From assembly GCF_000378145.1 (NCBI RefSeq), contig NZ_KB899287.1, positions 1 to 64,000 on the forward strand: a stretch of DNA of 64,000 nt. The letters run 5' to 3'. The notes below the pieces were generated by a model. It did not search any database. It was not told where the DNA came from and was given only the letters and a program-made list of their open reading frames with translations. Below, piece by piece: positions 1 through 64,000 of this stretch. The first letter of the stretch is position 1. Each line of letters opens with the position of its first letter. The DNA comes from Saccharibacillus kuerlensis DSM 22868. Lineage in GTDB: Bacteria; Bacillota; Bacilli; Paenibacillales; Paenibacillaceae. The position numbers and the translations under genes were made by a program.

Positions 1-1
1 T

Positions 2-232
2 CGAATATCGAAACGGGGCTCTTCGTACCTGCGAACGGCGCTTTATCAAGCGACCGTAGCCGGCATTTCCAAGCAGATTCACGGTCCGCGAAATTCGATT
101 CTTTTTCAATTTTATCAGCAAAAACGGGACGAAGGCAAACCGGCAAAAGTCGCGATTGTTGCAGCTTCGCATAAGCTTTTACGCATTATTTTTGGTATGT
201 GGAACTCCGGATCGGCCTTTCAAGCTCATTAA
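2..232 (+). mobile_element. IS110/IS1111-family transposase, C-terminal end (5' part outside window)
   Basis: An open frame from the left edge to TAA at 230-232 encodes 76 residues beginning RISKRGSSYLRTALYQA. This resembles the conserved C-terminal domain of IS110-family (DEDD) transposases, which typically contains a SKRGxxxLRxALYxA-type motif and the catalytic serine region. The N-terminal DEDD half is upstream of the window. These enzymes recombine DNA under guidance of an RNA encoded in the non-coding end of the element and usually lack long terminal inverted repeats, so the right end of the element cannot be fixed here. The frame is intact to its stop, so nothing shows decay. The neighbouring downstream DNA is a structured element and then an AT-rich gene island. 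Confidence 0.8.
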
Positions 233-233
233 G

Positions 234-293
234 TACTGAAATTGGATATAGAATCCATTTTTATCTACCTTCCAAGGTAGGTTTATTTCAGTA
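234..293 (+). ncRNA. Candidate structured RNA directly downstream of the IS110-like transposase
   Basis: Two bases after the transposase stop codon, a 9-bp perfect stem (TACTGAAAT 234-242 with ATTTCAGTA 285-293) encloses two further hairpins: TGGAT/ATCCA (243-247 with 253-257) and CTACCTT/AAGGTAG (265-271 with 274-280). The result is a compact three-way junction. IS1111-group elements are known to encode their guide RNA (seekRNA/bridge RNA) in the non-coding DNA beside the transposase gene, so that is one reading. A terminator-like or end-recognition structure is another. No U-tract follows. Confidence 0.35.
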
Positions 294-400
294 TGTTCCA
301 TTTGGACAGCTCAATGATTGTTTTATGAAAGGCTTGACTTTGATTAGCTGGTTTATGTGTTGCTTCTGTCTTCCTGCGTTACCCTCAAAGGTTCCTTCAT

Positions 401-668
401 CGCCGGGCATACTCCGGTTCCGAGTCCACTTCGTCTGCTTTACTCACCGCCGGGCGTGCTTCGGTTCCGAATCTGCTTCGTTTGCTCTACTCACCGCCGG
501 GCGTGCTTCGATTCCGAATCTGCTTCGTTTGCTCTACTCACCGCCGGGCGTGCTTCGATTCCGAATCTACTTCGTCTGCTTTACTCACAGCCGGGCGTGC
601 TTCGGTTCCGAATTTGCTTCGTTTGCTTTACTCTCGCTGGGCGCGCTTCGATTCCGAATCTGCTACAT
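401..668. repeat. 47-bp tandem repeat, about six copies
   Basis: Units begin near 401, 448, 495, 542, 589 and 635, each carrying a CGCCGGGCGTGCTTCG-type core and a TTCCGAATCTGCTTCG-type core. The period is 47 bp, with a one-base deletion before the last unit. Because 47 is not a multiple of three and the unit has no stop on the + strand, all three + frames stay open across it. That produces spurious proteins rather than a gene. There are no spacers, so it is not a CRISPR array. Confidence 0.85.
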
Positions 669-733
669 TAGTTTGATCAGCTCTTTAACAATTCTCAGCT
701 TTTAAATTGCTCTTAAATCTGCCCTTAGAAGTT

Positions 734-834
734 ACACATAACGTTCCTGTATTCACGACTCGACGTATGTCGAGTGTCCGGCGTATGCCGGACCCAGGGC
801 GTATGCCCGCAGCGTGAATATTATGTTATGTGAA
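734..834. repeat. Cloverleaf-like structured repeat, copy 1 (attC-like cassette boundary)
   Basis: An outer 8-bp stem CACATAAC (735-742) / GTTATGTG (825-832) leads through an unpaired bulge to a second 8-bp stem TATTCACG (750-757) / CGTGAATA (813-820). Inside are three mini-hairpins, all with the tetraloop GTAT: ACTCGAC/GTCGAGT (758-775), GTCCGGC/GCCGGAC (776-793) and GGGC/GCCC (797-808). The element recurs at 1645-1744 with compensated substitutions, so the fold itself appears conserved. It lies 19 bases beyond the stop of the neighbouring minus-strand gene. Confidence 0.8.
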
Positions 835-852
835 GTCATTTCTTTATCTCCG

Positions 853-1614
853 CTATACTTCTTCAGTAATAAATATCGGATAGGCTAATAAATCATTAAC
901 TCTTGCTTCTTTATTGTTAAAGATGAAGCATTGCTCATTTGTAATATAACGTTTTCTATATAGGCAAGTAATCTTTTTAGTCGCCCCTCGTTTTGCTCCT
1001 AAGCCAACCAACTTATCTATCGGATGTCGTTTATCGCTACGTCCGAATTTCTCTTCTCCCGCATGCAATATGGTATTTAAAATCGGTCTTCCTTCTAAAA
1101 AGTTCACAATGGATTGGAGTGCAGAGCATCCTGAATACATATGCGAGTATTTTCCATTGTCCAACCACATTTGTGTTATATACAAAAAAGTCCCTGTGTA
1201 GTTATAGATCAAGTTGCCTTGCTGTATATCATCTGTATTAGGATCAGATATCCAAAGAGCAAAACCATCAAGGTAAGGTGTATCTATCAATGATTCTTTA
1301 GGAAAAAATATTTGAGTTGCTTTGGTTGTTTCAAGTACAAAAGCTTTTCTATTCGGGTTGAAACCATCGTGCATGTCCTTAGGCCTGCTTAAATCTAATT
1401 GTTCATTTTCTCTTAAATACTTAAGCAACAAATCGATCTTCTGAGTTTTATTCATCTCTAATTTGAAATCTTCTTCACTAATGTCTGTTCTAACTCCGGT
1501 AATACCAAACGATATTAATTTTTTCCTTCTATATTCTTTAGGAAAATATTTCTTAGGAAGTTGCTCCAAATATTCATTTAGTAATTCTTCATTAACAAAA
1601 GTATAATGTCTCAT
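853..1614 (-). CDS. Uncharacterised 253-aa protein in an attC-like cassette
   Basis: The gene starts at ATG 1614 after an AGGTGG-type ribosome binding site, only about 38 bases from the boundary repeat, so there is little room for its own promoter. The protein is soluble, with no signal peptide or membrane segment. Its N-terminus (MRHYTFVNEELLNEYLEQL) is followed by a charged helix-rich half and a C-terminal part with several aromatic beta-strand-like stretches (DGFALWISDP, YTGTFLYITQMW). I do not recognise the family. The opening Y-x-x-N/D-x-x-L-L-N-x-Y-L-x-Q is faintly like DUF6414-type proteins, which I cannot confirm. The DNA is clearly AT-rich against the surrounding chromosome, suggesting transfer. 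The gene sits alone between two copies of the structured repeat. Confidence 0.75.
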   Translation of the reverse strand: MRHYTFVNEELLNEYLEQLPKKYFPKEYRRKKLISFGITGVRTDISEEDFKLEMNKTQKIDLLLKYLRENEQLDLSRPKDMHDGFNPNRKAFVLETTKATQIFFPKESLIDTPYLDGFALWISDPNTDDIQQGNLIYNYTGTFLYITQMWLDNGKYSHMYSGCSALQSIVNFLEGRPILNTILHAGEEKFGRSDKRHPIDKLVGLGAKRGATKKITCLYRKRYITNEQCFIFNNKEARVNDLLAYPIFITEEV

Positions 1615-1644
1615 TGCTTATAATCCACCTCGTGTATATGATTT

Positions 1645-1744
1645 CACATAACGTTCCTGTATTCACGACCCGACGCATGTCGGGTGTCTGGCGTATGCCA
1701 GACCCAGGGCGTATGCCCGCAGCGTGAATATTATGTTATACGAC
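1645..1744. repeat. Cloverleaf-like structured repeat, copy 2 (attC-like cassette boundary)
   Basis: This is near-identical to the copy at 734-834. It has TATTCACG/CGTGAATA, then CCCGAC/GTCGGG (loop GCAT), TCTGGC/GCCAGA (loop GTAT) and GGGC/GCCC (loop GTAT). Relative to copy 1, CTCGAC/GTCGAG became CCCGAC/GTCGGG and TCCGGC/GCCGGA became TCTGGC/GCCAGA, so both strands of each stem changed together. The outer ends ATAAC (1648-1652) and GTTAT (1735-1739) pair for only five bases. The flanks beyond them belong to different gene modules: the left flank matches the right flank of copy 1, and the right flank matches the sequence at 4432-4449. Confidence 0.8.
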
Positions 1745-1792
1745 GGAATCTCCTTCACTGATTAGCTAGACCCTTTCTTTTTACCTAAGCTT

Positions 1793-2911
1793 TTAATCAA
1801 CAACAAACGTATCAGTTGTTGATTTTTCCTCATCGAAAAATCCTGCTACAAATTTCTCGAAATTGTTGTCTATTATTTCTACCAATTTTTTGAGTTTCAT
1901 GTTTGTAAAGTTCAAATTTTCCTTTTTCAATTCTTCAAATATTTTATTTTCTAAATCATACTTTTTAATGGCCTCGTAATAACTCTTAAAGGCAACATCG
2001 TGTACTTTTGATTCATCAAAATTCCTATAAAAAACATGAGCAATTGCACATTTTAATAACATACTTGAAACTTCTTCATTCTCTCCAAAATTCGATGAAA
2101 TTTTAAATATATATTTGAACGCGACTTCGAATCGTATATAAGGTATCAACTTATATTCCACGCTTAAAAGCAAAGTATCAAAGGCTTGAGCTAGGTAACC
2201 GAAAATAGTAAGATAAAAAACTTCCGCATCCGTAGCATCTTTTGAAATAGGTAAAATAGCTGAGGCTCTATAGGCCTCAAATCTATTTATAAGACTTAAA
2301 TCACTCTCCTCTTTTTCTGAAAAAATAATGCTTTCTGCAATCCCATCCGATAGTACATTTTTAACTTCTTCAATCGTGCTCAAATTCTTATAAGTTTCTT
2401 TATTTATGTTTTCTTTAAACATGCTGAAAAACGCTTGATCCGCTGCCTCATAAACAAACTGGTTAGTTTCATTTAATAGTCGAAAAGGCAAGATATAAAT
2501 GATCCCAAAAGCTTGCTTTATAATTTTCATATTATCTTTAAGGGTAGCAATAATTTGATTTTTCATCTTTTTCTCAAAATCCAAATTTATATTGTTGCTC
2601 CTAACCATTGTTACATACTTATATATAGGATCATCCCAAAGGTGATATTTCCCTAATGATACAAATGGAAAGTGTTCACCATCATCTATATCTAAAATTG
2701 TTGCTGATGTAAAAACATATGCACTATAAGGAGGAAATAAAAAGTGTAAAATATTTTGAAGAATTTTCTTATTACGTTCCCAAAATACTAAAATCTCATC
2801 AATTACTGCTTCTGAATCCTTCACATATATATTGTTCACTGCATTTTTCAGAACTTTATTGTATTCAAGCTGAATAGAATTCAACTCTTCTTCAAGCATG
2901 TTATTATTCAT
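1793..2911 (-). CDS. Uncharacterised protein, second gene of a coupled pair
   Basis: I chose the ATG at 2911 (MNNNMLEEEL) because the GGGAGG ribosome binding site is about 7 bases upstream. An in-frame ATG at 2917 is too close to it. The start lies inside the end of the upstream gene (8-base overlap), which suggests translational coupling and obligate co-expression. The product (372 aa) is acidic, mostly alpha-helical and has no transmembrane or signal sequence. Recognisable stretches such as FPFVSLGKYHLWDDP and FGYLAQAFDTLLLS do not place it in a family I know. AT-rich DNA and the position inside a cassette-like module mark it as accessory. A defence or toxin-immunity role is possible from context only. 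Confidence 0.75.
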   Translation of the reverse strand: MNNNMLEEELNSIQLEYNKVLKNAVNNIYVKDSEAVIDEILVFWERNKKILQNILHFLFPPYSAYVFTSATILDIDDGEHFPFVSLGKYHLWDDPIYKYVTMVRSNNINLDFEKKMKNQIIATLKDNMKIIKQAFGIIYILPFRLLNETNQFVYEAADQAFFSMFKENINKETYKNLSTIEEVKNVLSDGIAESIIFSEKEESDLSLINRFEAYRASAILPISKDATDAEVFYLTIFGYLAQAFDTLLLSVEYKLIPYIRFEVAFKYIFKISSNFGENEEVSSMLLKCAIAHVFYRNFDESKVHDVAFKSYYEAIKKYDLENKIFEELKKENLNFTNMKLKKLVEIIDNNFEKFVAGFFDEEKSTTDTFVVD

Positions 2912-4355
2912 TATCATTCCTCCCTAATGCAAGATGTGTGGGAAGTCCATATATCCCCTCCAAAACAGAGAGTGTTTTATTCATTACTCCTACACAATCA
3001 TCCCAAACACTTTTCAATTTTTGATTGTTCTCTATGTCTGGTATGCAATGATACTGGTGTGAAGGAGAGTTACATTTTACTAAAGAGCTTTCTCTGATAG
3101 CTCCCCATAACCCATGTTCAAAGGCAGAATCATAATCGTAGTAGTAATTAAAAAGATCTTGCTCGTCTACATCTTTAGCTTTTAACCGAACATTTTGTTT
3201 ATTAAAATAAGATGTGTCCATATCGATAAAATCTTTGTTTTTGTATTCGCTGACTAACATATCCATATACTCATAAGAAACATGACTCGATGGTAACTCA
3301 ACTCCTGATTGTCTATATCTTTCCACAATTAATTTGTATTGACCTATCCCATAGTATTGATACTCGGTCCAAATATCACGGTGTGAAGCTTCATGCTTGA
3401 GTAAATACTTCATCATTATATAATCCTCAATTAAAACACGAGTAATACTTCTGCCTGAAATAGTATGAAAAAGGTTATGCTCAACTAATTCTAATAATCT
3501 TTTGTACGAATAAGTTACTATCCCTAAGAGTACTAACATTTTATTATCAAGAGGATTTATTGAGGTGAGTAAGCTTGTATAGTATTCTAAAATCCTTTTT
3601 ACCTGACCCATATAAATTTTACTATCAGGCGGGCTTTCGGTAAGATCAATATAATACAGTTCGCAATCACTCATTCTACTCACTGCCTCCCAAAAATAAT
3701 CTAAATATTTAGCATCAAAATTTTCAAGTTCTAATAGTATTAACTCAGTTGCACGAACACGTGGACGAATGCTTCTCATTTCTTCATCTTCATGAGATAA
3801 GTGGGGATATTCAAGAATCGCTTCAATCGACGCAGAAGGCATTTTTAATTTCCCAGATATTAAATGAAAGTAAAGAACCATAAAACGAATATCAGTAGAA
3901 AAGTTTGTCTGATGATCACTTGCTTCTTCCATTAAAGAATTAATACATTTAACCCTCTCTTCAACTGATGCAGAAGACTGAAATTCACTTGAAAATATTG
4001 GATATTCTGTATAAGTAAAAATCGCAGTAAGTGGAGCTAACACTTGCTGATCTATGATCGTTAACATATCTTCAAATAAATATTTTTGAATGCTTATATC
4101 TAGATTCAATATCATTGAAAATCTAGGAGCTTCTAATTCAGGTGCTTTTTCTCTCAATATTTTGAAAATAGCATTGCATTTTTGCAAGCCCTCCCTTCTA
4201 CCATAAAATCTTATAATTAGACCTATCCAAAAGTATTCTGGCAATCTGCCATGAAACCAAGAGTTCTCTCTGGTAACTTCGCTCAACAACTCATTCCATG
4301 GCGTAATGAATTTCCCTTTTCTAAAAGTGTGATCGGAAAGTTTGCTTTTCTCCAT
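2904..4355 (-). CDS. Uncharacterised 483-aa protein, possibly DUF5677-like, first gene of the pair
   Basis: A clear AGGAGG lies 6 bases before the ATG at 4355. The protein is soluble and helical. Its C-terminal half (about residues 280-480) has features I associate with DUF5677-type proteins: a basic helix followed by an E/D-rich one (GRSITRVLIEDYIMMKYLLKH), then a YYYDYDSAFEHGLWGAI stretch and a CNSPSHQYHCIPD motif. This assignment is from memory of family motifs and is tentative. The function of that family is unknown. It is the promoter-proximal gene of a two-gene unit with the ORF ending at 1793. About 90 bases of AT-rich leader separate it from the boundary sequence at 4432-4449, enough for a promoter. 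The base composition is unlike the surrounding chromosome. Confidence 0.7.
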   Translation of the reverse strand: MEKSKLSDHTFRKGKFITPWNELLSEVTRENSWFHGRLPEYFWIGLIIRFYGRREGLQKCNAIFKILREKAPELEAPRFSMILNLDISIQKYLFEDMLTIIDQQVLAPLTAIFTYTEYPIFSSEFQSSASVEERVKCINSLMEEASDHQTNFSTDIRFMVLYFHLISGKLKMPSASIEAILEYPHLSHEDEEMRSIRPRVRATELILLELENFDAKYLDYFWEAVSRMSDCELYYIDLTESPPDSKIYMGQVKRILEYYTSLLTSINPLDNKMLVLLGIVTYSYKRLLELVEHNLFHTISGRSITRVLIEDYIMMKYLLKHEASHRDIWTEYQYYGIGQYKLIVERYRQSGVELPSSHVSYEYMDMLVSEYKNKDFIDMDTSYFNKQNVRLKAKDVDEQDLFNYYYDYDSAFEHGLWGAIRESSLVKCNSPSHQYHCIPDIENNQKLKSVWDDCVGVMNKTLSVLEGIYGLPTHLALGRNDNE

Positions 4356-4431
4356 ATGTATCCTCCTAATTCAAATTTTAAAATTGAATTTTGTAGTTTT
4401 TTATTAGTAGTTAAATGATTTCTCTATAAGA

Positions 4432-4540
4432 TTCTGTCGTATAACGTCTTATTTACGAACTTCGTAAATCCCTTTCATCCTACGATATTCCCGAACTTCG
4501 TAAAATCTACTTTTCGCTGGGTATTCCCGAACCTTCTTTC
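4432..4540. repeat. Divergent right-hand boundary of the cassette-like array
   Basis: The stretch AGATTCTGTCGTATAAC (to 4449) is the inverse of the right flank of copy 2 (GTTATACGACGGAATCT, 1735 onward) with one mismatch, so the two-gene module has its own inverted-repeat ends. It continues as ATAACGTCTTATTTACGA, resembling ATAACGTTCCTGTATTCACGA of copies 1 and 2. The interior is different: a hairpin ATTTACGAA/TTCGTAAAT, a second CCCGAACTTCGTAAAA stretch and two TATTCCCGAAC repeats. No closing GTTAT arm was found, so this looks like a degenerate or unrelated terminal site. The rest of the 4356-4746 gap holds only the terminator below. Confidence 0.5.
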
Positions 4541-4600
4541 TTCGCCTGCTCACTCAGTATATCAGTTGATGGAAAATTTGGAAATCCATATTGAACGACA

Positions 4601-4637
4601 AAAAGTCCGCCTCTCGTCATTCGAGAAAGCGGACTTC
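4601..4637 (-). terminator. Rho-independent terminator of the TPR-GGDEF gene
   Basis: AAGTCCGC (4603-4610) pairs with GCGGACTT (4629-4636). On the minus strand the stem is followed by a short T-run. It lies about 110 bases past the stop codon of the diguanylate cyclase gene. Confidence 0.75.
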
Positions 4638-4746
4638 AGTTCATATATAGGGCAGATAAAATGTATGACTGACCGTACTTTTTAGAAAACTTGCGGAAGA
4701 TATAGTCAAACAGCTTGATAAGTCACAAAATACCGAAAATAGGCTT

Positions 4747-6384
4747 CTATTCGTAACAGTCGCTGAATACAACCCGATCTTTGCCGCTCCGTTTAGCCAT
4801 GTACAGTCGACGGTCAGCAATTTCGAGCAGTTCCGTAGAGCCGATCGATCCGCCGAAAATGGTGTGTACACCGATACTGGCCGTTACAGGCAGAGTACCG
4901 GTAATCGGACTCCAATCTGCGCCCCGGATCGCTCGGCACATCCGTTCAGCTAGCTCGACTCCCTGCTTCTCATCGGTACGTGGGAATATCGCGATAAACT
5001 CTTCTCCGCCCATCCGTCCAACGACAGCCGGCTCGGCTGCAGCTACCGACAAGATCTTGGCTACGTTGATCAATACCATATCTCCAACAGCGTGAGATAA
5101 CGTATCGTTCACTCGTTTGAAGGAATCCAGATCGATAATTGCTAATGTGATCGGATCGCCGGATGTGCGCGCTTGGATCAACAGCTGTTCCAAATATTCG
5201 TCGATAAACCGGCGGTTGCGCAGACCGGTAAGCGGATCGCGCAGCGCCATTTCACGGAAAAGTTCGCTGCTCTTGCGCGCTTCTTCCGCCTCGAATACTG
5301 CCTGGAAGATGCGCGCTTTTACTTCTCGTTCGGCAGAACGCAGTGCTTCCGAATCAGCATGGTAACGTCTATACTCTTCGTACGCTTCCTTATAGAGATT
5401 CGCCGCTGCATACAATTCGGCTTGACGCAGTCTTACCTGTACGGACAACCTTGACAATCCGTGCGCTTCACATAGATGGCGAGCTTCGTCAAGCATTGCC
5501 TGAGCTTCGTTCAGCTTGCCTTGAATAAGCTGCGCTTGAGAGACAGTCAGCATGCACTCCGGCAGAGACGCCAACTCGCTTAAACGCCGCTCGGAAGGAT
5601 CCGTAATAACCGGCAGCAGTGTTTTCTCGGCTTCCTCAGGCCGCCCCAACAAAATTTCCCCTTTGGCGATCGTATCAAGCTGCATCGCAATCAGCGGAAA
5701 TCCATGACGCTCGGACAATCTGCGGATCTGCTCAATTAACTCTGCCGCTTTTTCAAGATCTCCCAGGTCGTAATAAGTGAACGCCATATTGTTAAAAGCA
5801 AACAGCTCAAACTGTACGTCCCCCGTTGCTCTGGCAATCTCCAGCACCTCGTCAAATCGCTCTTTCGCATCTTCGTGTGATCCGGCCTCATCAAGCGACA
5901 AAGCCAGCATCATAAGATGATCTGCACGAGTCGCCGGGGCCACGTCGGACGGAAGATGTTTGAGTCCGCGCAGGGCATTCTCGAGCGCACTGTCTTGATC
6001 ACCCAACCGACGGAAAAAGCCGCCAAGCAGCCGGTGGCTGCGCGCCAAAATATATTCGTGTTCATTCTTCGCCGCCCAAGCATTGATTTCGCGAATCAAA
6101 CGACCGCTCTCGGCAACTTGTCCTTGACGCCCCAGCACATCGGCATGGATAAGCCGAGCGCGCTGCGTTAGATCTTCGCGTCCAATTCGGGAAGCTGCAC
6201 GGAGTGCCTGCTGAACCGGTACAATTGCAGAATTGATATCGCGATAAGGCTGTATTTCCAACAAATCGAGGACACGCCCAAAATCTTCCGGTGTACAGCC
6301 GTCCGATTCGAATTTGCGGGCGAGTAGGTTCCAGTCCGGCTGCTTGAACTGTGTCCCTTTATGGTACAAATGTTGATCCGGCAT
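4747..6384 (-). CDS. TPR-repeat diguanylate cyclase (GGDEF domain)
   Basis: The 545-aa cytosolic protein is predicted to make cyclic di-GMP from two GTP. Residues about 40-370 form helical tetratricopeptide-like repeats (patterns such as ARSHRLLGGFFRRLGDQDSALENALRGL and AFNNMAFTYYDLGDLEKAAEL). They are followed by a short coiled coil and a GGDEF domain from about 385 (ALRDPLTGLRNRRF) with a canonical GGEEF active site at about 459. The RxxD product-inhibition site normally nine residues before GGEEF is absent, so feedback inhibition through it is unlikely. There is no membrane segment, so the TPR part presumably senses a protein or peptide partner. The start has GGGGGAG five bases upstream. 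It is monocistronic, with its own promoter and terminator. Confidence 0.9.
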   Translation of the reverse strand: MPDQHLYHKGTQFKQPDWNLLARKFESDGCTPEDFGRVLDLLEIQPYRDINSAIVPVQQALRAASRIGREDLTQRARLIHADVLGRQGQVAESGRLIREINAWAAKNEHEYILARSHRLLGGFFRRLGDQDSALENALRGLKHLPSDVAPATRADHLMMLALSLDEAGSHEDAKERFDEVLEIARATGDVQFELFAFNNMAFTYYDLGDLEKAAELIEQIRRLSERHGFPLIAMQLDTIAKGEILLGRPEEAEKTLLPVITDPSERRLSELASLPECMLTVSQAQLIQGKLNEAQAMLDEARHLCEAHGLSRLSVQVRLRQAELYAAANLYKEAYEEYRRYHADSEALRSAEREVKARIFQAVFEAEEARKSSELFREMALRDPLTGLRNRRFIDEYLEQLLIQARTSGDPITLAIIDLDSFKRVNDTLSHAVGDMVLINVAKILSVAAAEPAVVGRMGGEEFIAIFPRTDEKQGVELAERMCRAIRGADWSPITGTLPVTASIGVHTIFGGSIGSTELLEIADRRLYMAKRSGKDRVVFSDCYE

Positions 6385-6462
6385 GGTGTCTCCCCCTTAT
6401 AACAACAGCAATTCCGTCCACTCTGCCATATTTTTCCTGAGGCAAGTGTTCAAGTACATTTT

Positions 6463-6491
6463 ATATTAAAGTGATACAGCGTTAAAATCAA
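6463..6491 (-). promoter_or_regulatory. Sigma-A-type promoter of the TPR-GGDEF gene
   Basis: Read on the minus strand, TTGATT (6486-6491) and TAATAT (6463-6468) are separated by 17 bases, close to the TTGACA-17-TATAAT consensus. The start codon lies about 80 bases downstream. Confidence 0.6.
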
Positions 6492-6530
6492 CATTTTTAT
6501 GCATAATTTGGACTAGTCTATAGGAAAAAA

Positions 6531-6565
6531 GACTGAATGGTTCATTTTCCATTTCAGTCTTTTTG
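6531..6565 (-). terminator. Bidirectional terminator after the alarmone synthetase gene
   Basis: GACTGAATGG pairs with CCATTTCAGTC (one-base bulge), flanked by an A-run on the left and a T-run on the right. It begins a few bases beyond the ywaC-like stop codon. Confidence 0.8.
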
Positions 6566-6571
6566 CGGATA

Positions 6572-7336
6572 TTATCTTTGCCCCAATATGTCTAACAATG
6601 TGCCAGGAATTCGGAATTGCTGTCCATTGATATGAATCGTCTTGAGCATTTCGCTTTCTTCTGTATCATGTGCATCCTTAATTGCCTGCACTTCATGCTG
6701 AAGCCGTTCCATTTGCAGATCGAGCGAAGCGGCAGAATCAGCTGCAGCTTTTAATTCAGTCAGCAGCTCTTCCGGTACGTCTTTATTGTATTTATAAAAG
6801 ATTTTGTGCTCCAAGCTGGCCCAGAAATCCATCGCAATCGTACGGATCTGAAGTTCTACGCAGACCTGTTCCGTCCGATCGGATAGGAAGACCGGTACTT
6901 CGATCAATAAATGAAGGCTGCGGTAACCGTTGGACTTGGGTGAGGTAATATAATCTTTGATCTCCAGCACCTTCAGATCGTTTTGTTTCTGAAGCATCTC
7001 GCTGACTTTGTAAATATCGGAAATAAACGAACAAGTGATGCGCAGACCCGCAATATCTCGGATATGGTGTTTGATCGATCCCAATGAAATCTCATGCTGT
7101 TTGCGAAGCAGCTTGTTGACGATACTTTCCGGCGACTTTAGTCGGGACTTCGTATGCTCAATTGGGCTGTAATCGTGCAGCGTCTGAAACTCCTGTTTCA
7201 GAATATCAATCTTTGTCTCCATTTCATCCAATGCAAACTTGTAAGTCATCATAAAACGCGTGACCTCATCGTGAAATGACTTAAGCTGCGCCATCGGAAC
7301 ATTTTTGTTACTCAAATCCAAAGTATTATTTTCCAT
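6572..7336 (-). CDS. ywaC: Small alarmone synthetase, YwaC/RelP type (GTP pyrophosphokinase)
   Basis: The product transfers pyrophosphate from ATP to GDP/GTP to make (p)ppGpp. It consists of a single RelA/SpoT synthetase domain without hydrolase or regulatory domains. Characteristic segments are NPIEHTKSR-like YSPIEHTKSR near residue 58, HHIRDIAGLRI, YITSPKSNGYRSLHL and VELQIRTIAMDFWASLEHKI. Together they resemble Bacillus YwaC more than YjbM. About 254 aa, some 40 longer than YwaC, with a helical C-terminal tail (ALDLQMERL-type coiled coil). The ATG at 7336 (MENNTLDL) is preferred, with GGAAG eight bases upstream. An in-frame start at 7378 would add 14 residues that look non-coding. YwaC homologues are stress-induced, often by cell-envelope sigma factors. 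Confidence 0.88.
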   Translation of the reverse strand: MENNTLDLSNKNVPMAQLKSFHDEVTRFMMTYKFALDEMETKIDILKQEFQTLHDYSPIEHTKSRLKSPESIVNKLLRKQHEISLGSIKHHIRDIAGLRITCSFISDIYKVSEMLQKQNDLKVLEIKDYITSPKSNGYRSLHLLIEVPVFLSDRTEQVCVELQIRTIAMDFWASLEHKIFYKYNKDVPEELLTELKAAADSAASLDLQMERLQHEVQAIKDAHDTEESEMLKTIHINGQQFRIPGTLLDILGQR

Positions 7337-7525
7337 GACATTCACTTCCGTTCCTCTCTGCAGGGGACAGCAGGACAAGCGTCCGGTTGCCCATCAAATA
7401 TTCGTGAAGCCGAAGTATCCACGCAAAGGACGAGTCGGTTCCGGCAGGGACATACTCCGAGACCTTCGATTCATCATCGCCCGAATTTCCGAATCACATT
7501 CGGTTGACGCACCCGCGAATTTGCG

Positions 7526-7554
7526 TATATACCTTGAATATCGGTTATTTCAAG
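7526..7554 (-). promoter_or_regulatory. Candidate promoter with overlapping palindrome upstream of ywaC
   Basis: On the minus strand, TTGAAA (7548-7553) and TATATA (7526-7531) are spaced by 16 bases. They overlap the inverted repeat CTTGAA-N10-TTCAAG (7533-7554), which could be an operator. The implied leader to the ywaC start is long (about 190 bases), so the assignment is tentative. Confidence 0.35.
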
Positions 7555-7599
7555 TATAGTAATTACCCCGAAGTTTTACAAACTGCCAAGCAGGACAAT

Positions 7600-7628
7600 A
7601 AGCCCTGCCGAAAATCTCAACAGGGCTT
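7600..7628 (-). terminator. Hairpin downstream of the nucleotidyltransferase-like gene
   Basis: AAGCCCTG (7600-7607) pairs with CAGGGCTT (7621-7628), about 40 bases past the stop codon at 7669. Only a poor T-tract follows on the minus strand, so termination is plausible but not certain. Confidence 0.4.
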
Positions 7629-7668
7629 CCTGACTAGTATGCACAAATTCGCAGTTACACAGGCTTCT

Positions 7669-8796
7669 TTATTCGGGCGTCAGAAGGAACTGTCGGAACT
7701 CTTCCAAACTTTTGAATTTCCGAATCTCGATGTCCCGGCCGCGCAAATAACGCTCAAGCGAGATTTCCAGCCAATGTGCCGCCGACTGCAGCGGGATCAG
7801 ATTCGCTGGATCAAGCAGCGGAACAAGTGCAGGAAGTTTCGCCCGTTCAGCAATTGCCCGTCCTTCCTGCGCAGCTTCTTCTCCGGACTTCCGCTGCCCG
7901 GTTTCATAGAAAACGAGAAAACGATTCAATTCACTCTCTGCATGTACTGCTGCGAAGAATGCCCATTCGTAATCTTTTCGCTCGCAGGCAGTCTGCACTT
8001 TATCCAGCATTCCCTTAAACTCTTCAAAAAATCCGCTTCCGCGTTCCAGGTTCTCTGGCACTTCCGAATTCAGCTTACTGCTCTGCTGGGAGATTAATCG
8101 TTTGACGGAGTCAGTGAGTTCTTCGCAGGCTGCGACAATTTCCCTCGAATCGGCGCTGCGAAGAATTTGATTCAATATTCCTTCTAGATCCACAGGACGA
8201 ATCGCAAGATCGTAGAGCTGCGTCAGGTTTTTGCCCCAACCTTTCAGAAGATAAGTGCGATTAAGAAGCACAATCGCTTCAAAAACAGGCATCATGATCT
8301 CAAAAGCCTGCAGTCGATAATAAGCCAGAGACTGCCCTGTTCCTGCACGCTTCAGTTCATAAAGTACGGGATAAATCTCCTGCAGCCGCTCCTCTGCACG
8401 GCGAATAAACACATCGTCTCCTTCAAAAGAGCGTATGTCCTTGATTTGCATCTTAAGATTATTGAATCGTTCCAAGTCTTCATCAGAGCGGACATAAAGC
8501 AGCTTGCAGTCGGCCAGTATACCGGCTTGCCCATCTTCCAGCCTTGCCATCTTCTCCGCCCTTTTCCAACTGATTGGCCAGAAATCGAAGCTGATCCCAT
8601 TCAGTATAAAGGTCAGCCCTGCCCGGCAACCGTTCGGATTCGCCGGAATGAAGAAAAAGTCGAGATCGGAACGTTCTGTCGCTGTTCCATCAAGATACGA
8701 ACCGTAATAAGCGGCTATCGCCACATCTTCAGCATAATCTCGCCGAATCCGCTCTATCAATGCCGAAGAAACATCAAATACATTCAATTTGTCCAT
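7669..8796 (-). CDS. Nucleotidyltransferase-fold protein of unknown substrate
   Basis: The 375-aa soluble protein has a polymerase-beta-type nucleotidyltransferase signature near residue 31: GSYLDGTATERSDLDFFFI. This fits the GSxxxGxxxxxSDxD pattern with the two metal-binding aspartates. A helical region of about 200 residues follows, similar in layout to aminoglycoside nucleotidyltransferases or minimal-nucleotidyltransferase proteins, and a helical C-terminus. The chemistry is therefore likely NMP transfer to a small molecule, protein or RNA, but nothing in the sequence names the acceptor. The gene stands alone, preceded by an AAGGGA ribosome binding site, with the lipoprotein gene upstream on the same strand. 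Confidence 0.65.
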   Translation of the reverse strand: MDKLNVFDVSSALIERIRRDYAEDVAIAAYYGSYLDGTATERSDLDFFFIPANPNGCRAGLTFILNGISFDFWPISWKRAEKMARLEDGQAGILADCKLLYVRSDEDLERFNNLKMQIKDIRSFEGDDVFIRRAEERLQEIYPVLYELKRAGTGQSLAYYRLQAFEIMMPVFEAIVLLNRTYLLKGWGKNLTQLYDLAIRPVDLEGILNQILRSADSREIVAACEELTDSVKRLISQQSSKLNSEVPENLERGSGFFEEFKGMLDKVQTACERKDYEWAFFAAVHAESELNRFLVFYETGQRKSGEEAAQEGRAIAERAKLPALVPLLDPANLIPLQSAAHWLEISLERYLRGRDIEIRKFKSLEEFRQFLLTPE

Positions 8797-8856
8797 GTTC
8801 CCTTATCCCCCGCCTCTCCGTTGTAGCCACCTGAATATTCAATTCCGTACTCCCTT

Positions 8857-9849
8857 TTATTTCGCAGATACCGTCATAGCTAATGCTTCGAGCGGCACTC
8901 GCTGCGTCTCGAGCGTATAGACAACGCTGCCTTGGTTCCAGGATATCCTATTTTGCACGGTATTGCCGCCCTGCTGATAATTAACTTGAACTCGGCCTTC
9001 ATCGTCAGGAACAGGAAGCGAGTGACTTTCCAAATAGTTCACCATCTTTTTCGCAATACCGGCCTGGTCCATCTTATCTACACTTAGGGATTGGATTTGG
9101 AGTGCCCAACGGCCCTCTTTCCAGGTCAGATACTGGGTACCGGCAGCACCTTCCTTCATGCCCCCAATGCCGTGTCCCAGATCGACAGACATCTCGCTTG
9201 GAATGTTGGCCATATTGGGAGTATCGAAAAAAATATCTTCCTGATTCAGCGGATCTTCGTAAGTTTCAGCGTTCAGAACCGCAACAATTGGTGTTTCACC
9301 GGTGGGAGCCAAGGATTCGTCGCCGACCGGTACGGCTTCTTCTGTTTCGTAAAAGACGACATTGAATGCACGGTCCTCATTCTTCTCGATCGATGCAGTG
9401 AGATAATGCTCGTTTTCAATTTCAAATTTTGTCGGCAGTAACGCCTTAGTAAACTTCAGCTCTGCCCGCACCTGATCGATTACGCCTGCTTGATCCGGAA
9501 TGTTTGTATCTTTCGGCTCGTTTTCGGGCTTTGATTGTTCAGTCTGGCCTGCTGTTTCATTTTCTTCCATCTCGCTGCCGGAATTAGTGTCCGTTGTTCC
9601 AGAGCTTTCTCCGAATGCATTTCCATCCGTTGCCGTACCGGTTCCGGGCAGAACGCCCGCACCTCCGTCTGCCGCCGCAGCCTCAGCCGGAGCATTCGCT
9701 TCGTTCGGTGCATGGTTCGACGAATTGGTGCAGCCGCCGAGTGTGAGCGCCGCGATAAGCACGACGGGTCCCGGCTTGATCAGTCTGCGGAAGCATGGCA
9801 TCTGTATTCGGCGCTCACCGGTTTGCTGTCTGTACGGTCTTTGATTCAT
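8857..9849 (-). CDS. Secreted lipoprotein of unknown function
   Basis: A hydrophobic stretch and lipobox (VVLIAALTLGGC) at residues about 25-40 predict lipidation and membrane anchoring. Next is a 70-residue low-complexity Ala/Glu/Gly/Thr linker, typical of proteins spanning the wall. The C-terminal 200 residues (from AELKFTKALLPTKFEIENEHYL) form a mixed alpha/beta domain that I do not recognise. The ATG at 9849 is used because AGGAGG is eight bases upstream. The ATG two codons earlier is too close to it. No operon partner is evident, and the gene lies 60 bases upstream of the nucleotidyltransferase-like gene on the same strand. Confidence 0.7.
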   Translation of the reverse strand: MNQRPYRQQTGERRIQMPCFRRLIKPGPVVLIAALTLGGCTNSSNHAPNEANAPAEAAAADGGAGVLPGTGTATDGNAFGESSGTTDTNSGSEMEENETAGQTEQSKPENEPKDTNIPDQAGVIDQVRAELKFTKALLPTKFEIENEHYLTASIEKNEDRAFNVVFYETEEAVPVGDESLAPTGETPIVAVLNAETYEDPLNQEDIFFDTPNMANIPSEMSVDLGHGIGGMKEGAAGTQYLTWKEGRWALQIQSLSVDKMDQAGIAKKMVNYLESHSLPVPDDEGRVQVNYQQGGNTVQNRISWNQGSVVYTLETQRVPLEALAMTVSAK

Positions 9850-10030
9850 TATCATCGCCTCCTTGTTTCGTAACTTTTATTACCCGTAGGCAAAGACGGC
9901 GAAAAATACTCTTAGCTCAGAGCCCCTGCTGCCGAATCGTTATTGATCTGCAAACTGTAAACTTGTTCCTCGGCGTAGGGGACCTTACTGTTCGGCTGCA
10001 CTTGGCGAAGAGATCAATTTTCATAAAAAA

Positions 10031-10066
10031 AGGTTCCTCGCTCCATCTTACGGAGCGAGGAACCTT
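10031..10066 (-). terminator. Bidirectional terminator after the 988-aa secreted protein gene
   Basis: AGGTTCCTCGCTCC pairs with GGAGCGAGGAACCT around the loop ATCTTAC. An A-run lies to the left and TTTT to the right. It is a very strong stem located 37 bases beyond the stop at 10103. Confidence 0.9.
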
Positions 10067-10102
10067 TTGCATGTCGCGAATCCAAAACAGTTTCTTCACT
10101 GC

Positions 10103-13069
10103 TTAGGCTGCTTTGTTACCTTTATTGCCGTTACCGTTGCCATTTCCGTTACCATTGTTGCCATTGCCGTTTCCGTTGTTGCCATTTTTTCCGTTATTCT
10201 TCTTGGCGCCTTCCGTTACTTCAACTGTGATGTTCTGAGTCGAAGTCTCGCCTGCGGCATTTTTCAATACGGCTTGATATTCGTAGGTACCGACAGCTTT
10301 ATCGGTAATCTTCGTTACCGCGCTCTGCGCGCCCGGCGAAGCCGCATTCAGGCTCTGGGTATCAATCAGTTGGCCGTTCTCGTACAGCTCGTACGAAGAA
10401 GCGTTCGTGCCCCACCAGAGGTTCATCGTAATGTTGTAACTGCCGTCGCGATCCCAGTTGTCATGGGACAGTACAGCTTTGGCAGGGGAAGCATCCGTAA
10501 CATTAACCATCAGCGCATTGCTTTTTGTCGTGCCGAAGCGGTTCGTAAGTTCCAGTTCATACACGTACGTGCCATTCTTCTTGTCGCTTACCGGGAAAGT
10601 CAATTTCTGCGCACTTGGCGTTGCATCGGTCAGCAGACCGCTGTCGATCAGTGCACCGTTCTCGTACAGCTTGTACGAAGAACCGTTATTACCCCACCAC
10701 AAGTTCATCGTTACCGTATAATTTCCATTGCGAAGTCCTGTATGACCGCTGTCGGAAGTCAGAGTCGGAGTTCCCGGAGCGGCTGTTGCCGGACCATAAA
10801 CTGGAGGCTCTTCGACTGGCGGCTCTTCTACCGGAGGTTCTTCGACTGGTGGTTCTTCCACCGGTGGTTCTTCAACTGGCGGTTCTTCCGTTACTGTAGT
10901 AGGTACAACATCGGCTGCGCCGCGCGGCTTCAGCTGATAGCTGCCGCGGAAGATCGACGCTACACCTGTAATATCCAGCTTATCGCCTTCTGCATAAGCG
11001 AAATCGCTCTGCGTCAGACCGGTACGACCGTCTACGCGGATAAGTGTCTTCTGACCGCTTTCCGATACGGCATCAAATTCGAACGAGCCTGCCGGCGAAG
11101 CCGATACGATGTTCGATACTGTTACGTTCTTTAACTGGATCAGCTGACCCTGATTGGCGTCTGTTACAGTGTCGGCTGCAGCCGGCTGCGGCAGCTCGGC
11201 CGTTCCCGTCTTCTCGATTGATACGGGATCAATCAGTTCAAGCTCTGTGTTGTACAGTGCCAGCGGCGCTGTCACGCGAATCGTGTCGCCCTGCTGAAAA
11301 CCGCTTTGGCTTTGGTAGACATAAATACCGCCCGTTGTGTCCTGCAGATAGAATGCCTGTCCGCCAAAAGCACCCGGCTGCGTCGTGACGACGCCTTCCA
11401 GCGTCACAACCGTACCTTCAGCCTGCGTACGAGCGGAAGCAATCGTGCTCAGCTCGGGAATCTGACTGCCCGGCTCTTCAATTGCGGGAAGAGGCTCTGC
11501 CGGTACATTGGCAAGGGTTACGCTTTTCGTCAGCAGATTGCTGCCGTTCTGACGCAGACGCAGGTTGGCTGCTCCTGATGTACCCGGCTTGATACGCACG
11601 GTCAGATCTTTATAAGCAACGCCATTGTCATCGGCCGTTGCGCCAAATGTCTGGCTGTAGCCGTAAGAGGTCGGCCAAGTGCCGTCTGCATTCTGGACCA
11701 TGGCAACTTGTGTACCACCCGCCACATAGATTCCGGCACTGAATCCCGACACTGTCGAATTAGGCGCCAGGTTACCGATTCGCACGCGAATCTGGAATTC
11801 CTGTGCATTCGGCAGCTGATCCTGATGGATCAGGCTGTATTCAGGCTGAGTAACCGTGACGGACGAACCGTAAGAACCTGGCTTGAATGTGGAAGCATCC
11901 CACCATTTATAGCCGGCTGCAGGAGCGGACCAAGGTTCCTGCTGCGGTTCAGTTGAAGCCGCAGGCTCTTCGAACGGCAGCAGTGCCGTCGGCTGATCAA
12001 GCGTCAGATTTTCTACTTGTGTCAGGCTGGTGTAGTTCTCCTGCTCCGCAAGCCAGTCGATAATATTAAGCAGAAGGGTTGCATCGTCGGCTTCTTTGAA
12101 GCCGTCATATGTTGTCTTCTTCGTGCCCGTTTCTTCGCGCAGATATTTTGGCGAAGCGTCTTCGACCGGCGAAGAGTCACCAATGAATGCCGCTTTGCCC
12201 AGACCGACTTTCGAAACGGCTACGTAAGGCCCTTCCTCAACGCCGCCACCGTTGTATACGCCTTGGTCTACCGCATTGCCCCAAGCCGCGTTAGTTTTTG
12301 GCAGATACACAATACCTTTGGCTTTCTCAGGATCGATAATGGCCAGCGTCGAGCCCGCGTGCATCGCGACGCTCTGTACGCCTTCCGTAATACCGAACGA
12401 CTGATCGGGAGCAACAATATTCGTCGCATCAATATTGCCCAGTGCATTGTAGCGAATACGCACGCCGAAATTCTCTCCCAGCCAGTCGGAACTGACGACA
12501 TCCTGCATAGCCGCAGAGTTCCGCTCTTCTTCGCTCATTCCTTTGGCCGGATCTTCCCAAGCACCGCGGCGATAGCCGTTGATAGCCTCCGATCCGTCCC
12601 AACGGTTTTTGTTGCGATCCGCATTATAATGATCGGCGATGAAGAAAATGCTGCCTCCGTCTTCTACGTACTTAAGCATGGCATCCTGCTCGCTCGACTT
12701 GAATGGAATATTCGGTTCTGCTGTAACGAAGACATCATATTCCGCCAGATCCGCATATGTAATCGGCGTTGTTTTGCGCAGTTCTTTGACATAATAGCCG
12801 TTACCCGCGATTCCGTTGCCGAAGTCCGAGAAACCACCGTCAATAACCCAGTCTGCCGCTCCTGCCGTCTGTGCATGCGTATTGTCGAACAGTACTTTTT
12901 TGCCCGCATTGTCGTTAACGACCTTCGCTTCGATAAACGGTGCAGGGTCGCTGGCCGATTCAGCCGATACTGAAGATGCCGAGAACAATCCCGTCTCCAT
13001 CGTTGCAATCACCGAAAGCGCCAACATCGCTTTTAACCCTTTAGACTTGAACAGCGAAAACTTTCCCAC
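10103..13069 (-). CDS. Large secreted multidomain protein (GATase-like, OB-fold and Ig-like domains)
   Basis: A GTG start at 13069 follows AGGAGG by seven bases. Residues 1-36 are a signal peptide (...SASSVSAES). Residues about 55-345 are an alpha/beta domain (KKVLFDNTHAQTAGAADWVIDGGFSDFG...) resembling DUF4350/class I glutamine-amidotransferase-like folds found at the N-terminus of secreted Paenibacillaceae proteins. About 545-715 is an OB-fold region like those of YhcR-type exonuclease proteins (EGTVVTLEGVVTTQPG, GGIYVYQSQSG). A PPVEE repeat (six copies) links to two Ig-like domains of about 95 residues, each with a NLWWGxNxSSYxLYENG motif as in secreted chitinases. The C-terminus is a Gly/Asn/Lys-rich tail. 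No LPXTG or SLH anchor is seen. The substrate is unknown, with nucleic acid or polysaccharide most plausible. Confidence 0.8.
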   Translation of the reverse strand: MGKFSLFKSKGLKAMLALSVIATMETGLFSASSVSAESASDPAPFIEAKVVNDNAGKKVLFDNTHAQTAGAADWVIDGGFSDFGNGIAGNGYYVKELRKTTPITYADLAEYDVFVTAEPNIPFKSSEQDAMLKYVEDGGSIFFIADHYNADRNKNRWDGSEAINGYRRGAWEDPAKGMSEEERNSAAMQDVVSSDWLGENFGVRIRYNALGNIDATNIVAPDQSFGITEGVQSVAMHAGSTLAIIDPEKAKGIVYLPKTNAAWGNAVDQGVYNGGGVEEGPYVAVSKVGLGKAAFIGDSSPVEDASPKYLREETGTKKTTYDGFKEADDATLLLNIIDWLAEQENYTSLTQVENLTLDQPTALLPFEEPAASTEPQQEPWSAPAAGYKWWDASTFKPGSYGSSVTVTQPEYSLIHQDQLPNAQEFQIRVRIGNLAPNSTVSGFSAGIYVAGGTQVAMVQNADGTWPTSYGYSQTFGATADDNGVAYKDLTVRIKPGTSGAANLRLRQNGSNLLTKSVTLANVPAEPLPAIEEPGSQIPELSTIASARTQAEGTVVTLEGVVTTQPGAFGGQAFYLQDTTGGIYVYQSQSGFQQGDTIRVTAPLALYNTELELIDPVSIEKTGTAELPQPAAADTVTDANQGQLIQLKNVTVSNIVSASPAGSFEFDAVSESGQKTLIRVDGRTGLTQSDFAYAEGDKLDITGVASIFRGSYQLKPRGAADVVPTTVTEEPPVEEPPVEEPPVEEPPVEEPPVEEPPVYGPATAAPGTPTLTSDSGHTGLRNGNYTVTMNLWWGNNGSSYKLYENGALIDSGLLTDATPSAQKLTFPVSDKKNGTYVYELELTNRFGTTKSNALMVNVTDASPAKAVLSHDNWDRDGSYNITMNLWWGTNASSYELYENGQLIDTQSLNAASPGAQSAVTKITDKAVGTYEYQAVLKNAAGETSTQNITVEVTEGAKKNNGKNGNNGNGNGNNGNGNGNGNGNKGNKAA

Positions 13070-13226
13070 TTAACCGCCTCCTGTTTGGATCTGGTTTGAA
13101 CACATTTTTTCGTACGTCCTGATTTTGGTATCAATCTGTCCGCTACTCATTTTAGCATGTGTCCGAATGGGAAAGTTCATTGCTGCGTAAAAGATTGAAG
13201 CAGAAGTGTAAAAGTCTCGTAAAACA

Positions 13227-14249
13227 TTAAACGATAACGAGTTCCGGTTCCGGTACAAATCCGAACTCGCCTTCCACCTTCTCCTGAACAAGCTTCACGA
13301 GATCGGTTACGTCGCTCGCTTTTGCCCCGCCGCGGTTCTGAATGATGTTGCCGTGGTGATCGGAAATCATTGCTCCGCCGCGTACGGTTCCGCGCAGTCC
13401 CAGCCGATCCACCAGCTTGCCCATCGGTTCTCCAATCGTATAATTATTTTTAAATACGGAACCGCAGGAGGGATAGTCAAAATGTAGTTTGCCCGAACGA
13501 TCCGCAATGACATCAAGCAGTTCCTGACGCACATGAAATCCTTGTTTTGCCGCGACATTCAGCTCGTTTGTATAATGGCGGAAATAATCGGGAAGCATGG
13601 AAGAAGGCAAGTTTTTCGAACGAAGCTTGGCGAACAGCTCGTTCGTTTGTTCAGATGTCAGCTTCGGATCTTCCGGCAGTTTGAGATCGGCGCCGACGAC
13701 AATCCACGGTCTGCGCATGAAGATCGACGTCTTATAACCGTACTCGCAGCTGCTCAGCGGAACGGAAATGATGCCTTTTTCCGGATGTTCCTTATCGATG
13801 ACATAAGCCGTTTCCAGCACATCGCTGATCTGATGGTTGAAATATTTCGCATTCATGTAAATCCCCGCTCCAAGCGTTCCCGGCAGCAGGAAAGTGAAAT
13901 CGAACGAATCGATGCCCGTGTACAATCCGAACAGCGACAGCAGCGTCATCGACGTTCCTGCGGATACGAACAGGCGCCCCGGGAGCAGCTTGAACTCGAT
14001 ATGCTCCTTCAGCGAGAAAAACAGCATTTCGTCGTCAGGATGATCCGGGAACAGCGTATTGGAGCCCATTCCGAACAGGAAAGGGTTCAGCCCTTTGGAC
14101 TTAGCGCCTTCCAGCATGGCCGCCACTTCCTCCAAGGTATGCGGAAGAGCCAGATGCCGGGCCTCTCCTCCAATCTCATATGTCGAATAGTCCGCCAAGT
14201 TCACGCGGCTGCGGCACAAGCGATCGAATAACTGGTTTTGCGAAGTCAT
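13227..14249 (-). CDS. murB: UDP-N-acetylenolpyruvoylglucosamine reductase (MurB)
   Basis: Reduces UDP-GlcNAc-enolpyruvate to UDP-MurNAc with NADPH and FAD, a cytoplasmic step of peptidoglycan synthesis. The FAD-binding segment has the MurB-type NTLF/GxxS region (FLFGMGSNTLF), then LLPGTLGAGIYMNAK. The C-terminal domain carries YPSCGSVFKNN (catalytic serine region), GxAMISDHHGNIIQNRGGAKASD and a final PEPELVIV with the expected glutamate. At 340 aa it is somewhat longer than usual. The sequence is a divergent type, so it may be a second MurB paralogue. The gene stands alone, divergent from trhO. Confidence 0.88.
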   Translation of the reverse strand: MTSQNQLFDRLCRSRVNLADYSTYEIGGEARHLALPHTLEEVAAMLEGAKSKGLNPFLFGMGSNTLFPDHPDDEMLFFSLKEHIEFKLLPGRLFVSAGTSMTLLSLFGLYTGIDSFDFTFLLPGTLGAGIYMNAKYFNHQISDVLETAYVIDKEHPEKGIISVPLSSCEYGYKTSIFMRRPWIVVGADLKLPEDPKLTSEQTNELFAKLRSKNLPSSMLPDYFRHYTNELNVAAKQGFHVRQELLDVIADRSGKLHFDYPSCGSVFKNNYTIGEPMGKLVDRLGLRGTVRGGAMISDHHGNIIQNRGGAKASDVTDLVKLVQEKVEGEFGFVPEPELVIV

Positions 14250-14414
14250 ATTTCTTAACTCTCCTTCTCGAATTTCCCAATTTCGGAATTCCTCTATGAA
14301 TAATCAGCGTTTCGCATTGACGAAAGCCGATAAAACGTCTAAAATTTTAAGTTGCACGCAAGCATCCTACAGGAAGCTGCGGCAAAAATCAATGAAATCT
14401 CGGGTGATAAAATA

Positions 14415-15296
14415 ATGGAAACACAGCCTTATCGCATTTTGCTTTTTTATAAATTCGTTCAGATCGACGATCCGGAAACGTTCACGGCCCAACATTTGCA
14501 GTACTGCAAAGACCTTGGTGTCAAAGGACGCATCCTGATCGCCGGCGAAGGAATTAACGGCACCCTGTCCGGTACGTATGAACAAACCGAGCAGTATATG
14601 AAAGATCTTCTGTCCGACGCGCGTTTCGAAGGTACTGTATTCAAGATCGACGAATCGGAAGAGCATGCATTCAAAAAACTGTTCGTGCGCCACAAAGAAG
14701 AATTGGTCACTTTCCGTTACGAAAAGGAACTCGATCCGAATGTGTTGTCCGGCAAACGGCTGTCTCCAAAAGAATTCCACGAGCAGCTTCAGCGGGACGA
14801 CGTAATCGTGCTTGACGGACGCACGGATTACGAATACGATCTGGGCCATTTCCGGGGCGCGATTCGTCCGGATATCGATTCGTTCCGCGAGTTTCCGGAA
14901 TGGATTCGTCAGAACATGGCCGAACACAAAGACAAAACGATCCTCACTTACTGCACAGGCGGTATCCGCTGCGAGAAATTGACCGGCTTTATGCTGGAAG
15001 AAGGCTTCGCGGACGTTGCACAGCTGGAAGGCGGTATCGTCACATACGGCAAGGACGAAGAAGTTCAGGGTGACCTGTTCGACGGAAAATGTTATGTATT
15101 CGACGAACGCATTTCGGTTCCGATCAACCATGTGGCTCCGAGCGTCGTCGGCAAATGCTATCATTGCGACGAACCGACCGACGTTTACGTTAACTGCCCG
15201 GTATGCAATCTGCAGCATTTGGTATGCGAATCCTGCGCGGACGAGCACAGCCATTACTGCTCGGACGAGTGCAAAGAATCCGTAGCGGCGGTGTAA
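14415..15296 (+). CDS. trhO: tRNA uridine(34) hydroxylase, rhodanese family (TrhO/YbfQ-like)
   Basis: TrhO proteins hydroxylate U34 of tRNAs at the wobble position. Residues 1-100 form the acylphosphatase-like N-domain (YRILLFYKFVQIDDPETF), followed by a rhodanese domain with the active-site loop TYCTGGIRCEKLTG. The C-terminal region has a cluster of Cys/His residues (CYHCDE, CPVCNLQHLVCESC, HYCSDEC) that probably binds zinc. The ATG at 14415 gives 293 aa and is preferred over the in-frame ATG at 14352 because GGGTGAT precedes it and the alignment with the family begins there. Confidence 0.9.
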   Translation: METQPYRILLFYKFVQIDDPETFTAQHLQYCKDLGVKGRILIAGEGINGTLSGTYEQTEQYMKDLLSDARFEGTVFKIDESEEHAFKKLFVRHKEELVTFRYEKELDPNVLSGKRLSPKEFHEQLQRDDVIVLDGRTDYEYDLGHFRGAIRPDIDSFREFPEWIRQNMAEHKDKTILTYCTGGIRCEKLTGFMLEEGFADVAQLEGGIVTYGKDEEVQGDLFDGKCYVFDERISVPINHVAPSVVGKCYHCDEPTDVYVNCPVCNLQHLVCESCADEHSHYCSDECKESVAAV

Positions 15297-15316
15297 AAGT
15301 TTCGCGGGGACGCTTG

Positions 15317-15467
15317 GAGACGCTGCGAGGCGGGGGAGCTTTCGATCGCTGTCAAAATCGGATTTCCTCTATTGAATTAGACGAGTCTAAGGTGGGAAAT
15401 CCGATTTTAAAGGCGAACGCTACGCTACTCCAACTTCCCCCGCCCCTCCGCTGCGTATACGCGTCTC
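15317..15467. repeat. 151-bp imperfect palindromic element
   Basis: Three nested stems are visible: GAGACGC (15317-15323) with GCGTCTC (15461-15467), GGCGGGGGA (15329-15337) with TTCCCCCGCC (15435-15444), and AAAATCGGATTTCC (15354-15367) with GGAAATCCGATTTT (15395-15408). The element sits between trhO and its terminator, so it would be transcribed into the trhO mRNA 3' end. It looks like a MITE-like or REP-type insertion rather than coding sequence. Confidence 0.7.
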
Positions 15468-15527
15468 TGCTCTCTTTTGTTAAAATCTATAAGAAGCGGG
15501 CACATAGAACTCCCGCTGCTCAGAAAA

Positions 15528-15566
15528 AAAGGCTCTATCCGAGATGATCGGGCAGAGCTTTTTTTA
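15528..15566 (+). terminator. Terminator of the trhO transcript
   Basis: GGCTCTATCCGA pairs with TCGGGCAGAGCT (mismatched in the middle), followed by seven T residues. A smaller AGCGGG/CCCGCT hairpin (15495-15518) lies just upstream. Confidence 0.75.
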
Positions 15567-15620
15567 TTTCGCAGACTTGTTCTTCCGCGGTGCAGGGCAC
15601 CTGCAAGATGAATCTAACCG

Positions 15621-15872
15621 TCAGTCGCGCGGATAGTTCACAGCCATAATGTCCATAAAAGGAACTTTTTGCGTTTCTTCTTCCTTCTCAACGTGCACTC
15701 TTCCGGTTCTTGAATCGAGCTTAACAATCATGCCTCGAACCGCCTCTTGTACTCCCCAGACCGTCAATTCCACAACGGATTTTTCCTGGTAGGCCTCAGT
15801 CAGTTGATTCCCTATTTCTTCCAGAACAAATTCGTCGCGGGTCGGCCGCTTTGCTACTTTTCCTTTTGCCAA
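15621..15872 (-). CDS. YolD-like family protein
   Basis: The 83-aa acidic protein contains the YolD-like signature KRPTRDEFVLEEIGNQLTEAYQEKSVVELTVWG...GMIVKLDSRTGRVHV...VPFMDIMAV. YolD proteins often sit beside Y-family DNA polymerases (UvrX/YqjW type) and are thought to modulate them, but no polymerase gene is adjacent here, so it is an orphan copy. The TTG at 15872 is chosen as start because GGAGG lies seven bases upstream. The upstream in-frame ATG at 15929 would place that ribosome binding site inside the gene. Confidence 0.8.
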   Translation of the reverse strand: MAKGKVAKRPTRDEFVLEEIGNQLTEAYQEKSVVELTVWGVQEAVRGMIVKLDSRTGRVHVEKEEETQKVPFMDIMAVNYPRD

Positions 15873-16023
15873 ACCGCTGCCTCCTTGCCTTACGCGTGAT
15901 TTATTAATTATAACATCTTTATTCGTCAAAATCGCGTAAAAAAACGAATTTGATTGAACATTTTGCGTACATATGTTCCCCGTTGGTGTTCAAGCGAAAT
16001 CCACTAAGCGGTACATGCGAATT

Positions 16024-16084
16024 AAAAAAGCCCCAGCCTCACCGAGCCGTTCAAAAGCAGGCTCCCGACTCAGCAAGCTGGGAC
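16024..16084 (-). terminator. Terminator of the flavin monooxygenase gene
   Basis: GCCCCAGC (16030-16037) pairs with GCTGGGAC (16077-16084) around an inner GAGCC/GGCTC stem. On the minus strand it ends in a run of T residues. Confidence 0.7.
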
Positions 16085-16115
16085 TAAAATCGCTGCAAAC
16101 CCTATCGCTAATTGG

Positions 16116-17180
16116 CTACAGCGCCGATTGGCCTGAAGGAATAGCGATATCCGCCAAAATTTCGTAAGAATGCAAACGCTCATTGTGATCATAAATACCG
16201 CTGGTTACAATCAGCTCATCGGCCTGCGTACGGGCCATCAGTTCGTGCAGGCGACGCTCGACCGTCTCTCGGTCACCGACGATCGAAGATTCCATTCGCT
16301 TGCGCACAGCGGTCAGCTCAAGCGGATCAAGCTGCAGCGACAAATCTGCAGGAGGCTGGATTTTGCCGGGACGACCTCGGGTCAGCGCAACGACCTGCTG
16401 CTGCATCGTTGTGGACAGCATTTCCGCTCTCTCCTGCGTATCCGCGGCAATTACCGAAACCCCTAACATGACATAAGGCTTGTCCAGCGTATCCGAGGGA
16501 GTAAATGTGTTCCGATATACGTTTAGCGCCCGGTCCAGGTAATCCGGCGAAAAGTGTCCCGCGAATGAGAATGGCAGCCCTAAACTGCCGGCAAGCCGCG
16601 CACTAAAATCGCTGGAGCCCAGCAGCCAGATCGGAATATTCAGGCCTTCGCCCGGCACGGCGCGGATCGGTGCATGATACGACGTCTTCGAAGTGTCGAA
16701 ATAATTCCGAAGCTCTTCCAGCAGCTGCGGAAAATCTTCTCCGCTGTTAATATCGCGCCGCAGCGCGAGCGACGTCCGCCGGTCACTGCCGGGCGCACGG
16801 CCAAGACCCAGATCGATCCGGCCCGGATACATCGATTCCAGTGTGCCGAACTGCTCGGCAATCACGAGCGGTGCATGGTTCGGCAGCATAATGCCGCCTG
16901 CTCCGACGCGAATGGTCGACGTGCCCGCCGCCAGATAGCCGATCACCACTGAAGTAGCCGAACTCGCCACCCCCGGCATATTGTGATGCTCCGCTACCCA
17001 GTAACGATGATATCCCCACTTCTCGGCATGCTGCGCCAAATCCAGACTATCCCGGAAAGCATCGGCTGCAGTATGCCCTTCCAGCACTTGGGACAGATCA
17101 AGTACAGAAATCGGAATCTCTCCAAGCTTCTTTTCTGTATTTTCCTGTTCCCGATTTATCGGTTCATTCGATTGACTCAT
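16116..17180 (-). CDS. Luciferase-like (LLM class) flavin-dependent oxidoreductase
   Basis: This bacterial-luciferase-fold TIM-barrel protein (354 aa) probably uses reduced FMN to oxygenate a small molecule. Typical segments are [12 protein letters not shown] near the N-terminus, the [25 protein letters not shown] loop, [39 protein letters not shown], and a C-terminal [20 protein letters not shown]. The set matches the YvbT/YtmO-like MsnO8-type subgroup, whose substrates are mostly unknown. The ATG at 17180 has GGAGAG seven bases upstream. An earlier in-frame ATG at 17204 lacks one. It is monocistronic. Confidence 0.85.
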
Positions 17181-17240
17181 ATTGATCTCTCCTTGTTCCT
17201 TCAAAATGTATAAGGTCGCTTCGCGATCAGGACTGCATAT

Positions 17241-18260
17241 TTAACGTTGGACTTCCGCACCCTCGTCGGCGTCTTGCTTTTTGTACAAGCGGTCCAGCTT
17301 GGGTTCGAGCAGCCAGCGGAAGCGGCTGCGAATGAAACCGGAAGACAGCAGAGCCGTCAGCAGAATCCCGAACGGAATCAGCAGCAGCATCCATCGGGTA
17401 TCGCCGTACACTTCATAAAATCCGGTCGCAATCAATCCTCTGACCAGAAACCCGTGCAGCAGGTACGCATACAGCGTATTGCGACCCAACCTCGATAACC
17501 CTCGAATATTCCGGCCCGTCATCAGAATCATTATTGCGCCGCCGATCAAGACTGCTGCTGCATAAGCCGCAAGACGGTAAATACCGGCACTCCATTCGGG
17601 ATGCCCCAGATCGCGGTACGGCAAACTGCCGTAAAACCATTCGGTGCGAAACCCGTTCCCATAGTTTATCATAATGACGGCCGCCATACCCAATATAACC
17701 GCCGCAATTCCTTTCATCAGAGGTGTTCGCAGCCGGTCGACATCCGCTTTATCCAGATAATATCCGGCCAGGAAAAACGGGAAAAAGACAATCGTACGCG
17801 AAATGCTCGCATAGTATTCCGCATCCGCCGCATAACCGGCCAAAATTGCGATCGCAAACGAAATGGGCAGCGCCCAGCGGATCTTCACCGCGTACGGCAG
17901 CAGCATTTTCCAAATGATCATGCTGAAGATGAACCACATCAGCCAATACGGCGTAAAATACGAGAATCGCAATTTCTGCGCGCCCAACACGTAATAATCA
18001 AACAGCGAATAGAGCGTTTCGAAAATCAGATAAGGTACAATCAGCGAACCGACTACTTTAATTCGGTAATCGCCGCTCGTGATTCTTTTGCAGAAAAATC
18101 CTGAAATCAGCACGAACAGCGGAATATGGAACGAATAAATGAACAGATACAGCGGGCGAAAAATCTCGCTGCCGCTCAACGGTTCGATCAGATGGCCGAC
18201 CACAACCAGCGCAATCAGCAGAACTTTTATATTGTCGAAATAAGCGTCTCTTTGCTGCAT
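17241..18260 (-). CDS. Membrane acyltransferase (acyltransferase_3 family)
   Basis: The 339-aa integral membrane protein has about ten hydrophobic segments. It begins with RDAYFDNIKVLLIALVVVGHLIEP, where the conserved H of the first segment is present, as in acetyl/acyltransferases that modify surface glycans. The closest general relatives are OpgC/OafA-like and fucose 4-O-acetylase-like proteins. The acceptor is unknown. An AAGGAGA ribosome binding site precedes the ATG. The gene ends 60 bases before the monooxygenase start and may share transcription with it. Confidence 0.8.
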   Translation of the reverse strand: MQQRDAYFDNIKVLLIALVVVGHLIEPLSGSEIFRPLYLFIYSFHIPLFVLISGFFCKRITSGDYRIKVVGSLIVPYLIFETLYSLFDYYVLGAQKLRFSYFTPYWLMWFIFSMIIWKMLLPYAVKIRWALPISFAIAILAGYAADAEYYASISRTIVFFPFFLAGYYLDKADVDRLRTPLMKGIAAVILGMAAVIMINYGNGFRTEWFYGSLPYRDLGHPEWSAGIYRLAAYAAAVLIGGAIMILMTGRNIRGLSRLGRNTLYAYLLHGFLVRGLIATGFYEVYGDTRWMLLLIPFGILLTALLSSGFIRSRFRWLLEPKLDRLYKKQDADEGAEVQR

Positions 18261-18644
18261 TTCATCTTCTCCTTCCCTTAGGCGAAAAGCCTATGCAGGG
18301 CGGCGGTATTTGGATCTGAATGGTTTGGAGACCTTATACCCGGAGCATTTGTGAATGAACCTCTATGTATGCCGTAAGCGGCGGGGAACGCTAAGCGAAA
18401 ACGTCTCTCTATAAAGTGGTAAGCATCCATTCGTCGAAAGCGTTCATTCAATGAAGCAGCTCTGTTAATGGCCATATTTATCAGGAATAATGCTGGAGAG
18501 TCATCTTTTAAATCATGAGGACAGGTTACGGACAAAATGGACAAAGACATCAATTCGCATACCGAAAAAAGTTCGACGCCTAAAACTTTTTAAGACTTTG
18601 AACGGTCCAATGAACGTAAGACGCTTTGAAAGGAGAGGAAGATC
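18261..18644. other. Gene-free divergent intergenic region
   Basis: This lies between the divergent acyltransferase and sigma-fusion genes. The small open frames here lack ribosome binding sites and family resemblance. It presumably holds both promoters. A convincing -35/-10 pair was not found. AAAGGAGAGG just before 18645 supports the TTG start of the next gene. Confidence 0.5.
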
Positions 18645-20762
18645 TTGAATCCCTTTGAACTTGAAGCTGCGGTCAAAGCTGCCGCAGACGGGGACGCTTC
18701 GGCTTTTGCACAGCTGATCGAAGCCGAACGGACGCAAATGCTGCGAGTAGCCGGTTATTACGTCCGCAATCACATCGATGCCGAAGACGCTGTACAGGAA
18801 GCAATCTGCCGGGCTTTTACCGCGCTGCCGACACTCCGTGAACCCAAGTATTTTCGCACCTGGCTGACACGTATCGTAATCAACACTTCGATGAGCCTGC
18901 TTGAACGCAGCCGTAAAACGATTCCGACAGGTGGTGCAGAAGCGGAATACCTGACGGCCTCACACAAAGATACGGATGGGACGCTTGATCTGCTGCAGGC
19001 TGTGTCGGCGCTGCCGCCCAAAGTCCGTAGAGTGATCCTGTTGAAGTATATGCACGATCTCCGCTTAAAAGACATTGCGGAACTGCTGGAACTGCCGCTG
19101 GGCACTGTCAAAACCTATCAAAACAAAGGACTAAACCTACTGAGAACGTATTACCGGGAGGAGATTGAAGAGCGCAGACGCGCCGTAGAACCAATCGCTG
19201 CCGATTCGGCCGCATGGGAGGGAAAAGATATGGAGTCCGAACTGTCCGAAATGCTGCATCGATCGAGAGAACGTGCAAAAACACTGTTTGAGAATCAATC
19301 GGCAGTCGCGAGCGCGGAGCTGAAGCCTTTTATCGAAGATGTTTTCCGTCACGGAGATCAGGTACGCGAGCTGCTGTTTATCTGGACAAAGCCCGGCACT
19401 GAGATCGGAATATCCGTAACGCTGAGTCCTGACGGAGACCTCATCGATTACTCGGTCGATATGGAACTGTATACCGAACAAGAGAAATGTCTGCATCTGC
19501 CGCCAGAAGAACTGTTTGCCATCGGCGAGCGTTTTGTACGCGATCATTATCCCGATGCTCCAGATCAATTCAGTGCGCTGGAAATCGAAGACCGCGGCGA
19601 TCGCGTCTTTTTCAGCTGTTCTCAATATGCGTCCGGCATGCCTCTGCCCCGTTCGGGCTTCTGGATTGACCTGCACCGTTCAGGGTTCGTCACTGCCTTC
19701 AAATATTTCGGATCCAAGCCAGAGCCGGTCATGCCGGATCATATACTGACGCCGGAGGAACTGCTGGAAGAGGTTGCGAAAGATCTCAGCATGAAACTGT
19801 ACTTTATGAGACTGCACGAATCCGTTCATTCGCAGGGCGACGATCGGCTCCATCTGGTTTATATGCCCCAACCTTATCTGATCAATCGACCCGCGGTACC
19901 AGAATCCGGCGAATCGAAAAAAAACGCTCAAGCAAAAGACGACTACGATCCGTGCGCAGGTGCGAACGAGCCGATCTTGGAGGTGCTGCGCCGAAACGAA
20001 CCAGGTGTACCGGCAGATCCCGAAACACTGCTTGAATCGTTGGGCATCAGCGAAGCCGAATACGAGGTTTTGCGCGAAGTCGACATGGGGAGCGAACGGG
20101 GCGTCGTCTACCGGCGCAGAGAGGCTGTTCCCGCAGCGGAAGCGGTAGATTCCACAGATCCTTACACGCTGTACCGATATATGCAGGCACGAAACGAAGA
20201 AACAGTTAAGGTCCGGTTTGATCGTGACAGCGGGCGAATCAGCAGCTTCATCGATTTTCGTGAAGAAACCGGCATCCTGCAGCTCGATGATCGTGCTTGC
20301 CTGGAGATTGCGCTGAATCTGCTGCATACGGCGGATCCGTTTGTTTTTCCCCATCTGCGGTTGAATCTGGAGGAAGAAGAGGACAAAGAAACGGAGCAGC
20401 CGAGCCGACAGAACGCAGGGTTTAACTTCTCGGTATGCAAAGACAGTGTTCCCGGATTTTCACATCATGTATCGGTTTCCGTCAATCGGACGACAGGACG
20501 TATCAACCATTATATGAGCGCAGATCTGGGCATGGAAGAACTGGAGAAGTTGTCGTTGGTTCCTTCCTTGCCGCTGGAAGAAGCGAAACGCCGGCTGATT
20601 GCAGCTCTCGAACCGCGTTTGATATGGGAACTCGATTATTCCGATGACCGCTCCGGCGATGGGCATTATATGCTTCGTTATAAGCTGGTCGAACGAGAAT
20701 CGGGACTCAGCGTTCGCATGATTGAAGCTCATACGGGGCAGATTGTAACTGATAATTTTTAA
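18645..20762 (+). CDS. ECF sigma factor fused to YcdB/YcdC-like domains
   Basis: The 705-aa protein starts at TTG behind AAAGGAGAGG. Residues 1-170 are a complete ECF sigma factor: region 2 (LIEAERTQMLRVAGYYVRNHIDAEDAVQEAICRAF, FRTWLTRIVINTSMSLL) and region 4 (LPPKVRRVILLKYMHDLRLKDIAELLELPLGTVKTYQNKGLNLL). The remaining 530 residues resemble tandem YcdB/YcdC (PepSY-related) repeats, as in DHYPDAPDQFSALEIEDRGDRVFF and PGFSHHVSVSVNRTTGRINHYM. Such domains are normally found in secreted proteins, yet no signal peptide or membrane segment separates the two parts. The tail is therefore probably cytosolic and may act as a built-in regulator. No anti-sigma gene is adjacent. Confidence 0.82.
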   Translation: MNPFELEAAVKAAADGDASAFAQLIEAERTQMLRVAGYYVRNHIDAEDAVQEAICRAFTALPTLREPKYFRTWLTRIVINTSMSLLERSRKTIPTGGAEAEYLTASHKDTDGTLDLLQAVSALPPKVRRVILLKYMHDLRLKDIAELLELPLGTVKTYQNKGLNLLRTYYREEIEERRRAVEPIAADSAAWEGKDMESELSEMLHRSRERAKTLFENQSAVASAELKPFIEDVFRHGDQVRELLFIWTKPGTEIGISVTLSPDGDLIDYSVDMELYTEQEKCLHLPPEELFAIGERFVRDHYPDAPDQFSALEIEDRGDRVFFSCSQYASGMPLPRSGFWIDLHRSGFVTAFKYFGSKPEPVMPDHILTPEELLEEVAKDLSMKLYFMRLHESVHSQGDDRLHLVYMPQPYLINRPAVPESGESKKNAQAKDDYDPCAGANEPILEVLRRNEPGVPADPETLLESLGISEAEYEVLREVDMGSERGVVYRRREAVPAAEAVDSTDPYTLYRYMQARNEETVKVRFDRDSGRISSFIDFREETGILQLDDRACLEIALNLLHTADPFVFPHLRLNLEEEEDKETEQPSRQNAGFNFSVCKDSVPGFSHHVSVSVNRTTGRINHYMSADLGMEELEKLSLVPSLPLEEAKRRLIAALEPRLIWELDYSDDRSGDGHYMLRYKLVERESGLSVRMIEAHTGQIVTDNF

Positions 20763-20769
20763 CGATTGT

Positions 20770-20841
20770 TGATGCTTAAGATTATTTATGTGCTTAAGAT
20801 CGTTTATGTACTTAAGATCGTTTATGTGCTTAAGATCGTTA
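20770..20841. repeat. 18-bp tandem repeat, about four copies
   Basis: The unit is close to ATGTGCTTAAGATCGTTT, repeated just after the sigma-fusion stop codon. The first unit is the most divergent. It creates a short false reading frame. Confidence 0.8.
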
Positions 20842-20923
20842 ATATTCAGCTATTGTCGAAAGCTTATAGTGCATTTAAAGCTGCGGAAAAGTTCGTGTTC
20901 AAGAATTATATTCAAAATTTCAT

Positions 20924-21042
20924 GTTCTATGTTCTATGTTCTATGTTCTATGTTCTATGTTCTATGTTCTATGTTCTATGTTCTATGTTCTATGCTCTAT
21001 GCTCTATGCTCTATGCTCTATGCTCTATGCTCTATGCGCCAA
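20924..21042. repeat. Heptanucleotide microsatellite: ten GTTCTAT then seven GCTCTAT
   Basis: Seventeen perfect 7-bp units occur, with a single T-to-C change fixed from the eleventh unit onward. All + frames are open through it, giving repetitive MFYVLCS-type translations that are not a real protein. The tract is expected to be unstable by slippage. Confidence 0.95.
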
Positions 21043-21513
21043 CCTATCTCAGCCAGATCCGAAAGAGTCTATTGCAGATGTAAGAGTGGAAAAAAGAAAA
21101 ATAAATGCGCATATACACTTATTTTTCTCAAATTTTTGACTTTCGCTGAAATAAGTGCTCTCATACACTTATTTTAGCGTTTTTGCGTTTCTAACCATAC
21201 TTCCCTGTTGAATAGTTGTACCGGTGCACTTATTGTACGATTTGGCGAGCTTTTCCGGAAAATAATTGCATATAAGCACTTATTGGACTTTACGTCGAAT
21301 CTTATTAATTAAATCTTGTTAATTAAGTCTTATTAGTCGCATCTTATGTATCATTCCTTATTGAACACGTCCTATTACGGCGTATGCGCAAACCAATAAT
21401 CGACTTCGTATTTTATGTTCAACGGCTTCATTTAAATTGGAAAACCGGACCTCTAGGCGTTAAAAGCATCTTCTATTCGAAAAAGTTGATGAGTTTGCGT
21501 ACACGTCCTAGTC
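21043..21513. other. Gene-free region with recurring CACTTATT motifs
   Basis: No gene is supported. Between about 21110 and 21290 the octamer CACTTATT occurs four times (TACACTTATT twice, GTGCACTTATT, AAGCACTTATT), and its complement AAATAAGTG occurs once between them. This suggests a decayed dispersed repeat. Further right are short AT-rich near-repeats of TCTTATTA/TCTTGTTA. Confidence 0.5.
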
Positions 21514-21548
21514 AAACAGCCCGTCCTCTTCGCGAAGGCGGGCTGTTT
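21514..21548 (-). terminator. Bidirectional terminator after the dinB-family gene
   Basis: AAACAGCCCGTCC and GGCGGGCTGTTT form a near-perfect stem 17 bases beyond the stop at 21565. Confidence 0.8.
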
Positions 21549-21564
21549 ACAACAAAGTTCGATT

Positions 21565-22092
21565 TTAACGTCTGCGCAGTGTACCGAGTATCCGGAAGAT
21601 TTGTCCGCGATGATGGGCTTCGTGTTCGATCAGATGATAGACGATCCATTCCGGAGTCACATCGTATTCGCCCGGCAAACTGCGGAACGTTCGCCAATCC
21701 TCCAGATCGACTGACCGGAGTTTTTCCAGAAAATCGCTTCTCACGACACTCAGCCGATTCAGATGATCTTCCAGACTTTCGCCTGGAGGAGAATAGATTT
21801 CTCCGGATTCGCTGCGCGCTGACCGGGGAAACCAAGGTTCGATATGGGGGGCCAACTTCTTCTGTTCCAGCAGATCGAAATACAGCCAGCTCGTTTCTAC
21901 TTCGGCGATATGATAGAGCAGCGAAGCAATCGTTGAAAGGTTGTCATCAAGCGGCGTATCCAATTCTTCCTGCGTAACATCTTGAAGCTTGTGCAGCAGA
22001 TCGCGGCGTACATCTTCCATCATCCACAGCTGACGTCCGATCTCTTCCGGATAGTCCGGCAAAGCGGAGATATACAGCTTTTTTTGTTCCAT
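21565..22092 (-). CDS. DinB-family protein
   Basis: The 175-aa protein is a four-helix bundle of the DinB/YfiT superfamily, with the expected metal-ligand histidines: LLYHIAEVETSWL in the middle and HLIEHEAHHRGQI near the C-terminus. Members are often thiol-dependent S-transferases (bacillithiol) or damage-inducible proteins. The exact substrate cannot be read here. It starts about 25 bases downstream of the cysK stop on the same strand, so the two may be co-transcribed, which would fit a thiol-related role. Confidence 0.82.
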   Translation of the reverse strand: MEQKKLYISALPDYPEEIGRQLWMMEDVRRDLLHKLQDVTQEELDTPLDDNLSTIASLLYHIAEVETSWLYFDLLEQKKLAPHIEPWFPRSARSESGEIYSPPGESLEDHLNRLSVVRSDFLEKLRSVDLEDWRTFRSLPGEYDVTPEWIVYHLIEHEAHHRGQIFRILGTLRRR

Positions 22093-22117
22093 TCCTTGTC
22101 TCTCCTCTGCTCTTTGT

Positions 22118-23086
22118 TCAGTCGAAAATTCCCATGCTTAAGTAGCGTTCGCCGGTATCGGGTGCAATGCAGACCACTCGTTTGCCCGGACCGAGACGTT
22201 TCGCTACCTGCATCGCCGCATAGACTGATGCTCCGGAAGACGGACCGAGCAGCATGCCTTCAAGCCGGGCCAGATCGCGCATCGTACCGAGCGCTTCGTC
22301 GTCCTGAATCCGAATGATTTCATCGTACACGTCCGTATTGAGGATTGACGGCACGAACCCGGGACTTGTGCCCACAAGCTTATGCGGTCCAGGCACGCCG
22401 CCGGACAGCACTGGTGATCCCTCCGGCTCGACGACCGATATGTGCAGGTCTGGCAGTACACTTCTCAGCATCTCGCCGGTTCCGGTAATAGTGCCTCCGG
22501 TTCCCGCCGTCGCGACAAAAGCATCCAGCCGTCCTTCCATCTGCTCCAAAATCTCCATAGCCGTCGTCCCCCGATGGGCATCCGGATTGGCCTGGTTCTC
22601 GAACTGCTGCGGAATGAAGCTTCCCGGGATCGAAGTCTGCAGCTCAAGCGCTTTGGCGATTGCACCCGGCATCCGCTCGGTGCTGGGCGTGAGCACCACT
22701 TCGGCTCCGTATGCCTTGAGCAGATTGATCCGCTCGCGCGACATATTGTCCGGCATGATCAGAATCGCCCGATAGCCGCGTGCCGCCGCGATCATGGCCA
22801 AGCCGATGCCGGTATTGCCGCTCGTCGGTTCGATGATTGTGCTGCCCGACGCAAGTCTGCCGTCTCGCTCTGCCGCTTCGATCAATCCGCGTGCGGCGCG
22901 GTCTTTAACGCTGCCGGACGGATTGAAATATTCCAGCTTCACATAAATTTCCGCCGCGTTTGCCGGAGCCGTTCGTCCGAGACGAACCAGCGGCGTACCG
23001 CCGATCAGGTCGACGATACTGTCGTAGACTTTCGGATTCGGTGTGCCTCCAATTGATCCGTCAGTGGATGATTTTTCTCTTTTCAT
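22118..23086 (-). CDS. cysK: Cysteine synthase (O-acetylserine sulfhydrylase)
   Basis: The PLP enzyme makes L-cysteine from O-acetylserine and sulfide in the cytosol. Hallmarks are GGTPLVRL, the PLP lysine in NPSGSVKDRAA, the TSGNTGIGLAM substrate loop, the phosphate-binding GTGGTITGTG and the C-terminal GPSSGASVYAA. The ATG at 23086 gives 322 aa and follows AGGGGGA by about six bases. The longer in-frame start at 23188 would overlap the lacZ terminator and adds a non-conserved segment. The N-terminus carries about 14 extra residues before VYDSIVDLIGGTP. No S-box or CymR-type site was recognised upstream. Confidence 0.93.
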   Translation of the reverse strand: MKREKSSTDGSIGGTPNPKVYDSIVDLIGGTPLVRLGRTAPANAAEIYVKLEYFNPSGSVKDRAARGLIEAAERDGRLASGSTIIEPTSGNTGIGLAMIAAARGYRAILIMPDNMSRERINLLKAYGAEVVLTPSTERMPGAIAKALELQTSIPGSFIPQQFENQANPDAHRGTTAMEILEQMEGRLDAFVATAGTGGTITGTGEMLRSVLPDLHISVVEPEGSPVLSGGVPGPHKLVGTSPGFVPSILNTDVYDEIIRIQDDEALGTMRDLARLEGMLLGPSSGASVYAAMQVAKRLGPGKRVVCIAPDTGERYLSMGIFD

Positions 23087-23150
23087 GACAGTTCCCCCTT
23101 CCTGCTTCATCCTATTGTACAACGCAGCGGCACAACATAGTATTACGTAA

Positions 23151-23178
23151 AAAGGAGCGGCCGAGGCCGCTCCTTTGT
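23151..23178 (-). terminator. Terminator of lacZ
   Basis: AAAGGAGCGGC (23151-23161) pairs perfectly with GCCGCTCCTTT (23166-23176) around CGAG, 36 bases after the lacZ stop. It separates lacZ from the cysK gene. Confidence 0.85.
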
Positions 23179-23211
23179 AAACGATCAAATGGTTCGACCT
23201 CAGTCGAATCC

Positions 23212-26664
<3,453 letters not shown>

Positions 26665-26700
26665 AAAGCGGATAAGGCGCTGCTGCGCCCTACCCGCTTA
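26665..26700 (-). terminator. Terminator of tyrS
   Basis: AAGCGGATAAGGCGC pairs with GCGCCCTACCCGCTT around TGCT (two mismatches), followed on the minus strand by T-rich sequence. It lies about 20 bases beyond the tyrS stop. Confidence 0.8.
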
Positions 26701-26719
26701 TAGTTAAACTTTTATTCAA

Positions 26720-28018
26720 TCAGTCTTCGAATTTGACGACGAAGTAATTCTTTTTGCCGCGGCGCAGAACCAATGTCTTGCCGTGCAAACGATCCTCGGA
26801 AGTAATGACCGTTTCGATCGAAGTGCGCTTCTCGCCGTTAACGGAGATTGCACCGCTCTGAATATCTTTGCGCGCTTGTCCTTTGGATGGAGCGGCTCCA
26901 GCTTCGACCAGCAGGTCGATCAGCAGCGGCTCGCTCGATGCGGCAGCAGAAGTTGTCGGCATATCGGCCAAAGCTTCGTTCAAATCGACTTCGTTCAATT
27001 CAGCGAAGCTTCCGGAGAACAATGCTGCCGTAATTTTCTCCGCGCTTTCCACCGCTTCGTCGCCATGAACCAAGCTCGTTACGCGTCGTGCGAGTTCGCG
27101 CTGTGCAATCCGCTTTTCCGGTGCTTCCAGATGCTGTGATTCCAATGCTTCGATCTCTTCACGATTCAGGAAAGTGAAGTACTTCAGGAACTTGATTACA
27201 TCAGCATCATCCGTATTGATCCAGAACTGGTAGAACGCGTATGCGCTTGTCTTGCTGCGGTCCAGCCAGATCGCGCCGGACTCGGACTTGCCGAACTTTT
27301 TGCCGTCGCTTTTCGTCACGAGCGGCATTGTCATACCGAACACGTCTCCGCCGCCTGTCTTGCTAATCAGGTCGAGGCCTGCCGTAATATTGCCCCACTG
27401 GTCGCTTCCGCCGAGCTGCAGCTTGCAGTTCTCTTCCTTATTCAAGCGCTGGAAGTCGTAAGCCTGCAGAATCATGTAGGAAAATTCGGTAAACGTAATA
27501 CCGTTCGCCAGACGGGAGTCGACAGAATCTTTGGCCAGCATGTAGTTGACCGTGAAGTTTTTGCCTACATCGCGCAGGAAGTCGATGAATGTGATTGGAC
27601 CGAGCCAGTCGTAGTTGCTGACCATCTTCGCCGGCACCTTTGCGTCGCCTGTGCCGAAGTCCAGGAAGCGCGACAGCTGGTTTTGCAGCTTTTTCGTCCA
27701 GTCTGCGACTGTCTCTGCCGTGTTCAGCGAACGTTCAACCGAACGGCCGCTCGGATCGCCGATCATTCCCGTACCGCCGCCTACTAGAGCGATTGCCCGG
27801 TGTCCGGCGAGTTGAAAGCGTCTCATTGTCAGTACAGGCAGCAGGTGACCGATATGCAGGCTGTCCGCCGTCGGATCAAAGCCGTTGTACAGCGTTACCG
27901 ACTCTTCGTTCAGCGTTTTCTGCAGTTCCTCGCGGTGTGTAACCTGGTAGATCAGTCCTCTATACTCCAGATCGTCCATCAGCGCATTGGCTTCGATCGG
28001 GTTTTGTTCATTTGTCAT
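26720..28018 (-). CDS. tyrS: Tyrosyl-tRNA synthetase
   Basis: Charges tRNA-Tyr with tyrosine. The 432-aa class I synthetase has the HIGH motif at about residues 55-58 (ADSLHIGHLLP), a KFGKS version of the KMSKS loop near residue 240, and a C-terminal S4 RNA-binding domain (LVEAGAAPSKGQARKDIQSGAISVNGEK). The ATG at 28018 has AGGAGG eight bases upstream. The frame is open further 5' to 28177, but only because it reads through the T-box leader. Expression is controlled by that leader. Confidence 0.96.
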   Translation of the reverse strand: MTNEQNPIEANALMDDLEYRGLIYQVTHREELQKTLNEESVTLYNGFDPTADSLHIGHLLPVLTMRRFQLAGHRAIALVGGGTGMIGDPSGRSVERSLNTAETVADWTKKLQNQLSRFLDFGTGDAKVPAKMVSNYDWLGPITFIDFLRDVGKNFTVNYMLAKDSVDSRLANGITFTEFSYMILQAYDFQRLNKEENCKLQLGGSDQWGNITAGLDLISKTGGGDVFGMTMPLVTKSDGKKFGKSESGAIWLDRSKTSAYAFYQFWINTDDADVIKFLKYFTFLNREEIEALESQHLEAPEKRIAQRELARRVTSLVHGDEAVESAEKITAALFSGSFAELNEVDLNEALADMPTTSAAASSEPLLIDLLVEAGAAPSKGQARKDIQSGAISVNGEKRTSIETVITSEDRLHGKTLVLRRGKKNYFVVKFED

Positions 28019-28047
28019 GTTCGGTTCCTCCTTCGGAATGTGGAAAA

Positions 28048-28360
28048 ATAAAAAAGACCCGGCCTGCTGCATTTCTGCAGGGACGAGTCTTAATCGCGGT
28101 ACCACCCTTAATTGGAAAGGCGCTTGCATTTGGAGCATCTGCGCGTTTCCCACTTTGAGGTCCGATAACGTGGACAATTCCGTCCCGTTCCTTCCGCTCT
28201 CGCGGTTTCGGAAACGGGAAGCTCCGGGACGTAATTCATATTCATTCGTCTACCGACTCGCACCAACCGCCGGCTCTCTGAAAGTACAGATCTGAATACT
28301 ACTGGATTCCCTTCAATGCTTATTATGGCGCTCCGCAGGCCGGGCGCTTGCTGATTCCTT
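28048..28360 (-). promoter_or_regulatory. T-box riboswitch, tyrosine-specific, controlling tyrS
   Basis: On the minus strand the T-box core AAGGGTGGTACCGCG lies at about 28110-28096. It is followed by a terminator stem (AAGACTCG ... CGGGTCTT, T-run to about 28048) that competes with the antiterminator. Upstream is the Stem I apical signature AGAGAGCCGG...GGTTGGTGCGA (about 28283-28250), and the candidate specifier TAC (28233-28231), a tyrosine codon, in GAATTACGTC. Uncharged tRNA-Tyr should pair with the specifier and the T-box to allow read-through into tyrS. The exact transcription start was not determined. Confidence 0.92.
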
Positions 28361-28507
28361 TTATAACACGACTGCATCAAATCTGTCAAACTCATTCCTC
28401 CAAAACAATTTAAAATATATTTAACATAGCGTTTACACAATCTTCGATTTCAAAAAATTTCATGTGATACAATGTGACGGCACGAATTCATAATCTGGGA
28501 GGAATAC

Positions 28508-30667
28508 ATGTTCATGAATTGGAAAAATTGGAGAAAGCCCTCTGTTGGCCTTGCAGCGGCTGCACTGCTGTCGGCACAGCTGTTCGGGACTGCAAGCACC
28601 GTATCGGCGGCTCCCGGCGATGTAGAAGTTCACCTGCTCGGCATCAACGATTTGCACGGCCAGCTTGATACGACTTCCACTGTTGCTGACAAACCGGCAG
28701 GTACAGCGGCCATTCTCGCTACATATTTGAAAGAGGCTCAGGCCAAATACGAACATTCACTTCTGTTCCATAACGGCGACTCGGTAGGTGCCTCCGCTCC
28801 GGTCTCTTCGCTTGAGCGCGACGAACCGACCATTGAATGGATGAACATGATGGGCTTCGACGTCGGCTCCCTGGGCAACCATGAATTCGACCATGGGATT
28901 GCAGCACTCAAGGCTCAGCTGAACGGCGGACTCGATCCGAAAGACGGCAAAGTTATGCACGGGGGTTCGAAATTCCCTTATGTAAACGCCAATGCGATTG
29001 AAGAAGCTACAGGCAAACCTCTAGTCGATCCTTACGTAATCAAAGAAGTCGGCGGCGTGAAGATTGGCTTTATCGGTCTCGTCACAAAGCAAACACCTTC
29101 CAAGGTTTCGCCTGCAGGTACGGCCGGCGTACGCTTCCTGAGCGCAGCTGAAGAAGTCGCTGCCGTCAATAAATATGCGAAAGAACTGCAGGAGCAAGGC
29201 GTAGAAACAATCGTTATCCTCGCACACGATCCGGCTTCCACCAAGGAAGGCGTAACGACAGGCGAAGCTGCGGATCTCGCAAAAGCTCTTCCGTCAGACA
29301 CTCCGGTCGACGTAATCGTGGCAGGCGACAATCACGCTATGGCCAATGGCGAAGTCAACGGTATTCTGATCGTACAAGCGTACTCTTACGGTACGGCTTT
29401 CGAAGATATCAAACTGTTGATCGATCCGAATACAGGCGATGTAACGGAAAAGTCGGCAACTGTGACTACCACTTTCCAGGAAGGTGTAAAGCCTGACGCG
29501 GATACGGTTGCTCTCGTTAAAAAGTACCTCGATAAGCACCCGGAACTGACCAAGCCGGTCGGCACAACGGACGGTTCGGTAACACGGACAGATGCTTACA
29601 ACAATGAAGCTGCACTTGGCAACCTGATTGCCGATGCCATGCGTTCAGCCGACTTTGGCGATAACGCGGAAGATGCTGACTTTGCTTTCATGAACCCGGG
29701 CGGTATTCGTGCGGACATGCCGAAAGGCGATATCACATTCGCCGATCTGGCGAAGATCCAACCTTTCGGCAATACGCTGGTAAAACTGACGCTGACAGGC
29801 GACCAAGTGAAGCAGCTGCTGCAGCAGCAGTGGGGCACTAACGCTGACGGCACGCCGAATACGAAGACGCTGCAAATTTCGGGACTGAAATACAGCGCCG
29901 ACATGAACAAGCCGGTCGCTCAGCGTATCACCTCGCTTACGCTGGCTGATGGCACACCGATCGATCCGAAGAAGTCGTATACAGCAGTCGTGAACAACTT
30001 CATGGCAGGCGGCGGCGACAACTATAAGGTCCTGACCGAAGCAAGCGAGTCTCTTGCGGGCCCAACAGACCTTGACGTATTCTATTCGTACATCGTGGAT
30101 ACGTTCAAAGGCGGCGCCATTACGGCAGCAGTTGAAGGACGCATCACTAACACACCTGCAGCCGGCGAAGAAAAGCCGGACGCCGACGGTCCTGCAACAG
30201 GACGCCCTGCGACACCGACAAGCGAGTCTATCTCCCGTGCGGACTTTGTGTCCATGCTGGTCGAATCGCTTGGACTGAACCAAGCTTCCACATCCGCAGT
30301 ATTCACCGACGTAGCGGCTGATGCTCCTTACGCCGATGCAATTGCCGAAGCGGTTAACGCCGGATTCATCAAAGGCTACGGCGCAGGCAAATTCCATCCG
30401 GATCGCTCGATCACTCGCGAAGAGATGGCGACAATTCTTGCCGCTGTTCTGAAGCAGCAGCTTCCGACTGTTAATGCGACATCCGTATTGGGTACGTTCG
30501 AAGACGCTTCGACAGTAGCGGCTTACGCTAAAACTCCGGTTGCCCAGCTTGTACAAATGGGTATTCTGGACGCAGCCGAGCCAGGTAGCTTCCTGCCGAA
30601 AAATGCGGTTCTGTCCACTGAAGCAGAATCCGTAATCGAACAGGTTCTGGCGGCTTCCGCTTCGTAA
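28508..30667 (+). CDS. Surface 5'-nucleotidase with SLH domains
   Basis: The exported 719-aa enzyme is predicted to release phosphate and nucleosides from nucleotides outside the cell. A signal peptide (to about residue 35, TVSAAPGD) is followed by a metallophosphatase domain (HLLGINDLHGQLDTT, HNGDSVGASAP, GNHEFDHG, AGDNHAM), a 5'-nucleotidase C-terminal domain (DAYNNEAALGNLIADAMR, NPGGIRADMP, FGNTLVKLTLTGDQVKQLL), a Pro/Ala linker, and SLH repeats from about residue 575 (ISRADFVSMLVESLGL...ADAIAEAVNAGFIKGYGAGKFHPDRSITREEMATIL). Only about two SLH repeats are clear, the third being degenerate, so wall anchoring may be weaker than with the usual three. GGAGG lies five bases before the ATG. Confidence 0.92.
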   Translation: MFMNWKNWRKPSVGLAAAALLSAQLFGTASTVSAAPGDVEVHLLGINDLHGQLDTTSTVADKPAGTAAILATYLKEAQAKYEHSLLFHNGDSVGASAPVSSLERDEPTIEWMNMMGFDVGSLGNHEFDHGIAALKAQLNGGLDPKDGKVMHGGSKFPYVNANAIEEATGKPLVDPYVIKEVGGVKIGFIGLVTKQTPSKVSPAGTAGVRFLSAAEEVAAVNKYAKELQEQGVETIVILAHDPASTKEGVTTGEAADLAKALPSDTPVDVIVAGDNHAMANGEVNGILIVQAYSYGTAFEDIKLLIDPNTGDVTEKSATVTTTFQEGVKPDADTVALVKKYLDKHPELTKPVGTTDGSVTRTDAYNNEAALGNLIADAMRSADFGDNAEDADFAFMNPGGIRADMPKGDITFADLAKIQPFGNTLVKLTLTGDQVKQLLQQQWGTNADGTPNTKTLQISGLKYSADMNKPVAQRITSLTLADGTPIDPKKSYTAVVNNFMAGGGDNYKVLTEASESLAGPTDLDVFYSYIVDTFKGGAITAAVEGRITNTPAAGEEKPDADGPATGRPATPTSESISRADFVSMLVESLGLNQASTSAVFTDVAADAPYADAIAEAVNAGFIKGYGAGKFHPDRSITREEMATILAAVLKQQLPTVNATSVLGTFEDASTVAAYAKTPVAQLVQMGILDAAEPGSFLPKNAVLSTEAESVIEQVLAASAS

Positions 30668-30774
30668 TTTAGATTCATAATTCGAATTCGTAATTCGGAA
30701 CATGTAATAAGAATGTCGGAATTCCAATTGGCTGCCGGATCTGCCGTAAGCCCATAGAGTACGATCATCCGACG

Positions 30775-30829
30775 AAAAAACGTCCCGCTCCATTCCCTTT
30801 CGAGGGAAGAGGAGCCGGGACGTTTTTTC
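30775..30829 (+). terminator. Strong bidirectional terminator after the 5'-nucleotidase gene
   Basis: AAAAAACGTCCCGCTCC pairs with GGAGCCGGGACGTTTTTT, with an inner CCCTTTCGAGGG hairpin. It lies about 110 bases after the stop codon. Confidence 0.9.
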
Positions 30830-30868
30830 TTGTATGCGTCCATCCTGCTTCTTACTACAGCGCTCTAT

Positions 30869-30991
30869 AAGTTTTACAGCTGGCTGCAAAACTTATAAAG
30901 GCTCTCTAGAAGTTTTACAGCTGGCTGCAAAACTTATAAAGGCTCTCTAGAAGTTTTACAGCTGGCTGCAAAGCTTATAAAGGCTCTCTAG
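30869..30991. repeat. 41-bp tandem repeat, three copies, each with an internal hairpin
   Basis: Units start at 30869, 30910 and 30951. Each contains AAGTTTTACAGC...GCTGCAAAACTT, an inverted repeat, followed by ATAAAGGCTCTCTAG. A decayed fourth unit (AAGCTTTTAGAAGCTCTCTA) follows. The array lies in the 30668-31056 gap between convergent genes, and no gene was seen there. Confidence 0.9.
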
Positions 30992-31056
30992 AAGCTTTTA
31001 GAAGCTCTCTACAGGAGTTCTACAGGCACTCTGCAGGCTTTTTGTGAGCTGTTCAT

Positions 31057-32037
31057 CTATCTATGCCCGATTACCGAATGAGGCACATAGGGTTCCTCCA
31101 GCCGCCGGATCTCTTCGTCTGTCAGTTTGACCGACAGTGCGGCCGCAGCATCCTCCAGATGATGAGGCTTGGTTGCGCCGACAATCGGAGCCGTAATCGG
31201 CCGCTTCTGCAGCACCCAAGCGAGCGCAATCTGTGCACGCGGTACGCCGCGTTCTTCAGCCACTTCGGCTACAGCTTCGACAACGCGGCGATCGGCATCC
31301 GCCGTCTTGTCATACAGCGTCTTGCCGAACTCATCCGTCTCGGAACGGGCACTGCTCTCTTCCCAGTCCCGTGTCAATCTGCCGCGTGCAAGCGGACTCC
31401 AAGGGATAACGCCGACGCCCTCCGCTTCGCATAACGGCAGCATTTCACGCTCCTCTTCACGGTAGAGCAGATTGACGTAATTCTGCATGCTGACGAACTT
31501 GGTCCATCCTTGCCGTTCAGCCGTATGCTGTGCTTTCAGAAACTGCCAAGCATACATCGATGAAGCGCCGATATAACGAACCTTGCCGGATTTGACCACA
31601 TCATGCAGCGCCTCCATTGTTTCTTCGATCGGTGTATTGGGGTCCCAGCGATGAATTTGATATAAGTCGACATAGTCCATACCGAGCCGGCGCAGACTGT
31701 GATCGATCTCCGCCATAATGACTTTACGCGACAGCCCTCCGCCATTCGGTCCCTTGCGCATAATGCCATGCACTTTGGTCGCCACTACGACTTCGTCTCG
31801 ATTCGCAAAATCCTTCAACGCACGGCCGACAATTTCTTCGCTAGTACCATCCGAATATACATTCGCCGTATCGAAAAAGTTAATGCCCAGTTCAAGCGCT
31901 TTTTTAATGAACGGACGACTCTCTTCCTCGCCCAATGTCCACGCATGTGATCCACGATCAGGCTCTCCATAGCTCATGCAGCCGAGACATAACCTTGAGA
32001 CATCAAGCCCTGTTTGACCCAATTTGACATATTCCAT
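31057..32037 (-). CDS. Aldo/keto reductase
   Basis: The 326-aa NADPH-dependent TIM-barrel oxidoreductase has the catalytic tetrad in order: D and Y in FFDTANVYSDGTSEE, K in VVATKVHG, H in DLYQIHRWDP. The nucleotide-binding C-terminal part is ITAPIVGATKPHHLEDA. Its similarity to YdbC/IolS-type subfamily members suggests a small aldehyde or ketone substrate, not determinable here. It begins about 60 bases after the methyltransferase stop on the same strand, so they may form one transcript. Confidence 0.9.
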   Translation of the reverse strand: MEYVKLGQTGLDVSRLCLGCMSYGEPDRGSHAWTLGEEESRPFIKKALELGINFFDTANVYSDGTSEEIVGRALKDFANRDEVVVATKVHGIMRKGPNGGGLSRKVIMAEIDHSLRRLGMDYVDLYQIHRWDPNTPIEETMEALHDVVKSGKVRYIGASSMYAWQFLKAQHTAERQGWTKFVSMQNYVNLLYREEEREMLPLCEAEGVGVIPWSPLARGRLTRDWEESSARSETDEFGKTLYDKTADADRRVVEAVAEVAEERGVPRAQIALAWVLQKRPITAPIVGATKPHHLEDAAAALSVKLTDEEIRRLEEPYVPHSVIGHR

Positions 32038-32094
32038 TGATTAATCGCTCCTTTGGTTTGAACATCATTGGATAATCTCCTGCAGCTGAACCTC

Positions 32095-32673
32095 TTATAC
32101 CCGCACATCCAATGGATGCCGGTTGACTCTATACACATACACTTTGGTTCGGTTCATATCGCCGCATACCTCCACTGATTCCGGCTCCCAGTCTTCCAGA
32201 GCAAAAAATACACTCACAATTCGCGATCCGTCCTTCGCCCGCTCTTTAAGCACCGGGGTCAAACGACGCATTGCCGCAGGATGCAGGTAGCAGACGACCA
32301 AATCCGCTTCTTCGTACGGATACTGAAAAAGGTCGCCGCGCCTAAATTGCAGCCGCGACTGCGGAAGCCGATTCGCCCATTGAAGCAGACGTGATGCCAG
32401 CAGCGGGACGAGCGAATTTTCGATTCCGGTTACCCGGCACATAGGGAATCTCCGCGATAGATTAAGTGCCAGTGTACCGAAACCCGAACCGGCTTCGACG
32501 ATCTCGCTGCGATCTGCCAATATTCCGATCTCACGCATAACGGTTCGACGTACCGGCCGACTCGTTGGCATCGGCGTAATTCCGTTGCGTATGCTCGAAC
32601 CTACAATGAGAAGCAGAAGCAGCAGAACGATAGCGGCAAGTGTCCAGCTCAGAATCAGATACAATTCATGCAA
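32095..32673 (-). CDS. Membrane-anchored class I SAM-dependent methyltransferase
   Basis: The protein starts with a single hydrophobic segment (LYLILSWTLAAIVLLLLLLIVGSS), so it is anchored in the membrane with the catalytic domain in the cytosol. The SAM-binding motif I is EAGSGFGTLALNLSRRFP, followed by an acidic motif II (VTGIENS) and a DLVVCYLHP loop. There is no recognisable substrate domain. The TTG at 32673 is preferred because GGGAGG is about seven bases upstream. The GTG at 32703 would extend it by ten residues without a ribosome binding site. Confidence 0.72.
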   Translation of the reverse strand: MHELYLILSWTLAAIVLLLLLLIVGSSIRNGITPMPTSRPVRRTVMREIGILADRSEIVEAGSGFGTLALNLSRRFPMCRVTGIENSLVPLLASRLLQWANRLPQSRLQFRRGDLFQYPYEEADLVVCYLHPAAMRRLTPVLKERAKDGSRIVSVFFALEDWEPESVEVCGDMNRTKVYVYRVNRHPLDVRV

Positions 32674-32853
32674 AAGCAAGCCTCCCTTCCGACATCCAGA
32701 CACCTTGTGCTCTTTTTTGGTTCTCTCTAAATCATAACCCTTTTTGCTCCAATTGCCTTCCTTTCGAATTCTTTTACTTTCTTTTCTGTATTTTCTTGAA
32801 TTCCTGACGTTTTCTTGCGAAAATCGGATAGGGGTTCAAAAGATCGGAAAGGA

Positions 32854-33588
32854 ATGAATATATTGCACGTCAAAACTTGGCGCAGCGGCATTCTTATGCT
32901 GCTGTGCATGTCGGCCGGCATCGTCGACGTTATCGGCTACATTCATCTGGGCCGCGTCTTCACAGCAAACATGACCGGCAACATTGTCATTCTGGGCATG
33001 TCTTTCGCCCACGTAGCTGAACTCTCCTTCCTACGTGCGGCATTGGCCTGCCTCGGCTTTATCGCAGGCAACGCTGCCGCAGCCATGCTGCTTAGCGGGA
33101 ACAAAGCCAAAGGATTTTGGCCGGCACGAATTACATTGATTCTGCTGATTGAGTTAGTGTTCTACCTCCTCTTCGCATGGCTGGCGGGTCCAGTTATGAG
33201 CGAAACGCTGCTGCATGTGCTGATTATCCTGCTTAGCAGTGCGATGGGCATGCAGACGACCGCAGCCCGCAAGCTCGGTATCGCAGGAATTTCCACAACC
33301 GTACTGACTAACAATTTGGCGAGCGTAATCGAAGATATTGTCGCCTACTTCCGCAAACGCTTCGGCGCTTCGGAGAAAACGGTCAAGATCAGCGGCGATA
33401 CTTGGCTTCGCTTTATCGCCGTCCTTATTTACTGCTTAGGTGCTCTAGTCGCCGGTGTTGCTGAAGTTACCCTCGCTTTCAGCGCAATCTGGATTCCAAT
33501 TCTGGTGATGGTGATCATCCTGATTATTGCCCTGAAGCTGTTCCGCGGTCTTGATGAGAACGGGGACCGTATTCCTCCTCATTCCTGA
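32854..33588 (+). CDS. DUF1275 (YoaK-family) membrane protein
   Basis: The protein has six predicted transmembrane segments and the family signature SAGIVDVIGYIHLGRVFTANMTGNIVILGMS near the N-terminus. A second conserved GMQTTAARKLGIAGISTTVLTNNLAS follows. The function of the family is unknown, and a transport role is often assumed. The ATG at 32854 directly abuts the GGAAAGGA ribosome binding site. The TTG three codons later (32863) has better spacing and may be the real start. Confidence 0.82.
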   Translation: MNILHVKTWRSGILMLLCMSAGIVDVIGYIHLGRVFTANMTGNIVILGMSFAHVAELSFLRAALACLGFIAGNAAAAMLLSGNKAKGFWPARITLILLIELVFYLLFAWLAGPVMSETLLHVLIILLSSAMGMQTTAARKLGIAGISTTVLTNNLASVIEDIVAYFRKRFGASEKTVKISGDTWLRFIAVLIYCLGALVAGVAEVTLAFSAIWIPILVMVIILIIALKLFRGLDENGDRIPPHS

Positions 33589-33593
33589 CCTAA

Positions 33594-33628
33594 CAAAAAG
33601 ACGAAGCCACAAGGCTTCGTCTTTTTGT
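33594..33628. terminator. Bidirectional terminator between convergent genes
   Basis: AAAAAGACGAAGCC and GGCTTCGTCTTTTT pair perfectly around ACAA. It serves the DUF1275 gene (+) and the siderophore-binding protein gene (-). Confidence 0.9.
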
Positions 33629-33652
33629 TGTTCGTCTAAATATTCGATTCTG

Positions 33653-34639
33653 TTATTTCGACTCTCCCAGGAACCCTTTTTCAAAAATACCGAGCAGGTT
33701 CTCAAGTGTTGTCGGATCACTGTAGGAAGCGGCTCTCGTTTCAAATTCGATCACGTGGCCTTCTTTGACAGCAGGAATTTGTTTCCAGACTTCGGAGTTC
33801 ATCATTTCGCTGTCCATATCCAATCTGCGGCTGACCGCGATGAAATCTCCCATATATTCAGGCAGCACTTCGAGCGACAATGCATAGTATCCGTCCGCCG
33901 ATACAGCTTTACTTACCGGCTCAGGCATCTTCAGATCCATGGCCTGATACAAAATCTCTGTACCGCGGGCCCAACTGTCACCCATTACATAAGCGCTTTT
34001 TCCATCGACTTCGATAACAGATACGGTTACATCATCGCCATACTTGGCTTTGACCTTATCGCCAATATCCGCGGCTCTCTTCGAGAAATCATCCACCCAT
34101 TGACGGGCTTCCTCTTCCTTGCCCAAGAGCTTACCAATTTCCACCTGCTGCTCCAGATAATCCAGTTTGCCCCAAGTGTATACGACCGTAGGTGCAATTT
34201 TGTTCAACTGATCCAGATTCTTAGTCGTCGAACCGGCAATGATCAGATCGGGAGTCTGAGCAGCTATGCTCTCCGGCTCTTCTTCCGATACGACTGCCAC
34301 GTCTTTGAGCATATCCGTGAACAGCGGATTGGCACCCGTCCACTGATCGACACCGACCAGAGGAACGCCCAACGACAGTACGTTAGGCGCACTGCTCAAC
34401 GCTACGATCCGAGTCGGATTGGCTGGGATTTCGACCGGGCCTGTCTCGGACTCGTAAGTAACGGTTCCCGACTGCTCGGCTGCGGCATCTTTGTTCGTCG
34501 ATCCTGTCGAAGCCGATGCTTCCGTACCCGTTTCCGTGGATGCTGTGTTTGTTCCATTCTGCGCAGCACTGCCGCAGGCGCTCAGGACGAGCATGAACAG
34601 CAGCACAAAAGCTGCCGCCAAGTAAGATTTCTTTTTCAT
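33653..34639 (-). CDS. Iron-siderophore ABC transporter substrate-binding lipoprotein
   Basis: The 328-aa class III binding protein has a lipobox (LLFMLVLSACGS), a Thr/Ser/Ala linker and a periplasmic-binding domain of the FhuD/FecB/YclQ type (PTRIVALSSAPNVLSLGVPLVGVDQWTG, QTPDLIIAGS, AVKEGHVIEFETRAASYSDPTTLENLLGI). It would capture a ferric siderophore outside the membrane for a permease/ATPase encoded elsewhere, since none is adjacent. A Fur box overlaps its promoter region, consistent with induction under iron limitation. Confidence 0.88.
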   Translation of the reverse strand: MKKKSYLAAAFVLLFMLVLSACGSAAQNGTNTASTETGTEASASTGSTNKDAAAEQSGTVTYESETGPVEIPANPTRIVALSSAPNVLSLGVPLVGVDQWTGANPLFTDMLKDVAVVSEEEPESIAAQTPDLIIAGSTTKNLDQLNKIAPTVVYTWGKLDYLEQQVEIGKLLGKEEEARQWVDDFSKRAADIGDKVKAKYGDDVTVSVIEVDGKSAYVMGDSWARGTEILYQAMDLKMPEPVSKAVSADGYYALSLEVLPEYMGDFIAVSRRLDMDSEMMNSEVWKQIPAVKEGHVIEFETRAASYSDPTTLENLLGIFEKGFLGESK

Positions 34640-34685
34640 TAGCAGGATGTCCCCCCAAAATTTTGACTGTATGTATCTGAAGCGA

Positions 34686-34740
34686 TGATAATGATTATCA
34701 CATTCACTAGAAGTTTAGACTTCCCGGTGTCTAATGTCAA
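34686..34740 (-). promoter_or_regulatory. Promoter and Fur box of the siderophore-binding protein gene
   Basis: On the minus strand TTGACA (34740-34735) and TAAACT (34717-34712) are spaced by 17 bases. Just downstream, TGATAATGATTATCA (34686-34700) is a perfect 7-1-7 Fur box, positioned over the expected transcription start so that Fur-Fe would block transcription. Confidence 0.9.
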
Positions 34741-35069
34741 TAAAGAAACAAAAAAGAGCATCTATGTGGTGTCTTATGTATTGAAATGAACCGTCAGCCA
34801 AACAAGACTTTTACAGGTTCCTCTTTTATGTCAATCACACACCCCTTTTCCAAATCATTCACCCCCTCTACTTTCGCTTTCGCAAAATCACAACAATCAA
34901 GGACACGAAACTCAAGCAAAAGCTATTTCGTCTTCCTCCCGCTGCTTTTACACTAGAGTCATGGAAGCCTTCGGTTTTCCGATCCAGACTCTATGTATCG
35001 ATTTGAATGGTACATGAACCTGTAGGAACCGGCGGCCGAACCATCCAACTTGGTGGAAAGGGTGATCTC
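34741..35069. other. Gene-free stretch upstream of the M20 amidohydrolase
   Basis: No coding region or clear structure was found, apart from a partial inverted repeat AGAGTC...GACTCT (34953-34993) about 80 bases before the start at 35070. Confidence 0.4.
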
Positions 35070-36275
35070 ATGGAAAAATGGAACGCAAGACTGGCCGAGC
35101 TGGAAGAAACGATGATCGAATGGAGACGTCATCTGCACCGCAATCCGGAAATCTCGTTCCACGAAACGGCGACCGCCGCTTTCGTCGCGGAAACGCTGAA
35201 CGGCTTCGGCGGCATCGAAGTCCGGACGGGCGTCGGCGGAAATGGAGTCGTCGGTACGATCCGCGGCGCCAAGCCGGGACGTACCATCGCCCTGCGCGCC
35301 GATTTCGACGCCCTGCCGATTCAAGACGAGAAGGACGTGCCGTATAAGTCGACGGCTCCCGGCGTCATGCACGCCTGCGGACACGACGGCCACACAGCCG
35401 CGCTGCTCGCGGTCGCCAAAGTGCTGAGCGAGCATCGGGACGACCTCGAAGGCAATGTGGTGCTGCTGCATCAGCATGCGGAAGAAGCCCCTCCGGGAGG
35501 CGCCAAAGCGATGATCGAGGACGGCTGCCTTGACGGCGTGGACGAAGTGTACGGCATCCATCTCGCTTCGCTGCAGCCTTACGGCACGATCGGCTATAAG
35601 CACGGTTACCTGACGGCCAGCGCGGATCTGTTCGAAATTCTTATTCAAGGCAAGGGCGGCCACGGCGCTTCGCCGCATCAGACGATCGATGCGGTCGCGC
35701 TCGGCGCCCAGCTGATTACCGAACTGCAGCTGCTCGTCAGCCGCAGGGTCGATCCGATTCATCCAGCCGTACTCACCGTCGGCTCGTTCCATGCCGGTTC
35801 GGCGCACAACGTAATCGCCGATCAGGCCAAGATGACCGGAACGGTCCGCACCTTCCAGGAAGAAGCCCGCGACACGATCGAACAGGGGATCCGCGCGCTG
35901 TCCGAAGGACTATGCGGCGCTTTCGGGGCCAGCTGCGAAGTGGCATATATGAGAGGCTATCCGGCAACTTTCAATCATCAAAAAGAGACGGACGAGTTCA
36001 TTCGCATCTTGAGCGAACGTCAGATCGGTAAGCTGATCGAACTTCCGGCCATGATGGGCGGCGAAGACTTCTCGTATTATCTGCAGCACAAACCGGGCTC
36101 TTTCATTATGGTCGGAGCCGGATTCGACGACCGGGAGAACTTCCCTCATCATCATCCAAAGTTCGACTTCGACGAGCGCGCACTCATGGTATCCGCAAGG
36201 GCTTTCCTTGCCCTCGTAGATGAACGCTTAAGCGCGGAGTACGCGCCAGAAGAAGCCGAAGCGGCTTCGGTATAA
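35070..36275 (+). CDS. M20 metallo-amidohydrolase (N-acyl-amino-acid/hippurate hydrolase type)
   Basis: The 401-aa cytosolic protein is predicted to cleave amide bonds of N-acyl amino acids with two divalent metals. Metal ligands and catalytic residues appear in RADFDALPIQ, HACGHDGHTA, HQHAEEAPPGGAKAM and the late GGEDFSYYLQ. The lid/dimerisation domain (KGGHGASPHQTIDAV) is intact. The ATG at 35070 follows GGGTGAT, and the upstream open frame to 35007 is unlikely. Its place beside the peptide-import locus fits a role in processing imported acyl-peptides. The terminator at 36349-36383 ends the transcript. Confidence 0.9.
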   Translation: MEKWNARLAELEETMIEWRRHLHRNPEISFHETATAAFVAETLNGFGGIEVRTGVGGNGVVGTIRGAKPGRTIALRADFDALPIQDEKDVPYKSTAPGVMHACGHDGHTAALLAVAKVLSEHRDDLEGNVVLLHQHAEEAPPGGAKAMIEDGCLDGVDEVYGIHLASLQPYGTIGYKHGYLTASADLFEILIQGKGGHGASPHQTIDAVALGAQLITELQLLVSRRVDPIHPAVLTVGSFHAGSAHNVIADQAKMTGTVRTFQEEARDTIEQGIRALSEGLCGAFGASCEVAYMRGYPATFNHQKETDEFIRILSERQIGKLIELPAMMGGEDFSYYLQHKPGSFIMVGAGFDDRENFPHHHPKFDFDERALMVSARAFLALVDERLSAEYAPEEAEAASV

Positions 36276-36348
36276 TAACGGAGAACCTGCCGGCAGCGGC
36301 CGCATAATCGAATTCTTTATTGAACGCGCAGCGGCCTAACTTTAACGC

Positions 36349-36383
36349 AAAAAAACCGGGACATCTTATGTCCTGGTTTTTTG
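36349..36383. terminator. Bidirectional terminator between convergent genes
   Basis: CCGGGACAT pairs with ATGTCCTGG, flanked by A7 and T6. It serves the amidohydrolase (+) and the response regulator (-). A short direct repeat (GATAAGCTTCTGTCAAT, twice, 36398-36437) follows. Confidence 0.88.
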
Positions 36384-36445
36384 CATCATTGAAGATAGAT
36401 AAGCTTCTGTCAATAGATGGATAAGCTTCTGTCAATTCTTCTTGC

Positions 36446-37225
36446 TTACCTTTTCAGCTCGAGGCTCAAATCCTGACGAAATTCCCGCGGTGTCTTGCCG
36501 AAGCGGCGCTTAAACGAACGGGTGAAATTTTTCGGATTCTGGTAGCCGACCGCCTCGCTCACTTCATACGTGCGGCAGTCGCCCTGCTCCAGCATCCCTG
36601 CCGCCCGCAGCATTCGCACGTCGTTCAGATATTCCGAAAAGTTAATTCCTGTTTTCTGTTTGAAATATTTGCTTACGTAAGTCGGATTCATCCGTACGGT
36701 CAAGGCCGAGCCTTCCAGCGTCGCTTCCGGGCAGTTCTCCTCAATATAGCGTACGATCCGCATGATGATCGGGTCGGCCGCCCCTTCCCTCAGAGGAAAT
36801 ACCGGTCCGTTTTCTCGCACAGGCTCTTCTGCAGCCCCCGATTTTAGCTCCCGGTCCATCGTTTCTTTGAGCGTCGTGAAAATATCCTTCAGTTCCTGAT
36901 ACCTCGTCGGCTTGAGTATGTAGCTGCGCACTCCAAATTCCATCGCCCGGCAGGCCGCGTCGAAATCCCGGTGCGCGCTTAAAAAGATGATCCGCGTAGG
37001 AGATTTTTGTTTATGCAAGTATTTGGCCACCTCGATTCCGGTCATGACCGGCATCATCACATCACACAGCAGTACGTCGACCGAATGGCAGCCGATATAC
37101 TCCAATGCTTCGAGCCCGTTCTGCGCGAATCCGTCTACTTCGAACCCCAGCTCTCCCCATGGAAAGTAATTTCCCAATCCATGTCTGATTTCTGCTTCGT
37201 CATCCGCAATTAGCAGCTTATACAT
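36446..37225 (-). CDS. Response regulator with AraC-type DNA-binding domain (YesN-like)
   Basis: Residues 1-120 are a receiver domain with the phospho-accepting Asp in VDVLLCDVMMP, the acidic pair in IADDEAE and the Lys in YILKP. The C-terminal 100 residues are an AraC helix-turn-helix pair (VSKYFKQKTGINFSEYLNDVRMLRAAGML, VSEAVGYQNPKNFTRSFKRRFGKTPREFR). At 259 aa it lacks the long middle region common in YesN proteins. It is downstream of and probably co-transcribed with the histidine kinase gene, and likely activates the neighbouring importer operon. Confidence 0.92.
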   Translation of the reverse strand: MYKLLIADDEAEIRHGLGNYFPWGELGFEVDGFAQNGLEALEYIGCHSVDVLLCDVMMPVMTGIEVAKYLHKQKSPTRIIFLSAHRDFDAACRAMEFGVRSYILKPTRYQELKDIFTTLKETMDRELKSGAAEEPVRENGPVFPLREGAADPIIMRIVRYIEENCPEATLEGSALTVRMNPTYVSKYFKQKTGINFSEYLNDVRMLRAAGMLEQGDCRTYEVSEAVGYQNPKNFTRSFKRRFGKTPREFRQDLSLELKR

Positions 37226-37306
37226 GCATCAACCTCCCTTTTTTGAGAGATTATATAACACCGTTAACAATTCTTCAATAACTCCATATGAAAATTACAG
37301 AAAAAT

Positions 37307-39127
37307 TTACACAGCCTTTTCACCTTGATCCTTTTTATTCCCTGTCCTCCCTTCCTCTACTCGGCCTGCTGCGGGAATTTCGACTTTGACCAACGTTCCT
37401 ACCCCCGGCTTGCTGTAAACGCGCAGTCCCGAACCCGGCCCGTAAGCCAAAAGCAGCCTTTTATGCGTATTGAATACGCCGATATGCGCCGACTGGCCGA
37501 ACGGACCGTTTAGATTGCCGCGAAGCTCTTCCAGGCGTTGAAGGGACATGCCCTTTCCGTTATCGGAAACCGATAAGCAGAGCCGGCCTTCCCGTTCGTA
37601 AATTTTAATCTTGATCAATCCGTCGCGTCGTCCGTGAAGTCCGTGGACAAGACTGTTTTCAATCAGAGGCTGCAGCAGCAGCTTCAGGATGCGAATCTCC
37701 TTTCCCTGCGCCCGGCAATCCCAGCGGACGTCGAATGCTTCCCCGATCCGCATGCGCTGAATAGCAATATAAGATTCGGTATACCGGATTTCTTCTTCTA
37801 CAGTAATATACTTTTCCTCCAGATCGAGTGCGCCTCTCAGAATACTGCCCAGCTGCTCGATCATTTCCGTCAGGTCGTTGTCCATTCCTCCCGCCAGTGC
37901 CGCGGCTTTCCATTTGATCGACTCCAGCGTATTCAGCAGAAAATGAGGATTCAACTGCGACTGCAGCGCGCTCAGCTCCATCAACTCGTTCAAAGCCTGC
38001 CGCCTGTCGAGCTGCGTTTTTAAGTACTTTTTTTCCAAGAAATTCGCCAGAATCTGCTGCACGATATAGCCGTTTACGTCGTCCTTGCCTGCACGCGCCG
38101 CCGGTTCCGTCCCCTGCTCGGCGTCATGCAGCATATCCACGATATGCCGGATGCTTCGAACGTTGCGCCGGGCGAAATGCAGGCTGACGCTTACCGCCGC
38201 CAGAATCGAGAGCACCGATGCCAGTACCATGTAAAGCGCCAGCCGGATTGGCAGTTCGTACAGCGCCTTGTTCGGCGTGACCGATACGAAGCGAAGACCA
38301 TAGTCCGCCGACCGCAGTTCGCTGACATCGTACCCGAGCACCGATTCGCCGTAAAGCAGCTCCGGGCGCTTTGGATCAAACGCCGCCCGCCCTGCGCCGG
38401 AATTGGCCAGCCCTTCTTCCTGCGCGATGATCCGCCCGTCCAAACCCGCGATCAACAGATGCTGGTCCGTCGAAGTCGGCAGCAGCGCCAATTTTTCCTT
38501 CAAATAATCGAGGCGAACATTAAGCACAATGACCGAGTCGTTTTCCCCCTCGATGTCAAGCATCTGATACAGCGAAATGATGTCCGTGCGGAAGCTGGGC
38601 AGCCCGTACTTGTCAAAAGAACGGGATTCGGTCCACTGCTTCTCGCCGGTGCCGCCGCGATGCGCCGCATAGCTTTCGTACCAGCCTGCATCATAGGTAT
38701 CTTCGAATGCCATCATGCCTCCGGTCGTAGAAGAAATAAAGCGTCCGCGCCCGTTTTCCACATACACGTAAATCGATTCGATATAAGGACGGGCAATGGC
38801 GGGCGAATCGATGAAATTTTTGAAAGAAGCCAACTTGCGGTAGTCTTCGGCTTCGGGCAGCGGCTCGTTCAGCATCTTCCTTAGCCGGTCGAATTCCAGC
38901 GCGCTCGATACCGCATGCATATGGAGCGTATCCAGCTCTTCAAACAGCAGCTCCACATCGGCCTGCATACGGTTCAGCACGTTCCGATTGGCGGACTGCG
39001 CTTCAATGCCTACATATCGCTGAATAATGCCGATCGACAAGCCGCCCAACATGACGAGCGGGATCAAAACCGGAAGCATGAATGACGAAAGGTTGCGAAT
39101 AAAAAAAGTTCTGTAAATTTTCTTCAC
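37307..39127 (-). CDS. Sensor histidine kinase (YesM-like)
   Basis: The membrane kinase has an N-terminal transmembrane segment, an extracellular sensor of about 250 residues, a second membrane segment (LALYMVLASVLSILAAVSVSLHF), a HAMP-like linker, a His_kinase domain with the phospho-accepting histidine in ALQSQLNPHFLLNTLESIKW, and an ATPase domain (LLQPLIENSLVHGL, LSVSDNGKGM). The GTG at 39127 has AAGGTGAGG five bases upstream. An ATG ten codons earlier lacks a site. It pairs with the response regulator 80 bases downstream and is divergent from the dipeptide importer operon it probably senses for. Confidence 0.92.
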   Translation of the reverse strand: MKKIYRTFFIRNLSSFMLPVLIPLVMLGGLSIGIIQRYVGIEAQSANRNVLNRMQADVELLFEELDTLHMHAVSSALEFDRLRKMLNEPLPEAEDYRKLASFKNFIDSPAIARPYIESIYVYVENGRGRFISSTTGGMMAFEDTYDAGWYESYAAHRGGTGEKQWTESRSFDKYGLPSFRTDIISLYQMLDIEGENDSVIVLNVRLDYLKEKLALLPTSTDQHLLIAGLDGRIIAQEEGLANSGAGRAAFDPKRPELLYGESVLGYDVSELRSADYGLRFVSVTPNKALYELPIRLALYMVLASVLSILAAVSVSLHFARRNVRSIRHIVDMLHDAEQGTEPAARAGKDDVNGYIVQQILANFLEKKYLKTQLDRRQALNELMELSALQSQLNPHFLLNTLESIKWKAAALAGGMDNDLTEMIEQLGSILRGALDLEEKYITVEEEIRYTESYIAIQRMRIGEAFDVRWDCRAQGKEIRILKLLLQPLIENSLVHGLHGRRDGLIKIKIYEREGRLCLSVSDNGKGMSLQRLEELRGNLNGPFGQSAHIGVFNTHKRLLLAYGPGSGLRVYSKPGVGTLVKVEIPAAGRVEEGRTGNKKDQGEKAV

Positions 39128-39297
39128 ATAAACCTCACCTTTCATTTGTCGTTTCATGACGCTTTAAGTCGATTATATCTGCTTGCGCTGTAACGTTAAA
39201 GGATAAAAAACGATCCTTTTCTAAAGAAACGAACCCTTTTTCCACGATTTCTTTCATATCCTCTGCAAACCAGGACCCAAAAACCAATCCAAATCAC

Positions 39298-39326
39298 TTT
39301 CAGAAAAGATCATCTCTCCTTACAAT
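39298..39326 (+). promoter_or_regulatory. Candidate promoter of the dipeptide importer operon
   Basis: TTTCAG (39298-39303) and TACAAT (39321-39326) with 17-base spacing lie 47 bases before the first start codon. The weak -35 would suit an activator-dependent promoter. Confidence 0.5.
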
Positions 39327-39372
39327 GAGGACAACAACGAAAGCTATCCTGACATAAGAGAGGAGCAACCCG

Positions 39373-40401
39373 ATGAACGATCTGCTTGAAGTGGACGGTA
39401 TTGAAACGGTATTTCGTACGGAGCGAGGAGAAGTAACGTCCGTCGACGGCGTCAGCTTTCGGCTGAAAGCGGGCGAAACGCTCGGCATCGTCGGCGAATC
39501 CGGCTGCGGCAAAAGCGTGACCTCGCTTTCCATCATGCGGCTGCTGGGCAAAAACGGCTCGATTCGCAAAGGCGAAATTCGACTGAACGGCCGCAGCATC
39601 ACCGGGCTTGCCGAATCGGCCATGCGACGCATCCGCGGCAGCGAGGTATCGATGATCTTCCAGGATCCGATGACGTCGCTCAATCCCGTCTATACGATCG
39701 GCAGCCAGCTGACGGAGTCCATCGCGCTTCATCTCAAGCTAAAGGGCAAGGAAGCTCGGAAACACGCCGTCGACATGCTGCGCAAGGTAGGCATCTCGCG
39801 GCCTGAAGAAATTATGAACGAATATCCGCACAAGCTGTCCGGCGGCATGCGGCAGCGGGTGATGATTGCCATTGCTCTCTCCTGCAAGCCGAAGCTGCTG
39901 ATTGCCGACGAGCCGACGACGGCGCTCGACGTAACGATCCAAGCGCAGATTCTCGACCTGATGAAAAAGCTGCGCGAAGAGACCGGCACCGCAATCATGC
40001 TCATCACCCATGATTTAGGTGTCGTCGCCGAAATGGCCGACCGGGTCATCGTCATGTACGCCGGCCAGGTCGTCGAAGAAGCGGACGTATTTACGCTGTT
40101 TGACAAACCGCTGCACCCGTACACGATAGGACTCATGGGATCGATTCCTCATCTGGATGCGGACGACGAGGAGGCGCTGTCTTCGATCCCGGGTACCGTT
40201 CCTCCGCTGCAGAACATGCCGCCGGGCTGCCGCTTTCATACCCGCTGTCCGCTGGCAAACGAGAAATGCGCGGCCGAACGGCCGCCCTTGATGGAGCTGG
40301 CGCCGGGACACCAGGTACGCTGCTGGGCCGCGCAGAGCGACATCGGATCGGCCGCGCCGTACGCAGCCTTAAATCTGGAAACGAGAGGAGCGACGACATG
40401 A
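39373..40401 (+). CDS. dppD: Dipeptide/oligopeptide ABC transporter ATPase (DppD type)
   Basis: The first gene of the operon. The 342-aa ATPase has Walker A GESGCGKS, signature [16 protein letters not shown], Walker [13 protein letters not shown] and the switch HDLGV. The C-terminal oligopeptide-transporter extension has the cysteine-rich [18 protein letters not shown]. It energises uptake of peptides with its partner encoded next. Its TGA overlaps the next ATG (ATGA), so the two ATPases are translationally coupled. Confidence 0.94.
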
Positions 40402-41417
40402 TCGAATTCGACGAACTTCCTATCAAGGCCCCGCTTCCCGAAACGGCCAGCACGCTGCTGCAATTGGATAATCTCAAGACCTATTATCCGATCCGCAAGG
40501 GGCTGCTTGCGCGTACCAAAGGATACGTGAAAGCGGTCGACGGCGTCAGCCTCGATATTCGCGAAGGCGAAACGCTCGGCCTGGTTGGCGAGTCCGGGTG
40601 CGGCAAGTCGACAATCGGACGAACTATTCTGCGGCTGGAGGAGTCGACCGGAGGCGCGATCCGCTATCGTGGCGAAAACATTACCTCCTACCCGATCGCA
40701 AAAATGCGTCCGCTGCGCACGGAAATGCAGATGATTTTCCAAGATCCCTTTTCTTCGCTCAATCCGTGGATGCGGGTCAAAGATATTCTTAAAGAACCGA
40801 TGCTCGCACACGGAAAAGCGACGAACGCCACGGCGGAAGCCGAAGTGGACCGGCTGCTCGACGCCGTCGGTATTCCCCGTTCATACAAGGACCGCTTCGC
40901 CCACGAATTCTCCGGCGGTCAGCGTCAGCGGATCGGCATTGCCCGGGCCCTGTCGCTGAATCCGAAATTCATCGTATGCGACGAACCGGTATCTGCGCTG
41001 GACGTATCGATCCAGGCGCAGGTGCTGAATCTGCTGAAGGAGCTCCAGAAAGAGCTGGGATTGACCTACCTGTTTATCGCCCACGGCCTGGGAGCGGTCA
41101 AATACATCAGCACCCGGATCGCGGTCATGTACCTCGGCAAAGTGGTCGAGATCGGAACCCGGGACGAAATCTTCCGCAGCCCGAAGCATCCGTATACCCG
41201 GGTGCTGCTGAATGCCTATCCCGTGCCGAATCCGCATCTAAGGGGCAGGGAAAAGATCGTCGTTCAGGGCGACGTTCCTTCGCCGGCCAATCCGCCGTCC
41301 GGCTGCCGCTTCCATACCCGCTGCCCCTTCGTGCAGGAACGCTGCCGCGTCGAAGAACCGATGCTCGCGGCGGAAGGAAGCGGCGGCCACGCAGCGGCCT
41401 GCCACTTCGCTCTCTGA
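40398..41417 (+). CDS. dppF: Dipeptide/oligopeptide ABC transporter ATPase (DppF type)
   Basis: The partner ATPase, 339 aa. It has Walker [13 protein letters not shown], signature [16 protein letters not shown], Walker [13 protein letters not shown] and the C-terminal [18 protein letters not shown] extension. The H-loop region reads [13 protein letters not shown], with Gly in place of the usual Asp after the histidine. The real start is the ATG at 40398 overlapping the dppD stop. The reading frame is open further upstream. Confidence 0.94.
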
Positions 41418-41456
41418 TTCGCGCTTCAAAAATCCGATCCCAAGGAGGTTCCCCGC

Positions 41457-42407
41457 ATGTTGACTTATATCGCGCGCCGACTGCTTATCTTCATTCCCGT
41501 GCTGCTCGGCATTACGATCATCAACTTCATTATCGTCAATATGGCGCCTGGCAATCCGGTCGATATGTACATCGATCCGAATATGTCGCCGGAAATCGCC
41601 GAAGCGAAGAAGGAGGCGCTTGGCTTGAACGATCCGCTGATTGTCCAATACGGCAAATGGCTCGGCACGCTGCTAACCGGGGATCTCGGCTATTCGATGA
41701 GTTCCTACGCGCCGGTAGCGCAGCTGGTCGGCGAACGGATCATGCCGACCGTTACGCTCGGCCTCGCCTCCCTGATTCTCGCGCTCCTGATCGCAGTTCC
41801 ACTGGGCATTTTGAGCGCGCTGAAGCAGAACACGAAAATCGATTATCTCGTCACCGGATTGTCCTTCATCGGCACTTCGATTCCGAACTTCTTCCTGGGA
41901 CTCGCGCTTATCTATATCTTCGCCGTTAATCTGGGCGTGCTGCCGACCGGCGGCATGCAGCAGCTCGGCGGTGACGGCGGGCTTCAGGACCGGATTATGC
42001 ACCTTATTCTGCCGACGATCGTGCTGGCGACAGGCATTGCCGGCCGAAAAGTCCGCTACGTCCGCGCCAGCATGCTCGAAGTGCTGAAGCAGGATTATCT
42101 CCGTACCGCCCGTTCCAAAGGAGTCCACGAATTTTGGGTGACGAACAAGCATGCGCTGCGCAATGCCCTGCTGCCGATCATTACCGTCGTCGGCATGGAG
42201 ATTCCGCTTCTGCTCGGCGGCGCAATCATCACCGAGCAGATCTTCCAGTGGCCCGGCATCGGCCAGCTAACGCTGCAGTCCATGATGTCACGCGATTATC
42301 CGACGATCATGGCGCTTAATCTTATCGCTGCCATCGCCGTGCTCGGCTCCAACCTGTTGACGGACATTCTGTACTCCGCGGCCGACCCTCGCATCAAGGT
42401 GAGCTGA
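41457..42407 (+). CDS. dppB: Dipeptide ABC transporter permease (DppB type)
   Basis: The 316-aa integral membrane permease has six membrane segments. It begins MLTYIARRLLIFIPVLLGITIINFIIVNMAPGNPVD, and carries the EAA-type coupling loop VLKQDYLRTARSKGVHEFWVTNKHALRNALLPIIT that contacts the ATPases. AGGAGG lies before the ATG. It forms the translocation pore with the next gene product. Confidence 0.94.
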   Translation: MLTYIARRLLIFIPVLLGITIINFIIVNMAPGNPVDMYIDPNMSPEIAEAKKEALGLNDPLIVQYGKWLGTLLTGDLGYSMSSYAPVAQLVGERIMPTVTLGLASLILALLIAVPLGILSALKQNTKIDYLVTGLSFIGTSIPNFFLGLALIYIFAVNLGVLPTGGMQQLGGDGGLQDRIMHLILPTIVLATGIAGRKVRYVRASMLEVLKQDYLRTARSKGVHEFWVTNKHALRNALLPIITVVGMEIPLLLGGAIITEQIFQWPGIGQLTLQSMMSRDYPTIMALNLIAAIAVLGSNLLTDILYSAADPRIKVS

Positions 42408-42470
42408 ATTCCGAACCGAAGCCGTGCAGCCCTGTTCCGTTGCTTCGCCCACTCTTTAAGGAGGTGTCCC

Positions 42471-43382
42471 ATGTCCACGACCAAACTTCAAGCGCTTGCG
42501 CCGGGCGGCATTCAAACGGCGCCCGAAGCGGATGCCGGACAATCCGAGAGCCGGTTTCGCCAACTGTCCGGCCGCTTCGTCCGCAACAAGATGGCGGTAG
42601 CCGGATTGATTTTCTGCATACTGCTGTTCGCCGTCGGCATTTTCGCCCCGCTGCTGCAGCCGTACCCGCCGGATCAGGTGACCGGGGACTTCTCCGCTCC
42701 GCCGAGTTCGGCGCATCTGCTAGGAACCGACCAGATCGGCCGCGACGTGCTCAGCCGCCTGATCTCGGCAACCCAGATTTCGCTGCTCGTCGGCTTCGCT
42801 ACCGTCGCGATTTATGTTGCGTTCGGTACGCTGGTCGGACTGCTGTCCGCCTATTATGGAGGCTGGATCGATACGGTATTCATGCGCATTACCGATATGT
42901 TCATGGCTTTTCCGTTTATGATGGTCATTCTGGTCGTCGTCAGCGTCGTCGGGCCAAGCCTGCTGACCATCATCGGCGTGCTCGCCCTGTTCTCCTGGCC
43001 GGGCATTGCCCGCCTGGTACGCGGAAGCGTGCTGTCGCTGAAACAGGCCGATCACGTCCGGGCTGCCGTCTCGTTGGGGCTCAAAACGCCGCGCATCATC
43101 CGGCAGCATATTTTTCCCGGCGCGCTGGCTCCGATCATCGTCAACGCCACTTTCGGCGTCGCCTCCGCGATTCTGACGGAATCCGGCCTGAGCTTTCTCG
43201 GCATGGGCGTCCAGCCGCCGACCGCCAGCTGGGGCAATATGCTCAGCGAAGCGCAGTCGATCTCCGTGCTAAGCGGCCAACCTTGGCTGTGGCTTCCTTC
43301 CGGCCTGGCCATCCTGCTGACGGTGCTCGCGATCAACTTCGTCGGCGACGGCCTGCGCGACGCGCTTGATCCGAAACAGTAA
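42471..43382 (+). CDS. dppC: Dipeptide ABC transporter permease (DppC type)
   Basis: The 303-aa permease has a cytosolic N-terminal extension of about 35 residues, then six membrane segments. Family hallmarks are LLGTDQIGRDVLSRLISATQISLLVGF and the coupling loop ADHVRAAVSLGLKTPRIIRQHIFPGALAPIIV. AAGGAGG lies seven bases upstream of the ATG. Confidence 0.94.
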   Translation: MSTTKLQALAPGGIQTAPEADAGQSESRFRQLSGRFVRNKMAVAGLIFCILLFAVGIFAPLLQPYPPDQVTGDFSAPPSSAHLLGTDQIGRDVLSRLISATQISLLVGFATVAIYVAFGTLVGLLSAYYGGWIDTVFMRITDMFMAFPFMMVILVVVSVVGPSLLTIIGVLALFSWPGIARLVRGSVLSLKQADHVRAAVSLGLKTPRIIRQHIFPGALAPIIVNATFGVASAILTESGLSFLGMGVQPPTASWGNMLSEAQSISVLSGQPWLWLPSGLAILLTVLAINFVGDGLRDALDPKQ

Positions 43383-43456
43383 GACGCCGCGCAAGCCGTC
43401 TCACATAAGTGTCATCCGCATCTCATTACATCCGAATCGCTTAGGGGGCCATAACC

Positions 43457-45094
43457 ATGATGGATAAAAAACGAAAATTCACGGGACTTCTGATGACGAC
43501 CGCACTTGCACTGGCTTTGTCGGCCTGCGGGGGGGGCGGCGGCTACTCCACAACGAACGAAGCCGCGGCAGACGAACCCTCTTCAAGCGGCGCTTCGGGA
43601 AGCGGCACGGCAGTCATCGGCATCGTCAACCCGCCGACAACATTCAACCCGATCAATCCGAACGATACGGCTTCGACACAGGCAATTTCCGTCATGAACG
43701 ACAGCCTGATGGTCGTAAACGAGCAGTTGGAGCTTGAGCCGAGACTCGCCGAATCCGTTGAAACCGAAGACAATCAGACGTTTACAGTGCATATTCAGGA
43801 TAAGGCGGTCTGGAACGACGGAACCGACTTCACGTCCAAGGACGTCGAGTACACGCTGAACATGATCGGCAATCCGAGCGTAACGACCAATATCAACCTG
43901 TCCTTCATTGAAGGTTTGAACGACTCCGGCAAGCTGGAAGCCGGCCAGGATTCCGTTTCCGGCTTCAAGAGCGTGGACGACAAGACTTTTACCATCACCA
44001 CCAAGTACCCGGTCGAGATCACTTACTTCAATGACAGCTTCAGCGGCAAAATCCGCTTCCTGCCGGAACACATTCTGAAGGACACGGCTCCCGAAGAACT
44101 GGACAAGAGTCCGTACATGCAGAATCCGACCGTTTCGATCGGACAGTTCAGCTTCGTCAAGTTTGCCAAAGACCAGTACGTCCAGTACAAAGCGAACGAC
44201 AGCTATTACCTGGGCGCGCCCAAGCTGTCCGAACTGTACCTCAAAATCTTGACCGCGCCGAATCTGGTCGCGCAGCTTCAAACGGGAGAAGTCGATGCCA
44301 ACATGGACCGTACGGGCCTGATTCCGGTCGAAGACTTCGAAAAAGTATCGAACATGACCAACGTTTCCGCCGAGTTCTCTCCGATCAGCACGCCGGTATC
44401 TGTCATGTTCAACGTCAATAAAATGACCGATCCCGAAGTGCGCAAGGCACTGGAGTTAGCCGTTAACCGTCCGCAAATCGTCGAAAAGCTGTTGAAAGGC
44501 AACGGCGAGATCGTCGACAACATGCTGCCGAGCACCCATCCTTTCTACGACAGCAGCGTCGAGCCGTACGCTTACGATCCGGAAGGCGCCAAGCAGATGC
44601 TGGAAGATGCCGGCTGGGACTTCAACCAGACGATCCAACTCTCTGTTCCGGTCGGCAACAAAGTCCGCGAACAGGCCGCTGAGCTGATGGCCGCCGACTG
44701 GAAATCGATCGGCCTGCTGGTCGAAATCCAGAAGTTCGACTTCCCGACGCTGCTGCAGAAGCTCGTCTCAAACGACTACGAAGTCGGCCTCGTCACGATC
44801 CCGTATACCGCCGATCCAAGCTCGGTCTACAACTTCTTCACGCCGAACAGCGCGATGAATATGACCGGAATCGACGATCCGAAACTGAATTCCCTAATCG
44901 AACAAGGAGCCATGGAGACGGATACCGAAGCGCGTAAGGAAGTCTACTCCCAAATCCAGCAGTACTTCCACGAGAACGTTCCGCAGTTCGCCATGTACGT
45001 CGACAAGCTGATGATGGTTCGTTCGAACAGCCTGGACGGCGAAGTTGGCCCTGACATGTTGAACCGGCTCTATCTATGGGAAAAGAGTGAATAA
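43457..45094 (+). CDS. dppA: Dipeptide/oligopeptide-binding lipoprotein (DppA/OppA type)
   Basis: The 545-aa class C solute-binding protein has a signal peptide with lipobox ALALALSACGG, a Gly/Ser/Ala linker and a peptide-binding (SBP_bac_5) domain (NPPTTFNPINPND, VHIQDKAVWNDGTDFTSKDVEYTLNMI, YDPEGAKQMLEDAGWDFNQTIQLSVP). It captures the peptide at the outer face of the membrane and delivers it to DppBC. Gene order and the following amidohydrolase suggest acylated or aminobenzoyl-type peptides as cargo. Confidence 0.93.
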   Translation: MMDKKRKFTGLLMTTALALALSACGGGGGYSTTNEAAADEPSSSGASGSGTAVIGIVNPPTTFNPINPNDTASTQAISVMNDSLMVVNEQLELEPRLAESVETEDNQTFTVHIQDKAVWNDGTDFTSKDVEYTLNMIGNPSVTTNINLSFIEGLNDSGKLEAGQDSVSGFKSVDDKTFTITTKYPVEITYFNDSFSGKIRFLPEHILKDTAPEELDKSPYMQNPTVSIGQFSFVKFAKDQYVQYKANDSYYLGAPKLSELYLKILTAPNLVAQLQTGEVDANMDRTGLIPVEDFEKVSNMTNVSAEFSPISTPVSVMFNVNKMTDPEVRKALELAVNRPQIVEKLLKGNGEIVDNMLPSTHPFYDSSVEPYAYDPEGAKQMLEDAGWDFNQTIQLSVPVGNKVREQAAELMAADWKSIGLLVEIQKFDFPTLLQKLVSNDYEVGLVTIPYTADPSSVYNFFTPNSAMNMTGIDDPKLNSLIEQGAMETDTEARKEVYSQIQQYFHENVPQFAMYVDKLMMVRSNSLDGEVGPDMLNRLYLWEKSE

Positions 45095-45163
45095 ACGTTT
45101 TGGTTGAACGAAACGCGGGGACCGACTTCAGTCCCCTCCAAATTCGAGAAAGCGGGTGAGCGC

Positions 45164-46624
45164 ATGCGTCTTGCAGAAACGGTATCGGAGTTAGTGGAAC
45201 GGAAAAAGGAACTTTTCACCGACGCGAGCGATCGGGTATGGGAATTTGCGGAGATTCGTTACGAGGAATTCCGTTCGGCAGAACTGCTGAGCGAACTGCT
45301 CGAACGGGAAGGATTCCGGGTGGAGCGGGAAGCCGCCGGCATTCGAACCGCATTTGTCGCCAGCTTCGGCAGCGGCGGCCCGGTAATCGCCTTATTGGGC
45401 GAATACGATGCGCTGGCGGGTCTCAGCCAGCAGGCCGGTTCGGACGAGCGCGATCCGCTCGTACCTGGCGGACACGGGCACGGCTGCGGGCACAACCTGC
45501 TCGGCACCGGCGCGCTGGCCGCGGCAGTAGCCGTCAAAGATTACATGACCGCCAACAACCTGCCCGGTACCGTGCGCTTCTACGGCTGCCCGGCTGAAGA
45601 GAGCGGCGCCGGCAAAACGTTCATGGCCCGCAGCGGCCTGTTTGACGATGTGGACATCGCCGTGACTTGGCATCCCGGCAGCAGCAATGCCGTCATGCAG
45701 GTGACGTCGCTGGCGACGACAACCGTGCGCTTCCGCTTCCTCGGCAAAAGCACGCATGCCGCGGCCGATCCGCACTTGGGACGAAGCGCGCTCGATTCGG
45801 TGGAATTGATGAACGTGGGCGTCAACTATATGCGCGAGCACATGATCGACCAGGCCCGCATCCATTATGCCGTGATCAACACGGGCGGAAGCGCCCCGAA
45901 CGTCGTTCAGTCCGAAGCCGAAGTGCTGTATTCCATTCGGGCGCCGAAATCGGCGCAGGTACGCGAACTATTTGAGCGAGTCAAAGACGTCGCCCGCGGC
46001 GCTGCGCTGATGAGCGGCACACGCATGGAATTTTCCGTGACCGGCGCCACTTCCGACCTGCTGCCGAATCCCGCTCTGGAGCGGGTTCTACACCGCCATA
46101 TGGAAGAGATCTCGCCTCCCGTACCGGCGCCTGAAGAAATCGAATTCGCCAAGCGCATCTTCGCTTCGATTCCCGAGCCGGACAAACGGTCCGCTGCCGG
46201 CCGAATGAGCCGGGAAAAAACCGAGGCGCTGCAGCATAATCCTCTGCTGCCGTCCCTTGCCCCGCTGATCGAAGGCAGCGTGCCGATGTCGGCCTCGACG
46301 GACGTGGGTGACGTCAGTTGGTTGGTGCCGACGGTGCAGTGCACGACGGCTACCTGGGCGTTTGCGACGCCGGGCCATTCTTGGCAGATCGTCGCTCAGG
46401 GCCGATCTTCGTACGCGCACAAAGCGATGCTCTATGCTGGCAAAGCGATGGCCGCCACCGCCATCGAAGCGCTGCTTGATCCGGAACTGATCCGGGCGGC
46501 GAAGCGCGATCTGGAGCTGCAGCTGGCGGACGATCCATACATTTGTCCGATTCCAGACCATGTCTACCCGCCTCAGCCGGAAAAGCCGCTCGCCCTGCAG
46601 GAAGCACTGACGGCTCCGCTGTAA
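45164..46624 (+). CDS. AbgB-like M20 amidohydrolase
   Basis: The last gene of the importer operon. The 486-aa cytosolic amidohydrolase resembles the p-aminobenzoyl-glutamate hydrolase subunit B family: LFTDASDRVWEFAEIRYEEFRSAELL at the start, GEYDALAGLSQQAG, GHGHGCGHNLLGTGALAAA, CPAEESGAGKTFMARSG, and a late STDVGDVSWLVPTVQ. It probably hydrolyses the imported amide-linked substrate. A TTG at 45104 keeps the frame open 20 codons longer, but the ATG at 45164, preceded by GGGTG, fits the family N-terminus better. Confidence 0.88.
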   Translation: MRLAETVSELVERKKELFTDASDRVWEFAEIRYEEFRSAELLSELLEREGFRVEREAAGIRTAFVASFGSGGPVIALLGEYDALAGLSQQAGSDERDPLVPGGHGHGCGHNLLGTGALAAAVAVKDYMTANNLPGTVRFYGCPAEESGAGKTFMARSGLFDDVDIAVTWHPGSSNAVMQVTSLATTTVRFRFLGKSTHAAADPHLGRSALDSVELMNVGVNYMREHMIDQARIHYAVINTGGSAPNVVQSEAEVLYSIRAPKSAQVRELFERVKDVARGAALMSGTRMEFSVTGATSDLLPNPALERVLHRHMEEISPPVPAPEEIEFAKRIFASIPEPDKRSAAGRMSREKTEALQHNPLLPSLAPLIEGSVPMSASTDVGDVSWLVPTVQCTTATWAFATPGHSWQIVAQGRSSYAHKAMLYAGKAMAATAIEALLDPELIRAAKRDLELQLADDPYICPIPDHVYPPQPEKPLALQEALTAPL

Positions 46625-46659
46625 GTTCGCGGCTGCCTGCAGCTCGGTCGCCACATATA

Positions 46660-46708
46660 AAAGCCCGGAAAACGCGTCCGCTTCAGGCGGAGTCGTTTTC
46701 CGGGCTTT
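46660..46708 (+). terminator. Terminator of the importer operon
   Basis: AAAGCCCGGAAAACG pairs with CGTTTTCCGGGCTTT, with an inner CCGC/GGCGG hairpin, 36 bases after the amidohydrolase stop. Confidence 0.9.
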
Positions 46709-46885
46709 CCTGCGTTTCTTGCGCAGGGATCGGACCGATGGGAATGCCGAATTCGCCGCGGAAACGAGCGAAGCTTCCAAATGCTTCGTATCGCTCGGAC
46801 GATTCCACAGCAGGCCGCCGCTGCCGACCCGGCGCAGCACCTACCATTCGTAATACTCCGCATCCCTGCCTCTCCTGCTTGCCCG

Positions 46886-47044
46886 TCAGCCCTTGAACAT
46901 TAGCCGGACCGCCGCCAGCAGCAGGCAGACCGACAGCACGCGCACGACGGCTTTCGCCGGAATTTTCGACGCGATTCGGGCGCCGATTTGTCCGCTGGCT
47001 AGCGCTCCGAGCGTGATCGGGCAAGGAACTACGCAGCCCGGCTT
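46886..47044 (-). pseudogene. C-terminal remnant of a TSUP (TauE/SafE) family permease
   Basis: The frame ending at 46886 reads PITLGALASGQIGARIASKIPAKAVVRVLSVCLLLAAVRLMFKG, the typical last helix pair of TauE/SafE-type sulfite or organosulfur exporters (about 250 aa when complete). Everything N-terminal is missing. The sequence 5' of it is the mhqD terminator and unrelated DNA. It is therefore a fragment left by deletion, with no plausible start. The rest of the 46709-47088 gap holds no supported gene. Confidence 0.65.
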
Positions 47045-47088
47045 GAATTTGCTCGCCATTCCGCTTCCCGTTCTGACTTTTTTCATAA

Positions 47089-47117
47089 AAAAGAACCCTT
47101 CTATCCGAAGGGTTCTG
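47089..47117 (-). terminator. Terminator of the mhqD-like gene
   Basis: AGAACCCTTC (47092-47101) pairs with GAAGGGTTCT (47107-47116), followed on the minus strand by a T-run. Confidence 0.88.
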
Positions 47118-47131
47118 CACATAAATGGGAC

Positions 47132-47743
47132 TCAGCCTGCGAAATGTTCCGCGAACCAGCGGCGCGCACCTTCCGCTTCCGTCCGGGTCAGTTGGTGGCC
47201 GAAATGCTCCCAGTTCGCCGTGACGGATGCCCCGGCGCCTTCCAGCAGGCCAATCAATTCTTCCGTATTGACTGCCGGCACCATGCCGTCGTTGCGTCCC
47301 GCGCCGACAAAGACCTGAACGCCGCTCATATCCGGCAGCTCAAGGCCGCGCATCGGCACCATAGGATGATGCAGTGCCGCTCCCTTGAACGCGCCGTCAA
47401 AATGGAACATCAGGCTTGCAGCAATATTTGCGCCGTTCGAATAGCCGAGCGCCACGAGGTTGGAAACGTCGAAGCCGTACTGCTGCGCCGCCTCGTTCAG
47501 AAAATCGCGGACCTCGTTCGTCCGGAAGATCAGATCCTCCTCGTCAAATACGCCTTCCGCTAACCGGCGGAAGAAACGCGCCATGCCGTTCTCCGATACA
47601 TTGCCTTTCAACGACAGCACCGAAGCTCCCGGAGCGACCATCTCCGCCAACGGAATCAAGTCCCGTTCTGTACCTCCTGTACCATGAAATACGATCACGG
47701 TCGGCAGATTGTCATTCGTGCCTTTTTGGAAAATATGCTGCAT
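47132..47743 (-). CDS. mhqD: Carboxylesterase / alpha-beta hydrolase, MhqD-like
   Basis: The 203-aa cytosolic serine hydrolase has an oxyanion segment VIVFHGTGGTERDLIPLAEM, nucleophile elbow GYSNGAN, acid in GAGRNDGMVP and the histidine in FGHQLTR. It matches MhqD of Bacillus, a member of the MhqR regulon induced by quinones and electrophiles. It follows the MhqO-like dioxygenase gene by 77 bases on the same strand, so the two likely work in the same detoxification route. Confidence 0.87.
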   Translation of the reverse strand: MQHIFQKGTNDNLPTVIVFHGTGGTERDLIPLAEMVAPGASVLSLKGNVSENGMARFFRRLAEGVFDEEDLIFRTNEVRDFLNEAAQQYGFDVSNLVALGYSNGANIAASLMFHFDGAFKGAALHHPMVPMRGLELPDMSGVQVFVGAGRNDGMVPAVNTEELIGLLEGAGASVTANWEHFGHQLTRTEAEGARRWFAEHFAG

Positions 47744-47820
47744 CTTTATCGTCTCCTCTCAACTCTCTCCGATTTCTTATCAACTTTTTTGTTTTTAATT
47801 CCTATTCCTAATTCCTGTTC

Positions 47821-48777
47821 TTACTTGCCGTTTTTCCAATCCGGTTCTCTCACTGTAATTGGCAGTAGTCCGTTCTCAATCTGCGTACGTTTGCTTTCGT
47901 ACCACTCCGGCAGCATAAGTGTTTCGCCCAATGCTTCCGGTGCCTCATCCACTGTGAATCCCGGCGGGTCGGTCGCAATTTCGAACAAGATTCCGCCTTC
48001 TTCACGGAAGTATACGGCATTGAAGTACTGTCGGTCGACAACCGGAGTCGGTTGGAAACCTCCTCCGCTTACTGCACCGCGCCACATTTCATGCTCTTCA
48101 AAGTCTTTCGCACGCCAAGCGATATGGTGCACGGTCCCGGCTCCGCCCGCTCCATGCGGTACTGCGGAAGTTGGAAGATCGATTAAGTTGCCCAGATCTC
48201 CCGTCGCTCGGAAGCGGGCAAAGCCCGCGTACTCTCCGATTTTCTCCATGCCAAGTACCGATTCCAATGCATACGCTGTACGCTCCGGATTTACGCTGTA
48301 CAGTACGGCTCCGCCGAAGCCTTTGATCGCTTTGTCTACCGGGATACCGGCGAACGACCAGGCCGATTGTGCCCCGCTTTCGCGCTCTACCAACTCAAGC
48401 TGAAGTCCTTCATGATCTTTGAACTGCAGGTACTGCTCGCCGAATCGTTCCGCTTCCGTAACTGAAATTCCTAAGCTCTGCAGACGGTTTTTCCAGAAGT
48501 CCAATGCTCCCTGCGGAATAACATAAGTGGTAAAGCCAACCTGCCCACCGCCGATCCGGCCTCTGCGCGCTCCAGGAAACGGGAAAAATGTAATGATTGT
48601 ACCCGGCGCTCCCTCTTCGTTGCCGAAATACAGGTGATAGACATCGGGTGCATCAAAGTTAATTGTTTTTTTGACCAATCGAAGTCCCAGTACTCCTGCA
48701 TAAAAGTCGACATTGGCCTGCGGGTCTCCTGCGAATGCTGTAATGTGGTGAATGCCTGCTGTTTGCAAAGTCATCAT
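47821..48777 (-). CDS. mhqO: Ring-cleaving dioxygenase / glyoxalase-fold protein, MhqO-like
   Basis: The 318-aa vicinal-oxygen-chelate protein has two glyoxalase-type modules: IHHITAFAGDPQANVDFYAGVLGLRLVKKTINFD with first metal His, HHIAWRAKDFEEHEMW with another, and a C-terminal FREEGGILFEIATDPPGF supplying the metal-binding Glu. MhqO/MhqA/MhqE proteins are extradiol-type dioxygenases thought to act on hydroquinones. GGAG lies five bases before the ATG at 48777. A candidate MhqR operator overlaps its promoter. Confidence 0.9.
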   Translation of the reverse strand: MMTLQTAGIHHITAFAGDPQANVDFYAGVLGLRLVKKTINFDAPDVYHLYFGNEEGAPGTIITFFPFPGARRGRIGGGQVGFTTYVIPQGALDFWKNRLQSLGISVTEAERFGEQYLQFKDHEGLQLELVERESGAQSAWSFAGIPVDKAIKGFGGAVLYSVNPERTAYALESVLGMEKIGEYAGFARFRATGDLGNLIDLPTSAVPHGAGGAGTVHHIAWRAKDFEEHEMWRGAVSGGGFQPTPVVDRQYFNAVYFREEGGILFEIATDPPGFTVDEAPEALGETLMLPEWYESKRTQIENGLLPITVREPDWKNGK

Positions 48778-48826
48778 AATCTCTCCTTTTGATTTTCTTA
48801 TTTTCTTATTTATTCATATCCAAAAA

Positions 48827-48854
48827 TCTTTAATTCAAAGTATTTAACGTGCAA
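48827..48854 (-). promoter_or_regulatory. Candidate promoter and MhqR operator of mhqO
   Basis: TCTTTAATTCAAAG (48827-48840) matches the perfect palindrome upstream of mhqR (49431-49444) in its first nine bases and is itself a near-palindrome. On the minus strand it overlaps the -10 region of TTGCAC (48854-48849)-16-TAAAGA. Confidence 0.6.
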
Positions 48855-48879
48855 GATGCTTTTATTTAGGGAATAAACG

Positions 48880-49368
48880 CTATTCGCGTTCCATTCCCTT
48901 GCCCAGCTTCTTCAGCAGTTCCGAAGCCGTCAGCGTCTCTTCAGCGTTCAAGCCGCTCATAATCTGCTGCACTTCCGCCGCATGTTCAGGGAAAATACGA
49001 TCGAACAGCTCGCGTCCTTGATCTGTAATCTCTGCGTAAATCACTCGTCGATCACTGGGACTTGGTACTCGCCGCAGCAGCTCACGCTTCTCCAGCTTGT
49101 CGATGTTATAGGTTACACTGCCGCTTGTAATCAGAATTTTCTCACCAATCTGCTGCAGTGGGAAGCGTCCTTTGTTATACAGTACTTCAAGGATCGTGAA
49201 TTCTGATGGCGACAAATTATGTTTCTTCATATCCTTTACCGCACGGTCCATCACATTCTTATAGGCTTTGGAGAGGACAACGAACAGCTTAAGCGCTGCA
49301 GCCTCATCGGCCGTATTCTGCGACATATTCCGAATATCTTTTTGGTCTTCTTTGCTTCGTTCCGTCAT
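48880..49368 (-). CDS. mhqR: MarR-family repressor, MhqR-like
   Basis: The 162-aa winged-helix regulator contains KLFVVLSKAYKNVMDRAVKDMKKHNLSPSEFTILEVLYNKGRFPLQQIGEKILITSGSVTYNIDKLEKRELLRRVPSPSDRRVIYAEITDQG. This resembles Bacillus MhqR closely. MhqR represses quinone-resistance genes and is released under electrophile stress. No cysteine is present, so direct thiol sensing is unlikely. The ATG at 49368 has AGAGGTGAG just upstream. A GTG at 49377 and a later ATG at 49326 are alternatives. It is likely autoregulated. Confidence 0.87.
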   Translation of the reverse strand: MTERSKEDQKDIRNMSQNTADEAAALKLFVVLSKAYKNVMDRAVKDMKKHNLSPSEFTILEVLYNKGRFPLQQIGEKILITSGSVTYNIDKLEKRELLRRVPSPSDRRVIYAEITDQGRELFDRIFPEHAAEVQQIMSGLNAEETLTASELLKKLGKGMERE

Positions 49369-49430
49369 TAAACTCACCTCTTTGCCTATCGTACCATCTT
49401 TCGCATTTCATTTCTTCTTTAATCAAAAAG

Positions 49431-49469
49431 TCTTTAATTAAAGATAAATCTTTTTTGCGGTTTTGTCAA
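49431..49469 (-). promoter_or_regulatory. Promoter and palindromic operator of mhqR
   Basis: On the minus strand TTGACA (49469-49464) and TATCTT (49446-49441) have 17-base spacing. The perfect 14-bp palindrome TCTTTAATTAAAGA (49431-49444) overlaps the -10. An imperfect second copy (TCTTTAATCAAAAA, from about 49416) adjoins it. Confidence 0.75.
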
Positions 49470-49500
49470 CCTTCCTTTTTTTGATTTTCAACTCCAATAA

Positions 49501-49524
49501 AAAAAGTCCCTTAAAGGGACTTTA
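49501..49524 (-). terminator. Terminator of the 32-aa peptide gene
   Basis: AAAGTCCC (49503-49510) pairs with GGGACTTT (49516-49523) around TTAAA. A run of seven T residues follows on the minus strand, 14 bases beyond the stop codon. Confidence 0.88.
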
Positions 49525-49536
49525 CAGCTTTCCGGA

Positions 49537-49635
49537 TCAGTGTTTCTTGCGCATACCTTGGAAAAGACGCATAACCTGTTTGGCGGTGGTAATTACAGTT
49601 ACGATCGTCCCGACCGTACGCAGCAGCTTTCTCAT
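49537..49635 (-). CDS. Small cationic peptide (32 aa), unknown
   Basis: The ATG at 49635 has a perfect AGGAGG nine bases upstream, and the TGA at 49537 is followed by a good terminator. The product MRKLLRTVGTIVTVITTAKQ... continues VMRLFQGMRKKH. It is strongly basic with hydrophobic residues spaced to form an amphipathic helix and has no signal peptide. The gene begins about 110 bases after the stop of the fused ABC transporter on the same strand and is probably in the same transcript. It could be a membrane-active peptide, an exported cargo or a small regulator of the transporter. No family is recognised. Confidence 0.65.
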   Translation of the reverse strand: MRKLLRTVGTIVTVITTAKQVMRLFQGMRKKH

Positions 49636-49746
49636 GGCGCATAACCTCCTTGCAGGGGATGAAGCCGGTTTACGCCGGCTTGCTCTACAGCTTTTTCCCC
49701 AAAGAAGCGAAAGACGAAACAGTCTGCTATTTCGAACATTCCGACA

Positions 49747-52149
49747 TCATTCACTGCGCAGTGCAGCAACCGGGTCTTTGCGCGAAGCAAATTTGGCCGG
49801 GATAAACCCTCCAAGCATCGTCAACCCGACACTAAGCACGATGAGCATAAGCGCGTGCAGCGGATTGAGCACTGCAACACCCGACAGATCGGTCATCGAC
49901 TTCAATATGATATTGATTGGAAGGGTCAGCAGATAAGCGATGCCAATTCCAAGCAGTCCCGATGCGGCTCCGATAATAAACGTCTCGGCATTGAATACGC
50001 GTGTAATATCTTTTTTACGTGCGCCCAGTGCACGCAGCACACCGATTTCTTTGGTTCGCTCCAGCACAGAGATATAGGTGATAATTCCAATCATAATGAG
50101 CGAAACAAATAGCGAGATCGAAGCGAAAGCAATCAATACAACTGTAATGCCGTTCATGATACCGCTCGACAGGCTCGTGACTGTCGCAGCCAGATCCGTG
50201 TAAACAATGCTATCTTCAGTACTTTTGCCTTCATTCCAGTCATCAAGATACGCGGTAATTTTTTCTTTGGCATTAAAGTCTTTGGGATACAGCGAGATCG
50301 TCGCCGGCTGCGTTAAGGCACCTAGTGCGGCCAGCGCCTGCTCCTGGGTCGTAGCATCGGACGGATCGACGGCAGCACCGGATGAGCCGCCCATCCCTGG
50401 TGGACCAAAGCCCGTACTGCCAAACACCGAAAAGACGCCGCTTCGGCTAAAAGGCTGCCCGCTGATCACGTTCACCGCAGAGTTGGCTTCCTGCGCCTGC
50501 ACCACAGCTGACGATCTGGCGCTTGTGATAAACTGTTCGGTAAGTTCATCGGAGAAGGCAATGCCGGGAGACATGGTTGACATGGGCGAGTCCTGTTTTT
50601 GCCGGATGATGCCGGATAAGGTCAGCGTAATCGTCTCTGGATTGTCATAAAGAGCATTCAGGGAAGAGACACCGCCGACACGCTCAAACAACCCTCCTCC
50701 TTTGCTCCGGTAAAACAGCTCGTTCGGAATCAGCTTGAACTCCGTGCCGACGATACTGCCGAAGTCGATCGAGGAAGCGTCATAGTCGAAACCGAGTGTC
50801 TCAAGCGCGGACGCATCAATTCGATTGTATTCGTCCACTACGAGCACCAGGTCGGTTGGTTCGGCAGGAAATTCCCCTTCTAATACGTCGTATACCTGCT
50901 CCAGATAAGTGCCAGTTGTGCCGGCAGGCTTGGACGGGTAGGCCGTAAATCCCGCTTCGTTCAAGTCAACGCTCGATACATTTTCACCCTTTATTCGTTT
51001 GAGCACATTGAGGTTAGCTTCACGGGTATAAGAGATCCCATCGAGCAGATCCGGATTGATGTCGTTCAGATAGTCCAGATACTCTTCGGTGATGGTATTC
51101 CTATGCAGTACCGTATTTAAAGCCCGATTGTACGGATATACCTGCATCTCCTGCGGAAATTCGGGCATTTCCGTCCGATCGCTGCCTGGAGTGCCCGGCG
51201 GTGGCTGGGTAAAATCGATATTCGCTGCCGTTCGGCTGATCGTTACAGGAAAATTGGACAGCGCACCGGATTCGTACTTGCTGATCTGCTTGTCGAAGCC
51301 GTTTGACAAGGCAAGAATGAGCGCAATACCGATAATGCCGATACTCGAAGCAAAAGCCGTGAGTGCTGTTCTCCACTTCTTGGTCGCAATGTTGCGTCCG
51401 GATAGTTTGAGGGCGGTCAGATAGCTCATGGCCGTCTTTTTCAACCGATAATTCGTCGAAGCGCCTTCTCCATCCAGCGGATTACTGTCCGATACAACCT
51501 TTCCGTCTCGAAATTGTACAATTCGGTCAGCGTATCGCTCGGCCAGCTCGGGATTGTGCGTAACCATGATTACCAGCTTGTCTCCCGCAATCTCACGAAT
51601 TAAATCCAGGATTTGGGCACTCGTAGTCGTATCCAGCGCACCGGTCGGCTCATCGGCGAGAATGATATCGGGATCATTGGCCAATGCTCTGGCGATCGCT
51701 ACCCGCTGCATCTGTCCACCCGAGAGCTGGCCCGGTTTTTTATACATATGATCTTTCAGTCCGACCCGATCCAGCACTTCCTCCGCTTTCTGTCGTCGAA
51801 CCGACGATTCTATCCCGCTAAGCGTCATCCCCATTTCGACATTGCCGACGATACTCATGTGAGAGATCAGATTATAACTTTGAAAAACAAACCCGACACT
51901 GTTATTGCGGTATGCATCCCAGTCGGAGTCTTTGAACGATCGGGTTGACTGTCCATTGATCAAAAGGTCGCCTTCATCATAACGGTCGAGTCCGCCGATC
52001 AAATTAAGGCATGTGGTCTTACCCGAACCGCTAGGACCCAATATGGCAACGAACTCGCTTTCTCGGAATGTCAGGCTGACCTCGTCCAAAGCAGTCTGCG
52101 TAAAATCGCCGGTTGTATACCTTTTGGAGATATGTTCAAGATGAAGCAT
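49747..52149 (-). CDS. Fused ABC transporter ATPase-permease (MacB/FtsX type)
   Basis: In this 800-aa protein, residues 1-225 are a LolD/MacB-like ATPase (Walker A GPSGSGKT, signature LSGGQMQRVAIARALA, Walker B IILADEPTGALD). A linker leads to a FtsX/MacB-type permease: the first membrane helix at about residue 265 (ALTAFASSIGIIGIALILALSNGF), a large extracytoplasmic domain of about 350 residues, then three helices near the C-terminus (MNGITVVLIAFASISLFVSLIMIGIITY, FIIGAASGLLGIGIAYLLTLPI, LMLIVLSVGLTMLGGFIPAKFA). Such transporters are usually mechanotransmitters or exporters of peptides and lipoproteins rather than importers. GAGGGTGAT precedes the ATG. Confidence 0.9.
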   Translation of the reverse strand: MLHLEHISKRYTTGDFTQTALDEVSLTFRESEFVAILGPSGSGKTTCLNLIGGLDRYDEGDLLINGQSTRSFKDSDWDAYRNNSVGFVFQSYNLISHMSIVGNVEMGMTLSGIESSVRRQKAEEVLDRVGLKDHMYKKPGQLSGGQMQRVAIARALANDPDIILADEPTGALDTTTSAQILDLIREIAGDKLVIMVTHNPELAERYADRIVQFRDGKVVSDSNPLDGEGASTNYRLKKTAMSYLTALKLSGRNIATKKWRTALTAFASSIGIIGIALILALSNGFDKQISKYESGALSNFPVTISRTAANIDFTQPPPGTPGSDRTEMPEFPQEMQVYPYNRALNTVLHRNTITEEYLDYLNDINPDLLDGISYTREANLNVLKRIKGENVSSVDLNEAGFTAYPSKPAGTTGTYLEQVYDVLEGEFPAEPTDLVLVVDEYNRIDASALETLGFDYDASSIDFGSIVGTEFKLIPNELFYRSKGGGLFERVGGVSSLNALYDNPETITLTLSGIIRQKQDSPMSTMSPGIAFSDELTEQFITSARSSAVVQAQEANSAVNVISGQPFSRSGVFSVFGSTGFGPPGMGGSSGAAVDPSDATTQEQALAALGALTQPATISLYPKDFNAKEKITAYLDDWNEGKSTEDSIVYTDLAATVTSLSSGIMNGITVVLIAFASISLFVSLIMIGIITYISVLERTKEIGVLRALGARKKDITRVFNAETFIIGAASGLLGIGIAYLLTLPINIILKSMTDLSGVAVLNPLHALMLIVLSVGLTMLGGFIPAKFASRKDPVAALRSE

Positions 52150-52250
52150 AACCGATCACCCTCTCCTCGCGCAGCGCCGAATTTCTCTTAAAGTCTCCCA
52201 TTATCGTAGCACGTTCGGGATAAGCATTCATCTCGGGCAAATTTCGGACA

Positions 52251-52280
52251 AAAAAAGAGAGCCTCCAGAGAGGCTCTCTT
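52251..52280 (-). terminator. Terminator of the membrane diguanylate cyclase gene
   Basis: GAGAGCCTC pairs with GAGGCTCTC around CAGA, with a T-run on the minus strand. It begins directly after the stop at 52283. Confidence 0.88.
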
Positions 52281-52282
52281 CA

Positions 52283-53341
52283 CTACACGGCCATAATCCC
52301 GCGGTTGCGACCTTCCTGTTTGGCCCGATACAGCGCTCGGTCTGTCTGTTCAAACAGTTCTGTCTCGGAAAAGCGGGAAGACAAGCCGATACCGACCGAG
52401 ATCGTCACGTTAATGATTCGTCCGTCCGGCAGCAGAAATGGAGACTGTTCGATCTGTCCGCGCAAATTTTCAGCAAAATCGACAGCCTGTTTTGCATCGC
52501 ATGGAAGAATAACGGCAAATTCCTCGCCTCCCTTGCGCGAAGCATAACCGGTCTTGCGAACCGAATTCCGGATGATCTTGCCGAGCTGCTTCAATACAGC
52601 GTCGCCGGCCGGATGTCCATAGGTGTCGTTCACCTGCTTGAAATGATCGATATCGATCAGCAGCAGCGCAAATGGACTGTTCGAAGCAGCCGCAAGACGG
52701 TATCTTGTCTCGAATCCGCGCGAGTTGTAGAGTCCTGTCAGGAAGTCGTGTTCAATCTCCCGCTTCAGCGCTTCCTGCATTTCCCGCGTCATTCGAAGGT
52801 AGCGCAGCATCAGGTAGGTGAACACGCATCCGGCTGCCTGAATCATGGACAATGCCAGCACCAACGGAATATCCGAAGTGCCAAGCCCATACAACAGCAG
52901 AACGCAAACAAGTACCGTAGCCCCCAACGTAGTGAAAAACCATTTCCGTTCAAACGATCCTTTGACCAGAAAAGCGGGCAGCGTCACAAGATACATTAGC
53001 ATAATCGCCGCAAGACCGAAAAGCGATTCGGGAGTCAGCCCGCCGGCAATTAGAAGACGTCCTGCTCCCATTACAACCGAAGCAAGCAGAGCTATCCAGG
53101 GTCCGCCTATGAACGCCGCTGCCATAATAGACAATTGACGAAAATCAAGGAGAATTCCATTTGGAAGTTCAAAAGTAAACAGCATCTGAAGAACGCCGAA
53201 AAACCCTAATACGATGCCGGATAATTGGTTCAGCAGTTTTGGCTTTAATGCGAAGCGAGCCTGCAGCATATTGCGAGCCATGTCTCCGAAAAACAGAAAG
53301 GTGGACAGCAAGCAGAAATTGATAAATAAGTCTCGAATCAT
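52283..53341 (-). CDS. Membrane diguanylate cyclase (5TMR-LYT sensor, GGDEF domain)
   Basis: The 352-aa protein has six hydrophobic segments in residues 1-185, with a 5TM-5TMR_LYT-type pattern (PNGILLDFRQLSIMAAAFIGGPWIALLASVVMGAGRLLIAG). A GGDEF domain (HDFLTGLYNSRGFETRY, LLIDIDHFKQVNDTYGHPAGD) follows, with an active GGEEF motif. The overall layout is like DgcK (YhcK) of Bacillus. The inhibitory RxxD site reads RKTG, so product inhibition is probably lost, as in the other GGDEF protein of this window. AAGGAGAG precedes the ATG. Confidence 0.9.
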   Translation of the reverse strand: MIRDLFINFCLLSTFLFFGDMARNMLQARFALKPKLLNQLSGIVLGFFGVLQMLFTFELPNGILLDFRQLSIMAAAFIGGPWIALLASVVMGAGRLLIAGGLTPESLFGLAAIMLMYLVTLPAFLVKGSFERKWFFTTLGATVLVCVLLLYGLGTSDIPLVLALSMIQAAGCVFTYLMLRYLRMTREMQEALKREIEHDFLTGLYNSRGFETRYRLAAASNSPFALLLIDIDHFKQVNDTYGHPAGDAVLKQLGKIIRNSVRKTGYASRKGGEEFAVILPCDAKQAVDFAENLRGQIEQSPFLLPDGRIINVTISVGIGLSSRFSETELFEQTDRALYRAKQEGRNRGIMAV

Positions 53342-53438
53342 CGTTTTCTCTCTCCTTGCATGACCACGAATTAAAGTTCTTTCTTATATTATCGGAAAAA
53401 ATCGTTCTTTTTTAAACAATAAGCTTTCAAAAGCAAAC

Positions 53439-53472
53439 GCCCGGATCTCTTTTTTAAAAAGAAATCCGGGCG
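53439..53472 (-). terminator. Terminator of the dinG-DUF6509 unit
   Basis: CGCCCGGATCTC pairs with GAAATCCGGGCG around an A/T-rich loop, about 30 bases beyond the stop at 53505. Confidence 0.7.
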
Positions 53473-53504
53473 CTTTCTTATTCTCCTTCGCCAGTGGACA
53501 ATCT

Positions 53505-53795
53505 TTATTCGGCTTCGGTATAATGTGCCGCGCAGAACGCTTCCGTCTCTTCCAACTCGTCGTCTTCAAGATCGAATTCCAGCACTTTTTGCGTAGAACG
53601 TTCGATAATCTCGTGCTTGATAATCTTCTTCTCTTCACCGTTCACTGCATAGATCAAGCGCAGCAGCAGTCCGTGCGGCGTATAAAGTTCATCTTCTTCA
53701 TCCACTTCGAACTCCATGATGAACTCATAACGCTCTCCCTGCACGATCCCGAAGGCATCGCGAATTTTCTCAACCGTATACTCTGTAAATTCCAT
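53505..53795 (-). CDS. DUF6509-like small acidic protein
   Basis: The 96-aa soluble acidic protein (EYTVEKIRDAFGIVQGERYEFIMEFEVDEEDELYTPHGLLLRLIYAV) matches my recollection of DUF6509 proteins of bacilli, whose function is unknown. It starts one base after the stop of the dinG-like gene, with its ribosome binding site (AAGGAG) inside that gene, so the two are co-translated. Confidence 0.75.
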   Translation of the reverse strand: MEFTEYTVEKIRDAFGIVQGERYEFIMEFEVDEEDELYTPHGLLLRLIYAVNGEEKKIIKHEIIERSTQKVLEFDLEDDELEETEAFCAAHYTEAE

Positions 53796-53796
53796 A

Positions 53797-55749
53797 TTAT
53801 TTCTCCTTTGCGGCGCTCTGCGGCAGCAAGCTGCTTACACGTTCGCGCACATCCTGTTGTTGTAGAGCTTCTCCAAAAATATCGACTCGCCCACGGTCCC
53901 CGCTTGTACGGATCAGTCGGCCAATGCCCTGACGCAGTCTCAGCAGCATGGAAGGCATGTCCACTTCGCCAAACGGATCGGCAGATTCGCGCCGCTTGGC
54001 GGCGAATACCGGATCGTTAGGCGGGAACGGAAGCTCCCAGATGATGACATGATTGAGCGAATTGCCGGGAACGTCGAGTCCTTCCCACAGGGTAACGGCG
54101 CACAGATTGACGAACGTTCCGTTCTGGAACTCGGAGATTAATCGGCTGATTTCCGCGTCTCCCTCGTACAGCAGCGGGAATTCCGCAAATTCAGGACGGG
54201 AATCGGCTTCCATACGGAATCGTTCCATCTCTTCACGCGACGGGAAGAGCAGCAGCGAACCGCCTTCGCGGCGCTGCAGCGCTTCAAGTACGAAGTCGAC
54301 TTTGGCCGTGATCGAAGTCTCCGTGTGCAGCGAAGCGATCATGCTCTCTTCGTAGTCGTACGGCGAAGCAACGGAGAACGACAGGTAGTCGCTTACTCCA
54401 AGACTGTCCGCAATATACTCGAACGACTCATCCGCAGACAATGTCGCCGAAGAGAAGAGGATCGGCATCTTTTTGCCAAAGACACGTTCGTTCAGAATCT
54501 CCTTAACCTTCTTCGGCATCAGCACGAGGGTCAGATCGCCGCTGTCTTCCTGCGTCCAGCAGATGAGCTCAGCCGGATTTCCGAAAAGCGCAAGAGCGGT
54601 CTGCATCATCTCCAGATGTTCCTCTACAATGCGCAGCTGGTATTCGTCCAGACTGAACATCCCGCTCTCGAACACGATCTCTTCCTCGATCGCATCGACA
54701 GCGGATCGGAAATGACGGACAGCGGTCATCAGATCGCCGGACAGCTCCAGCTCGCTGCGGACCGAAGCCGGTACCGGCGAACTGTAGCGAGCCAGCTGCT
54801 CGAACAGAATATCGCTGCGTTCAATCGCCGTTTCGACCGCCAAAGCCAGCGATTCGCGGACCTCTCCTTCAAGAAGACGGGTCACGATCGATTCGAATGC
54901 GGAATGCTTCAGCTTGTAGGTCAACGCGTTCTGGGCAGCTGTCTCCAGCAGATGACCTTCGTCAAATACGACAGAGCTGTGCTCAGGCAGCAGCGGCAGC
55001 TGGCCTTCGCGCTTGCGCGCTTCGAGGGTCCATACATGTTCCATGTAGAAGTCATGCGAGCACACGATCAGATCAGTCGCCTTGCGGTAATAATCGCGCG
55101 ACAGCGTCTGACCGCAGCGGTGACGCCGCGGACAGATCAGGCAGTCCTGGAACACGTCCCAGCCTACTCGATCCCACTGCTTGTCGTCGAGCTCAGGGTA
55201 GTCTTTGCGGCTTCCGTAAGGGTGGAACGCCTGCAGCGTATCCGGGAAATGCACGAATGAAGGAAGCTCTTCGTAAATCTCCTGAAAGACCTGTTCGTCT
55301 TCGCCCGGTCCGCGTACTTCTTCCAGCTTGTTCAGACACAGATACTGATCCTGCGACTTGCCAAGCCGAACATCAATGTTCAGGTCAAGATGCCGTGCGA
55401 TCTTGGCGATATCGCCTTCCGGCTTCACCAACTGCTCGATCAGCGATTCATCGGCGCAGGCAATAACAGCAGGCTTGCGGGTATATCTGGCATGCAGCGC
55501 GGCGTACAGCAAATAAACAAGCGTTTTGCCCGTACCGACACCGGCTTCAGCGAAAATGGTTTTCTTTTCTTTATAAGCGCGCTCCAGTTGAAAGGCCATG
55601 AAGATCTGCTCGTCACGCGTTTCAAAACCGGCTTCAGGCAAAATATCATAAAAAACGTCCGCGATCCAGTCAGATGCCTGGTCCAGGAACGGCGCGGCAG
55701 GATCAAATGCAAACGGATAGGTAGTGGTCAAATCGGTAATAGCCTCCAT
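53797..55749 (-). CDS. dinG: DinG-family ATP-dependent DNA helicase
   Basis: The 650-aa XPD-like superfamily 2 helicase has Walker A EAGVGTGKTLVYLL, a DEGH box in VVFDEGHLLETAA (for DEAH), C-terminal motifs ILFSSATLSADESF, SLLLFPSREEME and LRQGIGRLIRTSGDRGRVDIFG, and four cysteines (YLCLNKL, CLICPRRHRC) that can hold the 4Fe-4S cluster of DinG/YoaA enzymes. It unwinds DNA with 5'-3' polarity in related proteins and is linked to repair and R-loop removal. The ATG at 55749 has only a weak ribosome binding site. It lacks the N-terminal exonuclease domain of the longer Bacillus DinG. Confidence 0.9.
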   Translation of the reverse strand: MEAITDLTTTYPFAFDPAAPFLDQASDWIADVFYDILPEAGFETRDEQIFMAFQLERAYKEKKTIFAEAGVGTGKTLVYLLYAALHARYTRKPAVIACADESLIEQLVKPEGDIAKIARHLDLNIDVRLGKSQDQYLCLNKLEEVRGPGEDEQVFQEIYEELPSFVHFPDTLQAFHPYGSRKDYPELDDKQWDRVGWDVFQDCLICPRRHRCGQTLSRDYYRKATDLIVCSHDFYMEHVWTLEARKREGQLPLLPEHSSVVFDEGHLLETAAQNALTYKLKHSAFESIVTRLLEGEVRESLALAVETAIERSDILFEQLARYSSPVPASVRSELELSGDLMTAVRHFRSAVDAIEEEIVFESGMFSLDEYQLRIVEEHLEMMQTALALFGNPAELICWTQEDSGDLTLVLMPKKVKEILNERVFGKKMPILFSSATLSADESFEYIADSLGVSDYLSFSVASPYDYEESMIASLHTETSITAKVDFVLEALQRREGGSLLLFPSREEMERFRMEADSRPEFAEFPLLYEGDAEISRLISEFQNGTFVNLCAVTLWEGLDVPGNSLNHVIIWELPFPPNDPVFAAKRRESADPFGEVDMPSMLLRLRQGIGRLIRTSGDRGRVDIFGEALQQQDVRERVSSLLPQSAAKEK

Positions 55750-55852
55750 TGAACTGACGGATTTGGCCGGGATTGCTGCTTGGTTCCCAATAAAACAAGG
55801 CCACCCTTCATTATAACCGGAAACAAGAAGTTTGGCGAGCTTTTCGAAAAAT

Positions 55853-55890
55853 AAAAAAACCGCTGCCCTAAACGATAGGGAAAACGGTTG
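55853..55890 (-). terminator. Terminator of the ECF sigma operon
   Basis: ACCGCTGCCCTA pairs with TAGGGAAAACGGT, with T7 following on the minus strand, about 35 bases after the stop at 55926. Confidence 0.8.
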
Positions 55891-55925
55891 GGTACAGCCG
55901 CTTGGGCTGTTAGATTGCTATTATC

Positions 55926-56516
55926 TTAATGTTTCGAAGGTTTGCGCATAGACTTGTCCGGCTGTTCATCCATCTTTTCTTTGGCCAGCAGCTCGTCGAC
56001 CGTATCCCAGCGGTGCCGGAACTTCTCCAGCCGCGGGTGAGGGCGCTCAGGTGCGTCATCCAGCACAAGCCGGATACGCACAATCCATTCCTCAAACGTC
56101 GCGAAGGAAGCGAACCGGTTGGCGGTATCGGAGGTCAGGTACAGGAACAGCGGCGACGGATACTTCTCATCCATGAATCGAAGTGCGGCTTCGAGCGGCG
56201 TATACTTTTTACGTTTGCCGTCCCAATTCTCTACCGTGATATTGCGCATAATCTGCTGATCACGCCGCCATTCGTGCAGCCGGTCGTCCCTCTTATAAAA
56301 AGCGCTGGCGGTTTCGCCTGTCAGACGCTTTACGGTTGCTTCATGCAGAGGATACAGCACAAGCTGCGAAAATGAACGGGAAGCTGCGGCCTGCGCGGCC
56401 GTTTCCAGCTGTTCATCCGTAATATGTTCAAACGAATCGTAGAAAATCAGCGTTCCTTTGGTCGTCCTTTTTGCGGGTTCGGTCCCGAACGGAATTTGAT
56501 ACGTTTGTCGGCCCAT
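55926..56516 (-). CDS. Uncharacterised 196-aa protein, last gene of the ECF operon
   Basis: The soluble, basic, alpha/beta-looking protein has recognisable stretches GTLIFYDSFEHITDEQLETAAQAAASRSFSQLVLYPLHEATVKRL and YPSPLFLYLTSDTANRFASFATFEEWI. No family is recognised. It begins 35 bases after the ABC permease stop on the same strand and before the operon terminator, so it is probably co-expressed with the sigma/anti-sigma/ABC genes. Confidence 0.65.
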   Translation of the reverse strand: MGRQTYQIPFGTEPAKRTTKGTLIFYDSFEHITDEQLETAAQAAASRSFSQLVLYPLHEATVKRLTGETASAFYKRDDRLHEWRRDQQIMRNITVENWDGKRKKYTPLEAALRFMDEKYPSPLFLYLTSDTANRFASFATFEEWIVRIRLVLDDAPERPHPRLEKFRHRWDTVDELLAKEKMDEQPDKSMRKPSKH

Positions 56517-56551
56517 GCTCCATTCCCCTTTTCGATCGGAAATTGTACAGG

Positions 56552-57388
56552 TTAGAAGTCCTTTCTTCTAAATAACCATAATCCGAGCGCAAAAGCAAAA
56601 ATCGTGAATATGACCGCATATCCGACAAACAAATTTGACGGCGGACTGCCTCCGGTGAGAAACGGAATCGTCTGGCCGGCCCCCTGCGTCAATATATACT
56701 GCATGCGGCGGTTCAATCCGTCAGCAGGCATCAGCAGCGACAGCAGTGCCCCGATCCGCGATAGGGTCTGCTGAACGTCGGGTTCGACAGGCAGCACGCC
56801 GCGTACTTTTTCCACCATACCGCCCAGCCAGCCTGCTCCGTACAGCATGGTCATAAAGACGCCGTTGCCGATGCCGGAGAACAGCGTCGAACCGAGCATG
56901 GAGGCGCTGATCAGTGCCGGAACAGTTCCCAAGAACAGGAGGAGCGATATGCCAATGTCATGATAATTCCGCGACATGCCGGCGTGAACGCTCGTAATCC
57001 ATACAATCGCGACAAAGAGAAGCAGCGCGTAGGCCCCGATCAATGACACATAGCCAATCCAGCGTCCAATATACCATTTCCAGCGCGGAATCGGCCGAGT
57101 CAGCACGGACTGAAGAACACCCTGTTCCGCTTCGCCGGAAATGACTGAGAACGAACTGAAAATCGCCAAAAACGCTACAACAAATCCCCCGAAAAAGAAT
57201 CCGAGCGATAGAATAGCGCTTCGACGAACGAATTGACCCAGCAGATCCATACTTCCGCCTTCATCAAGTGCTACCGTATCCGCAATAAACCAGAATACAG
57301 CCAGAAACAGCGCAGTCAGCACAAGCGTAATCAGCAGCATTTTGCGGCGCAGCATTTCTTTCCATGTTGCCGTGATGATTGTGTTCAT
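56552..57388 (-). CDS. ABC-2-type transporter permease
   Basis: The 278-aa integral membrane protein has about six segments. It starts MNTIITATWKEMLRRKMLLITLVLTALFLAVFW, contains VISGEAEQGVLQSVLTRPIPRWKWYIGRW typical of NosY/ABC2-type permeases, and ends with a helix and the FRRKDF tail. The ATG at 57388 overlaps the TGA of the ATPase gene (ATGA) and has GGGGGG upstream. It forms an exporter with that ATPase. Confidence 0.88.
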   Translation of the reverse strand: MNTIITATWKEMLRRKMLLITLVLTALFLAVFWFIADTVALDEGGSMDLLGQFVRRSAILSLGFFFGGFVVAFLAIFSSFSVISGEAEQGVLQSVLTRPIPRWKWYIGRWIGYVSLIGAYALLLFVAIVWITSVHAGMSRNYHDIGISLLLFLGTVPALISASMLGSTLFSGIGNGVFMTMLYGAGWLGGMVEKVRGVLPVEPDVQQTLSRIGALLSLLMPADGLNRRMQYILTQGAGQTIPFLTGGSPPSNLFVGYAVIFTIFAFALGLWLFRRKDF

Positions 57389-58359
57389 CGCCGTTCCCCC
57401 CTCTGATCCCGTCCCGATACGGTCTGCACGAACCAATCTTCAAGTTTCTCCCGCTGCATGGCAGATTCGTACAGCGTCATGCCCTGCTCCACAATCAGCA
57501 TGTTCAGCCGTCCTGCCTGATCCTCATTTTCCAGTTCCGCTTCCAACCATACCGGCGCATCCCATTCCGCTTCGCTGTCTTTTTCCGGATAGGCAGCTCC
57601 AATATTCAAGCCGCTCTCTTCCTGCAGCCATTCCAGCAGAACGGGCGAAAATCCGCCGACTTTGAATCGCCAGCGGACTTTCACTTTCAGCATTTCCTCA
57701 ACAGAGCCTCCACGGATCATGTCGCCGTTCAGCATCAGCGCCATCTGATCGCATACCGTTTCGACATCTTCCATCAAGTGCGAATTGAGAAACAGCGTTT
57801 TGCCTCTCTGCTTCAGCTCCAGCAGCAGTTCCCGTACTTCGCGGCGTCCTACAGGGTCCATGGCCGACGACGGCTCATCGAGAAACAGGATATCCGGATC
57901 GCCGAGCAGCGCACAGGCAAGTCCCAGCCGCTGCTGCATGCCTTTTGAGTACTGCTTGACCCGGTCGGTTCCGCGCCTGCCGATTCCGACTTCATCAAGT
58001 CCGTTTCGAATACGCTTTTGCGCTTCTTCTCCCTTGATCCCAAGCAGACCTGCATGCATCTTCATCACTTCTTCGCCGCTGAGCCATTCCGGATAGCGGT
58101 ACAGCTCCGGCAGATAACCGATCCGCTGTCTGGCTTCGAGCGAACCGATCGGATGTCCCAGAAGCGATCCGGCTCCGCCGCTCGGCTTCACCAGCCCAAC
58201 CAGCGTTTTGACAAAAGTACTTTTTCCTGCCCCATTGGGACCGAGGAAGCCGAAGGCTTCCCCTTGTCCGATTGTCAATGTGATATTCCTGCAGCCGCGT
58301 CCGTTATCGTAAATTTTGCTTAATTCATGAGTTTGAATAGCAGGAGTCACTGGATTCAC
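57385..58359 (-). CDS. ABC transporter ATPase (ABC-2 exporter type)
   Basis: The 324-aa ATPase has Walker A GPNGAGKSTFVKTLVGL, Q-loop IGYLPELYRYPEWLSGEEVM, signature YSKGMQQRLGLACALLGDP, Walker B ILFLDEPSSAMDPVGRREV and switch HLMEDVE, like CcmA/BcrA-type exporters. The GTG start at 58359 overlaps the anti-sigma stop (GTGA), so the genes are translationally coupled. Cargo is unknown. Such sigma-linked exporters often serve envelope or antimicrobial stress. Confidence 0.9.
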   Translation of the reverse strand: MNPVTPAIQTHELSKIYDNGRGCRNITLTIGQGEAFGFLGPNGAGKSTFVKTLVGLVKPSGGAGSLLGHPIGSLEARQRIGYLPELYRYPEWLSGEEVMKMHAGLLGIKGEEAQKRIRNGLDEVGIGRRGTDRVKQYSKGMQQRLGLACALLGDPDILFLDEPSSAMDPVGRREVRELLLELKQRGKTLFLNSHLMEDVETVCDQMALMLNGDMIRGGSVEEMLKVKVRWRFKVGGFSPVLLEWLQEESGLNIGAAYPEKDSEAEWDAPVWLEAELENEDQAGRLNMLIVEQGMTLYESAMQREKLEDWFVQTVSGRDQRGERR

Positions 58360-59468
58360 TGAGCAGCCAGTCCTTTCACGAAGTTAAGGAATCCTTCTTC
58401 GCCGCCTTTAAAATTCACCTGCGCGTTAAATTCGAACAGCTGTCCATCCTTCATCCAGAAAGCGGTGCGTGAATAGGAATCTCCCTGCGTATAGGTTACT
58501 TTAACGCCCGAAACGTCCATACTCTGTGCTTTGCCGTTTGCGTACAACGGCAGCGGCAGTTTGCCGCTCGATACTGCCGCCTGCTGCAGGCTTTTTTTCA
58601 GGTCCTGCGGCAGATAAGGGAAGTTGATCACAGCATTCATCGTTTCTTCTACCGGGAAAGATTCATCGAATTCGACAGAAGGCGTTTCGGATTGGCTGAG
58701 AACGGCCCAATTGTCGTCATTTTCATGGAAATCGTAGTAAACCGAAGCCGGATAGGTCAGCGTAATTGCCTTGTTGTCCGCTTCCTGCGGGAACAGATGG
58801 TCAGCGCCAAGGCGATTGAGCGTTTCGTTTACGGCTGTCACATTGAGTCTCATCTCCGTTTGGGTGCCGACGGATGCATTTAATGAGCCTTTTTCTCCGT
58901 CAGGGCCGATAATCGGTGTATATCCAAGCTCATCTCTGATTTCTTCGGCAGTAGCATCCGGCGAGAAATTGCCCACTCCCGTACTGGTGAATGTCCCATA
59001 CAGACTTTCCGTGGCGGTGCTTTCGCCGGCATCATAGACCATCTGGATCATGTTATCCAGCTCCGTTTCCTGAATGAGCACAACATCCTGCATCGTGAAT
59101 TTGTTCAGAATTCCGGCGAGTGCGCTGTTACCGGCCGGTGTCACCGCCGTAATTACAATAGCTGCAGCTGCCGCGGCTGCGGCCAGACGTGCCGCGATCT
59201 TCCGGTTTTTCTTAGGCATAGGCACGACCGTCGATCTCGAAGGCTGCGATACCGATTGCGCATCTGCTCCAACTGCAGCCGCAATCTTTCGATCGCTCGG
59301 CACAGCGCCTAGCGTCTTGTTATTTTCATCCAATTCTGCGCTTCGGGCATCCCATGTCGCCCATGTCGGGTTAACCGGTTCCTGACGCAGTCGCTCTTCC
59401 ATCTTTGCCCAAGCTTCTTTCGCCCGTTCTTGCTCCTGCTCCTGCTCATGTCCATTGATATGTGTCAT
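58356..59468 (-). CDS. Transmembrane anti-sigma-factor-like protein
   Basis: In this 370-aa protein, residues 1-90 are cytosolic and charged (an EQEQEQERAKEAWAKMEERLRQEP helix that could bind sigma). One transmembrane helix follows at about 92-115 (IAARLAAAAAAAAIVITAVTPAGNSALAG), then a 250-residue extracytoplasmic domain resembling DUF4367/anti-sigma sensor regions (YTPIIGPDGEKG, GVKVTYTQGDSYSRTAFWMKDGQLFEFNA). It follows the ECF gene by about 60 bases, as cognate anti-sigma factors usually do. No zinc-binding HxxxCxxC motif is seen. Confidence 0.8.
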   Translation of the reverse strand: MTHINGHEQEQEQERAKEAWAKMEERLRQEPVNPTWATWDARSAELDENNKTLGAVPSDRKIAAAVGADAQSVSQPSRSTVVPMPKKNRKIAARLAAAAAAAAIVITAVTPAGNSALAGILNKFTMQDVVLIQETELDNMIQMVYDAGESTATESLYGTFTSTGVGNFSPDATAEEIRDELGYTPIIGPDGEKGSLNASVGTQTEMRLNVTAVNETLNRLGADHLFPQEADNKAITLTYPASVYYDFHENDDNWAVLSQSETPSVEFDESFPVEETMNAVINFPYLPQDLKKSLQQAAVSSGKLPLPLYANGKAQSMDVSGVKVTYTQGDSYSRTAFWMKDGQLFEFNAQVNFKGGEEGFLNFVKGLAAQ

Positions 59469-59526
59469 GATTTATTTCCTCCTCGTAATGTTAAAATGAA
59501 ATTTCGCTTTTTCGCCTGCGCCATTT

Positions 59527-60054
59527 TTACAATTTCAATCCGTTCGGCTTGCCTGCAGCGCGTTTGCGGAGCTTATCAGCTGCCCGATTCAGCAGTGATC
59601 CGACTCTTGGCGGGTTGACCGAAATTTCTTCGGCAATCTCCGCATAACTGTAGCCGGAGTAACGCAGCATCAGCGCCTGACGATCACGTTCCGGAAGTTC
59701 TCCAAGCAGCTCCGTTATCTCTTCACGCTCTTCGCTGCGCACCAAAGCATCTTCGCCGCTTTCCCACGTCTTTTCCCGGTCAAAGTACTGCTCCTGTTTC
59801 TCCCGCAGCTTTCGCTGCCGGACCAACCGATCGGTATGATCGTAGGCGATGCGGGTAAGTACCCGATGCAGCCAGGCGCCGATCACTCTCGGATCATCCG
59901 GGGGGTTGCGATACAGTCTTAGAAAGACTTCCTGAGCCAGATCTTCCGCCGCTGCTTCGTCCTTGACCATTGCGATCAGTTTGCGACGTACGCCGGGATA
60001 ATATTCGAGAAATACCGCGCGAAATGCGTCGGATTCCGTATTAAAATTGTCCAT
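59527..60054 (-). CDS. ECF RNA polymerase sigma factor
   Basis: The 175-aa protein has sigma region 2 (YYPGVRRKLIAMVKDEAAAEDLAQEVFLRLYRNP, AWLHRVLTRIAYDHTDR) and region 4 (LLGELPERDRQALMLRYSGYSYAEIAEEISVNPPRVGSLLNRAADKLRKR). It directs transcription of its own regulon under control of the membrane protein encoded next. GGAGG lies upstream of the ATG. The operon continues through an ABC exporter and a 196-aa protein. Confidence 0.93.
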   Translation of the reverse strand: MDNFNTESDAFRAVFLEYYPGVRRKLIAMVKDEAAAEDLAQEVFLRLYRNPPDDPRVIGAWLHRVLTRIAYDHTDRLVRQRKLREKQEQYFDREKTWESGEDALVRSEEREEITELLGELPERDRQALMLRYSGYSYAEIAEEISVNPPRVGSLLNRAADKLRKRAAGKPNGLKL

Positions 60055-60096
60055 CTGTGAACCTCCTTCGAAGTGCGGCCGCTCTTCATCGCCGTA

Positions 60097-60125
60097 TATA
60101 CACTGGAAAGACGCGGGACGTTCAA
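60097..60125 (-). promoter_or_regulatory. Promoter of the ECF sigma operon
   Basis: On the minus strand TTGAAC (60125-60120) and TGTATA (60102-60097) are spaced by exactly 17 bases. The TGAAC core could also act as an ECF-type -35. The start codon lies about 43 bases downstream. Confidence 0.55.
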
Positions 60126-60247
60126 ATTTTGTATCGCTTCTCCAGAAAAAAATTGTAAAAGTCGAAATCGCCCGCTGTTACCGTTACAATAGCAAGAGTG
60201 ATCCTACGACTATACTATCCGGCGCTAAAGCGCGAAAGGAGCTGCGT

Positions 60248-61258
60248 ATGATTTATCGGGTAACTTATTTGTCGGACGGACTCCGCGTGGCTGGCTATGT
60301 AGCGCTGCCGCCGGAACTTGCAGCCACTGAAGAAGACATTGCAGCTTTTCTGCGGCGGGAGTGCGGAGACGACGGGCTGACTGCACAAGCTGTCGCTTGT
60401 ATTATGCCCCAAGCGGTGGAGATGGCCCGACGGGCGATGCGCTGTGCACCAGACTATGCACGCGGCGATATTGTAACGATCGATTCGGACGAAGTTCACG
60501 AGTCCTGTGCTTATGAAGCTGATATCCAAGCGAATCCCCAATCAAAGGGCGAAGAATGGCATCATGTAAAACTGCACCATTCCGAACAACCTCTCACAAA
60601 GAAATCAACTTATCCTGTATTTGTCTACTGCCGTGGAGGAATCGGGCGAGTCGGACAGGTGCAGCTCAATTGGTTGGCTGAATTTGCTTCTTTTGGACAT
60701 ATTGTAATAGCTCCTTGTTACCGTGGGGGCGAAAGCGGAGTCGGGCACGACCGATTCGGCGGAGCCGATCTGGAGGATTCACGAGTTGCAGTGCGCCTTG
60801 CACGAGCCATTCCATGGGCCGATCCGCAGCGCATTGCCGTAATGGGCTTTTCGCGCGGTTCAATCAATGCGACCGATGCCGCTATCCACGAACAGGTTTC
60901 GCAGTTGATTCTGTGGGGCGGCTTGTCGGATCTTGCCCAAACCTATGAAGAACGTATCGACCTGCGGCGTATGCTGAAGCGAGTCGTCGGAGGTTCGGCT
61001 TATAAAGTGCCAGACATTTACCAGGAACGTTCACCGATTCATATGGCCCGGCAGTTAGAATGTCCGGTGCTGATCATGCACGGCACGAAGGATGTTCAAG
61101 TCCTGTATGAACATGGCAAGCATATGTACGAAGAACTGCAGCGACTCGGCAAACCGGCAGTTCTGGCCCGGCTTGAAGGGATGGAACATCATGTTCCTCA
61201 TAACATTCGGCTGCGCGTGCTTGCCGGAATGTTCCGATGGCTTGATCAGGAAGCCTGA
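60248..61258 (+). CDS. Alpha/beta hydrolase, prolyl-oligopeptidase-like family
   Basis: The 336-aa cytosolic serine hydrolase has nucleophile GFSRGS (in IAVMGFSRGSINATDAA), acid in HGTKDVQVLYEHGKHM and histidine in EGMEHHVPHN. The oxyanion loop is CRGGIGRVGQ. The N-terminal 130 residues are a variable cap with a split beta domain, so the enzyme could be an acyl-peptide hydrolase or esterase. AAAGGAG is six bases before the ATG at 60248. The open frame to 60047 is spurious. It is divergent from the ECF operon. Confidence 0.85.
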   Translation: MIYRVTYLSDGLRVAGYVALPPELAATEEDIAAFLRRECGDDGLTAQAVACIMPQAVEMARRAMRCAPDYARGDIVTIDSDEVHESCAYEADIQANPQSKGEEWHHVKLHHSEQPLTKKSTYPVFVYCRGGIGRVGQVQLNWLAEFASFGHIVIAPCYRGGESGVGHDRFGGADLEDSRVAVRLARAIPWADPQRIAVMGFSRGSINATDAAIHEQVSQLILWGGLSDLAQTYEERIDLRRMLKRVVGGSAYKVPDIYQERSPIHMARQLECPVLIMHGTKDVQVLYEHGKHMYEELQRLGKPAVLARLEGMEHHVPHNIRLRVLAGMFRWLDQEA

Positions 61259-61267
61259 CAAAAGATC

Positions 61268-61314
61268 AAAAAGACCTCGTTTCCCGCACAATGCGGTAAT
61301 GAGGTCTTTTTTTT
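61268..61314. terminator. Bidirectional terminator between convergent genes
   Basis: AGACCTC (61272-61278) pairs with GAGGTCT (61301-61307) with an inner CCGCA/TGCGG hairpin. A-rich and T8 flanks allow use by the hydrolase (+) and the CBS protein gene (-). Confidence 0.85.
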
Positions 61315-61399
61315 AATACCGGCTTGCTGCTTGTACTTTTTCTGTCCTTGTTCCTGCAATCGGATCTTCATTCGCCAAATCGATACACTCTTGAATTTC

Positions 61400-61846
61400 T
61401 TACAGGTCTGTTGGCTGCACGACACCAAAGAATCGGCCTTCACGCGTGACAATGATTGCCTCTTGACGCGTTCGCGCAGGGCGCGCTTCCGACCATTCAC
61501 GTACAACACGAACCGACGTTTCAAAATCGACCGTCAGCGGATAAAGGCTCATCAGTCGGCTGACTGGAAGCTCATACAAATGCTCCGCTTCGTATTCCGC
61601 GTTCATCTGAATATAAAAGGCATCGCTCATCACAAGACCGACCGAACGCTGTTTGGCGTCGCAAATAACGATACAAGCTTCCTGCTGACGCTCGGAAAGC
61701 AGACGCAGCGTTTCTCCACAAGTCGCGGTATCGGACAGAACCGGGGCCGGAGCAGCCAGCATTCCGATTCCCTCCATCATCTTTCCATGATCTTCACTGC
61801 TATTTACGCCAAAAGGGCGGATCGTAGTTTCTTTGATAAAAGTCAT
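61400..61846 (-). CDS. CBS-domain protein
   Basis: The 148-aa protein appears to be a CBS pair (APVLSDTATCGETLRLLSERQQEACIVICDAKQRSVGLVMSDAFY and LMSLYPLTVDFETSVRVVREWSEARPARTRQEAIIVTREGRFFGVVQPTDL). CBS pairs bind adenine nucleotides and regulate partners. No fused domain is present and the partner is unknown. AGAGGAG precedes the ATG. Upstream, an inverted repeat GTAAG-TACG-CTTAC (61910-61923) may be an operator. Confidence 0.82.
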   Translation of the reverse strand: MTFIKETTIRPFGVNSSEDHGKMMEGIGMLAAPAPVLSDTATCGETLRLLSERQQEACIVICDAKQRSVGLVMSDAFYIQMNAEYEAEHLYELPVSRLMSLYPLTVDFETSVRVVREWSEARPARTRQEAIIVTREGRFFGVVQPTDL

Positions 61847-62034
61847 TATGTAGAACTCCTCTCGTTTGGAGCTGCAGCGACAGTCAGCGATGCAGCACTT
61901 ACGGGTTCAGTAAGTACGCTTACCTTACTTTATCCGTCATCCTACGCTCCAAGCGTAAGCGCTGTTCGAGAGGAGTGTAACTCTAGGGTAAAATCGTTGA
62001 ATTTCATTCGAGAATACGGTTTAGAATACAGAAG

Positions 62035-62856
62035 TTACTTGCGTTTACGCATCGCCAGAGCCGCACCGGACAAAATAATTGCCAAGACCGACAGAGCCAG
62101 TGTGAGATACAGCAGTACGGAATTCGATTGTGAAGTCTGCGTATCGGAAGGCGCATCTGCAGCGACGGCAGCCGGTTCGCTGACTGCACCCGTATCCGCC
62201 ACGGTCGGGCTTTCGTTAGCAGCCGCTGTGTCCGTGTCAGCCGCTGCATCTTCTGTAGAAGCTGCTGCCGGATCGGTTACCGCCGGCTCGTCATCTTGAG
62301 CCGCATCTGTTGAAACTTCCGCTTCGTCCGTGCTTACCGCATGGCCGTGTGCATCTGCAGCTGTTCCTTCGGCCTGCGCACCGATTGTAGTGATTGAGTG
62401 CGGTGTATCCGCGTCCGCATCGCCGGTCCATTCTACGATACTGCCGTCCGTATAATATTGGAAAGCATCCCAGGCGATATCGCCTGCCTGTTCCGGATTT
62501 TTCGCAACAAACGTAAAGCGCTGGAATTCGCCGGCGGCAATACCCTCATTTTCAGCTTCCCAGGTTACTTTACCTGCTGTTTTGTCGACTGTAGTTTTCC
62601 AACCCGGTATCGGTTCGTACTGCTGGATTGCCGCGCCTTCAGGCATTTTCAGGACCACTTTGTTCGTATTGACGTCTTTCTCGACCGGCACTTTCATTGT
62701 ATAGGTCTCCCAAGCTCCCGTGGCCGATTCTTTCGGCAGCACGGTTACGTGAGCGCTCGCTACCGCCGCAAACATCAGCAGAGCCGCAGAGGCAGGGGCT
62801 GCAAGGGCCATCAGCTTTTTCCAAGTCTTGTTCATTTTCTTCTCTGTCGTTACCAT
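62035..62856 (-). CDS. ycnI: YcnI-like copper-associated exported protein (DUF1775)
   Basis: Signal peptide cleavage after ASA would expose an N-terminal His (residue 36, HVTVLPKESATGAWETYTMKVPVEKD), the histidine of the copper-binding brace in YcnI proteins. The conserved WKTTVDKTAGKVTWEAENEGI and FVAKNPEQAGDIAWDAFQYYTDGSIVEWTG follow. A long Asp/Ala/Thr-rich linker leads to a C-terminal membrane helix (SVLLYLTLALSVLAIILSGAALAM) with a basic end, so it is membrane-anchored on the outside. It sits 55 bases downstream of the YcnJ-like gene. Two ATG codons (62856 and 62835) are possible starts. Confidence 0.88.
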   Translation of the reverse strand: MVTTEKKMNKTWKKLMALAAPASAALLMFAAVASAHVTVLPKESATGAWETYTMKVPVEKDVNTNKVVLKMPEGAAIQQYEPIPGWKTTVDKTAGKVTWEAENEGIAAGEFQRFTFVAKNPEQAGDIAWDAFQYYTDGSIVEWTGDADADTPHSITTIGAQAEGTAADAHGHAVSTDEAEVSTDAAQDDEPAVTDPAAASTEDAAADTDTAAANESPTVADTGAVSEPAAVAADAPSDTQTSQSNSVLLYLTLALSVLAIILSGAALAMRKRK

Positions 62857-62911
62857 TTTTCAATCCCGCCTTTGTTTGTTTTGAGTGTTCACCTTTAATA
62901 CAGTCGGTTCC

Positions 62912-64000
62912 TTACTTCACTTCCATCGTAAACGTGTGGTTAACCTGCTCGAAGCTTTCGGACAACCCATGTACTTCGACGTTCCATGTACCCGGACTGC
63001 CGAAATACAGACCGGAAGCCGTATAACGACCATCTTCCTGTACTTCCGCCCGAACTTCCGTGTAATCTTGAGGCGAGGTCTGCGGCGCAATGCGCAGTGT
63101 CACCTGCTGCCAGTCGCTGCGTTCCGCTCCTTCACTATCCGTAAATCCGATCGTAAAGGTTGACGTTCCAACCTGCAGCGGACGTACATCAAGTGAGATC
63201 TGCACGTTCTCCGCCCCTTCAGCTGGCTGCCTATCGCTGAAGGCCGAGGGCGCCTCAGGCGCGAGCTGCGGAGTCGGTACGTTGGTTAATAGTCCCGCTA
63301 ACACGAGCACGACAATCCCGGCTGACAATTCTGCTGCCAGCGTCAATGTTCCACGATGCCCCCCATCCCGGCGTGCTCGCCGGAAATGCAGGAAGCCCAG
63401 CACGGCCATAATGAGCAGCAGCACCGCTTTGGCGACGATCAATAGGCCGTAACGGCTTGTGAACAGATCGGACCAGGCCGGCACATGCTTCACGCTCATT
63501 ACGATACCGCTCAGAATCAATGCAAGCACCGATGCGAAAGCCCATGGTGAGAAGCGGCGGAATGTCTTTTTCCAGAATGGAGGAGTGTCACCAGACGCAG
63601 ATGCAGACGGCAGCGCCAGCAGGAGGATCAATAGACCCCCGACCCACACCGAAGCGCCGAGCAGATGCAGCGTGTCCGCCATTACCTGGAAGAAGACCTG
63701 ATCCGTTCCCGCCGCATGTCCAGTCAGTGCCTTTGTAACGAGCAGCAGCACAAAGCCAATCAGTGCAATCGTCCAATGCCCGCCTCGTTTGCCCCAACCC
63801 ATCAGATCGTTGACGATGACTGCTCCGGCAATCATCATCAACAACAGCAGCTGGAGCAGAAACATTCGTCCGGAAGACGTGCCTTCCAGCGTCTGCTTTA
63901 ATATTTCTCTGCCGAACGCTTCGCTCCACGGCACGTCCGCAAACAGCTTCGCCTGCAGAGGCAGAGCGATCAAAGTGACAAGAAGCAGACCGCCTATCGA
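62912..64000 (-). CDS. ycnJ: Copper transport protein, CopD domain (YcnJ-like), 5' end outside window
   Basis: The frame is open to the right edge, so the N-terminus, where YcnJ carries a CopC-like domain, is missing. The visible 362 residues contain CopD-type membrane helices (LLQLLLLMMIAGAVIV, FVLLLVTKALTGHAAG, ADTLHLLGASVWVGGLLILLLALP with the typical DxxHLLGxxxWVGG motif, VLALILSGIVMS). A C-terminal extracytoplasmic YtkA-like beta domain follows (SLDVRPLQVGTSTFTIGFTDSEG). It is predicted to take up copper with YcnI. A TTG at 63973 is not a real start, because coding continues upstream. Confidence 0.88.
   Translation of the reverse strand, partial: SIGGLLLVTLIALPLQAKLFADVPWSEAFGREILKQTLEGTSSGRMFLLQLLLLMMIAGAVIVNDLMGWGKRGGHWTIALIGFVLLLVTKALTGHAAGTDQVFFQVMADTLHLLGASVWVGGLLILLLALPSASASGDTPPFWKKTFRRFSPWAFASVLALILSGIVMSVKHVPAWSDLFTSRYGLLIVAKAVLLLIMAVLGFLHFRRARRDGGHRGTLTLAAELSAGIVVLVLAGLLTNVPTPQLAPEAPSAFSDRQPAEGAENVQISLDVRPLQVGTSTFTIGFTDSEGAERSDWQQVTLRIAPQTSPQDYTEVRAEVQEDGRYTASGLYFGSPGTWNVEVHGLSESFEQVNHTFTMEVK

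Follow-up and report, generated by a model that had tools for sequence, protein, structure and literature searches.

Integrons of the IntI type, including the sedentary chromosomal integrons of Vibrio and Xanthomonas, consist of an integrase gene, an attI site at a single end and an array of cassettes whose sites share one orientation. The cassettes mostly carry one ORF ending in its own site, the R'' and R' arms pair within a cassette, and crossover takes place at G^TT. Defence genes and genes of unknown function are found among the cargo, and some arrays lack an integrase gene. All these traits recur in the system described here. Recombinases of the XerA/XerC/XerD type serve in dimer resolution, acting on dif, a short duplex site. 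The IntegronFinder 2.0 paper (PMC9024848), in the part consulted, describes complete integrons as extremely rare in Firmicutes, reporting a few attC clusters in various genera and a single complete integron, that of Limnochorda pilosa, with no mention of a Paenibacillales system. A search of the open literature by title, preprints excluded, also gave no report of a Paenibacillus integron.

The window analysed here covers 64,000 nucleotides of Saccharibacillus kuerlensis DSM 22868 (contig NZ_KB899287.1, positions 1 to 64,000). We consider it very probable that it contains the start of a cassette array in a chromosomal integron-like system, the best overall explanation being a cassette system run by a Xer-like integrase at attI-like and cloverleaf sites.

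Organization of the window locus

The array is read on the minus strand, to which all features in this section belong. It starts at an attI-like site (4445..4533) with three direct repeats of the GTTCGxGAATA type, the last of which ends TTCGTAAATAAGACG^TT, and the predicted cassette insertion point is 4445/4444. Taken as ACG^TT, the cassette borders would be 4445/4444, 1652/1651 and 742/741. Cassette B (1652..4444), an exception to the one-ORF pattern, is a defence cassette of two genes, namely DitA (2904..4355; PADLOC PDLC03826, E 3e-202, with DUF5677 inside) and DitB (1793..2917; PADLOC PDLC03827, E 3e-109), and has attC-like site 2 at its 3' end (1652..1752, outer arm included). Cassette A (742..1651), bordered from ACG^TT to ACG^TT by analogy with the cassette comparisons, contains a single open reading frame of 253 aa (ORF A, 853..1614), which had no match in Pfam (E<=0.001) or PADLOC (E<=0.1), and at its 3' end attC-like site 1, a three-hairpin cloverleaf (742..834, the outer arm extending to about 842). 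Among the other array stretches examined, tblastn (E<=1e-6) matched none of ORF A, DitA and DitB. The preliminary description had placed the right end of the second module at 4449; this boundary is corrected to 4445, where an attI-like site and not a third cloverleaf is found. No integrase gene accompanies the window array, as had been noted, and it was located elsewhere in the same genome. A leader at approximately 4544..4604 resembles the region upstream of that integrase gene on contig C6 (45/66 identical; score 40, whereas 200 random stretches scored no higher than 29). Such a leader is retained in two arrays without an integrase and is a possible cassette promoter.

The folded site and the cassette ends

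Across 98 aligned positions the two repeats (734-834 and 1645-1744) show 94% identity. As single-stranded DNA of the plus strand they adopt an identical three-hairpin structure, in agreement with the shared architecture originally proposed. Their fold energies are 8.0 and 5.5 SD under those of dinucleotide shuffles, none of 200 being as low. The fold of the window repeats is strong on both strands, and the two strands of the site fold almost equally well, with a difference of about 1 kcal/mol in the array form. The site alignment contains the two window sites together with 68 others, taken from 106 non-redundant ones of 117 nt (189 in total). Two-sided changes were observed at 14 of 26 pairs of the three-hairpin fold and 94.9% of the cells were paired, a level reached by 0/500 shuffles. 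This covariation shows the fold to be conserved. A single folded strand is the likely recombination substrate. The 8-bp inner stem (CGTGAATA/TATTCACG) showed no extra-helical base in the covariation analysis; the role of UCS, EHB and VTS in bottom-strand choice could instead fall to the asymmetric loops and the fixed mismatch in the arms.

The private inverted ends reported for the two modules are present, reading TTATGTGAAxTCAT at each end of module A and GTTATACGACxGAATCT at each end of module B, with one mismatch at arm position 11 in both. The same pairing proved to be general in 107 consecutive site pairs from 7 genomes, taken from profile matches that were nearly full-length and not close to a sequence end. 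The arms that pair within a cassette span about 17 nt and include a fixed mismatch of 1-2 nt, and elsewhere pairing is at background; 54/107 within-cassette pairs score 8/8 over the variable positions, compared to 0/125 for arms of the same site and 0.8% at random. The excised-circle form outfolds the array form in 141/169 cassettes, an advantage that is arm pairing restated as energies. Two pairs of near-identical duplicates, each within one genome, diverge within GGAACGTTA at both ends, with the site on the stop side. Comparison of these copies shows the putative crossover to lie within ACGTTA, the exact cut being probably ACG^TT.

Arrays and the candidate integrase

BLAST matches to the site were kept when at least 86 positions aligned. 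In total, 226 sites were found across 14 genomes, with up to 31 in the largest single stretch. Their orientation is constant, 0/125 being opposite in a 7-genome set and 2/226 in the 14-genome set. The longest ORF is on the gene strand in 147/167 cassettes, while a longer ORF is on the other strand in 17. The compiled set of cassette ORFs (at least 80 aa, non-redundant) took in 110 out of 120, with DitA and DitB added. Among 72 homologous cassette pairs (bodies more than 75% identical over 80% of length), which are not independent and whose counts are inflated by related genomes, in 70 the 300-nt flanks on either side are unrelated (identity <=0.51). Cassette order differs between species. Comparison of this kind shows the cassette unit, its polarity and its shuffling between species. 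The system is probably still active. In homologous cassettes the site cores sometimes diverge more than the bodies (body 99.2%, site 0.76), and therefore the site is not always carried along unchanged. As a separate observation, cores seem to be exchanged between copies. With respect to neighbouring genes, the GGDEF gene has a match in 16/16 genomes of the genus, several of them weak, and GGDEF and RelA genes are near the array in 3 of 10 array stretches tested (G006, G013, G015); a search of plasmids for the GGDEF flank found nothing useful.

Outside the window, the same genome encodes a tyrosine recombinase of 381 aa, and an attI-like site with three cassette sites follows immediately downstream of it. 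An integrase match (E<=1e-40; three genes partial) was present in 11 array stretches, and in all of them the gene shares its strand with attI and precedes the cut by 67-133 nt. Of the attI ends, sought in stretches chosen for containing arrays or integrase, 23/25 have cassette sites exclusively downstream and on the same strand, the exceptions being one near a contig end without a site in the stretch and one with two opposite sites in the stretch; 14/25 are without an integrase gene. The comparison shows that the candidate integrase, attI-like site and array are linked, and the 381-aa enzyme is probably the one performing the recombination. Its genome holds four further Phage_integrase matches. 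The preliminary reading of these modules as mobile minus-strand cassettes with attC-like sites is well borne out by the long arrays, the shuffled cassettes and this integrase-attI-array module; of the signs that it called for, a tyrosine recombinase next to an array and variation at the cassette boundaries, within GGAACGTTA, were likewise found.

The integrase scores 224.9 bits with the Xer recombinase family NF040815, above the curated cut-off of 220, and its whole sequence scores 205 bits with the IntI profile TIGR02249, whose cut-off is 265. Residues R, K, H, R, H and Y, which we take to be those expected at a tyrosine recombinase active site, are invariant across 17 aligned integrases. The distance from the Lys motif to HxLRH is 59-61 in 16 of 18 Paenibacillales integrases with both motifs located, compared to 100 in IntI1, 99 in the Shewanella phage IntI and 100-101 in five others that were classed as IntI-like by this same length. 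PDB 4a8e is the best sequence match and, with 5hxy, tops the structural comparison, which barely covers the N-terminal 100 residues and includes a catalytic tyrosine region with pLDDT <50. Unlike the XerA/XerC/XerD-type proteins, the integrase described here is linked to a gene-capture array. It differs from IntI in having no IntI catalytic-domain insertion and in its N-terminal extension of about 100 residues. The system also departs from IntI integrons in having several dispersed attI loci per genome and, at its sites, a three-hairpin core flanked by outer arms that extend for about 17 nt and contain a fixed mismatch of 1-2 nt. Given the missing insertion, we do not count it among the IntI integrons: in operation it resembles them, but its integrase is not IntI in the strict sense.

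According to the mechanism that we propose, the cut at ACG^TT would be made by a Xer-like tyrosine recombinase, whose gene lies in another part of the genome beside a further attI-like site and array. This enzyme may recognise the attI-like site via its direct repeats, and the cassette sites most likely as a single folded strand through the long outer arm, the 8-bp inner stem and the three hairpins. In the excised circle the two ends of the cassette would meet and complete the 17-nt outer arm with its fixed mismatch. Insertion at attI would then make the cassette the first of the array, reading away from attI, and a single integrase probably acts in trans on several attI/array loci.

Distribution, rival explanations and significance

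When the covariance-model scan proposed earlier was carried out, 135 of the 246 Paenibacillales genomes searched proved to contain the site. By hand count, about 104 of these have at least three sites and about 31 have one or two. With integrase presence set at E<=1e-60, 71 genomes have both integrase and sites, 2 the integrase only, 64 sites only and 109 neither; sites thus accompany the integrase in 71/73 genomes, and the Fisher test of this co-occurrence treats genomes as independent. Neither scattered single copies nor invariant modules, the patterns named as contrary to the cassette reading, were observed; yet the 64 genomes that have sites and no detected integrase and the roughly 31 with one or two sites should be kept in view. 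Individual cases include a genome with arrays yet no integrase match at 1e-40 (G002), one with 2 covariance-model matches where the integrase was not found (G005), and one whose integrase gene has 4 in-frame TAG and where sites were not found (G044). Plasmids and phages gave 0 matches to the site at E<=1e-5, and viral contigs contain 7 distant recombinases of 34-40% identity. In Bacteroidota, related arrays adjoin similar recombinases; a regex arm test there and in G056, on too few sites, gave 7.5 vs 6.3 for Rufibacter (n=3) and 7.0 vs 6.2 for Algibacter (n=4), with n=1 for G056.

The alternative that survives best, although we regard it as improbable, is a true IntI integron in a Gram-positive host, with ordinary attC sites whose variable terminal structure branches by chance. 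Layout and polarity are shared, as are G^TT and the pairing of the R arms; TIGR02249 matches at 205 bits, and a clade uniting IntI with these integrases gives p-AU 0.58, so that monophyly is not rejected. The three hairpins can also be read as a branched VTS, following the part of PMC8946536 consulted. What weakens this alternative is the missing insertion of about 40 residues, along with the score below the IntI cut-off, the long mismatched outer arms and the inner stem in which no extra-helical base was seen. The integrase is also co-directional with the cassettes, a point that counts weakly because some known integrons share this arrangement. A full-length IntI in the source genome was rejected, since TIGR02249 had no match there at E<=1e-40; across Bacillota it was above cut-off in 1/249 genomes. 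This search scores pieces apart and therefore missed even the 205-bit integrase, so both results inform on full-length IntI only.

An IS110-family element, instead of a tyrosine recombinase, could be thought to move the cassettes, but we give this very little credence. At positions 2..232 on the plus strand, the window carries the C-terminal end of a transposase, presumably of the IS110 family, a relative of which sits elsewhere inside an attC-like site. IS110-type ends abut one fixed position in 7 sites from 4 genomes, with a shorter piece at an eighth. However, an exact-motif scan of the stretches with the 226 sites found this end at those sites only, and it is located at the inner stem, away from the cassette border. 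Known integrons suffer the same from IS1111-attC elements, which, in the part of PMC11187229 consulted, are likewise DEDD-transposase elements inserting at one end of attC sites. The element here differs in targeting the cloverleaf site of a Gram-positive system, and it appears to parasitise the cassette sites.

Equally slight is the chance that the sites are a structured repeat, REP-like or of the RNA-element kind, dispersed by homologous recombination and doing no more than punctuate gene clusters: the strong fold on both strands, the seemingly exchanged cores and the 64 genomes with sites and no detected integrase favour it, but it is already contradicted by the private complementary ends of each cassette and by the polarity of arrays with attI at one end only, and the constant orientation and integrase linkage also oppose it. 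The lack of an Rfam match for the sites at gathering thresholds was counted in its favour and also, together with the private ends, among the grounds on which a plain repeat or RNA element was rejected.

The integron-like system with a Xer-like integrase may have a broader meaning. We see an evenly balanced case for a second great integron lineage, in which XerA-like integrases without the IntI insertion, across Bacillota and Bacteroidota, would recombine folded sites via a different recognition mode, based on a long outer arm with a fixed mismatch and, in Paenibacillales, a branched core. If so, single-strand capture would, given this different mode, be independent of the IntI-specific insertion, which it may predate. 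The system provides a natural experiment on what makes the insertion necessary in IntI, on how a branched folded site is recognised, and on whether single-strand recombination arose once or twice. For the Gram-positive bacteria concerned, it represents a cassette-exchange system with defence genes among its cassettes, one that IntI-based searches may miss.

Cassettes and sites in the window and in related genomes

The window is the beginning of contig C11 in the 4.7-Mb draft genome. At its left end, in minus-strand reading order, a chromosomal GGDEF gene (6384-4747) is followed by a leader and by an attI-like site that ends at 4445; next come cassette B (DitA, DitB and site 2; 4444-1652) and cassette A (ORF A and site 1; 1651-742), then the first part of another cassette, incomplete within the contig. 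The two cloverleaf sites and private inverted ends of the preliminary description were confirmed; the right end of its second module is in reality at 4445 and represents the attI-like site rather than a third cloverleaf. Immediately outside cassette A, a 47-bp tandem repeat (CGCCGGGCGTGCTTCG...) occurs six times at 397-669, and a T-box leader is found at 28076-28325 on the minus strand (Rfam RF00230, 122 bits). GGDEF and RelA/SpoT-type genes (4747-7378 in the window) are also located a few kb from arrays in the relatives G006, G013 and G015, and this neighbourhood suggests an old chromosomal integron location.

The genome carries 21 site matches, grouped with one orientation per group (the longest on contig C1), and several of them sit at contig ends, as expected where repeats broke the assembly. 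Both ends of contig C32 (38.9 kb) and the start of contig C6 (stretches L024, L025 and L023) appear to lie in one and the same cassette; C32 may be circular or flanked by a duplicated cassette. The site was matched in 25 of 59 relatives, with 13 of 15 positive within the same genus. A sequence profile detected 226 sites across 35 selected stretches from 14 genomes, including Paenibacillus sp. NFR01; these bound 184 cassettes, and two sites are oppositely oriented.

Seventy sites, aligned without gaps, support a structure with an 8-bp stem and three hairpins: 94.9% of cells are paired, and 14 of the 26 pairs show two-sided change. The covariation score was 0.192 vs. 0.112 in shuffles (0/500 as high) and at most 0.079 when the structure was slid, although the tested structure was drawn from the consensus and therefore has an advantage over slid versions. 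RNAalifold, unaided, found the outer stem and the third hairpin, with the first hairpin shifted and the second shortened. Both strands fold, and either may be the one used.

Private ends and movement of cassettes

The pairing of arms was examined in 107 consecutive site pairs (125 sites, seven genomes), none opposite in orientation. Across them, the first 17 nt of a cassette pair with the arm preceding its own site, matching at 81-98% at positions 1-9, 76-85% at positions 12-16 and 53% at position 17, while positions 10-11 form a fixed mismatch (matching at 31 and 8%). For same-site and random pairs, agreement was confined to conserved positions. When arm pairing is re-expressed as energies, the site folds better in the excised circle than in the array for 141 of 169 cassettes (three equal), with mean fold energies on the gene strand of -25.4 vs. 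-20.5 kcal/mol. The same rule holds in integrons, where the two ends of a cassette pair with each other.

The proposal that the modules are mobile cassettes was supported by 72 cassette pairs with homologous bodies, of which 70 show no more than 51% identity in the 300-nt flanks on both sides; the pairs are not independent, since many derive from few cassette families. Those with unrelated flanks include pairs in which two species share bodies at 98-99% identity. Two near-identical duplicate pairs, each within one genome, diverge inside the conserved GGAACGTTA at both ends, and in both the cassette's own site is on the stop side. The motif ACGTTA is common to the attI-like and cassette sites, which locates the crossover there; from this motif and from known integrons, we infer that the exact cut would be ACG^TT. 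The cassette unit reads TT, gene, stop, site and ACG, a polarity identical to that of integron cassettes. In other pairs, site cores differ more than bodies, often by paired hairpin changes or the loss of one hairpin, which counts against a simple picture. The longest ORF is on the gene strand in 147 of 167 cassettes (other strand in 17, equal in three), with a median stop-to-site gap of 42 nt. Between two relatives, bodies at G015:11886-13133 (L054) and G014:6336-7583 (L056, reversed) are 98% identical, and two hairpins of their sites differ by paired changes, which suggests that hairpins are altered or swapped more quickly than genes.

A transposase found at array sites, recognised by its own sequence, is one that we take to be of the IS110 family. 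An end of this element lies at one fixed position of seven sites in four genomes; it abuts the inner stem there, which predicts a guide RNA that matches the site. Such elements occur at or in arrays at 2-232 of the window, L054:16209-17456 and L026:1-325. The behaviour is the same as that of IS1111-attC elements, which likewise end at one fixed position in the sites of known integrons (PMC11187229).

The attI-like site and the integrase

The attI-like site carries three GTTCGxGAATA-type direct repeats and terminates, in the best cases, in TTCGTrAATAAGACG^TT. Cassette sites end in CGTGAATACAGGAACG^TT, and the two resemble each other at GTGAATA besides the common ACGTTA. In the stretches examined, 23 of 25 attI ends have sites only downstream and on the same strand. 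A recombinase near the arrays, which had been suggested as a check, was found: the integrase (in this genome, a 381-aa Xer-like tyrosine recombinase encoded on C6) lies on the attI strand 67-133 nt from the cut in 11/11 stretches with a match, three of these being partial genes. It is absent from the examined stretch at 14 attI ends, including that of the window. The leaders of the window and C1 resemble the region upstream of the integrase gene (scores of 40 and 64; highest score among 200 random stretches, 29). Both arrays may be read as integrase-less derivatives with the putative promoter region kept. On that reading, a single integrase acting in trans would serve several arrays.

Distribution, contents and relation to integrons

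The scan of relatives with a covariance model, also suggested earlier, was run. At a roughly calibrated E<=0.001 it detected sites in 135 of the 246 genomes scanned in the order; by hand count, about 31 of the 135 hold just one or two. The integrase was matched at E<=1e-60 in 73 of the 246 genomes. In a co-occurrence test that treats genomes without regard to phylogeny, 71 had both, 64 sites only, two integrase only (G044, G202) and 109 neither. Within the class, 16 of 299 genomes gave an integrase match at E<=1e-65, four of them outside the order. Sites of the model lie on the integrase strand at nine of 14 further integrase loci, which were drawn from other genera and families. The site-less L200, L206, L209 and L211 have less than 600 nt of contig past the integrase, and L210 (G044) showed no model sites over 9 kb beyond it. 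Sites in these other genera and families are longer (~120-240 nt); those aligned keep a common outer stem and ACG^TT, and L208 and L202 fold with a multi-branch core.

Around homologous recombinases, at least three spaced repeats were present at 10 of 87 loci (80 genomic, seven from viral contigs). A closer look at seven of the ten (L124, L137 and L218 being the others) showed L171 and L174 to be IntI-like; the repeats of L125 do not resemble cassette sites. In Bacteroidota, cassette-like arrays lie downstream of XerA-like recombinases at L117, L126, L116 and L139 (Algibacter). Private ends were found in eight cassettes of Flavobacterium enshiense (L126; 10.0/15 vs. 5.9, with a mismatch in the corresponding position) and in four of Seonamhaeicola (L116; 9.0 vs. 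5.7). Rufibacter (L117) has 12 site-like repeats; the end comparison gave closer values there (7.5 vs. 6.3, 3 sites) and in Algibacter (7.0 vs. 6.2, 4 sites). By eye, Bacteroidota sites resemble simpler hairpins; consensus folds are weak.

The 112 cassette ORFs, including the three of the window, had hits in Pfam (67 families at E<=1e-4) and in PADLOC (224 models at E<=1e-5); the PADLOC models overlap and do not amount to a count of defence cassettes. Among the matches listed, 25 for each database, are GNAT, NUDIX, APH, HEPN, AbiTii, CdiI immunity, PD-T4-6 and Old-like proteins. No report of the Paenibacillales system was listed in searches of an open-access library (preprints outside scope), and one may be in print elsewhere.

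In the tree, the Paenibacillales integrases form one group, which also includes a Peptococcaceae row (L123); IntI falls in another group, which may or may not be its sister. Full-length IntI (TIGR02249 above cut-off) was detected in one of 249 genomes of the phylum and was not found in this genome. The system appears to work like an integron. In contrast to IntI integrons, its integrase lacks a defining feature of the IntI family, the insertion in the catalytic domain, and the system is thus classed as a variant of the integron and not as an IntI integron.
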